DNA of 64,000 nucleotides, from the NCBI GenBank assembly GCA_037043015.1, contig CM073324.1:21902097-21966096 (forward strand), in the 5' to 3' direction. Of this stretch, positions 1-64,000 are shown piece by piece. The notes beneath the pieces were generated by a model. It saw nothing but the letters and a program-made list of their open reading frames with translations. It ran no database searches and was not told the origin of the DNA. This stretch comes from Bryum argenteum. Lineage: Eukaryota > Streptophyta > Bryopsida > Bryales > Bryaceae. A program made the translations under genes and the position numbers. Position 1 is the first letter of the stretch; each line of letters opens with the position of its first letter.

Positions 1-2690
1 ATCTGGACAATCCAACTGGCACTTAGTGCCAAACTTCCCCATCTCAAGAAGCAACAGGAGCTTCTTTTGTACATGTCAATGCACGTCTGACAACCCCAAC
101 ATGTCCGGCAGGAACGACAGGTAAAGAAAGAGATCGACAAGTCACCTTCGATGAAATCCGATGCTGACCAACGCTCTTGGTATACTCCTTACTACTACAA
201 AGATTGCTGTCTCCTAAAAATCTGCTAAACTCGAAATTTGAGTATCCGTCTCCGATATTGTCCTCGAGAATAGCCCGTGTGTGTGTGAAAGCCAGAACCA
301 AATATAGCCTCTTCTGTTACCGTCTACTGACACTAGACTTGTTGGTGCAGGCACCGCTGCGACCGAAGCGCTCATATCTCTAGTAAGGTTCTCTCAATTG
401 TCATCTCTTCAATCTCCACCTCTGTTCGAAGTCATCAACTCTTTCGTCGCCATATCTCCTGCAGCTTACAATTTTCCATAGATAAACCCCAACTCATGAT
501 GTTAACCGGCTGTGTACGCGCGCGCTCACTACTACTGCTATTCGCTGATTCGTAAGGATTCAGTGTTGGTGAGCCCAGGAGGTCATGCACTCGACTCCGC
601 GTTAATATTGCGGAAGAGCAGGAACACCAGGCAACGACAACAGTAAAATGATGACTAGTCAGTTTTGTATTCATTGAGTTGAACTAGTCATCATCTCTCT
701 CACGGCAGGGAGAAAAAGAGAACAAAAGATGGAAGGATTCGTGCGATTCATTGTCCCACCATCTCTGATCACCAGGTACTTGCACCGACACCGTTGTCGT
801 CCTTTCACCATTCTCTGGTAATAACTCCTCCCCACCACTGTCTACTGTATTCATCGTCATCGGTTCGTTACTTTTGGATTCTTTTGATTTGATTATCTCC
901 CCAGCTGCTTTAGGAGCATGTGAATGGAATCTTAGTATATGACCCTGCCCGGCACTGTAGCATCTGATTAGTCATTATTGACCTATAGAAGACAGTGCCG
1001 GTAAAAGCTGATTATTATACACGTTATTTTGTAGAATTGGCCGAATACCTGGAGGAATTTTATAGCATCTGCTTCAGGTGTTCGACGTTGCATTCCTGGT
1101 CGGTGGCTACACGGAGATTTTGTACACAAGTGAAGATGGTGATCCGGTTCACATGCAAGCTCGATTGTGATAAGTGTAGCTCTTGACGAATTTCATCTTC
1201 TTTGTTGCTTCTAGTATTAAACTTACTACAATTTAAAGATATCAACATAATTTCTATAGTTATGAGTACGTTGGATAGATACATACAATCATCCATCATC
1301 TTGAATGCATGGGTGGTTTAAAAGAGTTATTGAATGGTGTACACATGAATAACAGCATAGCAATGTTGGTTGGCATAAATGTGCAGATTTCATACAGGAA
1401 AGTGTCACCGAATTCTGCACTTCCAATATAATTGTGGATCTTACGAAATCTTATTTGGCAACTGCCAACTCCTACACAGGCTCAAACATTGTGTACAATG
1501 TTATGATGCTGCATTGGCATTTGAGTTACATGACTTATGTGGTACCACAAAGGACATTTCTCTAAGGTAAGAAGTTAGTGGAATTTGCCCCCATCAAGAC
1601 ACGTTGGATTCTCTTCCAAGACCCTACGAGAATGCTCAAAGGATTACTTCGAAGTAAAATATACAAATGCAACATATGCTTGCCTACTTTTTGAGGGCAC
1701 TTGCCATACATCGGGGCTGAGTAGCCGCTACCATTTCCAGATGGCCATAGCTCATAGAAGAGACCTGCTTTCTCTAGTCAGGAGGAGGGCCCATTCTTGG
1801 TTTTTGTGCAACCTGGACTGCTTCTTAGAAAATAAGGGGATCGAAGAAGATAAAAACAAGAGATCCCAGAAAACGAGAAACACGAAAGAGGAAAAAAGAA
1901 ATCAATTTCTTCTCTTGAGGGACCACCTTGAAGTAGAAATGGAAATCACTTCAAGGAAGGAATAGCAGTATAGCACGTATTAAGGTACACAGTCACACCA
2001 TATAAGTTTACCAGTAGCTACCCTATGAGAAGCTTACAAGTACATTGTAGCCAAAATCCTTTGGGTATGACTTGTGTGAGGTCTCATTGAATTCAAAATT
2101 AATCTCCTTCCATTTAGAATATTTTTATGTTTAGTCAATGCCTACATGCTTTTCTGCAAAGCTCTCCACCACATGCCTCATTCTACAATTCTTTTGTAGA
2201 ATGAGTCACTTCAGCTTGGTAGAAATTGCCCACTTTTCTACTACAGTGGTGCCACACATGCAACTCAACTCTTGCGTGTGGGCTTCAAGGGGGCCACATA
2301 TAGGGTTTATTCAATCCTTGATTTCAGTTTTTATTTCTTCACAGAAAGGTAGTAATCTCAAAGTTGGAGCTGTGACAAAACATTTATTACACTTGCACTT
2401 AAAAAAAATAAATAAAAAACAACATAGTCCTTGAGGAGTTGTCATCTTCATTCATCTGAGTTTGAAATTCTTGAGTGTCAAAAGCAAAACTCTTGAGCTT
2501 CGGAATGGTCTTGACTTGCAAAATGATCCCTTAGACCGTAAGAGCGCAGTATGCATGAGCTATGTATGTATGATATAGACGCTGTAACCAAAGCACAAAG
2601 TCTCCATTGACTGCCTGCCAACCTCATGTAAGGAATATCATGTGGGACCATTTGGAGGGTGCGCCTTCCCTGTCGTGCACATGCCACCAT
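1..2690. other. Unassigned 5' flank with two short hairpins
   Basis: No gene is recognised here. Short open frames occur on both strands, but none shows a family motif or convincing codon structure; the longest, at 1585-1965 on the plus strand, has a lysine-rich end with no recognisable domain. Two perfect short inverted repeats are visible: a 12-bp stem at 648-659/683-694 (ATGATGACTAGT) and a 10-bp stem at 949-958/992-1001 (CCGGCACTGT). Both could be remnants of small inverted-repeat elements or could be chance. Confidence 0.4.
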
Positions 2691-2726
2691 CGCAAACTAG
2701 GGGTTCTAGTGAGAGTATGGAAGATT

Positions 2727-3710
2727 TTAATCGCTCAATGTCCCTAATGTCGTTTTCTATATTCACATGAAGGGCACAAACCTTTGAAGAGCCATAACTT
2801 TTTTGGAATTTTTTTTTTTTGACAAAATCATTTGAGTTGGGTTCAAAATTAAGTCTGACTTGTGTGGTAAAAATTGCATGCTCATAAAATGAAGTATGAA
2901 TTAATGGCATGCATTTTAGTGAAGGCAGCTTTTGGTTATGGGTCCTCAAACATAAGTCGTGTTTTACCATTGCAAGCCAATAATGTGAAACCACATGATC
3001 ATGATCTTGAGATTATTCCCAACAACTTTCTAGTCGTGAGCTTTTTTATCCAGATAAGTTTGGTATTGGATTTGCGAAATTGTTCCTACAATGAAAAAAG
3101 TGATTAAATGGTCAGTTTTTTAGGAGCTATATCTCCTTCATTCATGGTTAGATTTTAACTCCATATTTTGGGATGGATTTCAATGAGAATCTAGTATTAG
3201 TGGTAGAAACCTTGACAAGATCAGGCAAGACCTTGACAAGATGAGTTGAAGATAAGGCATGGATTTGAGTGCAAAGCGTTTAGTTTTTAACTATTTTACC
3301 TTTGTAATATATTTGGCACTTTTCACCATCGCATAGGCTAGAATTTGAGCCAAAACATTTGTTTGATGATTTTTTTATTTTTTATTATTTTTTTTTTAAT
3401 TTTTTTTTGGTGCAATGATGATATCTAGATGAAGGTGAGAACAACTTCATAGTTAGTAATGTTCACATTTTAATTGATTTGTTTTCACTCTAAAGTGAAA
3501 TTGATGAAAATTTGCAGTTTATTTTTGGTACTAATACCTTATGATTTTGCAATATATATGGCTTCATGACTCAAATTTCACATGACATGCGATAAGTCTA
3601 CTATAACATTGTCCGGTTGGGATTTAAAAAACTTGCATTCATTTTCATCTATGATACTTTTTGAAATTGTGTTTTTGGGCTAAAAATCCGCTATGACGTT
3701 TCGAGGTTAA
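2727..3710 (+). mobile_element. TTAA element, copy A (piggyBac-like, non-autonomous)
   Basis: A 976-bp unit lies between TTAA at 2727-2730 and TTAA at 3707-3710. Its left end (TCGCTCAATGTCCC) is a degraded form of the CCCCTAAACGTCCC end that is perfect in the copy at 37,508-38,481. Its right end (ACGTTTCGAGG) is a degraded inverted form. The interior aligns by eye with the other copies, for example 'GGCATGCATTTTAGTGAAGG' and 'TATCTCCTTCATTCA'. There is no transposase frame. The near-identical length of copies A and C (976 and 974 bp) supports these termini. Copy A looks older than copy C because its ends have drifted. Confidence 0.65.
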
Positions 3711-5836
3711 CAACTTAACCATAGAAAAAAAAAACAAAAAACCCATTTAGGTTATTCGAACTCAAAGTTAATTACAAAATTTACAAAAATTGAAACTTCA
3801 ATTAAATAAATTCCAAAAGCTATAAGAATACTTGGAGAATTGATCAAATAGAAAATTTTAAGCAAGATCTTAGGGTGGAAATTCTTCAAAATCAATTTGT
3901 ACATAGAATTAATTTGAAATTTGTTTTGTTTGGCACATTGAAAAATGTGAATCGAGCTCTAATGATTGTGATATTTTGCCTTGGAGGTCAAGTTTGCTAA
4001 TACCCAGAAATGAGGATATAATTTTTTTTAAAGTGTGGGCCACTACAATCTGATATGAGCACCATGAAAAAGGGTTGTGAATGATTCTTGGTTATTAGGG
4101 CCCTCTCCTATCACCGTATGGTTGTTGCTGGCAGCTGTGAAGCTAAGCCAACTCCCAAGTTATAGTATTGTTACTTCAATCCATTAATAAAATGTGTTTC
4201 ATTTTCCATCTTTGAAACAATCTACTCTCATTTTACGTTGAAATTGGCACTTTTGTTCATCAATTTCATGCTTTCTTAAAACATATTGTGTTTTCTTCAT
4301 TAGGTTTGTTTCACGTTTATGCTTCATGGGGTTGGTGCAATTCTAGTAGTTTCGGTATTTGACTTCAGTATTTTCAAGATGTAAGATGTTTCTACTATGC
4401 ACTGCTTGAGGCCTTGCGTGTGGGTGTAGCAATCAAGCACATCAAAGAGATTATCGTGTGTAGGTCAGTGTTAATAGCCACAAGGTTAAATACTAGAATT
4501 TTAGGGGACCGGCAAGGAGGATGCTAAAACTGATTGATTTGGAGTCTAGTAAAACGTTTCTATATGCAAGAAGGGTCGCTGATATACCAAGATTGATCCT
4601 TATACCATGATCTAGAGGTGCAAAGTTTTTGCCAAGAGCTTGTCGCAACTCACGGGGTTTATATTTCTGCACAACAAGTGCCAATAAACAATACCTAAGG
4701 AGGAAGCTTGAAGGATTGCAGTCATTCGATGGATTCTCACTGTGCCCCTCCCACCCCTTGTATTAGCCAGGTGACATGGCATTAACATTTCAAGCTACAA
4801 CGTTTACATGCCAAAACTGCCATGCCGTCCATATCATGGTGCAACATGGATTGAGGATCTTCATAATTTGCTACAACGTCTACATGCCAAAATCGCTATG
4901 CCGTCCATGTCACGGTGCAACATGGAATGAAGATCTTTATAATTTATGATAAAAGAATGTTTTGCCCCTTCTTAGAGATGTAGAAAATTTGATACTTCCT
5001 TGATACAAATAAGAGTTTCGTTGAGTCTTTATACAGAACTCTTAATTTTATGCATGAGGCTATTTCTAATGATCACAAAGATCTGAAGAAAAACCAAACA
5101 AACTGGATGTCATCAATCTTTCTGCTGAAAAATCCGTCGTGATGCCTGCCAAAAGCTAATCCAGCTCTTGTAGGCATGTCTCCCTTGTCGTCGCCCAGTG
5201 CAGCTTTCGGCTCACAATCTACAGGAACTCATTCTTTAATCTCTCCCGACAAATGCTGGAATGTACCTCTGACTCACAAGCGCACTTTTAGCTTGCCAAC
5301 TGATTGACAATGTAGTCGTGTGCATTTGTCGATTCTCTCGTAGCACAAGAGCTCATCAGGTGCAAACGAGCAACTCTGTCACATCACAGCATTGAATCAC
5401 ACAATGAGTAGACGAGTAACTCTACCAGAAAACCATGCACTTCAAGACCGGTTAGCATGCATTTTATGACCCAGTTTGCTGTTCTTTTGATTATCATGTT
5501 GTTTTGTTTGTAGTTACAATGGACAGTCGTAAAATCCAAGTATTTCTATTACTGGTGATGAGCCTTGAATCCTGATCATCAGGGTAGCTTTTAATAGTCA
5601 TGCCTCGACGCATTTTGCAATGGAGAATCGGATTGTTGAGGAATGCTGCCCAGTTTTCCTCTTGTCATCAAACAAAGCATCGTTGAAAAAATTCTGGATA
5701 TCATCAACAGTTGATCGTGGAAGGGAGGAGAACAGAGAATGCGATCGAAGTTATCAAGGAAGAGCAGGACTCAAGTGAGGAAACCGGGAAGAGCAGGATG
5801 TGAGAAAAAAACTTCTTTCCTGCTCCTCCAGTTTCC
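3711..5836. other. AT-rich intergenic DNA
   Basis: No gene is recognised. It holds a short tandem duplication near 4.8-4.95 kb (listed separately). From about 5.1 kb toward the ATR gene the base composition becomes more balanced, which fits the change from repeat DNA to a host-gene upstream region. A minus-strand frame at 4493-4684 has no identifiable family. Confidence 0.4.
4794..4946. repeat. Two-unit 76-bp tandem duplication
   Basis: Two head-to-tail units of about 76 bp begin at 4794 and 4870 with GCTACAACGT. Both share ACATGCCAAAA, ATGCCGTCCAT and GGTGCAACATGGA and differ at a handful of positions. This is a local duplication with no coding signal. Confidence 0.8.
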
Positions 5837-5837
5837 T

Positions 5838-5852
5838 AAAACCCTAAACCCT
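5838..5852 (+). promoter_or_regulatory. Telo-box in the ATR upstream region
   Basis: The sequence AAAACCCTAAACCCT contains two overlapping copies of the plant telo-box core AAACCCTAA, about 0.5 kb upstream of the ATR start codon. In plants this element is common in promoters of genes for cell division and the translation machinery. The site is seen directly; a role in ATR expression is inference. Confidence 0.5.
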
Positions 5853-6357
5853 GAGCTGCGGATGAATCTGGAATTGGGATGAAAGTTGGATGAGAGTGAC
5901 TGTCTCTTGTTCGAAATTCAGCTTCGCGGGTACTCTTCTTCGATTGACAGGAACGCGCCCGTCCCGATTGCGACAATTTTTGATTTGACGGTCGCAGAAT
6001 TTGCTTGAAAGCGAAATGATTGAGAATTATGAAAATTGAAGTCCTGGTAAGCTCCCCGATGAGTGCATTTCTTACTTGCTCGACGATCGCAGCAATTTTC
6101 AGTCGTACTTTAGAAACAAGAATGGCTTGCTTGAGTGTCATCAATGGGAGTAGTGTGCTAGCGCTTTCTCAAAAATGGTCAGATTTTCATTAGCAAGTTC
6201 AAAATGATTTAAGATCGCGAGGTTCTTGAATTGGTTTATTAAGAGATGGTGAGTTGGTTTCTTTTTCTTTTTGCTGAATTAGCTGTGGTCACCTTAGGTT
6301 CGTGTAATGTGGAGTAAATTTGAGTTGGTACGATGATCAGGAAGGAACTCTGTTACG

Positions 6358-9300
6358 ATGGCGGATTTGTTTGCGCTTTTACGCGACTTGGGAGAGCAGA
6401 TTGCTAACAAGGGCGATGGAAACGGCAGCCGGCCTCTCGACAGTGAGGCTTTAGAGGCTCGTTTTCGTTCCGTGCTGCCTTATCTTCTCGAAACCTACTT
6501 AGTTCCATTCCAAGGTACTAAATCTCATGACTCCAGAGTTGTTACTGCAAACGAACGCAGACTTTGAAAGGAGCTTCTGCAAACAGTCGCTATCATCAAA
6601 GTCATTCTTGCATTAGTCAGACAGAAGGGATATGGTAATAGATCAGGATACAGGGTTCAGGGTTTAAGGTAGTCTTTTAAAGATCAGCGTTTCAAATGCA
6701 ATCTATTCACAGAATTGATGGATATGTTGAATTGTAGTAGTGACCGCAACATTGATGGACGTCTGCGATCTCCGCACACACATTCTTAGGGTTTAGGGGC
6801 ATTGCAAAACAATTCTTGCACTTTTAAATAAATTTCTGGCTTGAGTTTGCAGTGAAGGAGCGCGAGTTCATAGCCACCTTGAAGTTCCTGTGTCACACAG
6901 TCAAGAATTATCCAGGAGTATTCTACCATGGAAACGGCTATGCAGTGTTGCCAGTCGTAGGTCGTATAGTTGCACTTTTCGCTGAACCTGAATTGAGGTA
7001 TGATGTGTGGACTTCTGCATTGCTTTCTGGAGAGTCTTAAAAGGGATGAGATGATGGTTCTTATGTTGTTTTTGAGTGATGTTCCTGGTGCATGGTGGTG
7101 CAGTGCACGACATGGAGGTCTCTTTGATGCCTTGCACGGTCTGGTCTCGCTGCTCAAATCTTGCGAGTGGGAGACTTATCGATTCTTTTTCGTCGGTGCC
7201 ATGTTTCTTGTCGAAGGTAAGAAACGAAGCATTATCTCTATTGCACACTCTTTTGTCGCAAAGCCGCTGACCTTTGGAATTTTGCAGATATTCTATCTGT
7301 GGCATCCTTCTACTCATCTCCAGCAAGCTCCACAGTCTGTACATCGGTTTCTTTGCTATGTTTTACGCGAGCATTCGCTGTCTCAGCGAAGGATACGTCG
7401 CCACCGCTATGTAAACTTCCTGCTTACTGGACCCCTCCTCAAGGCCCTGGACTCTTTGTTGACGTTACCGGGGTATCGCGGTGGCAGCCTCTAGCGAAGT
7501 GGACTCTGAAGCTGCTCACACGCTGCGTATCTGAAAGTGCGCTGCTTGTTGAGGGTCTTCTAACAACCTCTTTTTTGACGGCAGTCGGGGCTTTGATAAG
7601 CTTCGGTGACGCTCCTTTACAGAAGGTCCGTGCTAAGGCTTGCGATCCGAAATAGAACGAAGAGAAGTACCTTCTTGCATGTACTGATTTATTATGGACG
7701 CAGGTGTGCTTTGATCTGGTGCGTGCGGCCACAGCTGTGATGGATTCAGATGCCATTCCCAGCGAGAAACTCATCCTCTCCCTTCTCTCCCTCCTAACAT
7801 TCAGTGATGGTCAGCTTCCACCATACAGGTACTCTCTTACTAGGTTGTGTATGTGTTAAGCAGTATTGTTGCTCACCGTTCATTCTTGTTCGAATATACT
7901 GGTCCGTGTTTGTGATCTGGATATTCTTTTTGTTTGCCAGATCCGTGGCTTACGATGCAAGCTTGAGCGCATGTCTTGTTACTCTGTATGGCGCGAGCCA
8001 CAGTGGAACCATCGAACGCACAGCCCAAACACTGCTGGATATACTACCGCAAGCAATCAAGCATTCACCTAGCCTAGAGTTGAAAGTAGGTGGATTGATC
8101 TCTGTTCTCTCTCAATTGCTGTGTAATTTTTCCTTGCATTATGTCTGCTACGATATAATAGTTGGTAAAGGAACTTTTCTCTTACATGTGAACACATCAC
8201 TCTACATTCACATGCAGATTGGGGTCATCACCACGTTCTTTATAGATATGCTTTCAGTATACAAAGTTTAGAATTCAGAGGTGTTGTTCTCATATTGCGT
8301 GCTAAATAAGGACTCTGATGCTTCTTGCAGGTTGCTATATGCGATATCTATGCGATAGTAATTAAACGTTGCCCGTCTTATTCCAGACATGTGACAGCTC
8401 TTCTTCCATTGGCTTATGTGCCTGAAATTGTTCATAAAGTCAGTTCTTGTATACAACTTTCGATCGCCACTATTGGTGCAGGAAGCATAGATAGTAAATC
8501 AGATAGTGTGGAGGGAGAAGCTTTGGTCGAAAATATTTCAGGGGCCAAGCCGGAAGAGTCGAACGTTCTCGGCAAAGACAATGATTCTTCATCACCAGAG
8601 GTGATTTGCAACGAAGCGTTTGAAAGTGCCCGTAGGAAAAGACGGAAGCTGAGCGGCGGAAAAACAGCTGAGAAAGCAGAGAACTCACTCGTGGAGACTA
8701 CTGAAGCAGTTGAACTTCTGGAGGAGCAGTCGGTTCTAGGTGGTCATGTTCGATCAATCAATGTTCTCGTTGAGCAGGAGAGTGTCTGCTCAGCAGATTT
8801 GATCTGTAAGGAGTTACTTCAAATGATGGATACTATTGGACCGGTCCTGGACGTGCTACAGGACACCTCCGTAGAGAATAGACTAGCTGCCCTTCACGTG
8901 CTTGTTAAGGTTTTCAAAGTTCACCCTACAGAGGTTGGCATTCAGGGCTTGGTCAAGATCTTCCAAGAGTGGGTGTCATGGATCCTTCACAAGGTGAGGG
9001 AGCTCGTCGTTTATGTTATCTCGAAATTTTGCCAAGTGAACTAATTCACTAATTCTCTAACGTATTTATCCACAGAATGAAGAAGGCATTGTAGCAAGAA
9101 AGCTCCTCTTCATGTTTCTTGAAGCTTTGGATAATTTTTTGGTCAGGAATCCGGGTAAATTCTGAAACTATCTTCAAGTGATTGATGCTCTTGCTCTTCA
9201 AGTTATTTCTGGAGGTTTGCCTCTTACAATCCTAATGCAGTTGGCCAATTTGCGGACTCTGCAGAAGCGGTGGAACACAATCATCTGGAGATTTTTTGTC

Positions 9301-12300
9301 GCAATTCTGCATACAGTTCAATCTCTCTTCTTGAGGTTTTGAAACTGCCATGGACTTCAATGGAACTCAGTCAGGAAGAAGGTCTGAAAATCAACGCTGT
9401 GGCTCTAGCTTCCAAATTGGTGAGCGGCAGGGAAGGGGATTTGTATCATGAGATTGCTGAACGTGCATTGAAGGATGACAACCCACATGTACAAGCAAAT
9501 GCAGTCCTAGCTATACCTTCCTTTTCGCAGCATTCAAGCTCTTCAAAATTGCAGCAGTATTGTGCTGGACTATTGTGAGTGAATTCTCCTACTCTGGTAT
9601 AGTATTCACAGGTTGGGGGTCGAGTTGGGGATCTGTCTCGCAAACTGCTCGCACTGTGCGAATTCTTTCCTGCAAAACAAGATGAACTGTTACAAGCACT
9701 ATCTGCATGAACTAATTTTGAGTATTTGTACGTCGTAGGTCTCCTGCTGAACAGGGCTCTGTTGAGGTTCGCAAGGCAGTTGCTCAGGTTTTGGGGGTGA
9801 TGGCTTGCATCTGCAATTCATCCAACTTGAGAATGACGGGAAGTGACGAGTCACTTCTAGATCCTCATCAGTATTTGTGTCCCAAATGTGATAAAGCAAG
9901 GGCTAGTGCAGCGATAACCTCCTCAAGTAAGCAGGGAACTGATAACAGGGAGGTGATGAAGCCGGCTTTTTTGATTCTTTGGCGACCTTTATTATCCAAG
10001 CTTTCAATAGAGGAAGTATCTGATCGTGTTCAGGTTTTTATTCTGACTTCGCATCTACAATCTTATCTCATGGAAATCAATCAAATGTGTCCAGGAACTC
10101 TAGATTTGGTTTACATGTCCTACTGTGCAATTTGATTATGAGGACTTTGTCGCTCTGTTCGTCTGATAGTCTCTCTCAATTGTTTTTGTATCCTTCAGGT
10201 AGCTTTTATCAGCAGTATTTCTCGCCTCTTACAACACGCATCAGTTGAGGAACTTATTTCTACAGGGCCATTCTGGTTTTCATGTCTTCATAGTCTGCCG
10301 CTTCATAAACACAGAGCTGTGCGGGAGGCTTTTTGCAGTCAGGTGCAGTACTTTTTTTCACATCATGTTTTGCGAGGGCTGCTGCCAAGCGAAGATGTAG
10401 CAGTAAGTGATCACGATCGGGAACTTGAATTGTTAGGCAAATTTCGAGATGCGCTAGCTCAGGCTCAAAGTGTCGATACCACCCAGTCCTTGTTAGAGAC
10501 CGTTGCGGAGGTTGCAAAAGTTGCTCATGGGAGACGACATCTACTTTTCTTTTCCCTGGTTTTGCTCCTGGAGAGATTGGACCATGAGGTAGTTTCCCTT
10601 CGTGCGAAGTGCATAAGCTTGATACACAAGATTGCCTCAAATGGATTCTCAGCAACATGCGGCAGTTCATCTCAGGTATTTTTCCAGGAAGTTCTTTATA
10701 TCTGTCCCATGCTGATGTTGTGTCTTATTTTACACTTGGACAAGTAACAGGAGAATGTCAAAGTAAGAATTTCATTTCCAATAGAATACTAATTGAAGCT
10801 TTGATTTTTTGCAACGAGTGGATCTGATTTCAATGAGTAAAATGAACTTTTCATAAGTATGGCTGCAATGGGGTGGTCTTATCATGTTCCGATGGTCTTC
10901 ATTCTATTGCAAATGCATTCTGGCAGGGAATGGTGGATGCGATACGTGATGAACTTTTTGAGTACCTAGTCAGCAGGCTCGTGAGTCGACCTGCCATGGT
11001 TCAAGAATTTGCTGCATCTGTTATGCGCATCGAGTTGAAAGAACTCTTGAAACAAATGGTGCCTGTTATTCTTCCCAAGCTTGTGCAAGACCAAAAGAAC
11101 AGCCAACGGGCCTTGGATACTTTGCATGAGTTGGCCATCGTGTTGGAGACCGACTTAGCAGTCCTCCTTATCGATCATTGTCACCAGATTCTATCTGTTC
11201 TTCTACTCCAAGCTGATGGAGAGCAACTTTCTGCGGCCCTCCAGTTTATTGAGGCGCAGACAGAGGTACCCACTAGTGAAATTTTTGCGGGTGTCTTACC
11301 AGCCCTCCTCGATGAGTTGGTTCGGTTTTTAGGTGATGTCGACAACGACGATGGGCTTCGAAGGTAGAGGTCCTTGATCTTTACTTGGATGGTCTTTAGT
11401 TTCATGTTGGTAATAGAGTGATCTGTGGCCCTGGTTTGACTTCTTGTACCTAGTTCTCAATATTTTCCTTATGGCTGTTTAACCCTGACCTTGACCTTCC
11501 TGAGCAGTTCTATTCCTGGAGTGTGCACTGCTTGAGAGAGTATATATTCTAATTCTCGAATTGGGTTTCTTGTTCTCCAGGTCGGCAAGAGTTGTGCCTA
11601 TGATGCAAGAAGTAGCAAGTATCGTAACTGGTTCCGACGATCTCCCGAACTTTTTAAGACCCTATTTTGTAGGAATACTAAATAGTATCAATCGGAAGTT
11701 GTTACGATCTGCGGATGATTCTTCCCGAATCAAAGGACTCCGGTGTATTGTTCACTTGGTGGACATGATTGGACCACACTTATGTGGGTTTGTGCCGAAG
11801 ATTATGGCCTTGCTCACCCAGACCCTTCAAACACCAGCTCTGCAAGAGGAAGGATTGCGAGTGTGGTTGTCCTTTGTCCGGACCCTTGCTCGGGTAATGT
11901 CCCACGCCTATGTTAGTCTGAGCTCTTGCTCTCCCTTAACTATGTCTAGCTTCATGGCTTAAGTACTTTGAGTGCTCAAGAAAAGAGATGCTTCGATTTT
12001 TTCAGCCAATTATTTTAAGTATTGTTGATTTTCTCGAACCGGGTGATCAAGTTTATGCTGATGTATAATTGTGTGTTGTACCAGGTCTCGTCAACACACC
12101 TCAAGAACGTGGCTTGCCAGATAGTGGTTTCATTGACTCCTTGCTTGGAGGGGCAGCCAGCCCCACATCTGAATGCAGTTGTGGAGATATTAGAAGAGCT
12201 TGTGATTAAGAACCGACGGTTGTTGGAGGACCAAGTCAGAGAGCTTCCCCTTCTCCCTGGTATTCCAGCACTTGAGAAAGTTAATTCGGTACTTCACGAA

Positions 12301-15300
12301 GCTCGTGGACTACTGAGTCTTCGTGATCAACTCAGACAAGCCACTGAGGGATTACGGCACGAGAGTTTGAGTGTGCGGTACATGACGGCCAGTGAACTCA
12401 ACGTAGTTCTTTGTTCGCATCGGAAAGAAATTGCAGTGATGATGATTGGGGAGGATATGTTGGACGCAGATGTTGTAAGCCGTCTTGTTACTGCATTGAT
12501 GCGGGGTTGTGTAGAGGAGTCCCGCACATCTATGAACCAGAGGCTGAGAATGGCATGTGCGTTGTGTTTGGGGGAGCTTGGGGCAGTCGACCCTGTCAAG
12601 CTGCAGGTTAGCAATACTTTTTAAGTTTTCCAAGTCGTTTATCATTTGTCATAATATATAAGCACAGTCCTCCCGAAGATGCTGATAGTTGATACTGGAA
12701 TGGCAGGTGGATCTTCGTCGAAGATCAAGGATCGAGCGGACGGATGAGGATCTGGTTTTTGAATTGATCACTGAGCACTTGGCTCCCGTGCTCCGTGCTG
12801 CATCGGAAACTTATATTCAAGACATTGCAGCTTTCGCAATACAGGAATTGCTGAAGCTGAACGGGTGTCAAGCAGCAGTAGCTCTTAATGGTCGTCGATC
12901 AGGGACAGGAACAAATAGGAACGCTAATTCAAGGGCAGGGAGGCCGAATACAACCTTAAATGAATTTGGGGAAGCGACTGCGGCGACGATCGAAAGTGGT
13001 GAGAAGCTCTGGCAGAGGTTTCCAGATGACGTGAAGGAGATCATCACTCCATGCTTGACATCGAAGTTCCTTCTTAATACTAGTTATAATAAACCGCAAG
13101 GCGCATCGCAGGCACGTCCTATGTTTCGTCCTGGAATGCCATTCAGGCGGTGGATGTATCTCTGGATTAAAAGATTGATATCTCAAGCTTCGGGGCGAAG
13201 AGCAGAATTTTTCCGAGCCTGTGGAGGAGTCATGAAATTTGACATGGGAACAGCCTTATACCTCTTACCATACTTGGTGCTTAACGTTGTTTGCGATGGC
13301 TCAGAAGAAGATAGAGCTGGTGTTACAGGGGAGATTTTGATGGTTCTGAAAACTGGTGAGGATCTTATTTCTTTACTTCTCCCTTTCATTTGCACTTAGA
13401 CTTTCTTGGGAGTTCATGAGTCGTTGTGTAATCTCTTAGCATTTAACATGGTTGAGTTCTCTGTTTTAACGTCCATTGCAATACCCAGATGAGGAGATAA
13501 GAACTGAAGATGAAGACGGAGACGAAGAGCTCGGGAACTCTACACGCACTTTATCTGGACCAAATGAAGTCAGTACGCAAACAGTATTTACGCTGCTTGA
13601 TAATTTGGGCCAGTGGTTAGATGATTGCAAGCAGGGTGGTCTAATTGCACCAAGTCTCCCATCGGCTTCTACTACACCGAGCAAAGGCACTCGTGGAAGT
13701 GCTAAAGCAGAAGCACAGCAAGAAAGCATTCGAATTGCCCGCCGCTTAGAAAATGTCTCGCAGCTGTTAGCTGCCATTCCAAAACAATCTCTTGCAGGCG
13801 CATCGTTCCGGTGTCAGGCCTATGCTCGTGCTCTCCTGTACTTCGAATCACATGTTCGAGAGAAGTCTGGTGCTTTGAATCCTGCTGCAGAAAAGAGTGG
13901 CTGTTTCACAGATGAAGATGTTACTTTCCTTCTAGATATCTATAGTGGCTTGGAAGAACCAGACGGGCTTTCTGGGATCTCTCGTCTGAGGAAGTCCGCC
14001 ACTCTTCAGGACCAAATACTCATCAATGAAAAGGCTGGCAACTGGGGCGAGGCACTGACATGCTGTGAGCAAGCTTTGCAGATAAAACCAAGAAGTGTAA
14101 CTCGACATTTAGGGGTTCTTGACTGCCTCCTTAACATGGGACATTTGCAGGTACCAGAAAAACATCACCCTTCTTTAATCTTTCACTCTCTAGATTGTAC
14201 CTCATCTACTGTACCTTTTGGTAGTGCTGCTTAGATGTTGAAGGGAGCAATTTCGTCTCCTTTTATTCATTTACAAGGTCATTTACTTATACCTCCACTT
14301 GCAGTTCTTTGATCATTTCCTTGTTCTAAATGGGTGATACCTTGCAGGCTATGGTAACTCATGTTGATGGATTGAATTCACGGATGTCCAATCACACAAA
14401 AGAATGGAGTACAAAAGGCTTACAAGCGGCTTGGCGTCTAGGCCAGTGGGACCTTTTAGAAGAATATGTCAATAGAGCTGATGAAACTAGTTCGACAAAT
14501 TTTTCGGAAGGAATATCGTTTGATTTAAGTCTGGCAAAGATCTTGCAGGCTCTCCAGAGAAGGGACCAGGATGAGTTCACAAAACACTTATTGCACTGCA
14601 GAGAAACTCTTCTCGCACCATTGGGAGCAGCGAGCATGGAATCCTACTCCCGTGCTTATCCATATGTTGTGAAGCTACATATGCTGCAGGAGCTAGAGGA
14701 TTTCAGTGCGCTTGTTACCATTGACGCCGGAGGAACGACTAATTCTGTCGAAGGTCAGAGGAAACACCCGTACCTGAGGATGGAAGAGTTGATTGAAGAC
14801 TGGGAGAGTCGCCTCAAGATTACTCAGGTTAGCTCACCGTCACCCTCAACTTCCAGATGCCAAATTGAAGATGAAGATTATCATGTCAAATTTGTCACAA
14901 GAAATTACGGCTCCTTGACCAAGGCAGATATTACAGCTCAGATTTTAATTGATTATTCTGTGCATGTCTTTTTTGCAGCCTTCACTTTGGACGCGAGAAC
15001 CTATATTGGCATTACGTAGACTGGTATTCCATGAGACTGGCTTGCCAGATGAAGTAGGTGTCTGCTGGCTCCAGTATGCAAAATTGTGTCGGGAAGCTGG
15101 TCATTATGAAACTGCCAGCCGAGCTATATTGCAGGTACGAGCAAATTTATGTTCTTTCCGGGATGTATCTTATGACTGCACCTCCATATATTTGCTGACA
15201 CTCATCATCCTACTCGTGCAGGCCCAATCTGTGAGGGCTCCTAACGCTCACATGGAGATGGCGAAGCTGCTCTGGGACACACAGAAATGTCATCGAGCAA

Positions 15301-18300
15301 TAGGCGAACTTCAGCAAGCACTATCAAATCTTCCAGCGGAGGTTAGGGCTCATTTCTCTCTATAGATGTATCAATATTGCTGGCAGAACATTGTTAGCAT
15401 ACCTTATTTTTCCATATCTGTAAGCTTGAAAGATGATGCAGTTTTGAAGCAACGAACTCATCATGTTCTTAACGTTCGTGAAGGCTGTAAAGTTTTTCTA
15501 CCCGTTGTCTTCTTCTAAGTTTTCCCCTCGATTACAGGTATTAGGTGAAGCAGCAGGTGCAGCATTGGGCGGTCTCTTGGTCACTCAATCTGCTGTTCCA
15601 CAAGTCGCACCTGGACTAACTAAGAGCTCAGGTCGACCTTCTACTACCCAGTTACGCAGAGACAAAGAGCTTGATGCGGCCAAAATACTATTGCTTTTAG
15701 CACGCTGGGTACATCATACCGGGCAAATGCAGAAAAAGGACGTCCTCAGTCTTTATTCTCAAGTTCGTGGTCTGAAGCCTCAATGGGAGAAGGGCTACTT
15801 TTCAGTTGCCAAATACTATGACGACTTATTAGTCGATGCAAGGAGAAGGCAAGAAGAGAATCAAGATGGATCCGGCGATTCTGTCTCGGTACGTGTTACT
15901 TGTGCATGTTGACTTTAACTGGCCCTAGGCCTCTTCCTTCGCACATATAACTGCGTAGTCCCTTGATTGAGATTGTGCAGTTTCCAGTATTTTAAAACCC
16001 CTCCGAATTGTTTCAGAAAGGCAAGCAGAAGCGGCATGCTCCAGCAGATGAACCGTGGTGGTCCTATCTTCCGCATGCTCTTCTTTTCTATGCTAAAGGG
16101 CTCCATAAAGGGCATCGGTGCCTTTTTCAAGCCCTTCCACGTTTGCTGACTCTCTGGTTCGAGTTTGGAACACATTTTCGTGGAGATGCTCTGGCTACCA
16201 AACAAGTGAAGACAGTATTTGGAGGAGTACGTTCCACAGCCATTCCTACGTGTTGCAAGTATTTAAATACAAGATAATCATTATAATATGTTGTCCTGCC
16301 TGTTAGCTTGTGTCAAGACTTACTGGTTGTCTTATGGCCTTACAATCTGCCTGTTGGCTTTTAGACAATGAGCATAATGAGAGGCTGCCTCAAGGATCTT
16401 CCAGCTTATCAATGGTTGACAGCACTTTCGCAACTGGTATCAAGGATATGCCATCAGAACGAAATGCTGGTGCAGTTAGTCAAGCAAATAATCATCTATG
16501 TTCTTCAGGTGACTGTTCGAAACTACCTGGATCTATCAACTGTTTCGGCTATTGCTTCAAGCTAATCCTCGTATATATGAAGCCGTTCATACCTTCGAGT
16601 TCCCTTAATATTTCCTAGTGACCGAAGTGATCATTTCTGAATAAAGTATTTACCAATCCTTTTGTTGACAGGTATATCCTCAACAAGCCTTATGGACAAT
16701 GGCGGCAGTATCGAAGTCCACCGTAGCAGCCAGACGTGAAGCAGCAGCTGAGATAATTCAACAGGCAAAGAATGATGGTGCAACTAAGGACAAACCGTTG
16801 TTTCAGCAGTTTGCAGTGCTGATTGATCAGATGATCAAGCTGTCATTCTACTCAGGCCAGGCTAAGTCCAAGACAGTGAATATACAGTCGGAGTTTGGCG
16901 CCCTGAAACGCATGATGCCTGTGGGTGTCATCATGCCTCTTCAGAAAGCCCTGACAGTGAGTCTTCCTGCCGATGGGCTGTCGAATACCAAATACAATCC
17001 TTTTCCTGCTGGTGATTATCCGACCATTTCGGGAATCATGGATGAGGTTGAGATACTTGCCTCGCTGCAGCGACCCAAAAAGGTATGTATATAAATGCTT
17101 GCAACCATAATCTCCCGTAGCTTTCTTTGAAACATTCAGATTCTTTTTGAGCTCTATCTTGAATCTATTGTAGTATTGTAGTCGACATGTTTGCATGTGA
17201 ACCCGTCAAACTATGTAGTGATCTTTGGGCGTCCAAACTATTCGTGAACGTAGACTCTTGTTGATATTGTGGGCAATGGATGCAGGTGGTTCTGTTAGGC
17301 AGTGATGGGACTGAGCATCCCTTTTTATGTAAGCCGAAAGACGATCTGCGAAAGGATGCACGTATGATGGAGTTCACAACGATGATAAACCGGCTTCTTT
17401 CGAAAGATGCTAAGAGCAGACGACGGAAACTATATGTGCGCACCTTCGCAGTCATTCCACTCACGGAAGATTGTGGAATGATCGAGTGGGTGCTACACAC
17501 AAGAGGTTTACGGCACATATTGCAAGACATTTACGTAGCGGCAGGGAAGTTCGATCGGCAGAAAACCAACCCTCTGATAAAACGCTTGTATGATCAGCAA
17601 GGTGCGCAAGGGGAGGCAGAAGTATTCCAAAACAAAGTGCTGCCGATGTTTCCCCCAGTTTTCCACCGCTGGTTTCTTAACATGTTTCCTGAGCCTGCCG
17701 CTTGGTTTCGAGCTCGGATTGCTTACGCGCACACCACTGCCGTCTGGTCTATGGTGGGACATATCGTTGGCCTTGGAGATCGACATGGTGAAAACATTCT
17801 GTTTGATTCTACCACTGGTGACTGTGTTCACGTTGATTTCAGTTGTCTTTTTGACAAGGGGCTCTCTCTGGAGAAGCCTGAGGTCGTGCCGTTTCGTCTC
17901 ACTCAGGTTTGAGCCTCACCCATGTCGAAGTTAATTGCTTTCACCTTGACATGTCACATGGCCTTTGCTATTGGTAACAAGTTTTTTACTCAAACAGATT
18001 CTGCAGTGGCTGTATGTACTTAAGGCACTTCTGGTTATGGTTTTGCTCAACGATTTCTTAATCCTTGTTTGTTAGCAACATCTTGAACGTGTTCTAACAG
18101 GCTTGTGAACGGTGGCATTGCTTCAGAATATGGTAGATGGATTGGGTATCACGGGGTACGAAGGAGTGTTTCTTCGTGTTTGTGAGATCACGTTAAGCAT
18201 ATTGAGAGCACACCGGGAAACACTCGTCAGCGTTCTGGAGACATTCATTCACGATCCTCTTGTTGAATGGACCAAGTCACATAAGTCGAGTGGCGTTGAG

Positions 18301-18716
18301 GTGCAGAATCCACATGCGCAGGTAATAGTTTTCGCTGCACACTTTCTAATCTTCATCATCAATAACTCATCTGCTATCAATACTGAGTCTTTGACCTGCC
18401 ACTTCTCTCGTATCAGGACTTAAGCATCAAATAATGAGTGTAACTAATTCCGTTGAAGGAGTACTAATCTTCAATGATACCTTTGTAGCTTTTAAAGAGT
18501 AATGAAAGCAAGTTGTGGCATTGCTCATTCTCGCTTGTTTTGGTGCAGCGTGCAATAGCGAACATTGAGGCGCGTTTACAGGGGGTGGTGGTTGGCGTTG
18601 GGGCTGCACCTTCACTTCCTCTGTCAGTAGAAGGCCAAGCCCACCGCCTGATAGCTGAGGCTGTCTCTCATAGCAATCTCTCCAAAATGTACATATGGTG
18701 GATGGCATGGTTTTAA
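6358..18716 (+). CDS. ATR: ATR checkpoint kinase (PIKK family), multi-exon gene
   Basis: Serine/threonine kinase that senses RPA-coated single-stranded DNA in the nucleus and starts the S/G2 checkpoint. The chosen start (MADLFALLRDLGEQ) opens the first exon (6358-6514). Early exons lie at 6853-6997, 7104-7216, 7288-7625, 7704-7828, 7941-8085 and 8331-8993, joined by GT-AG introns in compatible phase. Helical HEAT repeats fill the N-terminal half, with a likely UME region around 11.58-11.90 kb and the FAT region from about 13.5 to 16.6 kb. The kinase exon (17,286-17,906) shows the catalytic loop GLGDRHGENILFD and the DFG-equivalent HVDFSCLFDKG. The next exon (18,127-18,321) starts NMVDGLGITGYEGVF. 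The last (18,549-18,716) carries FATC and ends KMYIWWMAWF, as plant ATR does. No break is evident. About 30 exons are expected; some middle exon borders (for example around 9.15-9.25 kb) are uncertain. Confidence 0.95.
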
Positions 18717-19383
18717 TTCTTACTAATTTAGCAAGTGATATTTGAAGGTGAGGGGTGCGGAATAAATTCGAAGCATTCTCTGTCTTTGAGTATGTATTTC
18801 TACTCATACTGTAACATAATTATGTTGGATGATGGTGGCATGGTTTAGAGGGGATTGTCATTCATAATTGCTACACTATCAATTTATGGGTTTACATGTA
18901 TTCATGCTAAGATAGTAGCTAAGATATATCATTAGCGAATCAGGTCACTCTACATAGTGTAGTACTGAAGCGTGTTCACATATGTACCAGGGAGAGAACT
19001 TTGCAAAGAGGTTCTACTCAAAAACCCCATTTACACACAGCTGGTTGGTTTGGCTCAAACCGGTTGGTTACGTAGTCAGCTGGCCGGTTGGTTAGGTAAT
19101 TTGCCTTTTTAGTCTTTTTTGCTGCACTATTGTGAACACTCAGGTAGCCTGTGACACTTTTCAGAAAGTAAAAGTAAAGGTGATCATTTACTTTTCCCCA
19201 AATAACATTGTTCCTTTGAAACTTCTCCGCAATCAGAGCCTGTGTTTACGTGTTGGCCTAGTGCAAGCTCAAACTTGATATTGATAACATGGTTGCTAAG
19301 TAAAGCTAGATCATGAGCCATGAGCATTAAGCGGCTAGTAGAAACTCGAGCGGTGAGATTACGAGAAGGAAGATTTATACTAA
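18717..19383. other. ATR 3' flank
   Basis: Probable ATR 3' UTR and spacer before the Harbinger insertion. It is AT-rich, with a short patch of repeated GGTTGGTT/CCGGTTGG around 19,040-19,095. No gene or small RNA is recognised. Confidence 0.4.
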
Positions 19384-19609
19384 GGGCCGATTTACACCTA
19401 GGGGCCGGGCCAAGTTTTCTTGGGGCCAATTGCTTGAAATTTCAGCCCGTTTTTGGGTTGGGGCTGGCCTCAAGTCCTCATTATAATATGATTAGAATGG
19501 GGGCCGATTTTCCCATATGTAATGGCCTTTGGGCCAAGAAGCCGGGCCAATTCAATAAAGTCCAAAAAAATTCAGCACTTCTCTCTCTTTTCATTGGCAT
19601 TTTTTCAAG

Positions 19610-21078
19610 ATGGATGAACGAAGGCATAAGGTTTTAGTGGCTCTTGTGTTCTTCATGGCCGTGCGACATGTTATGGCGGTTATTGCAATATTGCAAAAAC
19701 TTGCTTTGAACCAACCTTATGGTGTGATGGCGATGGTTTTTGCTATGATGGTTGTGGAGGGTAGTGCTTCTAGGAGGACACGGAGCATTTGGATGTATGA
19801 CCAAAGCAATGTTTTTGCGGACAAATTATTATTTGAAAGCTATTCGGTTCGGTTATTCAAGCAACATACAAGGTTACTTCCAGAAACTTTTGATTACCTG
19901 TGTGGCGTTTTATCTCCTTCTTTGAGACGTGAAGATACAAAATTCAAAGTAGCAATTCCTCTTAGAAACCGGGTTGCTCTTTCATTGAATAGACTTAGTA
20001 GTGGGAATTCATTACGTGGTTGTGCTGAAATATATGGCATTCATGAAAGCATCGCATCTATCACTGTTAGAGACTTTTGTGCAGCAATGGAGAAGCATTT
20101 GAAACCATTAGTAATTGAGAAATTATCTAGAAATTCTTTGTGTAGAATTGCACCCGAATTTGAGGATCTTAGGGGATTGCCTTATGTTATGGGAGCAGTT
20201 GATGGAAGCCAGATACCTATCATTGCCCCCCCTATAGATCCTACTTTGTATTATTGTAGAAAAGGTTTTTATTCGGCTCTACTTCAAGGCATAGTTGATA
20301 GCAAATGCAAGTTCTGGGATTAAGATTTTGGATGGGTTGGGCGCTGCTATGATTGGACTTTGTTCCAAAATTCAGATATTGGGGAAAGAGTGATGAAGGG
20401 TGAGTTATTACCTTATAAATCAATTGGTGATGCGGCTTATCCAATGAGGCTGTGGTTTTATTCTCCTTTCAAAGGTGAAAAGGAAGGATTACCTAGGCGC
20501 ATTGGAACTTTATTCAATCATCAACAAGAATGGCTGTAGAGAGGGCGTTTGGAACATTAAAAGGGAGGTGGAGGATTTTATTGAAGAGGATTGACATGCC
20601 TCTTCGAAATGCACCGAATGTGATTACAAGCTGCATTTGTCTTCATAATATGTGTATCATACACCAAGACAAGTTCGATGATGAATGGGCCAAGGAAGGA
20701 GAGAGGATAATGCAAACGGAAAGTAGAAATCAGCTAGGAGATTTGGGGAATTCTGATATTTTCATGGCCGCTACACAAGCTGCAAAGGAGATGAAGAGAT
20801 ATTTGAGAATGAAGGAGGTTGAAGCTGGAAATATGCTGTTTGAAGACCTTAAAGGAACCGAGGTGAATGGAAATGATGGTGTAGAAGAAGAAGAAGAATT
20901 GAGTGCTGAAATTGTAGAAACGAAGATAGACAAGGAAGCTAGGATTAAAAATATGCTTGTGCAAGCTACACAAGCTCATGGATTACTAGCTCAATCGTTT
21001 TGGAAAGCACACTTGAGGATGGAAGGAAAAGTTCTCTTCCCCCGAGACTATGATGCAACTGATTCGGAAGAGGAGTAA
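19610..21078 (+). CDS. Harbinger DDE transposase (DDE_Tnp4/HARBI1 type), disrupted
   Basis: Catalyses cut-and-paste transposition of the surrounding element. The first block (19,610-20,323) starts MDERRHKVLVALVFFMAV and contains the helix-turn-helix-like stretch SLNRLSSGNSLRGCAEIYGI and the first catalytic Asp in VMGAVDGSQIPI. A TAA stop interrupts the frame after SKCKFWD. The same frame then continues with DFGWVGRCYDWTLFQNS, where the second acidic residue lies. A +1 shift near 20,525 leads into MAVERAFGTLKGRWRILLKR, which holds the catalytic Glu, and the frame ends at 21,078. The acidic C-terminus ends DATDSEEE. One stop and one shift suggest the gene is recently inactive, although a sequencing error at either point is possible. 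It is converged upon by the Myb/SANT gene. Confidence 0.88.
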
Positions 21079-21080
21079 TT

Positions 21081-22350
21081 CTACAATTTGTCTATGAGCC
21101 TATCCATTTGCCGTTCTACCTTCTGAAGTAGAGCATTTGTCTCTTGAAAATTCTGAACCATGACCAAACAGTTTTCGGCCATTTTAATAAAAACTCCGTA
21201 GCATTGCTCCTGAAAACTCTTCTTGTCGCCTTTGATTGCTGAATTCGGAGTTGGAAGTGGACTTTCCTTTGAATGTAGATCGTTGTCAATGTCGATGGTG
21301 TTGTCGTCGCTTATAGCTGAATTGTTAGCGGGTGCGGTAACATGTTTCATTATGGTACCGGTTTGATGCCACCACTGATCAAAAGAGTCGTAAAACTTAC
21401 ATGCGTGGCGGTCTGATCCTGAAATGCCATTAGCCAATTTGTCTTCTTTGTACAATTCGTACAAAGAATTGAACTTCTTCTTGCTAGCCTCGGCAGTCCG
21501 GTTAAGTCCTGGAATAACTGCAATTAAACGTGCATGTAACCGGAACCAAGTGTCTATGCCTGCACATCACATTCATGGAGAGAAAACACAGTAAAAAACA
21601 TGATTCGGCCTTCATTCGGGCTCCGAAATGGCCAAATCTTGAAATGCACTGTTTGACATCTAGTGGGAAGAAAGGAAGGCTTGAGGATCTCCGAAAGAGT
21701 CTCTGTTCGCGCCCGCGAGGTGAGAGTTTCAAACCCCCCGGCGCCGCTAATACCACCCTCCACCGGCTAAGGTATAGCCCTGGGGGAAAGGGGGGGCTCG
21801 GGGGGCGAGAGGCCAAGGCCAAGGCCTTTAAAAGGCCAAATTGGCCAAATCAGGAATCGATTTTTTTAAAAAAAATTCACAATTTCAAAAAAATCTCACC
21901 TTGTTTCTTGGCGTTCTTCAAAAATTTGGGCTCCATCTCTCCCCTCAATGCAATCATCGTCTCGACGTCACAGTCCTTCCAATTCTTTGCGGCAGATTCG
22001 TTCTCGTCTTCTTTCTTCACATTCTTCTTCTTGGTGGGTTTTTTGGCAATAGTAGAAGCGGCTTTCTTCTTCTTTGGTGCCGATGGACCCACAATTCATA
22101 CATCCTCATCTTCTTCTACACTCTTTCTTTTCTGATCTCTAACAAGCAAGTCCATCAACAACGGGGGAGGAGGAGGAATAGGAGTTTCTAGAGGTGCTTG
22201 AAAAAATCCGGAAATTCTTCCACTACCTAGTTGTTGCTGCAAAGGAGTTTGAAAGGGCTGAAAAGCATGAACTTCGGCACTTTCATACCTTTGCATTCCC
22301 TCATACCCTTCACTAGATGCCCATCCACTCCTCTCTACAGATCCCTCCAT
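21081..22350 (-). CDS. Harbinger Myb/SANT-like DNA-binding protein, two exons
   Basis: The accessory protein that in Harbinger elements binds the transposase and the TIRs. Exon 1 runs from MEGSVERSGWASSEGYEGM (22,350) down to about 21,897. It holds a proline run, a lysine-rich nuclear-signal stretch (GPSAPKKKKAASTIAKKPTK) and the SANT start NWKDCDVETMIALRGEMEPK. A GT donor after KNAKKQ is followed by an intron with its AG acceptor near 21,563. Exon 2 reads IDTWFRLHARLIAVIPGLNR, then YKEDKLANGISGSDRHACKF, and ends LLQKVERQMDRLIDKL at 21,081. A TGA lies in frame at 22,093-22,095, between EEDEDV and IVGPSAP, so the gene is probably no longer fully functional. Its stop nearly abuts the transposase stop (tail to tail). 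Confidence 0.8.
21640..21830 (-). mobile_element. Possible tRNA-derived SINE inside the Myb/SANT intron
   Basis: A GC-rich block sits within the AT-rich intron. On the minus strand it contains an A-box-like TAGCCGGTGGAGG followed about 45 bp later by a B-box-like GGTTTGAAACTC and then CTCACCTCGCGGG, the order expected for an internal RNA polymerase III promoter. No clear target duplication or A-rich tail could be fixed, so the borders are approximate. Confidence 0.35.
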
Positions 22351-22801
22351 GCTATCCTAGAAAATGCAGCAAAAAAATTGACAAGCACAAAAAATTTCAG
22401 AAAAACAAGCACAAGTGAGAGAAGAAGAGAGGAGGAGGGCGAGAGACAATGGAGGATGAATTAGGGATGCAGAAAGGAGCCGTTCAGATCTTCGCAAAAA
22501 CGGACGGATTTGATTTGGTGAAAAAAAAATGTTTTTAAAAAAAAAAAGTTTTTTTAGACAAATCTGACATTGGCCCCGAGGCCAAGAATTGGCCTTCCAT
22601 TCTCGGTGCACCCAATTCACCGAGCTCGGGCCATGTCAGAACTTGCATTTCTTGATTAAAAAAATTCTGCCACCAAATTGGCCCGGCCTCTAGGTATAAG
22701 GGGGTTGGGCCTAATTTTTGCCTTTCGGCCAATCACGAGTGAGGATTTCAGCCCTCAAAGGGGCTGAATTGGCCCGTCCCCTACGTGTAAATCGGCCCTA
22801 A

Positions 22802-23351
22802 ATATTCAAAAAGGAGATTGATTTTATAGATACATAGCTACTTTTCCAAAATCTCATGTGTGGATGTGAAAGCCTATTACCGTGGGAACAATAGCCTAAA
22901 ACCGTGCACCAATGTAACATGTAGAAGATCGTGCCACCCGTCAGGTGCCATATCATATAGATTCAATGTAAATTATCTCCTAGAAAAGGAAATTCATAGA
23001 AAGAAGTTGTGATTTGCAAATCAATAAAAGAGGACCTTAAGATACAAAATATACATATATGTTTTAATTTCTTCAAGGATGAGTACGTAGTATAGATTAT
23101 TGATCCAGAATTATAGGAATCTTAAAAAAAGTCTTGATCAAATAGGATACTATAGTTGACAAAATCATGTAATATCTAAATATTTGTATTCTATGAACAA
23201 TACATATATAAAAATAACGTTATGTATGAAAATAAAATCAGCTAAATGAATCAACTACTGAGCCGATTGTAGCAGGTGGATGACCTCCCGATAGATCCAA
23301 GTTGGTGCATGCATGAAGACACCCCTTCTGTAGTCGAGTTTGCAGTAGTAC
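22802..23351. other. AT-rich spacer
   Basis: No gene or repeat boundary is recognised between the Harbinger element and the MULE remnant. Confidence 0.35.
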
Positions 23352-25562
23352 CTAATAAGGATTCAAATGCATGCAATTTATCCACTTCCCTTTCTTTCCA
23401 AGACAAGTTGTACTCATCCTAGTGAAGTCAAGACAAGTACAATGTGGAGAATTGTTGATAAAGTCAAGGTAGATATTATCTATTGGAACCGCACGAGAAA
23501 TAACAGCTCCATATCTTAGGTGAGGGACAATTGTGACTCCAACAATGCTATATTCATTCATGGAAGTCAAATTCTCTCGCTTATTTCTAGGATTAACATC
23601 AAGAGCATAACAACTTTGACGAACAACTTTTCCATACCTAGTTGGTGTGTGACTATCTAGATTATCAGGAATATGAATCTCAAAGAGAGGAATAGGAAGA
23701 TTAGGAATGGTTTTGAAAAGATTCATTGGTGACAAAGCTTTTTCGGTACTCTCGTTGGAATTGATTATCCTCTAGTGCAAGAAGTTCCTTCCGGAACGAG
23801 TTAGTACTAATCTGGATAAGCCACACCATAGCTACCGGCGGCAACTCCATTATAAAAAACTACTCTTTTCCCATAACGCATTGCTTGATATCATTGAGAC
23901 GGAACCAAAACTCTGTAAGCTCCAAAGTGTCTTTTTCATAGGATTTTTTCAAACAACTATAAGTTGGACCACAAGTCGCTTAGCGGCCCTTATTGATTTG
24001 TGCTTCACATGCTTTTCTAGAAGGGACTTGCATAGCTTGATATTTCACCCCAAATTTTAGATTGGTTCAAGCCAAGTGCCATTGGTTAGGATTACAGTCA
24101 CTCTCATGGATACCCGTCACATGGGTCACCTCATATACTGGTGTATTCAGAGACTCTGCAATATGTGCTCGTGCTACGTGCAAAGAATGACGAAATAGAG
24201 AGTAATTTACCTTATCCGGACGGTGAGAGTCTAACTCTGATCCTCTTTGAAGAGCCAAAATTATCTTCTCTTTCTAAGCGAGAGTTTGTGCGCGGCAAGT
24301 CTTTGGCACCTGTAACAGTCTTCATTACTTCCGCCAAAAGATTAGGATCACGACTTTGCATTGTTGCCTTCAATTTTAGAGCGGTGTCGCTTTGTCCAGT
24401 CCCTCTCGTTCTACCCTTCACCCACGATCTATAGTTTCTTATCTGCATGAAAGCGCGTATATGGTAGCCCCACAAAGACAAGTTATCTTGTTTCTAGATG
24501 CCTTTTTCTTAGCAATGTTGCATGTAGGAACCTTTGCTATTTCTTCCAAGATTGGGGCCTCCAAAAAAGAAAATGTTCAATAAATGTAATGACTATCCAC
24601 TAAAACTTGCACGCAGGAACATTAATTCATTTGAGGCCTGGAGTGCTAGGATCCTGGAGGAGTTCCAAGAGAGGGGCAAGGGGCCTGCACGGTCTGGGGT
24701 CCTGGCTCATAGTGATGGTATGGCATGGTGATGGTATAGGGGGGTTATGGGGTCTGAGGTGAGAGGAGTCTTGGGGACGGGGTCTTGGGAGAGAGAATCT
24801 AAGAGGGATTTATCCCATATTGTTTGGAGCCGCTTCCTCTCCGTAAAAAGTATAAGAGGATTGGGGGCAGGGCCGGATGGAATCATATTTTAATTTTAAA
24901 TGCACCTCAGGTCCATGTGGCAAAACAGGCCCCCACAAGCTTCATCTTGTTAATTAATTAATTCAAAAATATAGCCAGTGACTATACACCTTAAGTGCCT
25001 ATTACATACTATACTATACAAATGACTACACTTCATTGATGAAAAGATAAAATATAATTGTATCAATCGAAAGCTATAATTTCATTACGATATAATATAC
25101 TAAACTCACCACTTGGGATTTGCCATCCGACTGTTTGTATAGAAAGGGCCAGAATCAAATCCACTCTTGTAAGTGTATTACACCATCTTCGGTAGGTGCA
25201 CTAGATAATAACCACAAGTTTTGACATAGTTGCTTACAATGGACTAGAATCGACTGTTTGATATACTTCTGCGTATATTTATCCAAGTTGACAGACGAAT
25301 GATATACACAGGTTTGCATGTTGTCATTTAGAGGAGTATTTTCGTCTCCTCCTCCATAAACCTTCCTCACTGCAATCGAATTAGCTTGAGCACTATCTGC
25401 CATAACGCCCTTGAGGTTGATGCTCGAAACACCGTGCTCTTGCATTACAGAGTTTAAGTTCTGCCGAAATAGAATTTGAGTACTAGCATCTTCAGATTGC
25501 ATGTCACAGTATAGAATTGTCACGAGCTTGCAATACATGATGTCATAGACATGGAAGCCCAT
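23352..25562 (-). mobile_element. Decayed MULE transposase (Mutator superfamily)
   Basis: Three minus-strand blocks occur in the order expected for a MULE transposase. The first (25,562-25,155) contains GVMADSAQANSIAVRKVYGG followed by CVYHSSVNLDKYTQKYIK, typical of the MULE DDE core. A middle block (24,481-24,067) follows. The last (23,735-23,352) carries a SWIM zinc finger, CTCLDF...GKWINCMHL, which lies C-terminal of the DDE core in this family. The blocks are separated by non-coding gaps and frame changes. A G-rich stretch at about 24,640-24,940 interrupts the order and looks like a separate insertion. No TIRs were found. Confidence 0.6.
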
Positions 25563-26333
25563 AGTCGTTCAATTATTTAGTCACTTAACATGATCAAACA
25601 TGACCCCTTGAATATTATAAGTCTCTGACATGTTGCATGCGCTTTAAAAGGTCAAAACTACTACCTGCAACTTAGACGGATATCTTAGAGATGAAAACTT
25701 TCTTTGGCTAACGAATCTATTTTCATGAACAAAAATAAATGAATTATTCACCTTCAAAGCTTGTATGCTATCAATAGGTCCGCGATCGCTTTGAAGGAGT
25801 CTCTATGCACCTACAATATAATTTCTGCAATTTGTAGAGGCTAGTCCTTCATACTAGTTAAATATTTACAAGTAAGTTTTACTAGCTTATAACCTCTATT
25901 TTCCAATAAGAATGAAATCATATAAATGAATGAAATTATTAAGGATGTACCTCCGCTTTTTCATTTGAAGGAGTTTTGTGAAGTTACTTCCGTAAGTTTG
26001 TTACAATGTTTTATAAGCAATTGTGCATAGGGCTGCATTATTTGTTTGTTTGATGATCCAGAGTTAGATGTATCTCAATCCAATTTAGATATACATAACC
26101 ATGTCCAAATGAGGTCTATATTTACCATATACAAAAAGCTATTTACAAGGAGAATGATCAACTAAAAGGGAGTAATGAGTGAGAGTCCAAGGCCCATCTA
26201 TTTCTCACCTCAATTAGGATTCACTTGATAATCTTGCGATGCAATTAACTTACTCAAGTAAGTAAATGAATCAATTTATCATCGTCTTAACTCAAAATTA
26301 ATGTGGTTAAACTATTTAGATCACCTCAATTGG
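25563..26333. other. AT-rich intergenic DNA
   Basis: No gene is recognised. Composition matches the surrounding repeat DNA, and it leads into the 127-bp tandem array. Confidence 0.3.
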
Positions 26334-26715
26334 ATTGTATTGATTAACTGTATATGTTTTTATGTTTGAGGGGGAAAGTTAGAAATTTTGAAAGTTAGGG
26401 GAAAATAATGATAAGATAAATGAACTACAATCCAATGTCAACTCATAATGTTATAGAGAGATTGTATTGATTAAATATTTATGCTTTGATATTTGAGAGG
26501 AAAAGTTTGAAGTTTTGAAAGTTAGGGGGAAATAATGATAAGATAAATGAACTAAAAGCCAATGCCAACTCATAAGGTCATAGTGAGATTGTATTGATTA
26601 AATATTTATGCTTTGATGTTTGAGAGAGAAATTTGAAGTTTTGAAAGTTAGGGAAAAGAATGGTAAGGTAAATGAGCTAGAATCCAATGCCAACTCATAA
26701 TGTCATAGTGGGTGT
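26334..26715. repeat. Three-unit 127-bp tandem array
   Basis: Units start at 26,334, 26,461 and 26,588 with ATTGTATTGATTAA. Each contains GTTTGAGAG or a variant, GAAAGTTAGGG, GATAAATGAACTA and CCAACTCATAA. Units 2 and 3 are closer to each other than to unit 1. This is non-coding. Confidence 0.88.
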
Positions 26716-28600
26716 TGGTCATCTGATAACTTTGCATGAAACCGTCCGTTGCGAGGTATTGTAGAAAATATGAATGCAGTTGTCAAAGCCTCTCCTCCGG
26801 CTTGTGTGGCAGTAAAGACATGTTGGGTAGCAGAGAACCCTCAAAGTAGGTTGTTTTCGGCCTGAAAGAAGACAAGAGTTTCAAACAATACCTAAGTTTA
26901 GTTGCAAGTTTCACGACCTTGACCTTGTAGTGGAGACTTTCCCTTCTTCACCAACTTCCAGGACAATAATCAACAATCATTTTAATTTTATATCATTGTT
27001 ATGCAGGAAAGTTTGAAAATTACAACATTGGGTGTTCAATGTAGTTAACATGTGTTACTTGTCATACTTTTGTAGAATTAAGTAACTTCAAAATCTTTCA
27101 GTAGAATCAATTATTTTGATTTCGAGTAGAGCCCCTACTAAAATTCCGGAGACATTAAACAAGATATTTTCTATAAACAAAGATTCAAGAAGTAAATTAA
27201 ATTTGCCTCGAGCTTCTGTTCATGAACAATAATCTTTCCATCTACAGCTAAATAAATTGTAAAGGGTAATCCTACACAACAAAGACAAAGACAAGTCATT
27301 TAGAGAAGACTATAGAATGATTGCAAGAGAATGATGAGAGAAGACAGTTGGAGTATTGATATTTTTTCTACCACTCGGAGTTGCATGTTGAAATAAAAAA
27401 TATTAAGATAAATTTCATAATGTACTAAATTAGCTGAGCTTTTAAAAATACCGTAGACGACATTATATTGCATTTGTTTTTACAGTCGCTAAGAATTAAT
27501 GTGTTACATATCATGATAGTTTTATTGACGACAAAAAGAAAGTATTTTATTCTAATCATATAAAAAAATTAAAAAACTAAAAATATTTGATTTTCTGACA
27601 AGAATGTAGGCAATATACATAACAAAATATATAGTTTGTAAAATAATTAAAGTGTGTATGATTGTTTTAAATTTTAAAGAATGTAGATGTAGTGTGTGCA
27701 TTGATAAAAGTGTTGTAGCAATGATAAATATTTAAGCGATTGTTTCAGAAGAGAAGCGCAAACAAAATACGTCTAGAACTTTGGACTAATGACCCTCAGT
27801 AGTCTAAATGCTAGACATTTGAATACCGTTGTTGCCACTCTAAGAGAGATAGAGGCTAGTAGAAAAAAAATGCGGAGTGCATTTTGTTTTAGTAGTAGAA
27901 GAAAGCTTTTAAAATCATAGTAAAGAAGGGTCAGAGGTCATAGAAACAGAAATGTAATGAAAACTGTTCGTGATTTAACATTTGAAGAGTGCGTTGTAGA
28001 ACATCTCAAAGAAAGCCTAGTATTAACAGTTGCGTCTGTATTGCAGCTTTATCGACTTGTTGAAATGCGAAGTTTAGATAATCAGGTGTCTCTTATCAAG
28101 AACGATAACAAGAGTGAATTGAAAGTATTAATGATTTGGTTTGAAGATAATTTACAGAAAAAGAAACATGAAGAATTTTAGAATTATTAAAGTTGTTAAC
28201 ATTTTAGAGTTGTAAGGTGTTCTAATCGTGATAGCAATAGGGATTGAGGTGTTTGTGAAGGAATGTTGCCGGTTTTGTTTGAAGCTCTTTTTTGCTGGTT
28301 TTCTTGTGTTTTTCTCTTTTTTTTTGTTACTTTTTTTGATAATGGAGAACGACTTGGAAATAACGACTCAAGCATTTAGTGAAGGACCTATTAACGGTGG
28401 CGAAAAAAAATAATTTGAAGACGGGATGGCCCGAAAAGGGCAGCATGAGGTAATCAAGGAAAAGAGGTCAAAGGGCGTAACAAATCGTTGAAGAAAGTAA
28501 TGACGACATGAAGATCAAAACCGCAACATCCCAAGCAATTAGATTTTGGAATGGAGTTTCTTTAGCGTTTCTGAAGTTTATAAAAATGGTGTATTTTCAA
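26716..28600. other. AT-rich DNA with an unidentified short frame
   Basis: A plus-strand frame at 27,957-28,181 (74 codons, starting MKTVRDLTFEECVVEHLKES) is acidic and lysine-rich with no known motif. It could be a scrap of a transposon gene. Nothing else is recognised. Confidence 0.3.
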
Positions 28601-28619
28601 ATCTTGTTTCTAGTTCACG

Positions 28620-29000
28620 TGTGTACGGACATCCGTTGGGCTTGCTATTTTGCACATAATTTTGCGAGTTGAGTGTAATTCTAAGTTTTTTAGCTATGTT
28701 GGTTTCTGTACCTCGTGTATGCGGTGCAAGAATAAATGCCGATTACTAAACATGTGTAGAGTTATAAGTGCCCGATTTGATATTTGCGATCGACATGGTT
28801 ACTGTCCTTGTGCACGCGGAATCGCGGATTACTAAAATAATGAAATTGCGAAGTATATGCTATTTGAGACCGACTTAGGTACGGTCCGCGTGCACGCAGC
28901 TCGTCTAGATGATAAAATTGCAAACAATGTGGTTTGTGAGACCGATGTCAATACGGTCCGCCTACACGGGACTTGTGCAAGTAGTAGAGTTTTGGACATC
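28620..29000. repeat. Degenerate ~80-bp tandem array, 3-4 units
   Basis: The motif GAGACCGA...TACGGTCC followed by a CGTGCACGC-like stretch recurs at about 28,788, 28,867 and 28,948, a period near 80 bp, with a weaker copy near 28,708. Copies differ at many positions, so the array is old. Confidence 0.65.
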
Positions 29001-31640
29001 TTGTATTATTATAAGTTACAAAGTATTGTTTAGTTCGAATTCTCATAATTCTCTGTTGCATGATATCCATGCTAAAGGTACGTCTAGTTAATGAAGTTGA
29101 AATTCAAAAATTGGAGAATAAATTTATGCATGGTTATCATAAAGAGGACCGTATTCTCTATGTTTTTGTGTACGATTATTAATAAAAATCGAAGGCCATT
29201 ACAGATAAGGACATGGAATCATAGAATCTAAATTGGATTGAGGGCAATAAGAGGTTTGAGAAGCTTCTATTTAGACAAGTGCATTTGAAAGATCTCCATG
29301 ATAAGATGTTATTTGTGTAGAATGACAATCATTGTTACAGAGTCTGCTGAAGGCATATCAATATGCAACATGTGAATAAGCAAGATTCGCACTATTCTGT
29401 GGATACTTTTGTTATTACTTGTAGATTCAAAATATTACTTTTGCATATTAACGAGCATTACAGTTTGTATTGAAAGCTGAAATGATTATTGACAAACTGC
29501 GACTAATTGCAACGAGTCATGTTCAACGACAATTCAAGCTGAGATGTGGACATGGTGAAATGTTCTCCCAATAATGCGTACAACACACAAATTTCCAACT
29601 CCGGATTCAAAATTTTTGCTTCCAACATGAATCATCAACACTTCATTTTGGGCCGAGGTAATTTATAAATTCAACATTCATTATCTATAGTTTTATTATC
29701 ACACTTTATAACTCATACATTTTTTTGTATTTGCAGCCTGAATACCAATTTTTTCGTGAATTTTGAAAAAAATTATAAGAAATTGGAACCGATTGATTCG
29801 AGAGTTTCTCGTAGAATCAAAATTCAATCTGAATATGTTGAAACCTACTAAATTCTACTATGAGAAAAAACATTTTTAATATCCTTTTGAGCTACAGCGG
29901 ATGCTCTGTACAGGAAAGAAATTAAGTTTACAAAGTACTCAGATATAGCTTCCGTAATCTGTTATTCAACGAGTGCTATACAAGTTAAATAAATTCTATT
30001 GCTCTACACTCTCTTCTCTTTGTTTTTCAAAATTAATATGATCTTAATATATCTCTAAGTTCAATATCTTTTTTAATTTCCTCAAATACATTAAAAGATA
30101 GCTCAATTGAAAAATTTCTATTAACAAAAATTCTATGTCCGCATACTTCTCTTTTTCTCTCTGTAAAACCTCTTCAATTTGCTTCTACACCTTGTATAAT
30201 AGAAGAAATTCAATAACAATCACTTAAATGCCGTTGTTCGTACTTAAATTATCCTCTTACATTTATGCAACTTCAAAAGTTTAATGAAAGTATAAATATC
30301 AATGGTAGAGTTTTAATGTCTTTACTAAACATAAAGCAGAAGATGAAGATATAGATCAAGATGCTCTTACACTAGTAAAAGAGAGAAAGAAAAGCAAGAC
30401 ACGAACTACCAAAAAGAGAACTCTTTTGCAAGTGTTTTGTTGCCTACAATTCCTCGTTCAACACCATCTGAGGCGTGTAATCCTGCTACTTATGATTTAG
30501 GTGACACACAAGACAACGATCTTACTTTGACACAAGTCACTCAGCTGCATCTGCAAAAGATGAAGAAACACTTGCAACCTTATGATGCAAGTACTTTTAC
30601 AAATACTTCATCTTCCATATATAACTTCATTCAAAATTTGTTTATGTATGATCTTACTTTGCAGAGAGCTAAAAGTTCGTGGTTCGCAGTTGATTACAAA
30701 ATTATGCATTACCGCTCAAAAGGTAATTGCATATTACTCATTATTCATAGCTAATGGCTTAAGACTTAGCACCCTACGACTATAGGTTTAAGTCTTGTAG
30801 TCAATTGCTCCGTACTATAAAATACGTTGAAGAACCCACGTGATAGGAAGAAAAGTAGATATATGAAAAAGAGTTATTTCGGATGACTACAACAGATTCA
30901 TTTCTAATATGGTGCAAAAAAACAATTTGCTTTAGGAACATACCTCATAGCAAAGCAAAGTTTAATGTTTAATTTAACTTAATAACATGTAATTCATTAA
31001 TATTAATGTTATCCATTGAGTGCAACCATGTATAAATTTGTATATTCATCTTTTCTACTTTAGCATTGTTGAAGGACCTATCACATTCATATTACATTCA
31101 TTTATTTCTATGTAAAATATGATTACAAATAATATTATCATTTAAACTTATAAGCATATGAAGTGTTAAATCCTAATAATTTCATACAATATGTTTCTAT
31201 TCAAGATAATGTTATATTATTGAATTCATCTATGATGTGGAATTCAAAGTCTTTACAAGGTAAGGTAACATACCTCTCTAAAAAATCCAATTCAATACTT
31301 TAGTTTTTGATTATATATACATGTAAATGTATTATTGGTAATAACTTTGCAAAAAGAAAAAATCTTCTTCATCATGTACAAGAGACCAATTGACATATTT
31401 TTTTCTTTTTGGTTTTATAAAATTATTCCACTGAGACTCAAATTGGTTGCAAACATGTAAAATAACACAATTGAATATGCACACTGAAAACAAGCTTGGT
31501 GTACTTAGAGAAGTTTGAAAGATCACAAACCTTATAAACAATTATCGACCTTTCCTAGACTTACATAATACCGGTGTAAACAGCCCATTGTAGGCAAAAT
31601 AAAATTAATATTAGGAAAAGAAGAAAATAAAAGATGTGAG
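29001..31640. other. AT-rich decayed repeat DNA
   Basis: No gene is recognised. A plus-strand frame at 30,437-30,754 (105 codons, starting MLPTIPRSTPSEACNPATYD) has no identifiable family. Stop-rich stretches with faint coding character around 29,200-29,650 suggest an old transposon that cannot be assigned. Confidence 0.3.
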
Positions 31641-32086
31641 CACAAGGCGGCCTGAGAGAAAAAGAAAAAGAAATCCCAACCCGGAAAGAAAGAAAGAAAG
31701 CACACGTGAAGAATATGTGGGAGGGGTCAACAACTACTGTACTTCAACGACGACGATACGATTCTCTTCTGCCATTCCGCACGCGGGTTCTTCCAACAAT
31801 TCCCCATGTGGGTCTTAAGGATTACCGCAATAGAATAGAATGGACAAGCTTGCAGAATCGATTCCCTCATTCCTATTTACAATATCGCTGGTTCTCTGGA
31901 GCCTCGTGGGCTTTCCCAATACCTGATCACTGTTGTACGTTGTGTCACTGTACAACCAATTTTATTGTAAGAAAGGAATTCCGCACGCTGGTCAATTCCT
32001 CTCCAATCTGTTCAACTGAAACGTGCGCTAAATCGAAAACTCCCACCCTCCCCCTCTCACTCGTTTTTTGGAAGCTTGCAATCGCT

Positions 32087-32185
32087 GCAATGGTTGGGTC
32101 GCCATAGCTGATCATTGCTCTAGATCAATAGTTCCTGCGACACACGGTATTGCAATGGTTGGGTCGCCATAGCTGATCATTGCTC
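32087..32185. repeat. 34-bp direct repeat, 65 bp apart
   Basis: A perfect 34-bp sequence beginning GCAATGGTTGGGTCGCCATA occurs at 32,087-32,120 and again at 32,152-32,185, immediately before the bHLH-derived copy. Between the repeats lies TAGTTCCTGCGACACACGGT, which also occurs in the bHLH gene near 57,103-57,122. The arrangement looks like a junction made by repair or template switching. Confidence 0.85.
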
Positions 32186-32765
32186 CAAAGGTATGCCATA
32201 TTCTCATGCACCAGATTGACATATCCAGAGTAAGCTGGTTCCTTTTTACTGAAAGTGATGTTTTGTTTTGCTGTGGCAGAGGATCGAACATGAGCCCTGA
32301 CATGTTCTTGCACGGAGAGACATCGGGGGGAGGAGCCATGTTGCTCGATGCTTCGAAGGTCTGGAAGATGCAAACAACAGCGCCCGTGTATTACCCTCCC
32401 GTGCAGCAACGAACACGAGGACAGTACCGTTCTCGATCAAACACCACTTCTTCGAGTGTAAGCTCCTTGGACGAGCGCTTGTCTGCCGGTGATTCCCCCG
32501 AACAGCTCTTCATGGCGAGCTCGAGCCAACGCCAAACCTCAGTTTCCAACACCAGTTCCTCTCCCACAAGGTCAAAGCTCTCATCAATTAAGAGGCCTAT
32601 GAGCCGTTTTTATCGTGGGGTTTTGTTGTTATGCAATCCACTTATGATGTATTATGAGCATGCAGTATTGATTTTGTGAGATTGATGCAGGGCGGCGGGT
32701 TCTCATAGCCCTGAGATGAACCAGTTGGAGGTGACACGAGGCCCACTGCAAGAGACCCGGGTGGA
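32185..32765 (+). pseudogene. 581-bp duplicate of an internal part of the bHLH gene
   Basis: This segment matches 57,791-58,371 over its whole length with no net size change and roughly 20 visible substitutions. It carries the last bases of one bHLH exon, its intron, the full 291-bp exon equivalent to 57,886-58,176, the next intron and the start of the following exon. GT and AG splice sites are retained. The copied exon has no stop; an open frame spans 32,206-32,679. The MYC_N and bHLH domains are absent, so it cannot make a bHLH factor. It breaks off abruptly after GGGTGGA, beyond which the sequence is unrelated. It is probably a transduplicated gene fragment rather than a live gene. Confidence 0.9.
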
Positions 32766-33059
32766 CCCCTGTGTATTAGTAGATTTGGACATGACAATTT
32801 CAGCTTTTATGATAGAGTTGTGGCTGCATGGTTTCTCTGATGTTTTTCATAGAAGTTTCTTCATGAAAGTTGGAAAACTCTTCGTCTGAGAATCGTACGA
32901 GATTTAGCAGTCACTTTATTTATATGACATGGATTTCCTTGATTTGTTACCGATGGAAATTACCAGTCACCAGACAGGCGAGTGTTGTACATCATTCTGA
33001 ATGCTGTTTGTTTTGGTAGGCAGATTGAGCCTCTGATGATGGAGTTGCTTATTTTTCAG

Positions 33060-33179
33060 GTAGCAGCATTTACATACAACTGCTTTGTGCAGAGGGCTGT
33101 GAGTTTCGTAGACAATGTTCATCATGCAGCAGAGCCCTTTCGAAAGTCAAAAATTCCTTTCGATGTTCCACGTGACAGG
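33060..33179 (+). CDS. Isolated unidentified exon
   Basis: A stretch bounded by an acceptor (TTTTTCAG) and a donor (CAG|GTGAGG) reads AAFTYNCFVQRAVSFVDNVH, then HAAEPFRKSKIPFDVPRDR. It is clearly protein-like, with mixed hydrophobic and basic residues. I do not recognise the family. It may splice to the exon-like block at 33,236-33,274 (GENREDKNRAKSK). With the bHLH fragment upstream it could belong to a chimeric transcript or be another captured fragment. Confidence 0.45.
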
Positions 33180-33224
33180 TGAGGTTCAAGATGGCATTAA
33201 CCGAATAGAATACCAGCTTTTAAT

Positions 33225-34075
33225 CTGAATTTGCAGGGTGAGAACAGAGAAGATAAGAACCGGGCCAAATCGAAGGTATGTACGGAGTGGCCGAGAGGAT
33301 CACGGGCCCAAATTCTTTTGTTTCATATTATCAGAAAGTAACACGAACACTACTGAATCTCCAATCTTCTCCTTAAAATCCGCTTAGACGTGCAGTATTC
33401 TTCACCAGTTCTGTCGAGATTACTAACCAATCAAACCACCAACTATTGAGCTGAATTTGCAGGGTGAGAACAGAGTCAAAAGAAACGGGCCAGAACGAGG
33501 TATGTAGACATCGGTAGGATCAAGAGCTCAAGTCATGTTTTTCAAAGATTTTCAGTAAGTAATGTGAACACTCTTTAATCTCTATTTCTCTCTTTAAATT
33601 CCACAAAAGTCTGCAGTATTCTTTAGTTATCTCACGAGATAGCATCAACTAACTACAACACCAACCTTTGAGCTGCTTCGCAGGGTGTAAACAGAGTCGA
33701 AAAGCAACGGGCCAGAACGAAGGTATGCACGTGAACGTTAAGTTTAAGAGCCCAAATCTGTGTTTTTTACAGATATTCAGTAAGTATTGTGAGTAATCTC
33801 TAATCCCCACTTTTCTTTCTAAATTCCACCGTCATCTGCACTATTCTTCAATTACCCTGGGAATCAATTACTAACCAGAAAAACGAACTTTTGTGCTGAA
33901 TTCGCAGGGTGAGAACGGAGTCGAAAAGAAACGGGCCAGAACGACGTAGACACTGGTAGGATCAGTAACCCAAATCTTGTCTGTTCACAAATTTTCAGTA
34001 AGTAATATGAACACTTTCTAACCCTCTATTCTCCCCCTAAAATTCACCGACATGTACAATTTTCTTCGGTGATAT
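33225..34075 (+). repeat. Four ~222-bp tandem units each holding an exon-like block
   Basis: Units begin near 33,225, 33,451, 33,671 and 33,893. Each has a pyrimidine-rich tract ending in GCAG, then a 37-39-nt block starting GGTGAGAAC (GGTGTAAAC in unit 3) and containing CGGGCCA, then in three units a GTATG donor, and later TTTCAGTAAGTA-like sequence. The first block reads GENREDKNRAKSK. Block 2 is 37 nt, which would shift frame if spliced in. Unit 4 lacks the donor. The pattern suggests tandem duplication of one small exon with its intron. Confidence 0.75.
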
Positions 34076-34720
34076 TAGAGAAATCACTTCTGATTGCACA
34101 TTTCCACTGCTTCGGATTAGACTCAGGGCACTAAACCCTAAAACGTGTTGATTGGAGCGGAACGTTCCCCGGCGGCTTCTCGCGAGCCCGAAACAGCAAT
34201 ATTCGTCGAGACCGGGTTCAATTCATTGCAATTGCGCACATGTTTTGGTGGTGATTTGGCATCCCCCAATAAAATACCAAGTGGCGCACATTCATCCCAC
34301 ATGTGTTGTGTTTTTTGCCTGGCACATTCCTCGAGATGGCAACAATACCAGGCTGACAAAGCGATGCGGTTCTCTGTACTGTCTTGTTCTTTTTCGTCTG
34401 TTTCACATGTGGTGAAAACTGTAGCAAAAGGTGAGTTGCCGATTCAGGACATTCGGGACAATTTCTCTCCTGCTGCCATAACTTACGGAAAACGTGCGTG
34501 ATTAGGTTTTCATCATCCGTCTTTAGCCAGTGTGCATGTTTTTGGTTTGTTTCAGGTGCTTCACTTTTGTACGAATTGTCGGTCACGCATGAATTCCACG
34601 TTAAAAAGAATTGTGGATTCGAATTGACTCACGTTTGAAATATGTGCGGAGTTGCGATGCAGTTGCTCCCCACGGTTGAATTTTCTTGGGGAAACTGAAT
34701 TAACTACGTTTTTTATTCAG
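34076..34720. other. Unassigned region with telo-box-like start
   Basis: ACTAAACCCTAAAACG around 34,129-34,144 resembles a telo-box. A plus-strand frame follows at 34,145-34,501 (118 codons) without a known motif. It could be promoter-like or a scrap of host sequence; I cannot assign it. Confidence 0.3.
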
Positions 34721-34725
34721 CTGCT

Positions 34726-34865
34726 TTCCGGTTGAGTTTTTACGCACGTTTATATTTCTGGAGTTTCCGGTTGAGTTTTTACGCACGTTTATATTTCTGG
34801 AGTTTCCGGTTGAGTTTTTACGCACGTTTTTACTTCTGGAGTTTCCGGTTAATTTGCCCACGTTT
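34726..34865. repeat. 38-bp tandem repeat, ~3.5 units
   Basis: Nearly identical 38-bp units start TTCCGGTTGAGTTTTTACGC. The last unit has a few changes (TTTTTACTTC) and then diverges at TTAATTTGCCCACG. The motif CCCACGTTT keeps recurring up to about 35.3 kb, so the whole stretch is built from related short repeats. Confidence 0.92.
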
Positions 34866-35181
34866 TCAGATTCGGGGTCTCGGTAGTCTAAAAACGATGG
34901 AAATTAGTGTGGGGGGAATTTTCCCACGTTCGCCATTTCCCGACTTCGTAATTTCTGGTTCCAAAACCCTCGTTTGAAATGTGCGAAGGTATCTTCTTTT
35001 CTTTTTGTCGGTAGAACAATATTCTTTAGGGTTTCTGGTGCAATCTTGAAAAGGGTTTCTGATGCGATTCCTCACGTTTGAGAATTGTGGGGGGTCTATG
35101 ACTGAAATACCCACGTTTTGAAATGTGGAGGGTATTCAGGTTTGTCGAAACCCACGTGTGAAATGCGGATGAATTGCCCAC

Positions 35182-35182
<1 letters not shown>

Positions 35183-35222
<40 letters not shown>
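35183..35222. repeat. Poly-T tract (40 nt)
   Basis: An uninterrupted run of 40 T follows CCCACG. It could be the A-tail of a minus-strand retroposon, but no flanking element or target duplication was identified. Confidence 0.9.
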
Positions 35223-35223
<1 letters not shown>

Positions 35224-35630
35224 AAACAAATTGAAGGTATTCAATTGCAGGAGAATTGCCCACGTTTGAATATAGTAGAGTGGTGTAAGTGGGCAGGTCC
35301 CACAATGGAGCTACAGTACTCTTCACTCTATATTCCTATCTCAGAAATTAATAATATACTGTAGAAGAGTCCATAAATGGTAATTTCACTTGCTCTAGCC
35401 TTCTACTAATTTTCCCCATACACGAAAATTGCTTGCAATGTTGACTTCCAGTGCTGGAAATTGCGCCATTATTGGCCACCGTACTGACTGTAGGGGTCTG
35501 TGGATTCGAATGATCACGTTTGAAATTCGGGGGTATTTAAGGACATACCTGATTCTGCACATCCCTTCCTGTTTTAGTACAAGCCCCCCTCTTATAGGCC
35601 ATGTGAAAGACAATGGGGACGAGTGGCCTT

Positions 35631-35704
35631 TTGGAGCACTCTTCGGGAACGAGTAAACTCTTGGAGCACTCTTCAGGAACGAGTAAACTCTTGGAGCACT
35701 CTTC
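35631..35704. repeat. 30-bp tandem repeat, ~2.5 units
   Basis: Units of TTGGAGCACTCTTC plus (A/G)GGAACGAGTAAACTC are repeated head to tail. A related GGGAACGAGTGGCC occurs at about 36,312, so this short motif is dispersed locally. Confidence 0.88.
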
Positions 35705-35734
35705 ACCCTGAGAAAAACCGACGGCTAGTTACAC

Positions 35735-36103
35735 CGTTTATACAGCCTGCCGCTCCTGCTGGGCCTGCCGAGCCTGCTAGGGCTGCTGGCTAGCTTCGTT
35801 TACACATGAGCAGCAGGAGAAAAGTGCCACGACAAAATCTCTACTAATCGCGCATCGGAGTGCTAGCAGACCTGCTGACTTACCACAGTGAACAGTGATT
35901 GAGCACATTGTATCCTCCACGTGAAATACGCAATTGGTAAGTGATGCAGTTAATTTCTTTTGGCGTATTCCGGAGCCTGCTGGGTCTGCTGCTGCAGCGC
36001 AGTAGCTCTCAGGACGTTGGCTACCTGCGAGGCAGGTAAACCGGAGTCACGGAGTCAAGCTCAAAATAGTAACCGGTAGCAGACCCGGCAGGCAGTGTAA
36101 ACG
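35735..36103. mobile_element. Small TIR element (~369 bp), Harbinger-like MITE candidate
   Basis: The left end CGTTTATACAGCCTGCCG and the inverted right end CGTTTACACTGCCTGCCG match at 16 of 18 positions. The interior is rich in CCTGCTG/CAGCAGG motifs and has no coding frame. The GTTTACAC core resembles Harbinger-type MITE ends. No clean target duplication could be fixed. Confidence 0.55.
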
Positions 36104-36199
36104 TACTAAGTGTATTATGAGCCGATGGATTTAGCACATTGGCCGATCCATTCATGAAACCACTGGCTAAAAACCGATCAAAATTACAAATAAATTTCT

Positions 36200-36600
36200 A
36201 TTCTCAGTATAAAATAAGGCAATCGCCGGGAAAAAATCTGTGAAAAACCGATTGGGTGTGGGAAATGCCGGTTATTAGCTAGTAAAAGTCAAACAACTTT
36301 CCCAAACCTGTTTGGGAACGAGTGGCCTTTTTGAGCTCCACCGGCCAATGCCCGCCACTTCTCACCATCAGCCGGATTCAACGAACGGGGAGTACCGACA
36401 TTTAGTTACAAGTTGGCTGCTTGATTTTGAGAATTTCCGAATGAAGTAGAAAAGTTTTGGGGAATAACCCAAATGATAATTACAATACGTTTTTATTCTT
36501 AGCATAATATGAGACAATTGGCTGCATAGTTTCATGAAGAACCGGTTGGACATGGAACTAGAGGATATAAACTGATATGGAGGAAATTACTTCTTGAACT
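36200..36600. repeat. Diverged direct duplication
   Basis: Two diverged blocks around 36,185-36,290 and 36,475-36,580 share TTTCTATTCTCAG/TTTTTATTCTTAG followed by AAAAACCGATTGG/AAGAACCGGTTGG. They are old copies of one unit about 300 bp apart; the family is unknown. Confidence 0.4.
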
Positions 36601-36805
36601 GTGATTGGTTTTTTGCCTATATATTTCAAATATCGGCTGAAACCCTAAAGTCGACAAGCCTTAGACTTGCCAAAAAGTCTCAAGATTACCCTCCCTTTTT
36701 GCAAGGTGGAAATTTTGAAATTCTAATAAAAATTCAAGTATGTATTCGTAGGGATCTAGGTGTGTGTATGTTCAAATTCAAATTCAAATACTGAAATTCT
36801 TCTCT

Positions 36806-38656
36806 TGAAATCACTTTTGTTGGGTTCCAAATCAAATCTAGTTTGTGTGAATTTTTTTGCATATTCATACAATACAATATGAAATAATGGCATGCATTTT
36901 AGTGAAGGCAAGTTTTATTTTTGGGTTTTCAAATAGGAAGCATGTTTTACGGATGCAAGCCACTTATGTGAAACGAAAAATAGTTTTTCAAGGATTTTTT
37001 TTGCACGATTATGATCTCAAGATGAAATCTCTTAACTTTTAGTTGGAATTCTTTATATCCTATTACTTTTGATATTAGATTTGCAATGATGTTTCAACAA
37101 TGAAAAAATAGAAAAATGGAATTTTTTGAGGATCTATATCTCCTTCATCCACCGTTGGATTTCAATTTTATTTTTTGGAATGGATTCCAAATAGAGTCTT
37201 GTTTTAGTGATAGAAACCTTGACCCAATCGAAAATACTTTGAAGGTAAGGCATTGATTTGAGTGCAAGAGATTTATATTTGATATACTTTCCCTTTGTAA
37301 ACTTTGTGACAAATTTTACCATTACAAGGCCAACTTTTGAGCCGAGAAATTGAGCTCATGAATTTTTTTGGTGCAAGGGTATAATGAGGATGATTGCTTT
37401 CTAGTTGGTAAAAATCTTTTTTATTGCAATTGGTTTGTTGGTAATATTTTCACTTCAAAGTGAAAATGGTGAAATTTTGTGGTCTGTTTTGCTTACTAAT
37501 ACATTAACCCCTAAACGTCCCAGCCTATTTTTAGCAGAAAAGCACATTTCCATAAAAATCGTCATAGGTGAAAATGAAGAGAAGCTAATAAGATCTCAAC
37601 CGTACAAACTTGTAATAGACTTATCAAAGATCATGTGGACCAAAATTTGAGTCATGAGGCCTTATAGATCGGGAGATCATAACATATTAATATCGAAAAC
37701 AAACTGCAAAATTTCATCATTTTCACTTTGAGGTGGAAATGCTACCAATATACCTAATGCAATGAAAAAGTCACCAACTAGAAAGATGTTCACCTTCATC
37801 TTAATAAGTCCTTTACCCAACAAAAATTCATCAAAAAAATTTCTTGGCTCAAATAAAAGCCATGCAATGGTAAAAACTGCCGGAAAATTTACAAAGGAAA
37901 AATAGTCCAAAACTAGACCCTTTGCATTCAATTTCATGCCTTATCTTCAAAACATCTTCGATCTTGTTAAGGTTTCTACCACTTAAACTAAACTCTAATT
38001 GGAGGCCATTCCAAAAAATTAAGTTGAAATCCAACGGTGGATGAAGGAGATATAGCTCCTCAAATATCATCCATTTTCTCACTTTTTCTGTTGACAAAAC
38101 ATCATTGCAAATCCAATAGCAAAATCATTTGGATCAAAAAACTTCTCACTACAAAGTTGTTAAGAATCACCTTAAAATCATGACCATGAAAAAAAAAAAT
38201 CATGAAAAACTATTTTTAATTTCACATAATTGGCTTGCAATGGTAATACATGCCCCATGCTTGGAAACCCAAAAACAAGAGCTGCCTTCACTAAAGTGCA
38301 TTCCATTAATTCATACTTTATCGTATGGGCTTGCAAATTTTACAACACAAACTAGACTTGATTTGGAACCCAACACAAGTGATTTCATCCAGAACGGAGT
38401 TTGGATGAAGGCGTTATGGCTCTTCAAAGTTTCTGCCCTCCATCCAAAATGTAGAAAAACGACATTGGGGACGTTTAGGGGTTAAGATCTTGCAATATAT
38501 AAGGCCTCATGACTAAAATTTTGTTCCACATAGTCTACAATACGTCTTTTACAAGTTTGGAAGGTTGAGATATAAAACTTTTGGTTTCATTTTCATTTAT
38601 GACACTTTTCTCAAAATTGCATTATTTGGCTTAAAATAGCTAGGCGTGTTTAGGGG
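36806..38656 (+). mobile_element. TTAA element, copy D, split by a nested copy
   Basis: This plus-oriented member of the TTAA family has a left part at 36,806-37,507 and a right part at 38,486-38,656, interrupted by copy C. Its right end is GGCGTGTTTAGGGG followed by TTAG, a one-base change from TTAA. The left terminus has been lost or has diverged beyond recognition before about 36,806. It shares GTTGGGTTCCAAATCAAAT, GCATGCATTTTAGTGAAGG and the internal TATCTCCTTCATC motif with the other copies. Confidence 0.7.
37504..38485 (-). mobile_element. TTAA element, copy C, intact ends, nested in copy D
   Basis: The 974-bp element (37,508-38,481) has perfect 14-bp inverted ends CCCCTAAACGTCCC and is flanked on both sides by TTAA (37,504-37,507 and 38,482-38,485). 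It lies in opposite orientation to copy D, interrupting it between TACTAATACA and GATCTTGCAATATAT. Copies A and E, which lack the insertion, carry TACTAATACCTTATGATTTT and TACTAATTTGTTACGATCTT at this point, so the empty site held this sequence once and TTAA was duplicated. TTAA duplication with C-rich ends is the piggyBac signature. No transposase is present. Confidence 0.82.
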
Positions 38657-39977
38657 TTAGCAAGGATAGCTCCTAAGAGTTACAGCGTCAAGCGTCAAAG
38701 TTTGTAATAATTTTGAAATTTTTTCTTTTATAAATGATCAAACTTGAGAATTAAGAAATTTTGATTCAAAAAAATAGGATTCAAGAAAACCAAAAAAAGA
38801 TTTTGCTATTTCACGTAGCCTGGATGAAGGGATTAAAATTGATACTCAACACAATTCCCTATACTCTAAAGTATATGTGAAAGAAATTGTAAAGTCAAAT
38901 TCCAATTTTTGAATTTTTTGATGCACATCTTAGTTTTCAAGCCCAAGTTGGCCAAACAAAAAAATAAATTCAACATTAGTTTACATTCTTTTTTAAAATT
39001 TTGATTCATATCCAAGTTTTCATTGAAATCTCCAAGCAGCCCAAGTTGGAAGCTTTACCAGCTTTACAAGGGTGTGCTTCAAATTTTACGAGGATAAGCT
39101 TCATAGTTTTATTTAATTTTCAGATTTTTTCAATTTTTTTCAATTTTTTTCAATTTTTTCAAATTTTAATAGTAAGGATTTGCAAAAAATGATGTTACCT
39201 CAATTTAAAAATGTGTGAACCTACCTCGTCACAATTTGCTTTTGGCATGGGCGTACACAACTTAGTTATCTACATGAGAAAGTAATAAGAAGAATGTTTG
39301 GGGTAACAATCTTCAAGTCCCTCTTCGAACAAAGTAGACAATGTCTTTCAATCAAGAACGAGAAAATAAACATGCACCAACTCTGAACTGTATGATCTCG
39401 CAAATGGTAAAGATTAAACTCTTGAAAGTTACATGGTCGTATCAATAGTAGCCATTTTTGAGATCCTATGATTGAACATATAATATATAAATAAAACACT
39501 TGACCATGTCTTCATTTCAACAATGTAGATTTTGGTTCTCAAGGTCCAAAAAACAATTAGAGGTTTAGGGTTATTTATGCTTATTTGGTGTTGTTAGTAG
39601 CTTCTATGGTATTCAAACAAGATGAGAAGGAAAGAAGTGGAGGTTGACACATGCACATAGTCAACTATATGTTTTTCCTTATTTCCTTTGAAGCCAAGCT
39701 ACAACGTCCCTTTCTGAAATGGAGAGTCGATTTCACCATGGGCCTAGCTCCGAAGTGTTTGAGTCACGTATGAACTATTGAGTACCTAACAAGCAAAGAA
39801 TTAATCATTTGTGTAGGAACTATGACATGTCTTATAGCATTTATTATAAGACAAGATAGTGGCTCACTTGAACTTAAAAACAAGTCTTTATCCTCCATAC
39901 AATTTACAATTTTTTTTGCTTATTACATTTTAAGCCACTCAAAATTACAATAAATTCCTCAATGAATGATTGATTGG

Positions 39978-40010
<33 letters not shown>
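39978..40010. repeat. Poly-A tract (33 nt)
   Basis: A run of 33 A. No adjacent retroposon body or target duplication was identified. Confidence 0.9.
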
Positions 40011-40014
<4 letters not shown>

Positions 40015-40427
40015 ATAGTTTGTGAATTTAGTATATTCTTCATTTTCTTGGAGCAATCAAAGCACAAATTTGAGGGCTTAACATTTGGGAGTTGGAAAAG
40101 GACAACAACACGTTTTAACCTATTCAAGTATTCTTTTGGCTCCATTATCCATTTAAAGAAAGTTTGAGATGATGGAGAATTTTCTTTTTGAACCAACTTG
40201 CCCCTTTGAGTAACATACTGCCAAAGACTGAGTGACAAATACTGTGGGCCACAAATACTCTGGGCCACTGTAAATACATGAACCACAAAGGTCATCACAT
40301 TCATCCGAACATTCATTTTGAAACATGCACAAGTAGGTTCAATACATAACATTGATTATTGATGAGCAACAAGTACACCAAAACGACACTCATGAGCCTA
40401 AATGCTATGTTTTTTATTTCAATAAAT

Positions 40428-40926
40428 TAGTGTCGCTTTATACTATGCACCATGAAGATTGACCATGGTCTTCTAAAATTTGTGATTGAAGAGTAAAGTG
40501 CTCTTGGTCCCATTTGGCTTCACATTACCTTGAAATAAAAGAGACTGACCACTAACTTTGAGGTCCCCAAATTTTGTATAGTGGATAATGTTTTCATGTC
40601 TCCTGTATTATAGTTAAGTCGAAGCAAATACCCTGACTCAACTACAATCAAGAAGACCATGAGGCTCAAAAATCATTGATTGGCTAATGTTCAGTAATTT
40701 AAAAAGAAAGGAGGTAAAAGGAGGATGGCAAGTGAGAGAATAACGAGAATTTATATTAGAAAATTGAGCGCAAACTTCTTCTGGTCCAAATCCATTTTAC
40801 ACTACAAGAGTGACTAAGCCACTCAAAATTCCATTTTTGATTTATCATGGTCACGGCTCGTGGCCATGAAAATTATTTTGATTTCCTTGATTATGGCTCT
40901 TGGTCCATAGTGTAACAGGACCCTAA
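40428..40926. mobile_element. Small TIR element (~490 bp), family with a second partial copy
   Basis: The left end TTAGTGTCGCTTTATACTAT and the inverted right end TTAGGGTCCTGTTACACTAT match at most positions, and the similarity extends into GACCATGGTC/GACCATGATA. A close relative of the left end, TTAGGGTCGCTTTATAGTGT, occurs at about 52,480, followed by the same ATGAAGATTGACCA. No coding frame is present. Confidence 0.5.
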
Positions 40927-41433
40927 GAAAGGCAAAAGTATACAAAAAGCCTTAGAGCATGTGTAGCCGACGTTGTGGGCAAGAGAGGGGAACATTGTTG
41001 AGAGTGTGAGGAACCTCAACCTGTGCAGTATCCCTGTAACGTGGCCAAGAGGGTTGAAGTCTCCTAAATTTTAGCACACCATAACTCAAAGTTATCCTCT
41101 GCCTTCACTCACATTTTAACGTTCTAATTAACCAATGGGAGAGTGACATGTGGCATAGATTTTATTGGCACAAAATAATTTCTATTATAACCGATGTGTC
41201 AAAAAATGTGATTGGTTAGCTGCCTTTTTCTTTGCCTTGCCTTCCGGCTTAGAGTGGGGTTTTGGCGCCCGCCCAAACACCGCCTACGAGCTTCCAATGC
41301 AACCCACCGGCCTGGCCTGGAGCACAGAGTTCGGCATGCTCTCACACCCTTCACTAGGAGGTTTCTAGAAAGAATGAGTGAGCTTCAATCTTGTGAGCTT
41401 ACCATTAATACTCTTTGTAGTAGGTAACAAAGT

Positions 41434-41438
<5 letters not shown>

Positions 41439-41511
<73 letters not shown>
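41439..41511. repeat. (TA)n microsatellite
   Basis: About 36 uninterrupted TA units. Confidence 0.95.
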
Positions 41512-41515
<4 letters not shown>

Positions 41516-44039
41516 CAAAAGAAGAAGAACATCAAAACCATAAAAGTTGGCGTAAACATAGTGTTTGTTTGACCCACCCTTGATGGTATGTAAATAGGAC
41601 AAAACAAAGATGGTATAGGACTACTTCTGTTGAACACAAATATTGTAAAGGGTTTCCTTTACTGCAAGAGTAGGTAATAAAATTATCATAAACAGAGACG
41701 TGCCATAGTAACTTCTTTGCTACTCCTTATCACCCTCGAAAAGGTCAGTTACAGTTCTCTTCTATACATCTGTCTAGGGTTTAACCCTTTAAGGTCCTTG
41801 AGGAATCCGGCGGGCAATAGAAAAGGCAAGGCATTTATGAAAAGGGGACTTGGTAAAACGAGGAGGGAACCCATGATGGAATGACAATTCGATCGATTAG
41901 GCAACAACAAGAGAGAGGACCCAAGCTCCAAATCTCTTAAATTGTTGGCATTCTTGTAGATTGACGGATCATGATAACAAGATAATAAGGCAAAAGTTCT
42001 ATCGCAAGGCCGCTTGGGCTAGAATAGGCAATTAATAGGATTTAAAATAGAAGGCATAAACCGAAGCAAATGCATTTTCGGTCATGAGGGGTGGCCAGTA
42101 GACTGCTTCAACAATTCTTTTTCTATCATCAAGTCCCCCTTCGCACAAAGGAAACTATGTCTTCTATAACAATGCCAAATAGAAGTACCTTGATAGGTTT
42201 GAAACTAAGTAAATACAAGGTATTCAAAATACATGACTAGTATATGTAAACTTAGATCAATCAACCTTGCTCATGGAAATTTAATGACACTAGTGTAAAG
42301 GTGGTTTGAGCAAAGCAACATGAGATATGGCTTTAACCCCTAAATGAGAGTGATGCCCAAAACGAGATGTTTGGACTCTAATCAGTCTTGCATTACTAAA
42401 TATAGATTGTATGAAGTTGGAACTTATGAGAATTGTAAGTTTTTGTTATACCTTTCTGAAAAGTTATTTTATGCTTCAAAAATTCCTCATACATACGTTA
42501 GGAAATATTTACAATCAAAGTTTGAAAACTCTTTTTTTTTTTTTCTTTTCTTCTTCTTCAGCATGTAGAATGGGTACCTAGGCAAATTCTCACCGTTTGG
42601 AGCTTCAATTCAATATTTTTTTCACATGCCTTCCATCTAGTCAAAGTCCAGCCTTTGTATTTGAATTTTAGCATACCTCCATGTGAAAAACCAAGCTTTT
42701 CTTGAAGTTTTATAGCTCCTATGAGGGTAAAAATTATGAAGACACGTAGCTAACTCACTTAGAATTAAGGATTTGAAGCTAGACTCATTTCTAAGTTTTT
42801 TCTGAAATTGGCTTTACGGCTCACAAAACACCTTGATTCCTATTGTTACAAGGTTTTCTTTTTTTTCTTTTTTTCTTTTTTCTTTTGTCAACTTTGAACG
42901 TTACGATCTCACAAATGGCCAAGAATTTGAATCTAAGAATTTGTGTACGTTTGAAAGAACAAGTACTAGTAAGATCCCACGTTTACGCACTTCAAAACTT
43001 GTCAAAAATTGAAAAGCTGCATCTTGCATCTAAAGAGGGCGATTATAAGAGCTCTCCACAGTTTTGAGGCCACTCTCCTTCAGTGAGGTTAAAATACCAC
43101 TACAACTTTACTTTACTTGTGGCTCTACTCAAACCACCTTCCCACTTTTACTTTTACATACAAGTGCACAACACTCTAAAATAGAATGTCGTATAACCTT
43201 GAACACATAGCTTGTGGAGGTATTTTCTGAAACACTGCTGAAGTGATGACACTTTGACCAACATTTAATTATTTTTTAATAAAAAATCAACAACGTATAA
43301 GCTAAAAGATGTTTTTTTTCATGATAACGGCCTAGTCATGAAATATTAATTCCTCCATTGAACTATAAAAAGGCATTCAACGCGGAAGTCAGACTTATTC
43401 CCCACATGTAGGGGGGGGCCGCACTGGGAGTCCAGTTGAGTTGAGTTGAAGTTAGCTAGTTGAGTTTTTCAACTATTGGTTGAAAGTTTTCAATCGAATC
43501 AGAGGCCGCACTAGCGATTGAGTTCAAAAAATCCAGTTGAAGATTTTCAACCGAACTTGGATTGTTTTTCAAATCGTAGGCCGACAGAAATCCGGTTGAA
43601 AATAAAGCAATGGATGAGACTTCATAATTCATCAACACATCCTCTTTCTTTCCATTCAACTTATTGAATTATTTTTACACAAATTAGGTATTTAATATTA
43701 TTTCACATAAATTGGATAATTGTGACACAATTTTTTTCTTTTGCCTTATTCCATAGTAATCGACGTAAGTTCAAATGTTTGGACACAATTTACATTATTT
43801 TGATATAAATTACTTCAAGACATATTGGACTATTTCAACACAAATTAGAGTATTAAGATAAAAAATAATAATTATTATTATTATTTAACCCTCAAAAAAT
43901 TTAATAATTAGCCCTCAAAAACTTATTATTTACTCCTCAAAAAATATGTCATTTAGCCCTAAAAAAACTTGTCACTTAGGCCTCAATAAATAAATTATTT
44001 AGCCCTCAAAAAATTAATTATTTAGCGCTGAAGAATTTT

Positions 44040-44178
44040 TTAAAGTTTAGGCCCTTAATTGAAAATGTACAAAAAGGTTCAAAACAAAATTTGAATGACA
44101 GAGTTATGGCTCTTCAAAGTTAAGGCCCTTCATTCATAGTGTACAAAAAAAAAAACATTTGGAATGTTTAGGGGTTAG
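44040..44178 (-). mobile_element. TTAA element fragment (copy F)
   Basis: Read on the minus strand, the terminus CCCCTAAACATTCC next to CTAA (TTAG on the plus strand) leads into ATGAAGGGCC and CTTTGAAGAGCCATAACT, the first ~100 bp of the TTAA family. The rest is missing. Confidence 0.55.
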
Positions 44179-44689
44179 ATTATATTGAGTTAGTAAGACA
44201 TATGTATGTCTCTTGAGATATATACAAGTTCATACTAGATGAAATTCAGTACTTGGAATTAATTAAGAAAAATAAATCACAACCCTTTATTCAAAAACAA
44301 AAATGAACACAATCCTTGAACCTTTAGAGATCATTGAAAATGACAAGTACATAATCCTTAAGATGAGATCTAAAATGCTATTTTTTTTTTAATCATCACT
44401 ACGTTTCTCTTTCACGGAATTTGCAATTGTAGCCGATTGTGCTAAACTATTGACAACAAATCAAGATATCATCTAGTCAAGCGCTCCGTGTCGATTGTTT
44501 CTTTCTTGATCAAGAGTGAGACGTCCGCGTTCCGGATCCAACATGCTTTGACGGGCTTGTGACTCCTCCCGATATCTTTTTCTTGATTTGTAAGCATTGT
44601 CTGCCGAAAATCTGATTGTGCTGCAAGATTATCGTTCAAGAGTTGGTCTCTTACCTTTAACTGGTATAAAGTGTCTTCTACTTCTCGAT

Positions 44690-45364
44690 CTACCTTTTTG
44701 AGACGCCCGCTGGAACCTTCATTGTGGGCTTTTCTTTTCTAGTCGTCTCTCTATCTTTTGAAGTTTCTTCTACTTCAATTTCCTCACGCGCGCCTTCTAC
44801 GTCCATCCCACCACGTGTTGCATCTTCATCTTTTTTGATCAATGAATCAATCGTTGGTATATTACCAATAAATTTTCCAGATTTTCCGAACCAACTATTC
44901 ATATTGTCGTACATTGTTTGATCCATCGTTGCGGGTAGTTTTGCTTTCTTCCGATCTTCTCTATTCAACACCCATGGATTACCACCTCCTGATGTCTTCT
45001 CAATATAATTCTTGTATGCTCTAAAATCCTTAATCAAATTATCCCATTTATGACATAATTTATCCATATCAAGTTCCGCACTTCCAAATAAAGGTTTTTC
45101 TTGCAGATATTTAAAAAAAAATTTCCACTTGGACTCTCTAGACTTAAAAGATGTCTTTTTACCTTTACTTTCTTCTTTGAACTCCTCTTCTTTCAACTCA
45201 ATCAATGCGAGTGCTTGGGCTTTACTCCATATAAATCTTTTCTTTTTCCCTTTGACGTCTGGTTCAATTTGAGTATTCCCTCCCTCTTCTTGAGACTCCT
45301 CTGCTTCATCTTCTAATTTAATATCTCTCTCCCCCTCAAGACTCATGGTATCTAAGTAATCCAT
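44690..45364 (-). CDS. Myb/SANT (trihelix-like) protein of the large Harbinger element
   Basis: Likely DNA-binding partner of the transposase. The start at MDYLDTMSLEGERDIKLEDE (45,364) is preferred to the upstream in-frame Met at 45,403 because the extra 13 residues are hydrophobic and atypical. After an acidic leader comes the trihelix/SANT domain: KKRFIWSKAQALALIELKEE, then ESKWKFFFKYLQEKPLFG, then LCHKWDNLIKDFRAYKNYIE. The tail is rich in Glu and Lys. The frame stops at VPAGVSKR, but a different frame immediately beyond reads KVDREVEDTLYQLKVRDQLL, typical of the C-terminal coiled coil of this family. Either a one-base shift or an unseen splice has removed the tail. It is transcribed away from the protease gene, with about 1.5 kb between them. 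Confidence 0.78.
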   Translation of the reverse strand: MDYLDTMSLEGERDIKLEDEAEESQEEGGNTQIEPDVKGKKKRFIWSKAQALALIELKEEEFKEESKGKKTSFKSRESKWKFFFKYLQEKPLFGSAELDMDKLCHKWDNLIKDFRAYKNYIEKTSGGGNPWVLNREDRKKAKLPATMDQTMYDNMNSWFGKSGKFIGNIPTIDSLIKKDEDATRGGMDVEGAREEIEVEETSKDRETTRKEKPTMKVPAGVSKR

Positions 45365-45879
45365 AATAATGGAAAGAATCCAACAAAAGTATATTCGCAC
45401 CACGATTAAAATGATCTATAGTAACTCTCACTTATGAGGATTCAATAAAAAATCATATTAGTTTAAACATCAATATACTTGTATATATAAATCATTTTGG
45501 AACCGACTTTTACTTATACACATTTATTGTATCTTTTAATTTCATTGAAAATAAACTATTACTCTAATTAATAATAAAATCACATTTATATATTTTGACC
45601 CTTCTTGCTTTTATCGTGTTACAACCGTTCCTAAAATTAATGTACCTTTTTCACATTTGATATTTATACCAAAACTTACATATTTTCATTACTTACACTG
45701 GACAAGGTACTTCCAATAATATGAAATAAGTAAAAAAAACACATATAAATAAATGCTTACAATAAATTTTGGTAGTTCCAAATATGTGATAAAATTAATA
45801 TAGATTAAGCTAACAGTAAAGAAAAAATGCCATAGTTCACTATTTAATAATTACTTGTAATTTATAACCTACGTTCAAC

Positions 45880-46367
45880 ACGTCTTTGATTAGGTTAAGG
45901 ATTCTACCACTAAAACTAGACTACTAATGGAATCCATCCCAAAAAAATAAAGTAAAAATCTAACGGTTTGTATGGGAGATCTACATCCTCAGAAATCATA
46001 CATTTTTTCCATTTTTTCATTGTACAAACCTCATTGCAAATCAAATATTAAAGTTAATTTAATAAAAAAAACTTATAACTAGAAAGTAGTTATGATGCAT
46101 CTAATGATCTTACTCTTGTAAAAAATTTATATTAAAAAAAATTGATTTCGTATAATTAGGTTGGAATGGTTAAATATGCCCTGTGTTTGGAATCCCAAAA
46201 GGAAAAGTTGCCTTCACTACAATGCTTGCCATTAAGTCATACTTCCTTTTATAGGTCTGCGATCTTGAATACACAAATTAGATTTGATGATGAAAATATG
46301 GGTCTTCAATGTTTTTGTTTTTCATCCAAAATGTCGTTTTTTGAAACTACCGGCATACAGGGGTTAA
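45880..46367 (-). mobile_element. TTAA element fragment (copy G)
   Basis: The right end CAGGGG followed by TTAA (46,364-46,367), the minus-strand ACATTTTGGATGAA and the conserved block ACTAGACTAC...AATCCATCCCAAA mark about half of a TTAA-family element. Its other end is lost near 45,880. It lies between the Myb/SANT and Ulp1 genes of the large Harbinger element, so it entered after that element was assembled or was already in its ancestor. Confidence 0.6.
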
Positions 46368-46860
46368 GGGTTAAGGGTTAAGATATGTTTTCCTATACGG
46401 TATTCCTCTTTGGATGTAAAGAGCTTAACTTTCACAATGATAACACTCACTTGACTTTAGTGAATATATTTATTTTGGTTTAAAAAAGCGCTACTTGAAC
46501 AATGATAACACTCACTGAACTATAATGAATTGATCTACTTTGAATTTAAAAATCTCAACTTTACATATGATAACACTCACTTAAGTTTACCACTTTATAT
46601 TTTATTATAGATATAGATTATATTATTACATAGTTGATATAAATATAGCCAAGGATATTGTAAAATTGACTAGTTTCTTTCATTATTTTCCTTACAAGAC
46701 TTGTACATTTCATATTTTTAATAGGGAATTTTGCACTTTCGAATTCAATTAAGTAAATGGTGATTTTGAGGTACCCCATTTATGAGAGTTTTGATATTAT
46801 CGTCTTCCATATTTTAAAGATTTGCAAATATTTTCTTCTAATATAACACTTCTTTTCTCC

Positions 46861-48392
46861 ATGGCTTCAACATCTGATCCTGTTGTTGTATCATATTACA
46901 ATTATATGTATAGTGATGGCATGGACATTAGGGGTGCAGATATTGACAGGTTGCAACCCTGCGTATACCTAAACGATATTCTAATTGATTTCTATATTAG
47001 GTAAGTTTTTTTTTTTCTTTTTTCAGTAAGTTTTTTTTAATGGTAATTGAAATGACACGTACAGTCATACCAGATGTTAAACTAACAATTTTGTCGATTT
47101 TTTGTAGATATTTGCATGTGAGGATTCCATCACCGAACAAATTTTTTTGTTTCACTTGCTTTTTCTTCACCAAACTCATGCAAGTCGTACAAGGATATTC
47201 CACTTTTGAATCTCTGTCTAGATGGACTCGTGGAGTAAATTTACTCGAAAAAGAGTATATTTTTATACCAATTAATAAAAGGTACATATTTAAAAAACCT
47301 TTTACTTTTTGTAGAATTTACCTTTTTAATTTACATTCTTATCTTACTTTAAGAAATTGATGTTCACATCTTTTAATTTTATTGTAACTAATTTTGTAAT
47401 TTATTCTTGTAGTGAACATTGGAGTCTTATCATCATTAGTCATCTTGGCCTCATTGGAAACGGTAGAGGTAAGTTTCAATTACGATTCAAATCAAATGTG
47501 CTTCAAATCAAAGTAGTTTGAATGATGTAAATATATAGAAGTGATTAAATTCATACATTTTCTCAAATTGTGCTCTAATTGTGCAGAAACAACAACGATG
47601 TTGGTGAAACATGCATCTTGCATTTGAATTCTTACGAAAATTCACACACTTGGACATAGAAGATCCAATTCGGAAGTATGTATATTGAATATCATTTAAT
47701 TTGGATATTGGTTATTTATATTAAAGCCATAGATACTACATTGTCTTTGACTTGTTTGAAACTCCTTCTTAACTAACCAATGCATGGAACATTACACTGC
47801 AGATTCATTTTTCACTACTTACAAAGCCAACAATCATTGGAAAGTGATTTGTTACAGGAGGCAATTGCAAACATAAAATACGAAAATATTGAGGTACGTT
47901 GCACACTGTACATTACTCAAATAAAAATACATGGTATATACTTGTGAGTAATTATTTGTACACCTGCTTATACATTGAACTGTAATGATATTAGGTGCCT
48001 CAGCAGACAAACGGTTATGATTGTGGATTATTTCTTCTCCATTATGTTGAATTATTTCTTCAATCGGCACCTTCGAAGTTCAAGTTGAACGATTCTTGTG
48101 GATATGAAAATTTTGTAAGCATACACTAAACACAACTTATATCATTTTGTATTACTTTAAAATAATTGTATGTACTGTAACTAAGAGCAGTGATTAGTGC
48201 AAAACAACTTTGATTATTATTTTTATTCTACAGTTTTATACTAATGCATAAGTATTTTGTTAAAAATTTACCGCAGCTTACCAAAAACTGGTTTCTAGTA
48301 TCTGATGTTCAAAATAAGCGAAATAAAATACGAGATATTATATTTGCGCTAAGCAATCATGGAGAAACTGAAGAATACGTTGTTGGTGAAGG
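46861..48392 (+). CDS. Ulp1/SENP-type cysteine protease (C48), multi-exon, inside the Harbinger element
   Basis: Family members cut SUMO or related ubiquitin-like tags from proteins. Exons by eye: 46,861-47,000, 47,108-47,281, 47,413-47,468, about 47,587-47,678, about 47,808-47,893, about 48,000-48,114 and about 48,277-48,391. Exon 1 (MASTSDPVVVSYYNYMYSDG) leads to CVYLNDILIDFYIR, the Ulp1 substrate-cleft motif. Exon 2 has LSRWTRGVNLLEKEYIFIPI. Exon 3 has SEHWSLIIISHLG with the catalytic His. A later exon has VPQQTNGYDCGLFLLHYVEL with the oxyanion Gln and catalytic Cys. The usual ILHLDS motif, with the catalytic Asp, reads ILHLNS in exon 4. The frame of exon 4 does not join its neighbours cleanly, so a small frame error or a different splice is likely there. 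The last exon ends YVVGEG, whose phase matches the transposase exon. Confidence 0.8.
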
Positions 48393-48588
48393 TATGTTCT
48401 TTATTTATAAATAATGGTTGTTTATGAATGTTTAGTTTCTTTTATTATTTAAAGTTTGATATAAAATGAGGATTTGATATGTGATGTTAGTTCCATGTAT
48501 TAAGGACGTATAAAAATTTATAATTATAAAATTATTTGGATTACATACAATTAGATAATTACTTCAATTTTATTGCTCTGGTGTACAG

Positions 48589-50121
48589 GCCATCAGGTTG
48601 AAATGGAGCCCTTGGGAAATATGGAACACCGTCCAGAAAATATTCTTGAAGAAGTCAGAATGAGATATGGAGCTCACAACATGTTGGAAAACGAAATGGA
48701 TATTGAAGACGAAATAAATTTGATGCCTTTGTCTTCTGAAAAAAAACAAAATATGGAGGCAATGTTGTCATCAATGATATTTGTACTAACAATGCTATTG
48801 GTTGAAATAGTACAACTTGGAGGACAACATTATGAACCTAGGACAAACATTTTGTATATCATTAACATCTTTTACCATCATGCCCGGAATATATACAACC
48901 CTATTATTGATATCAATCTTGAAGATAATGTAGCATATATTATTATGCAATACACTCAAGTTTTGTGTATTTTAAAAAGGTTTATGCTTGATTTGACAAA
49001 TCGGTGGTATGTCATGCCCCGATGTATGACGTGGTTTTCTACTTTTTTGATGGAAGAATACCCTTCCCATTTATGGTTTGATATTCTACATTGCAGAAAG
49101 AAAACATTTCTGAAATTATGTGATGAGCTCAGAGATGGTTTGAAAAAAAAACCACCAATTGGAGAACGCCAATTGCGATTGAAAAAAGGGTTCTTTGTTG
49201 CATTGTTTAAATTAACAAGTGGATCCTCCATAAATCTAGTCTCTCATCTTTTTGAATTGGACGATCAACAGTTTATGAAATATTAAAAGATTTTGTGAAA
49301 ATTGTAAATAAGAGACTATCATACAAATTGGAGTGGCCTCGATTGGATAAATTAAAACGTATTGCAATTGAATTTCAAGGCAAAAAGGATTAGCTCACGC
49401 CCTTGGGGCATTGGATGGTACACATGTACATATTAATCCACCTCCCGATCGTTGCGTCGAGAAGATTACATCAACAAAAAAGTTTTGTAGTTTGATTATG
49501 CAAGCTATAGTTGATAATGAGTGTTGTTTCACTTATATACATGCCGGACTCCCGGGATGCAATCATGACTCATCACATTTTCAACAAACCGAATTCTATA
49601 AATTGGATAGAGATGGAAAAATTCGTGGATTAAATAATAAGCCTCACGATTTTATTCCGTGTTGATATAAAACCCTATATCATTGCGATACAAGGCTTAT
49701 CCTTTAGCACCATGGCTTATAACACCATTTAAAGCAAGCCCCGCTATGGAATTAACAGATAATTACAAAATGTTTAATACACATCATAGCTCAACAAGGG
49801 TCGTTGTAGAACGCGCTTTTGGAATTTTCAAAGCAAGATTCAAGGAAATGGATAACAAAACAAAATTGAGGGTGGGTTTTGTACCGGATGTTATTAAGTG
49901 TTGTGCGATCTTTGCATAACTATTTGATTCAAAGCAAAGATAAAACATTATCAGAAATTTTGGAATATTTACAAATTCCTAATGATTTTCAAGCAGAAGG
50001 AGTTCTTTTTGGAGATGAAGTGAACGACCCAAATGAAGAACATAGGTTCAGTGCCCGATTCAATAGGGAAGCCATTATGGACTACATTATATATACGGTA
50101 GAAATTGATAGATTTACCTAA
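48589..50121 (+). CDS. Harbinger DDE transposase, downstream of and possibly fused to Ulp1
   Basis: The exon opens after a TGTACAG acceptor with HQVEMEPLGNMEHRPENILE and runs without a stop into a Harbinger transposase: KKQNMEAMLSSMIFVLTML, then NRWYVMPRCMTWFSTFLMEE, then KTFLKLCDELRDGLKKKPPI. The block ends after FELDDQQFMKY at 49,286, where the frame shifts. Next come ALGALDGTHVHINPPPDRC, with the first catalytic Asp, and GCNHDSSHFQQTEFYKL, with the second (HDS). A TGA after HDFIPC and a further shift precede MRYKAYPLAPWLITPF and VVVERAFGIFKARF, with the catalytic Glu. The frame also shifts before the end block LHNYLIQSKDKTLSEILEYL, which stops at 50,121. The element is therefore no longer autonomous. 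A separate start at the Met in QNMEAM (about 48,750) is the alternative to fusion. Confidence 0.75.
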
Positions 50122-51373
50122 ATCTTGCATTATCATACTACTTGTAGAATCGCATTTATATGTGAACAAAGGGAACACTCCAACTATGTGAAATCTACTA
50201 TAGATTTTTCTAATATTTTTGCATAAGTATGATTTTATAATAATCTCCAACGACTTCGTTGTTGAATTTTTTTATCTTAAAATTTTCGTAGGTTCATTTT
50301 CAAAAATTACCGTTAAAAAACTCTAAAATTGGATTTTGACTTTGCAATTTTTGCACATACACCTTGTAATATAGGGAGCACTCAACAAAAATCTTAGTCA
50401 AAAATATGAATTTTAACCTAAAACCTAGGCTACCCAAACAACAAAAGACCGTTTTGGTTTTTAAGGAAAGTTTAGATTTGAATAGCTTACTTTTGTTTTC
50501 ACTAATAACACTTCAATCACAAATGAGTTAGTTTCAAAAATTTCAAACCACATTTATGACCATAATTCCCTTGTACTAGTATTGTTAATATATCAATAAT
50601 ACAAAATTTACTAATACAAATATAATGAATACATATTTTATAATATGTAATAGAATATTTTTATATTAATAATTTAATAGTATAATAATATTTAATGGTA
50701 TAATAATATTTTATAATATAATAATGTAATAATATTTATTAATTTTTATTAATAATATGATCAGTGGTGAGGTGAGGTGACCGAATAATAACTGGGGTGA
50801 GAGTATTGGTACTCTGGTACCTCAAGCCCCCTAGTTTATTAAGCACCAATTTCTAGTAATTGCAATACAGTAAAGGGAAAAAAATGGATGATGATCAAAT
50901 TAACATCCAATTCATGGAAGCCCTCTAAAAAATGAAACTCAATGGTGGGTCGGGGCACCATTGAGTTTCGTTGAGATTCATAGTGTTAAATCTCAACTAT
51001 GTTATTATTAGGTGTGGGGGACAAGGTTGAGAAATTTTCTTCTCTGTGGGACCACAGTTGAGAAATTTTCTCACAGTTGAAATGAGCCTCCCTGTGCGGC
51101 CCCCAGTTGAAAAAAATCTCAACTAAAAAGTGCCCATTTTTCAACTGAATGGCCCTGTGCGGCCCCCCCCCCGTAGTCAACCGAACCACCACTGAAATAA
51201 CCAGTTCAAAGGAGGTGCTAGTGTGAACGGATTATCAACGTGTTGGTTTTTCATGACAGAATCTGTCGTTGACTGTGACGAAATTTCGTTCGTCCGTGGA
51301 TGAAAAAGTGTATAGATCCTTACTACGCGTTGACTATAATTGGATGAATGTGCGACTTTGGTTATTCCATTCA

Positions 51374-51667
51374 TTTATTTATTTATTTATTTTTGACACA
51401 AATGAAAGTACTTTCATTGCATGAGAAAGAATACAACCCCAACCACAAGTGGCCTGGAAAAAAAACAAAAAAAAGGAGTTAGTAGCCTCTAAGCCTATGA
51501 CTTTCTAAAAGACGGACTGAGCCAGAGCAAGGACACGCTCTGCAAATTACAGAATGCCCATACACCCGTCCCGCCTCATCCCAACTTCCTCAACTGCTCA
51601 ATGCGGTTCAAAGACAAATCCTGCAATTGGTCCAACTGACTGCCATATTGGCTGATCAGAGTGAAAA
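51374..51667 (-). mobile_element. Short retroposon (SINE or truncated LINE) with 10-bp target duplication
   Basis: A 294-bp insert is flanked by ATTCCATTCA at 51,364-51,373 and 51,668-51,677. At its left border is (TTTA)n, which is a (TAAA)n tail on the minus strand, preceded by AATGAAAGTACTTTCATT, a hairpin-like 3' end. This is the layout of a target-primed non-LTR insertion in minus orientation. No reverse transcriptase frame is present, so it is either a SINE or a strongly 5'-truncated LINE. Confidence 0.6.
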
Positions 51668-51677
51668 ATTCCATTCA

Positions 51678-53399
51678 CTTTTGACTATAACTCCATTCAC
51701 ATTCTATTTGGTTCACATTACCAAGTAGCACTACACTAAATTTGATAATTAGTGTTAGATTATTATAAGATTTGAAAATGCTGTAAGTTTTTACTTTTGT
51801 TTTAAAAAATTTACCAAGAGCATTGATTCTGATACTATATAAGGACCCCCATCTTGGCCAATATAGTGGGTAAAATTATTGAACAACAGTAAAAACTTAT
51901 AACATGTTTATGTAAATTAGTGTATCTAACACTAATTATCAAATTTAGTGTAGTATTTTTTCTTCGATTTTAATGTGTTTTTCAATAAAATAAGATATAA
52001 ATAAGAACATCAAACCCTTGTGAATAAAATGCCGGTTCGACTACTTACCTTTGATGATATGTTTTCCAATCAACCATGTATCATGAAATGAAATACCCGT
52101 TAACCCCTAAGCATCCAAGCCCTTTTGGTTTATTGGGAGTCACTTTCAAAAGATATATTAGTTTGGGAAAATACTACATGATTTAGATCATTCGAATTTA
52201 ATATTTTGAGGTTTACTCACTACTTCGTGACATTGTGGTGTTAATTTTAGGAAAGTAGTACATGGTGCCTCAAAAGTAGTGACCGAAACCTTTTTATCGA
52301 GGAACTATTAAGGAGTATCGAGAGTTGTTGTTAAAGACTTGAGGCACAAAATGATTACTATATGTTTTTTCAAAAGAAAAGGGGTAGAAACGTTTATCAC
52401 AATCATATAGTTTGGTTGTTCATTTAAGGAATAGATTACACTACAAGGTTAATGATCTTGATTATGATGATGAAGTATATTAGGGTCGCTTTATAGTGTG
52501 GACCATGAAGATTGACCACGACCTTCTAGAACTTGTGATTGAAGGAAAACTCTCTTTCAACTCTAAGGGCATGTCTTATCATCTCTGGTATGCATGCCCT
52601 TCATAAGCAAAGAGAAGCAAGTTTTGTCGGGTCACCCCACTTGTCGAGAGAGAATACAGTCTCATGCTCCCAATGCAAGTCAGTTTGTAGTGAGCCTCCA
52701 CCGTGGCGTGCCAATGTGTGGTTTGTCTTTCAAGCTTTTTCCTTCTCAGTAGATTTTATGATTCTTTTTCGTTGACCTTGTTTCGGTTTGGGACCTTGAA
52801 CAAGTATACCCCTAAAAAGTTCATGCCAATCCAAAATACAGTTAAGGGAGAGTACTCAAAAATGGCTCAAAAATTTTCAAATATCCCAATCTGTAATGAA
52901 GATAATAGTGGAAGTAAATTTCATGCACACGGAAAGTAAGTGAAGTGACAGTCATACTGAATTCAAGATTTCTATACTGTACAATCAGCTATGAATTCTT
53001 GAAGACGATCTCACATGTGTTTCTAAAGCAGTGCCCTCATTTTGCACCCTATAATGTTTGCCATATGTACATGCTACTATTGCGTGAAGAAGCTATTATG
53101 CACCTCTCGTTCAAGAAGCCTAGTACCCCACTATTCATACGGCTCGAGTTTTGAGCACTCTCCCTTACCACTTAACATTCCAAAGTTGCTCACATGACGA
53201 GTCAGCTGTTTCGATCTGTGTGAACGAAAAGAAGCATGGGCAAAGTTCATGCACTCCTCTGTTATGTCACATGCATCCCTCTGTAATGTCCCTCATGATG
53301 ATGATAGCAATTGTCGTATGTTGGTGTGCCATCTCATCTTACTACCCTTGTCAACTCCGTAGAATCATGTTCAAAACCGTCAAAATACTCTTTCTACTG
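51678..53399. other. AT-rich DNA with TE end fragments
   Basis: No gene is recognised. A TTAA-family end (TTAACCCCTAAGCATCC) lies at 52,100-52,116 without a partner. A relative of the 40.43-kb TIR element begins at about 52,480. Plus-strand frames at 52,539-53,441 have no known motif. Confidence 0.35.
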
Positions 53400-53562
53400 A
53401 GGGACACTTTACATGGGGAGTCAAGTTGTATATATGGATGAAGGAGGCCATAAATCCTCTCAGTGTAATTGGTCTAACTTTTGAACTACATGAAATGGAC
53501 CAATCACGTTGAAAGGATTTTTTCCCCCATATATAGCTTCACTCCCCATGTAAAGCCTCCCT
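53400..53562. mobile_element. 163-bp MITE with long TIRs
   Basis: The left end AGGGACACTTTACATGGGGA and the inverted right end AGGGAGGCTTTACATGGGGA are nearly identical, and the match extends to about 37 bp (to TATATATGG). There is a short central spacer and no coding capacity. The immediate flanks are TGA and TAA, a possible degraded 3-bp duplication of Harbinger type. Confidence 0.75.
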
Positions 53563-53763
53563 AACTTTTTGGAAGATCACCTACGGTAGAAACTTTATCT
53601 AATTCATTTTTTCCCGTCTATAATAAGATAACTAAATTAGCATTACGATACTATACACAAATCTTTCAAAAATGTTTCTTATTTTGCAGTTAAAAAACCT
53701 TGAAGTTGGGCAATGACTATGTAATATTTTACCCATAAATGTGCTAGATTTTGAATTTACTAT

Positions 53764-54610
53764 TTAACAACCCAAAACTTTGAAGAGCCATATCTTTTTC
53801 TTCTTAAATTTGTTTGGATAGGATTTGTTGGGTTGGGTTTCAAATAAAGTCTACTTTCGTGTGGTGGAAGCCTTATCCCAATTGAAGATGCTATATAATT
53901 ATGGTATAACTTCTTGTAAATGTTTCATGAGTTTATACTTTTTGAGACATGTAGCATATTTTACTATTCCAATGCCATATTTTTAATCAATTAAAATTTT
54001 TCCACGAATTTTTTATGCACAAGTGCGATCTTAGGTTGATTTCCAACAACTTCTTAGTTGGAAATTTTTCCATCCGAATACTTTTGGTATTAAATTTGCA
54101 ATGATGTTTTTACAATGACAGTAGTGAAAAAATTAATGATTTTGAGGACCTATAGCTCCCTCATCTACCATTGGATTTCATTATTATCTTTTGGGGTGAA
54201 CTCCAAATAAAGTCTACTTCTAGTGGTAGAAACAGTGACCTATCAAAGGTGTTTTGAAGGTAAGGTTTGAATTGGAGTGCAAGATGTCTAGTTTTGGACT
54301 ATTTTTCCTTTGTAGATTTTGTGACAGTTTTCACCACCGTGAGGCTGATTGGTTTGCTGGTAGTATTTGTGCTCTAAAGTGAAAATGGTGGATTTTGTAG
54401 TTTGGTTTGTATACTAATTTGTTACGATCTTGCAATGATCTTGCAATCTATGAGGCGTCATGACCTAAGGTTTGGTCCACATGGTTTATAATAAGTCTAT
54501 TACAAGTTTGTATGGTTGAGATCCAAGAACTCACCTTCATTTTCACCTACGACAATTTTTTGAAGTTTGAGTTTTTTGGCTTAAAATAGCAAGGTGCTTT
54601 TAAGGGTTAA
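53764..54610 (+). mobile_element. TTAA element, copy E
   Basis: The element lies between TTAA at 53,764-53,767 and TTAA at 54,607-54,610. It shares AACTTTGAAGAGCCATA, GATTTGCAATGATGTTT-like and TATAGCTCCCTCATCTACC blocks with the other copies and ends GGCTTAAAATAGCAAGGTGC...AAGGG. Its first ~40 bp and some interior are missing (839 bp against ~975), which makes it an older, internally shortened copy. Confidence 0.6.
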
Positions 54611-54899
54611 TCAAGCCCTTGAGAGTAAGCAAACTTGGTCAGTAATGAAGAAAAGTTTGGCATGGAGAATTTGTAAGGAAGTAAGTTGTGCAAGCAACAT
54701 GTGTATATAAGCAAAGCAAGTAGAAGGTTGAATTTAGTGGAATAATTAGACTTTGATTCATTCTAAAATTTGTTATATCTTCTTGAAGTTAGGTTTTAAG
54801 GTGTTTCCAAAATGTTGCAATCTAAAATGCTCATAGTGAGTATATTGAATTAAAGCCTCCATACCTATCATGTACCTCTTGCAAAGCTCTTGTAGTTTT

Positions 54900-55720
54900 G
54901 CATAGTAATAGGTAGTTAAAGGTGAAGGAGAAGTAGCTTCACATTCCTGAAGAGAAGACATGTAGAATGTTTAGTGAATCTATCTATAGTTGGATTTGAC
55001 ATTTGTTTGTTCCTCTTCTTTGATCTTGGAATACCATTTGACAAAAAAGAACAAAGAAATAGAATATTTCATCATCTTCTTTTTAAGAAGTCTGACTTTG
55101 GTATATGAGTATTCAGTGAAGCCCTTGGGGGAGATGAAAAAATCGCATCGTAGGTAGAAGTGGGCATTGACTTGAAAAGGAGAAGTAGCTCTAATTGTAA
55201 GCCAAATGAGAATACTGTATGTTTGGAATGTTGCATAGATCAATGTTTAGACAAATGTGACACTGAAAAAATAATATGATAAAAAAGACGAAGACAAAAG
55301 TCTCACCTCATCAAAACGTCTCACTCTGATGTTTAGTAAACAATCAAGTCCTTAGATGAGATGACATAAACAACTAGTGTTGCAAAGTAGGTGAATCTTA
55401 ACCTTGAAAATGGGAAGTAGCTCTTACTACATTGTAAATGGGAGTACGTTAGGAAAAAAGAAGTAGACAAAAGAAGAAGTTTGTTGTCACCCTTGTTAGA
55501 AAGTCTCACTACCACCCTTGTTAAAAAGTCTCACTACTGTTTAAAGAGTACTCAATCGAGTCCCTGAAGGAAAGGACAAAAACTCTAGTCTTACATTGTA
55601 TGTAGGAGTGAATCTTGACCTTGAAAAGAGAAATAGCTCTTACTACATTCCAAATGGGAATACGTATGGAACGTTGCGTAAATCTATGTCTAGTCGGACT
55701 TGACATAGAAAAACTAAAAT
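54900..55720. repeat. ~225-bp tandem array upstream of the bHLH gene
   Basis: About four diverged head-to-tail units share GAAGTAGCTCTTACTACATT, AATGGGAATACGT, GGAACGTTGC and a TTCAGTGAAGCCCTTGG-like block. Clear units start near 55,105, 55,335 and 55,545, and a partial unit lies at about 54,910-55,020. It ends shortly before the bHLH promoter region. Confidence 0.65.
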
Positions 55721-56134
55721 ACGAAAGGGGGCGAATGAGAAGCAAAAGGAGAAGTCGGTCCCAGTGCAAGGGGTGGTGAGTGAAGGGCACCTAGCCAAGG
55801 AGAAGGGGGAAGGGGGAACAGAGTAACTGGCACTTCACGTGAGGAACAGTGAGCACGTCCGCAACAAAAGCGCAGCCACGGGTGGGAGGAGGTTTGAAGA
55901 AAAGAAAAAGGGGGAGCCAGCCGATACCGCCAAACGGGGCCCCCCACTACAGGCATGCCAAACCAAGCCAAGCCAGGAAGCCCGGAAGCCCGGAACCTCG
56001 CAGCTCCCGAAACCTTCGGAGCCACTCCTGCTACCTCTGACGCACTCCTTCCCTTCCTTCCTTTCCGAGAGAAGGAATGACATGAGCGCAGTCAATGCGG
56101 AACCACAACTCACTCCCCCTTCATTCCTCCTCGA

Positions 56135-56215
56135 TTTATAAACGTGCGCAATTCCCCAGTTATACAAACCAACCCACTCCCCACCTCACTCTCACTCTCA
56201 CTCTCACTCTCACAT
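56135..56215 (+). promoter_or_regulatory. TATA-like box and CT-rich tract of the bHLH gene
   Basis: TTTATAAA lies at 56,135-56,142, about 430 bp before the likely start codon. It is followed by a (CTCACT)n-type tract at about 56,185-56,215, a common feature of plant core promoters and 5' leaders. The transcription start is inferred to lie just after the TATA-like box. Confidence 0.45.
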
Positions 56216-56571
56216 CTCCCTCCCACCCCCCTCTCTCACTCTCACTCCCTTTCTCAACTACCCACAATCGCTCTTCGCGGATCTTGCTACATTCTAAGCG
56301 CTCAAGGGTCCTTGCCATTCTTGCGCTCAAGAGTCTTTGCCATTCTTGCGCAATTGTAGTTGGATTCAGTCTTTTCTTTCTTTCTTTTGTAGCGGAATTG
56401 AATTTTGCATGGAGATGCAACGCAATCGCTCGTTCTTGGACTTTGTGGTAGTTGGTTAGCTAGCTGCAATGAGTGCGCACGAGAATGTGGAAGTGCCTGG
56501 AATCACTTGGTGCTAGTGCCTGGAATCACTTGGTGTTGATGATTAAGAATTGGAGAGTGGGAATGCAAATC

Positions 56572-59293
56572 ATGGGCGAGCAACAGCAGCTTCAGAGTTT
56601 GGTGCACGAATTAAAATGGTCCTACGTCGCCTTGTGGTCGTTCAATTCCGGAAACAGGTTGGTGTGCTTTTGCGAGAATTTTAGCGGCGGCGCAAATTCT
56701 TGTAACGTAATTGAAGTGCTTGCAAGAGTGTACAATTTAGTTTGTGCTCAAAACTCTTCCCAGGGTTTATGGGAGCCCGAATCTCAGCAACTTTGATGAA
56801 TTCAATTCAATTCAATTGTGTTGAATTCTTCTTCGTGGTTGGCTGGCTTCCTGGTTTAGGAATTTGGAGTGGCGAGCGGGTCACTGGCGTCAAACCGATA
56901 CGCAAGGTTGGGACGAGCAGTGCTTCAACTCCACCTTCAAGTCCTGCAAATTCGGAACGAGATTCGGGTAAGCGCCAGTCTTCCTGCTTTTCAGGGAACA
57001 ATCATTTTTTTGTTGATTATCCTAGGGTTTTCTTGATCACGACGCCGACACTGGAAAATTTACAAGCTCAGCTCTGTTCTCTGGGACACCGACTCGACTT
57101 ACTTAGTTCCTGCGACACACGGTCATACTCTGTTCTTGAATGTTACAGTGCAATTTTGTCTTTGACTCACTGCACGGAATTGCATTTAATTGCATGACCT
57201 GACGAATCTCTGAATTTGGAAGAAAGCCCTAAGTCAAAGTGTTTGGAATTGTGTAGATCTGTTGGCCTGGCGTTTGCCGAGAGAAGAAAACTATGGATGA
57301 ATGGATCCAAGGTTGTTGACAATGCAGGATCCAAGGAGCTAGTCGACTTCCTGCGACGTACCAGAATCTTGGTACATGCTCGTTGAAACTCAATACTACT
57401 TATGGAAAATTTCTTGTAAGCATGTGTTGCATTTTCTAATTTGTTGTTCTCTGAGCAGACTGCGATTTTCATTCCGTGGTCCGATGGCGTTCTGGAGCTT
57501 GGCACTTCCGAAAATGTAAAAAGCCTCACTCGACTTGATTACATTCCTTTCTTTCTTATGTGCAATTTTTTTTTGTCGGTATTCAGAATTGCTGAATTTT
57601 TTTTGGTATGATCACAGGTGCCGGAGAATTCAACTCTGGTGGACGAAATCGAACGCTACTTTTTGAACAAAATCGTGCCGACACTTCCCATGCTGCCACC
57701 GATGCCGCTAGAACAACAAGGCTACTCTTCGTTGAGCCCCTTGAATTACTCCCAGTCTTTTGAGCCGAATTCTCTGAACCGGCAAATCACCCAAAGGTAT
57801 GCCATATTCTCATGCATCAGATTGACATATCCTGAAGTAGCTGATTCCTTTTCACTGAAAGTGATGTTTTGTTTTGCTGTGGCAGAGGATCGAACATGAA
57901 CCCTGACATGTTCTTGCACGGAGAGACATCGGGGGGAGGAGCCATGTTGCTCGATGCTTCGAAGGTCTGGAAGATGCAAACAACAGCGCCCGTGTATTAC
58001 CCTCCCGTGCAGCAACGAACTCGAGGACAGTACCGTTCTCGATCAAACACCACTTCTTCGAGTGTAAGCTCCTTGGACGAGCGCTTGTCTGCCGGTGATT
58101 CCCCCGAACAGCTCTTCATGGCGAGCTCGAGCCAACGCCAAACTTCAGTTTCCAACACCAGTTCCTCTCCCACAAGGTCAAAGCTCTCATCAATTAAGAG
58201 GCCTATGAGCCGTTCTTATCGTGGGGTTTTGTTGTTAAGCAATCCACTCATGATGTTTTATGAGCATGCAGTATTGATTTTGTGAGATTGATGCAGGGCG
58301 GCGGGTTCTCATAGCCCTGAGATGAACCAGTTGGAGGTGACACGAGGCCCAATGCAAGAGACTCGGGTGGAGGAGGAGTTTCAGGACGCTTTGAACAGCA
58401 TGATGCTGGCCGCTGGCGCCGCTCTAGACAACTTTCCATCGTTAGAGACTAGCAATCTGAATGCTCTCGACTCGCAATCTTACAATTTGCAAAGCCCGTT
58501 CACGGAATGGCGACAGACGCGCATTCAAAAGCGGACTGACGGTCGGAAACAGTACGTTCTACGCCGCTGCATTGAGATCATGAAACAGATCTCTCCTTCC
58601 AGCAGCAATAACAATAACAATAACAATAACAACAGCAACGTGCCGACCCAAACTGATACCCAGGCCGTCATACATAATGTCGGTCAGCATGGACCACGAG
58701 TTGCGTCGAGCTCCAGCCCCGAAACCATTGCCAACGACCCCTTCGACCAGGTACTAGCCATTTGCACATCTCTTGTTATGACAGAGAAACCACATGAGAT
58801 GTTTATGTATTAAGCACTTGAGCCTTTTGCAGGTTCCACCGAGAGTGCAAAGACGACCTCGAGGAGGCTCCCGAATTGCCAGCATGGGTGCAGTTCATAG
58901 CGGCCACGACGAAGCAGCCATGAATCATATGCTAGCAGAGAGACGACGCAGGGTGAAACAAAAAGAGAACTTCGCAGCTTTACGAAGATTAGTGCCTATA
59001 ATTTCGAAGGTAAGCAACCCACTCAATCCCGTTCGAAGGATCTTTCATTAATCTACATGATCCGTACCTAATAGTGGTGATTGCCCCTGCAGGCAGACAA
59101 AGCTTCGATCCTCGGGGATGCCATAGTCTACCTCAAGGATTTGCAGGACAGAATAGAAGGATTGCAAATGAACCGCGCCGAAAGTGAGAGACGGTACGAG
59201 GAGTTACAAAAGTCCCACAAGGAGTTGCAGGAACGAAATAAGGAACTGGAGTCAATGGTGCATAATCCAGTAACAAGGCTACGTTCCATTTAG
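56572..59293 (+). CDS. bHLH transcription factor with MYC_N domain
   Basis: Nuclear DNA-binding factor. Start chosen at MGEQQQLQSLVHELKWSYVA, which matches the MYC_N opening; in-frame upstream Mets exist. Clear later exons: 57,257-57,371 (SVGLAFAERRKLWMNGSKVV), 57,459-57,515 (TAIFIPWSDGVLELGTSEN), 57,618-57,796, 57,886-58,176, 58,297-58,750, 58,833-59,009 and 59,093-59,293. The exons between about 56.75 and 57.25 kb are uncertain because the frame changes there. The bHLH domain is split by an intron after LRRLVPIISK. Its basic region NHMLAERRRRVKQKENF keeps the His-Glu-Arg residues for E-box binding, and helix 2 reads ADKASILGDAIVYLKDLQDR, followed by a coiled coil. A (AAC/AAT)n stretch encodes a poly-Asn run near 58,605. 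The domain order fits plant subgroup III bHLH factors (TT8/GL3/AMS-like); the exact subgroup is open. Confidence 0.85.
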
Positions 59294-59994
59294 TACCCAC
59301 CATTTCACCACTTGTACAGCATAGACTTCCATGCATGCCACATGAGGAACACATTCCTCAAAGGCTACAACAGACAGACAGACAGACAGACAGAGAATTG
59401 AGCTTTGTTTAGGATGAGCTTTAGCAAGCAAGTGTGCTTAACTTGCAATCAATTTTGTACAGACTTCAGCTCTGATCTATTTCCTATAGTTACCGCTTTT
59501 TTCAACATTCTGATATGACTGACTCCGATTGATTCAAGGAAGAGATATCATTTCATTGAAATTTCTTCAAAAGCAAGTGCTCACATCTTGCTTTTGACTC
59601 AAGAAAGCTCACAATAAATTTCAGTTCCAGGATGCGTTACATTCATGTTGTGTGGAAGATAGTGCATGTCAGTTTCAGTTTCGTACATTAATTTCAAACA
59701 CACTCTTGAGCGAGGAGAGGAACTGTACTTGTGAGTCTTCAGAACAATGATGATTCTTTACTCCAGAGAATGTCGTGTAAACATGAAGTTGAAAGGGCAT
59801 GGACCGCATTGAGGCTCTTTTGATCAATAATGGTTCTTCAGAACTCCTTCAATGTTATTGATTTTGCATGACCATGAACGGAAACGCATTAGATGTTTTA
59901 GATGATCCATTTTCTTTCACTGGTGGAAAGGTGGTCCGAGTAAAGCCATACTGTGTGCTACTATGGCTTTACTCGTGGGTTTACTGCTTGATTG
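59294..59994. other. bHLH 3' flank
   Basis: Likely 3' UTR followed by spacer. It includes a short (GACA)n microsatellite at about 59,371-59,394. No other gene is recognised. Confidence 0.4.
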
Positions 59995-60470
59995 GTTATG
60001 CGATCCAATTGTTTTCACAACTCTACAAAAATATCCGCTTCCAATAACACCTTATGCAGCCCGATCCGTCCGGTCGTCCCCGTGATCATTGTGTCACAAA
60101 ACAAAACCCCAAAAGTAGTAGTTGCCTTAAATAATAAACTAGTACCTCCGTGCGGCGTTGCCGCGCTCATGCAAATAATTTCCAATATTTTTGGGATTAT
60201 AAATACTTGGAAATGCAATATCTCGGGATCCGTCTACCTCTGTTGCAATCCGATTGTTCTCCACAACTTTTCGAAAGAACCCGCTTCCAACGCCACCTCA
60301 TGTGCCCCAATTTGGCCGGCACTGCCCCAATCTCACCGGCAACACCTCTTATCATAATGTCAGATACATCCAAAACAAAACAAAGTACTTGCCTTAAATA
60401 ATAAACTAGTTTGCCTTCGTGGCATTGCCACGACCATTTAAATAATTTTATCATGTCGTTCTTGTTTTTT
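59995..60470 (-). mobile_element. Two tandem Helitron-like 3' ends
   Basis: Read on the minus strand, two units each show a GC hairpin (GCGGCAACGCCGC at 60,152-60,164; CGTGGCAATGCCACG at 60,418-60,432) followed 8-10 nt later by CTAG and then T, the arrangement of a Helitron 3' terminus. Homology continues past CTAG into TTTATTATTTAAGGCAA in both, so the pair is a tandem duplication of about 265 bp rather than two independent insertions. No RepHel frame is present. Confidence 0.4.
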
Positions 60471-60559
60471 CTGATAGATTTATAATTAGGTCATTTCTGT
60501 AATTTTTGGTGATGTGGGGCCACAAGAATGACCTAATTAAAAATATTGGGCACTAGGGT

Positions 60560-60725
60560 GCACGACGTGTCGTTGAAAAAGGGTCTTTTTGTAGAGCTGG
60601 AGACAACAATTGGATTGCAACTTCAGCCGAGAGATCTTGAGATATTGAATTTCAAGTATTTATAGCCCGTGAAATATTTAAAATGATTAGTATGAGCGTG
60701 GCAACGCTATGGAGGCATACGAGTT
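60560..60725 (+). mobile_element. Helitron-like 3' end, opposite orientation
   Basis: This segment matches the inverted sequence of the preceding unit over about 150 bp (GGATTGCAAC, GAGATATTGAATTTCAAGTA, GAGCGTGGCAACGC) and ends GGAGGCATACGAG followed by T. CGAG stands where the other copies have CTAG. It is a diverged family member in the other orientation. Confidence 0.4.
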
Positions 60726-60758
60726 AAGATTCAAAAATCTATTTACTAGTAGGAACAT

Positions 60759-60923
60759 TGTTCAAAATGTTGATTGGAATGAAACGTCCTAAATGACATA
60801 ATATATTCATCATGTCTAAAATGACATAAACCTATATCGTTGAGACTGACAAAATCATGTCTATCATGACATAAATCTCTTATGTCATTTTAAACATGTC
60901 ATTCTAGTCAACACATTTGAACA
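60759..60923. mobile_element. 165-bp MITE with ~44-bp TIRs
   Basis: The left end TGTTCAAAATGTTGATTGGA and the inverted right end TGTTCAAATGTGTTGACTAG align, and the similarity runs to AAATGACATAA on both sides. The centre is made of ATGACATAA/ATGTCTA motifs. No coding capacity is present, and the superfamily is uncertain. Confidence 0.55.
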
Positions 60924-62120
60924 CCAATCCCTAATGGTTATTATTTAATTCAGTACGCATACTAAAATTTCAAAACAATTATAATCTATAAAAACAATTA
61001 TAATCTATAGTTCATCATTAGAAAAGATACTACTCAATATTTCAACTTTTTGCACAATGAGAAGGATTTCGAATCTTTCAGCTATAGTACAACACTGGCT
61101 CCATATTATCTCTGCCCAACACTTGGAAGTACACATGATTGTAAAGGAATCTTGTACAACTTTCACAATGCGGTAAAAAATGTACACATTATGTACATGT
61201 CTCCACTGTTAGTATGGGGCAATGTACCTGACGGGTACATCTCACACTAGGTGATTGAGCTGATTTGGGGCAGTTTTTGAAGTAAACTTTTGAAGAGCCG
61301 TGCAAAAGTTCCCGCTCACTTGCGAGCCGGCTTGACGGAGATCCACCTCCCATCGCCTTCGTCGTCATCTTTAGTTCATTGTAAGTCCCTCATTTACCTT
61401 TCATCGCTACAGCAGATTGTTAAGGATCAACGCGCTGATCACAAAGTACGTTTGCTTCTCATTACGTTGAAGATGATGAACCGGAGAATTCCAGTATGGA
61501 AAATATTGAGATCGGTATGAAAATCGGTGAATCTCTGAGATCGCTTGAGCATTGTAGACTGTGTGTGCACACTGTCAAGAACGTGACGAGAATCATGCAG
61601 GAGCGAGTGATTAATTACTGTTCCCGTACGCGGAGCAGTTCCATCTCGATCTTGATAGCAGCTCTCATTAAATTGTCAACCGCGCTGGCAACCTCCCTCT
61701 TTATCCGGCACGATGTCAGCATCCAGCTCGCTTTAACTCAGACTCGGTGATGCAGGTCGTTGTTGTAAGATTATCGCGCGCGACCAGAAGATAAGAATTA
61801 GGAGCGACAATCTCATCTGCGCTCGGTCTAAGATTTGTTACGAATCACATCTGTTGAAATGCAGAAAACTTAGCAATTAGATCGCTGTGTACTTTCATGA
61901 TAGTAGTTGCGGCAATTTATTTCTACTTCTCCCGTTACGGTACACCGATGATTATATCTCTCGGAAGTAGCTTTCATCCTTAATTGAGCTGGCGGCCTTT
62001 CACTATATTTCAGCTGACTTTTAACTTCTTGGTGCAACAGGCCATTCGGAGAAGTTTACTGAGAGTATTAACGTCGTCTCGAGCAGGAAATTTGAACAGG
62101 AGATTGCCTGACTCGTTCTT
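60924..62120. other. Laccase upstream region
   Basis: No gene is recognised. Base composition becomes more balanced from about 61,280 on, as upstream of the ATR gene. Short frames at 61,290-61,750 lack known motifs. Confidence 0.35.
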
Positions 62121-62123
62121 AGA

Positions 62124-62130
62124 TATATAA
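62124..62130 (+). promoter_or_regulatory. TATA box of the laccase gene
   Basis: TATATAA lies 80 bp before the chosen ATG, at a distance that gives a short 5' leader. Seen directly; use as a core promoter is inference. Confidence 0.5.
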
Positions 62131-62209
62131 GCTGTGAGGAACGATGTGAATGCTGCGCATCGTCTTTCATCGTAGCACACTACCGAGTGGCAGAACGAAT
62201 TCGTTCAAA

Positions 62210-64000
62210 ATGGTTTTTCATGTCGTTTCGCTGGTCTTGTCGCTCCTGGTTGTGATATCGAAAGCCTCCTGTAGACAGCACAATCACACTGATCCTTACG
62301 CAATTTCTTCTTTGGCATCTAACGAGACGAACAAGTATTTTCACTTCGAGGTAAGGCACTGTTAACTAGATGTAGTCTCTCGGCATCGACGATCGGTCTT
62401 CATATTAGCGGTTATTTTATGATCGTGCTTATGCGAAAGAATGCGATGCAGAACTCTGTGTTTCTTTTCATATTCGTTTTCGGACAAGAAAGTATCCGTG
62501 TCGAACGGCATTGTATAATCTCGATTACAAATTTGACATGTGTTGCAGGTTGGTTATAAGAATGTAACTCGTCTAAATACTACCAAGACTTTGGTAGTCG
62601 TGAACGGCAAGTTTCCAGGTCCCACTGTCTACGCGCACGACGGGGACCGCTTGATAATCACAGTCTCTAATCAAATTAAAGAAGATGTCGCTATCCATTG
62701 GTAAGATCTCGCTACTTATTGGTAAAGTGTCCCTATTGATTGATCGATCTGCCAAGCTTCTTCGCGGCATATGGATCTTTCTACCTGCAACTCATCGATT
62801 TATGCGCTATGCACTTTGTCTTCCCAGCAGCCAAAAGGGAGAAAGAACACTGTTAGAGCTTCCGGTTCCATCTGCAACCAGCCAGTTTTTCTTTCAAAAC
62901 AGTGGTCAAGTATGTAGACGTATATGTTTGATTGTGTAGCAACTCCATGATATTTCGCGAAGTTGAAGAAGTAAATTCTCCAGGCTTCGTAGTGCGCTTC
63001 AATTTCTTAGAACATCTGGCCAGGTCAAATTCGGTTAAGTTTAAGTCGGTTTGTGCATAGTTGAGCATAGGATTACGAATACGTTTTAAGTTACGTCACG
63101 ATAGGCTCCAAGTTCTGATCGATTTGAAATTGAGTTGATCATCATGCATGACTTAATTGAACTTGTCCCTCTTGCTGTACTTCTTAGACCACATGAAGCT
63201 GTGCACGAACGTTAAGAATCCGTGTATCATCAGCTTTTTACATGAGAAGTAACCCCTGGCATGTTTGAGCAGGCATGGAGTTCGACAGATACTTTCCTGC
63301 TGGTCAGATGGAACCGCGTATATAACACAATGTCCCGTAAGATCTGGACAATCGTTCACTCACAATTTCACAGTGCAAGGCCAAATTGGCACACTACTTT
63401 GGCATGCTCATATCTCGTGGTTGCGCGCAACACTGCATGGGGCCATCGTGATATTACCGAGACCAGATGAACAGTATCCATTCGACCCTAAGCCTGACTA
63501 CGCAGTTCCCATCATACTTGGTACGTATCCTTTCTTCCTCTGTGCATGCTTATCTACCAGTAAAATCTTCAAACAATTCTTTGTTATTGCACTGACTGTC
63601 GGAAAGCCATATAACTTTTTATTAAAAATGATCAATCTATTCTTGAAGTTTCTAGTTGATGTAATATATCTTGTTAAAGTATAGTAATAGTGGATTGGGT
63701 TTCTTTTTATACTCATCCCTTCAGAGGGCTGAAATTGGTTCAAACACCCTGCAGTACTACTTAGGTGATTCACAGATATCAAACTCTGACAAAGAACTTT
63801 CAGATGTTGAGACTTAGACAACACTTGATACGCTCCATTTTTCAGCTCCTAAAGGGTGTAAACTGTGAAGCATTCTTAACTGCTGATCGTGTTACCAATA
63901 TTGATGATCGTGTCTAGCTGAGGTAACACCGCTGACTGTTCGGGTTTTCACATGTTTGTAGGTGAATGGTGGAATGCGAACACTGAGACCGTCGAGAAAG
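62210..64000 (+). CDS. Laccase (multicopper oxidase), 5' part, runs off the window
   Basis: Secreted copper enzyme that oxidises phenolics in the cell wall with reduction of O2 to water. The start at [20 protein letters not shown] gives a clear signal peptide; an in-frame Met 20 codons upstream would hide it. Exons: 62,210-62,350, 62,549-62,700, 63,273-63,520 and 63,962 to the window end, all GT-AG and in phase. Exon 2 contains [19 protein letters not shown]. The first copper motif HWHGV is split by intron 2, followed by [20 protein letters not shown]. The second motif [20 protein letters not shown] is complete, and exon 4 begins [13 protein letters not shown]. These pairs supply four of the His ligands of the trinuclear centre; the C-terminal copper sites lie beyond the window. 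Plant laccase fits better than ascorbate oxidase because of the [11 protein letters not shown] and TQCP motifs. No damage is seen. Confidence 0.92.

Follow-up and report, generated by a model that had tools for sequence, protein, structure and literature searches.

The locus raises the question of whether a SUMO protease gene has become part of a Harbinger-type transposon and, if so, what its product does there. An earlier note on the window (the whole 64,000-nucleotide stretch of Bryum argenteum DNA analysed here) had described inverted G-rich ends, a GTA on each flank and three coding units, one of them with the motifs SEHWS and QQTNGYDCG. The ends, the flanking triplets and both motifs are present as described (Table 1).

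Table 1. Features of the element, in window coordinates.
Feature	Position	Strand	Basis
Whole element, 7762 bp	43411..51172	+	read directly; at least 30 paired genome copies
Flanking GTA direct repeats	43408-43410 and 51173-51175		read directly
Left terminal inverted repeat, ~18 bp, G-rich	43411..43428	+	two ends aligned
Right terminal inverted repeat	51153..51172	-	two ends aligned
Left subterminal zone, six AGTTGA motifs, both strands	43411..43660		
Right subterminal zone, six AGTTGA motifs, both strands	50923..51172		
Myb/SANT-like gene, frameshifted in window	44389..45364 (approximate)	-	limits transferred from L040 frame
Ulp exon 1	46861..47000	+	
Ulp exon 2	47108..47281	+	
Ulp exon 3, starts within catalytic-His motif SEHWS	47413..47468	+	
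Ulp exon 4, catalytic Asp position is Asn (LHLNS); frameshifted in window copy	47587..47675	+	
Ulp exon 5	47803..47893	+	
Ulp exon 6, catalytic Gln and Cys (PQQTNGYDCG)	47995..48114	+	
Ulp exon 7, ULP2 homology ends here	48277..48391	+	
Intron, 197 bp, AT-rich, GT..AG; contains TATAAAAT at 48460	48392..48588	+	
Exon 8, DDE_Tnp_4 transposase; frameshifted in window; first ATG 48603	48589..50121	+	

In the window copy, the left end reads GGGGGGGGCCGCACTGGG and the reverse complement of the right end reads GGGGGGGGGGCCGCACAGGG. The motif AGTTGA occurs six times in the left 250 bp, six times in the right 250 bp and five times in the intervening 7262 bp, and these subterminal repeats are putative protein-binding sites. 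Across the genome there are at least 30 left-end and at least 30 right-end matches at 93-100% identity, pairing by coordinates into at least 30 elements of about 1.07-8.67 kb; both the matches and their pairing are far beyond chance. A matching 3-bp duplication flanks 25 of the 28 copies with readable flanks (two others, whose ends could not be parsed, were excluded), as compared with a mean of 5.1 and a maximum of 14 after shuffling; among these 28 copies, it is absent at L041, L057 and L058. The interval is confirmed as a real mobile element.

The transposase is of the DDE_Tnp_4 family (Pfam, copy L051: 1.2e-29, 103.4 bits against a cut-off of 24.8) rather than the mudrA type of KIU-type MULEs, and an open frame covers its catalytic part in L041 (324 aa) and L051 (429 aa). 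The Myb/SANT-like frame is open over 335 aa in L040 and L041; in the window it survives as stop-to-stop pieces at 44690-45415 and 44469-44738. Pfam matches to the 335-aa ORF are weak and below the curated thresholds: Myb_DNA-bind_4 with 23.0 bits against 27, and Myb_DNA-bind_3 with 22.3 against 23.6. The same ORF matches, at 6e-11, a Myb-like ORF adjoining L059, a sister locus of the transposase in this genome that has no Ulp. P0048, a JGI metagenome protein, is a transposase 58% identical to that of the element; relatives of P0048 were not found in viral contigs, and none of 15 pattern matches in genome contigs was confirmed. Of the 25 duplications, 22 have A or T as their middle base and only one is TWA, and the ANT, CWG and TNA patterns of Pangu, NuwaI and NuwaII account for 4, 0 and 1. 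The Harbinger assignment made in the earlier note thus holds for transposase, terminal repeats and duplication length but not for a TWA target site. The data support a Harbinger-type cut-and-paste transposon of the PHIS superfamily, which is PIF/Harbinger in the wide sense and not the narrow group.

Searching the genome with the subterminal zones, a check proposed in the earlier note, yields three further full-length copies that share both the ends and the coding regions. The four (7762, 7768, 8139 and 8668 bp) are colinear at ~98% identity, lie on four chromosomes, and share the same order and junctions; three have clear duplications. All four carry the Ulp gene, which places it within the mobile unit and bears out the proposal that a Ulp-family gene moves with this transposon. 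The same colinearity disposes of the idea that a composite of two elements has come to enclose a host Ulp gene by chance, through assembly or insertion. The copies do differ by small, clustered substitutions and indels that resemble assembly noise, but identical junctions on four chromosomes leave this reading with next to no credibility, and it is considered refuted.

Matches to the N-terminal half of the transposase at 85% or above occur at five loci: the four full-length copies and one deletion derivative. Ulp is present at four of these five. The other 26 of the at least 30 paired copies are shorter and lack Ulp, which at first sight speaks against the proposal of the earlier note. However, the nine that were aligned have also lost transposase, Myb or both, wholly or partly, and so give no evidence for an older autonomous element without Ulp. 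As assembled, intact Myb, Ulp and transposase genes occur together in none of the four full-length copies, and in the window copy each of the three is frameshifted. Because the four copies are ~98% alike, they represent one recent burst and provide no independent evidence of selection.

The Ulp frame is open across seven exons (261 aa) in L040 and L041, all seven introns are GT..AG as verified in window coordinates, and the Pfam domain Peptidase_C48 is matched at 3.8e-19, or 2.3e-22 for the L040-type reading. The four database proteins that match it best are of ULP2 type (34-39% identity), in a search that requires shared 5-residue words and that a closer relative may have escaped. With a composite Ulp and transposase query, plant ULP2-type proteins top the protease matches (the best at 154 bits, 35% identity), as compared with 64 bits for a ULP1A protein. 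Matches in the PDB include SENP2, SENP7 and yeast Ulp2. The host paralog L076 has two intron sites in common with the element Ulp and is 49% identical to it over 149 columns. By these similarities the element protease is ULP2-type; the Ulp tree singled out neither a sister nor an exact placement for it.

Two other sets of loci were considered and set aside. The dispersed ULP2-like genes L068 and L069 are 81.6% identical to each other over ~1.29 kb, the sole stretch that they share within the 9.9 kb compared. At only 37% and 33% identity to the element Ulp, they are too distant to be recent donors. A possible second Ulp-Harbinger pair, 8.6 kb apart at C5:18.877-18.886 Mb (L080), was, as a matter of judgement, not counted. 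The ORF on the 3' side of the L080 transposase appears Myb-like by eye, with the Ulp remnant several kb farther out.

The active site of the element Ulp departs from that of its relatives at one position. The catalytic His, Gln and Cys are retained, whereas the Asp is replaced by Asn in 4 of 4 full-length copies; the corresponding residue is Asp in 62 of 62 homologs. The Cys-His-Asp arrangement of ULP2-type C48 peptidases is therefore incomplete in every full-length copy, and a de-SUMOylating enzyme is not to be assumed. In papain, Asn serves as the third catalytic residue. As read from sequence, the change fits decay equally well as altered use. The earlier proposal of a captured Ulp1 de-SUMOylase accordingly stands as to the capture of a C48 domain, with a ULP2-type donor in place of Ulp1 and Asn at the catalytic Asp.

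If the domain were nonetheless an active de-SUMOylase, it could free the element from SUMO-linked silencing or process the element's own proteins. The C48 domain with its His, Gln and Cys speaks for this, as does the anti-silencing function described for the VANC genes of Vandal MULEs, a group with some Ulp1-bearing members (PMC13317346). Against it are the uniform loss of the Asp and the description of MOM1 silencing in Arabidopsis as independent of SUMO (PMC10338684), and we regard it as quite improbable.

The substitution could also be the first lesion in a passenger: a transduplicated Ulp2 gene that confers no benefit on the element and is decaying. Consistent with this are the missing Asp in all four copies, the many shorter copies and the sister locus L059 without Ulp, and the host fragments described as passengers elsewhere, including in a grapevine PIF family (PMC2528002). 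On the other hand, the 261-aa frame is open in two copies, with splice sites and His, Gln and Cys kept, although the nearest relatives are as distant as 34-39% (database) and 49% (L076); neutral sequence of that age should hold stops. The stop-free frame argues against a passenger unless the donor was itself a diverged gene. This explanation deserves to be kept in view, but we consider it doubtful.

Once the intron at 48392..48588 is removed, exon 7 joins exon 8 in frame in the window copy, L040 and L041, making a Ulp2-transposase fusion possible. The three coding units described earlier are all present, and two of them may, from their reading frames, be one spliced gene. TATAAAAT lies 143 bp upstream of the transposase ATG, so the two may instead be separate genes. 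A stronger version of the fusion, in which the Asp-to-Asn change made the protease fold, once a SUMO eraser, a SUMO reader holding the transposase at SUMO-marked chromatin or repair foci, seems unlikely to us.

On balance, we lean towards a PHIS element with a captured ULP2-type domain that is probably fused to the transposase, engages SUMO and aids transposition. This would involve: capture by an ancestral element of host sequence, introns included, that codes for the catalytic domain of a ULP2-type SUMO protease; its insertion directly upstream of the transposase; and production of both, most likely, as a single spliced protein. The divergence of the Ulp suggests long residence in the element, an argument that is weaker if the donor was already diverged. 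At the transposase or on its target chromatin, the domain would bind SUMO itself or partners that carry it, and may trim such partners slowly or just bind them. SUMO engagement would support transposition, a role already suggested for the Ulp1 domains that Ginger and Mutator transposases carry.

Reported cases of Ulp domains in mobile elements cover MULE, CACTA, Ginger, Crypton and some non-LTR elements, members of different superfamilies; no report of Ulp in the Harbinger (PHIS) superfamily came up in our literature searches. A further capture here, with a ULP2-type gene as its source, suggests that SUMO-engaging domains bring mobile elements a recurring advantage, and the Asp-to-Asn site offers a direct handle on whether cleavage or mere SUMO binding is wanted.

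The element resembles PIF/Harbinger, Pangu, NuwaI and NuwaII in its DDE_Tnp_4 transposase, short G-starting TIRs and 3-bp duplications, and probably in a separate Myb/SANT-like gene. It differs in its ULP2-type domain, perhaps transposase-fused, and in duplications that are generally none of TWA, ANT, CWG or TNA. Relative to ULP2/SPF1/SPF2 SUMO proteases, the element's Ulp has the whole catalytic domain and two shared intron sites (with host paralog L076); unlike them, it has Asn for the catalytic Asp and sits within a transposon, and it lacks the long flanks seen in the ULP2B proteins found. Kaonashi/KIU (Vandal) MULEs and the Ulp1-bearing plant MULEs and CACTAs are likewise DNA transposons with a host-derived C48 domain, but their transposases are of a different superfamily, and the element's Ulp, in contrast to that of KIU, is ULP2-like. 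Arabidopsis MULE-borne C48 domains are described as more distant from ULPs than DEN1 (PMC6117577). Ginger1 provides a precedent for Ulp1 inside the transposase protein, in some families; there the domain is C-terminal, the transposase is Gypsy-integrase-like, and the tabled families are animal (PMC2836005). PHISTA (TET/JBP) and HarbingerS (SET) are described as Harbinger relatives of fungi and oomycetes with an extra chromatin-mark enzyme, in their case a dioxygenase or a histone methyltransferase (PMC12730594).

The Harbinger-type transposon carrying Myb/SANT-like, Ulp and transposase genes is a genuine mobile unit. The inverted ends and flanking GTA described in the earlier note were borne out: end-to-end alignment pairs the terminal inverted repeats (TIRs) across ~18 bp, and a direct GTA borders the element on the left and right. 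Each terminal 250-bp zone has at least 30 genomic matches of 93-100% identity, and pairing left and right matches by coordinates yields at least 30 elements of ~1.07 to 8.67 kb, the window copy included; 20 others were retrieved entire, the remaining nine as flanks only. Under a matching rule that tolerates the 1-2 base blurring of the boundary by G/C runs in some copies, equal 3-bp flanks occur in 25 of 28 copies (all but L041, L057 and L058; two of the 30 listed were omitted, their ends not being automatically parsable), compared with 5.1 on average, and 14 at most, once left and right flanks were re-paired at random across copies. By the same rule, 20 of 28 copies have matching 4-bp flanks, compared with 2.5 on average after such re-pairing, and 15 have matching 2-bp flanks; as 3 bp yields the top count, it is taken as the duplication length. 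Of these 25 duplications, 22 carry A or T at the central position and one is TWA, which is not the element's rule.

Positions of features in the window and at related loci
Feature	Position	Strand	Remark
Harbinger-type element	43411-51172		
Ulp exons 1-7	46861-48391	+	
Intron between exons 7 and 8	48392-48588		197 bp
TATAAAAT	48460		inside this intron
Exon 8, DDE_Tnp_4 transposase	48589-50121	+	
Junction common to L042, L043 and L045	45850/50512		
Second Harbinger-type transposase fragment	20497-21075		SSTRMAVERAFGTLKGRW; by-eye reading of ORF list
Multi-exon gene	~8319-17909		ATR-type kinase-like by eye from ORFs
Locus of the sister transposase (L059)	G000:C7:1910800-1918200		346-aa Harbinger-type transposase and 455-aa Myb-like frames, convergent
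Open frame of 305 aa	L078:1182-2096		by eye IS1595/Merlin-type transposase-like; ~3 kb before ULP2-like gene

Further full-length copies, to which the earlier note had looked for support, were recovered with the 250-bp zones: L039, L040 and L041 (7768, 8139 and 8668 bp; window copy, 7762 bp) are colinear with the window copy at ~98%, barring insertions of ~0.37 kb (L040) and ~0.93 kb (L041). The Ulp gene is present in all four. Same-TIR copies without Ulp, which the note regarded as evidence against its proposal, do account for 26 of the 30 paired copies listed, but all are shorter forms. Nine of these were aligned: L051 has a 429-aa transposase frame and neither Myb nor Ulp; L042, L043 and L045 retain Myb sequence and lack Ulp and transposase; L044 keeps one Myb and one transposase piece; and L046, L047, L048 and L050 keep less. 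Among the paired copies listed and these nine alignments, none was seen to keep Myb and transposase both complete while lacking Ulp. A 222-aa query from the N-terminal half of the transposase matches five loci at 85% or more, the four full-length copies and L051. Among 92 separate loci listed as matching this query, mostly weaker matches to other Harbinger families, Ulp lies within 1.3 kb only in the four full-length copies; one further pair within 20 kb (8.6 kb apart) was judged unrelated. The junction common to L042, L043 and L045 suggests that already non-autonomous forms went on to multiply. L042 and L043 also have a ~2.9 kb insertion at an identical place in the Myb region, with flanking matches overlapping by 12 bases.

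The transposase is nearest to P0048, a protein from a JGI metagenome (58% identity, joint support 99/98); next comes that of the same-genome locus L059, 46% identical across 327 aa (98/94), and animal and metagenome proteins lie beyond. L059, the only locus of its kind among the transposase-query matches listed, has a Myb-like neighbour, no Ulp within the 7.4 kb retrieved, and no clear TIR in that stretch; its two genes are a candidate domesticated pair. As no Ulp lies in that stretch, the gene was either acquired after the split from L059 or lost there.

The Ulp gene encodes a complete C48 domain in seven exons with GT..AG introns. Its closest database relatives are plant ULP2-type proteins (four best 34-39% identical, with a top score of 154 bits, compared with 64 for a ULP1A protein), and the Ulp part alone has as its best match a Genlisea protein at 35%, in a search that depends on shared 5-residue words and may miss nearer relatives. 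In the tree, the element's Ulp falls outside the flowering-plant ULP2B clade with no resolved sister; the nearest rows by path, L072 and L076, are from the same genome. The ULP2B-like L072, covering 48% of columns, lies outside a clade of 12 flowering-plant rows (97/99), its own position being weakly supported (81/28); this placement suggests a land-plant host, perhaps a non-flowering one. The phase 2 PIN/HWS intron and the intron immediately 5' of VPQQ occupy the same sites in the host paralog L076, which suggests that genomic DNA, not cDNA, was captured.

Exon 7 ends GAAG/GTATGT and the following acceptor is TGTACAG/GCCATCAG; in the window copy, L040 and L041, joining the two lets the Ulp frame run on into that of the transposase; L039 has a frameshift inside exon 7. 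The intervening intron is 79% AT, the six others being 101-162 bp and 70-81% AT. Unspliced, the Ulp frame ends ~seven codons further on, and scant space separates Ulp and transposase for a terminator and promoter. A spliced Ulp-transposase fusion is a moderately probable arrangement from sequence features. Separate genes are possible, because TATAAAAT lies inside the intron.

The earlier note's Ulp1 protease holds as to the C48 domain and the catalytic His, Gln and Cys, which are retained, but the best relatives are ULP2-type and the catalytic Asp position is Asn (AAT) in all four full-length copies. This Asn faces the SENP2 YLDS motif, whose Asp we take to be catalytic. Asp occupies the position in 62 of 62 aligned homologs (all Ulp matches of both database searches) and in the six same-genome loci with the stretch read (L068, L069, L071, L072, L076 and L077, of ten Ulp or neighbouring loci). 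A fully active de-SUMOylase, despite the retained residues, is quite improbable. Against a role in silencing, MOM1 silencing in Arabidopsis is independent of SUMO in the accessible part of PMC10338684. Separately, the ULP2-like paralog L069/L079 (C1:35.29 Mb) has CKFG as its catalytic Cys motif, while its 81.6% similar paralog L068 retains CDCG.

Myb, Ulp and transposase genes are all frameshifted in the window copy; in L040 and L041, Myb has an open frame of 335 aa and Ulp one of 261 aa. Differences from L039-L041 across 46861-50121 form small clusters of substitutions and indels, frequently frame-breaking, and may be assembly errors in repeats. We lean, on balance, towards a SUMO-engaging accessory domain that would be produced jointly with the transposase; a decaying passenger is a more serious alternative than a fully active de-SUMOylase, though still a doubtful one. 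The Ginger paper (PMC2836005, in the part available) suggests that Ulp1 domains may aid transposition, for example via repair factors.

Transposase type, gene content and 3-bp duplications place the element in the PHIS superfamily; among the named PHIS groups, with target sites as given in the accessible part of PMC4482050, none fits its duplications. Ulp domains occur, according to the portions available, in MULE and CACTA (PMC2528002), Ginger1 and Mutator (PMC2836005), Cryptons (PMC3212892), and Utopia and NeSL (PMC4640811). No report of Ulp in a Harbinger/PIF element was found in the literature searched, which lay outside Repbase and most subscription journals, and an earlier record may exist. 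Harbinger relatives bearing TET or SET enzymes are described in the accessible part of PMC12730594; these carry other extra enzymes, whereas the present element carries Ulp.
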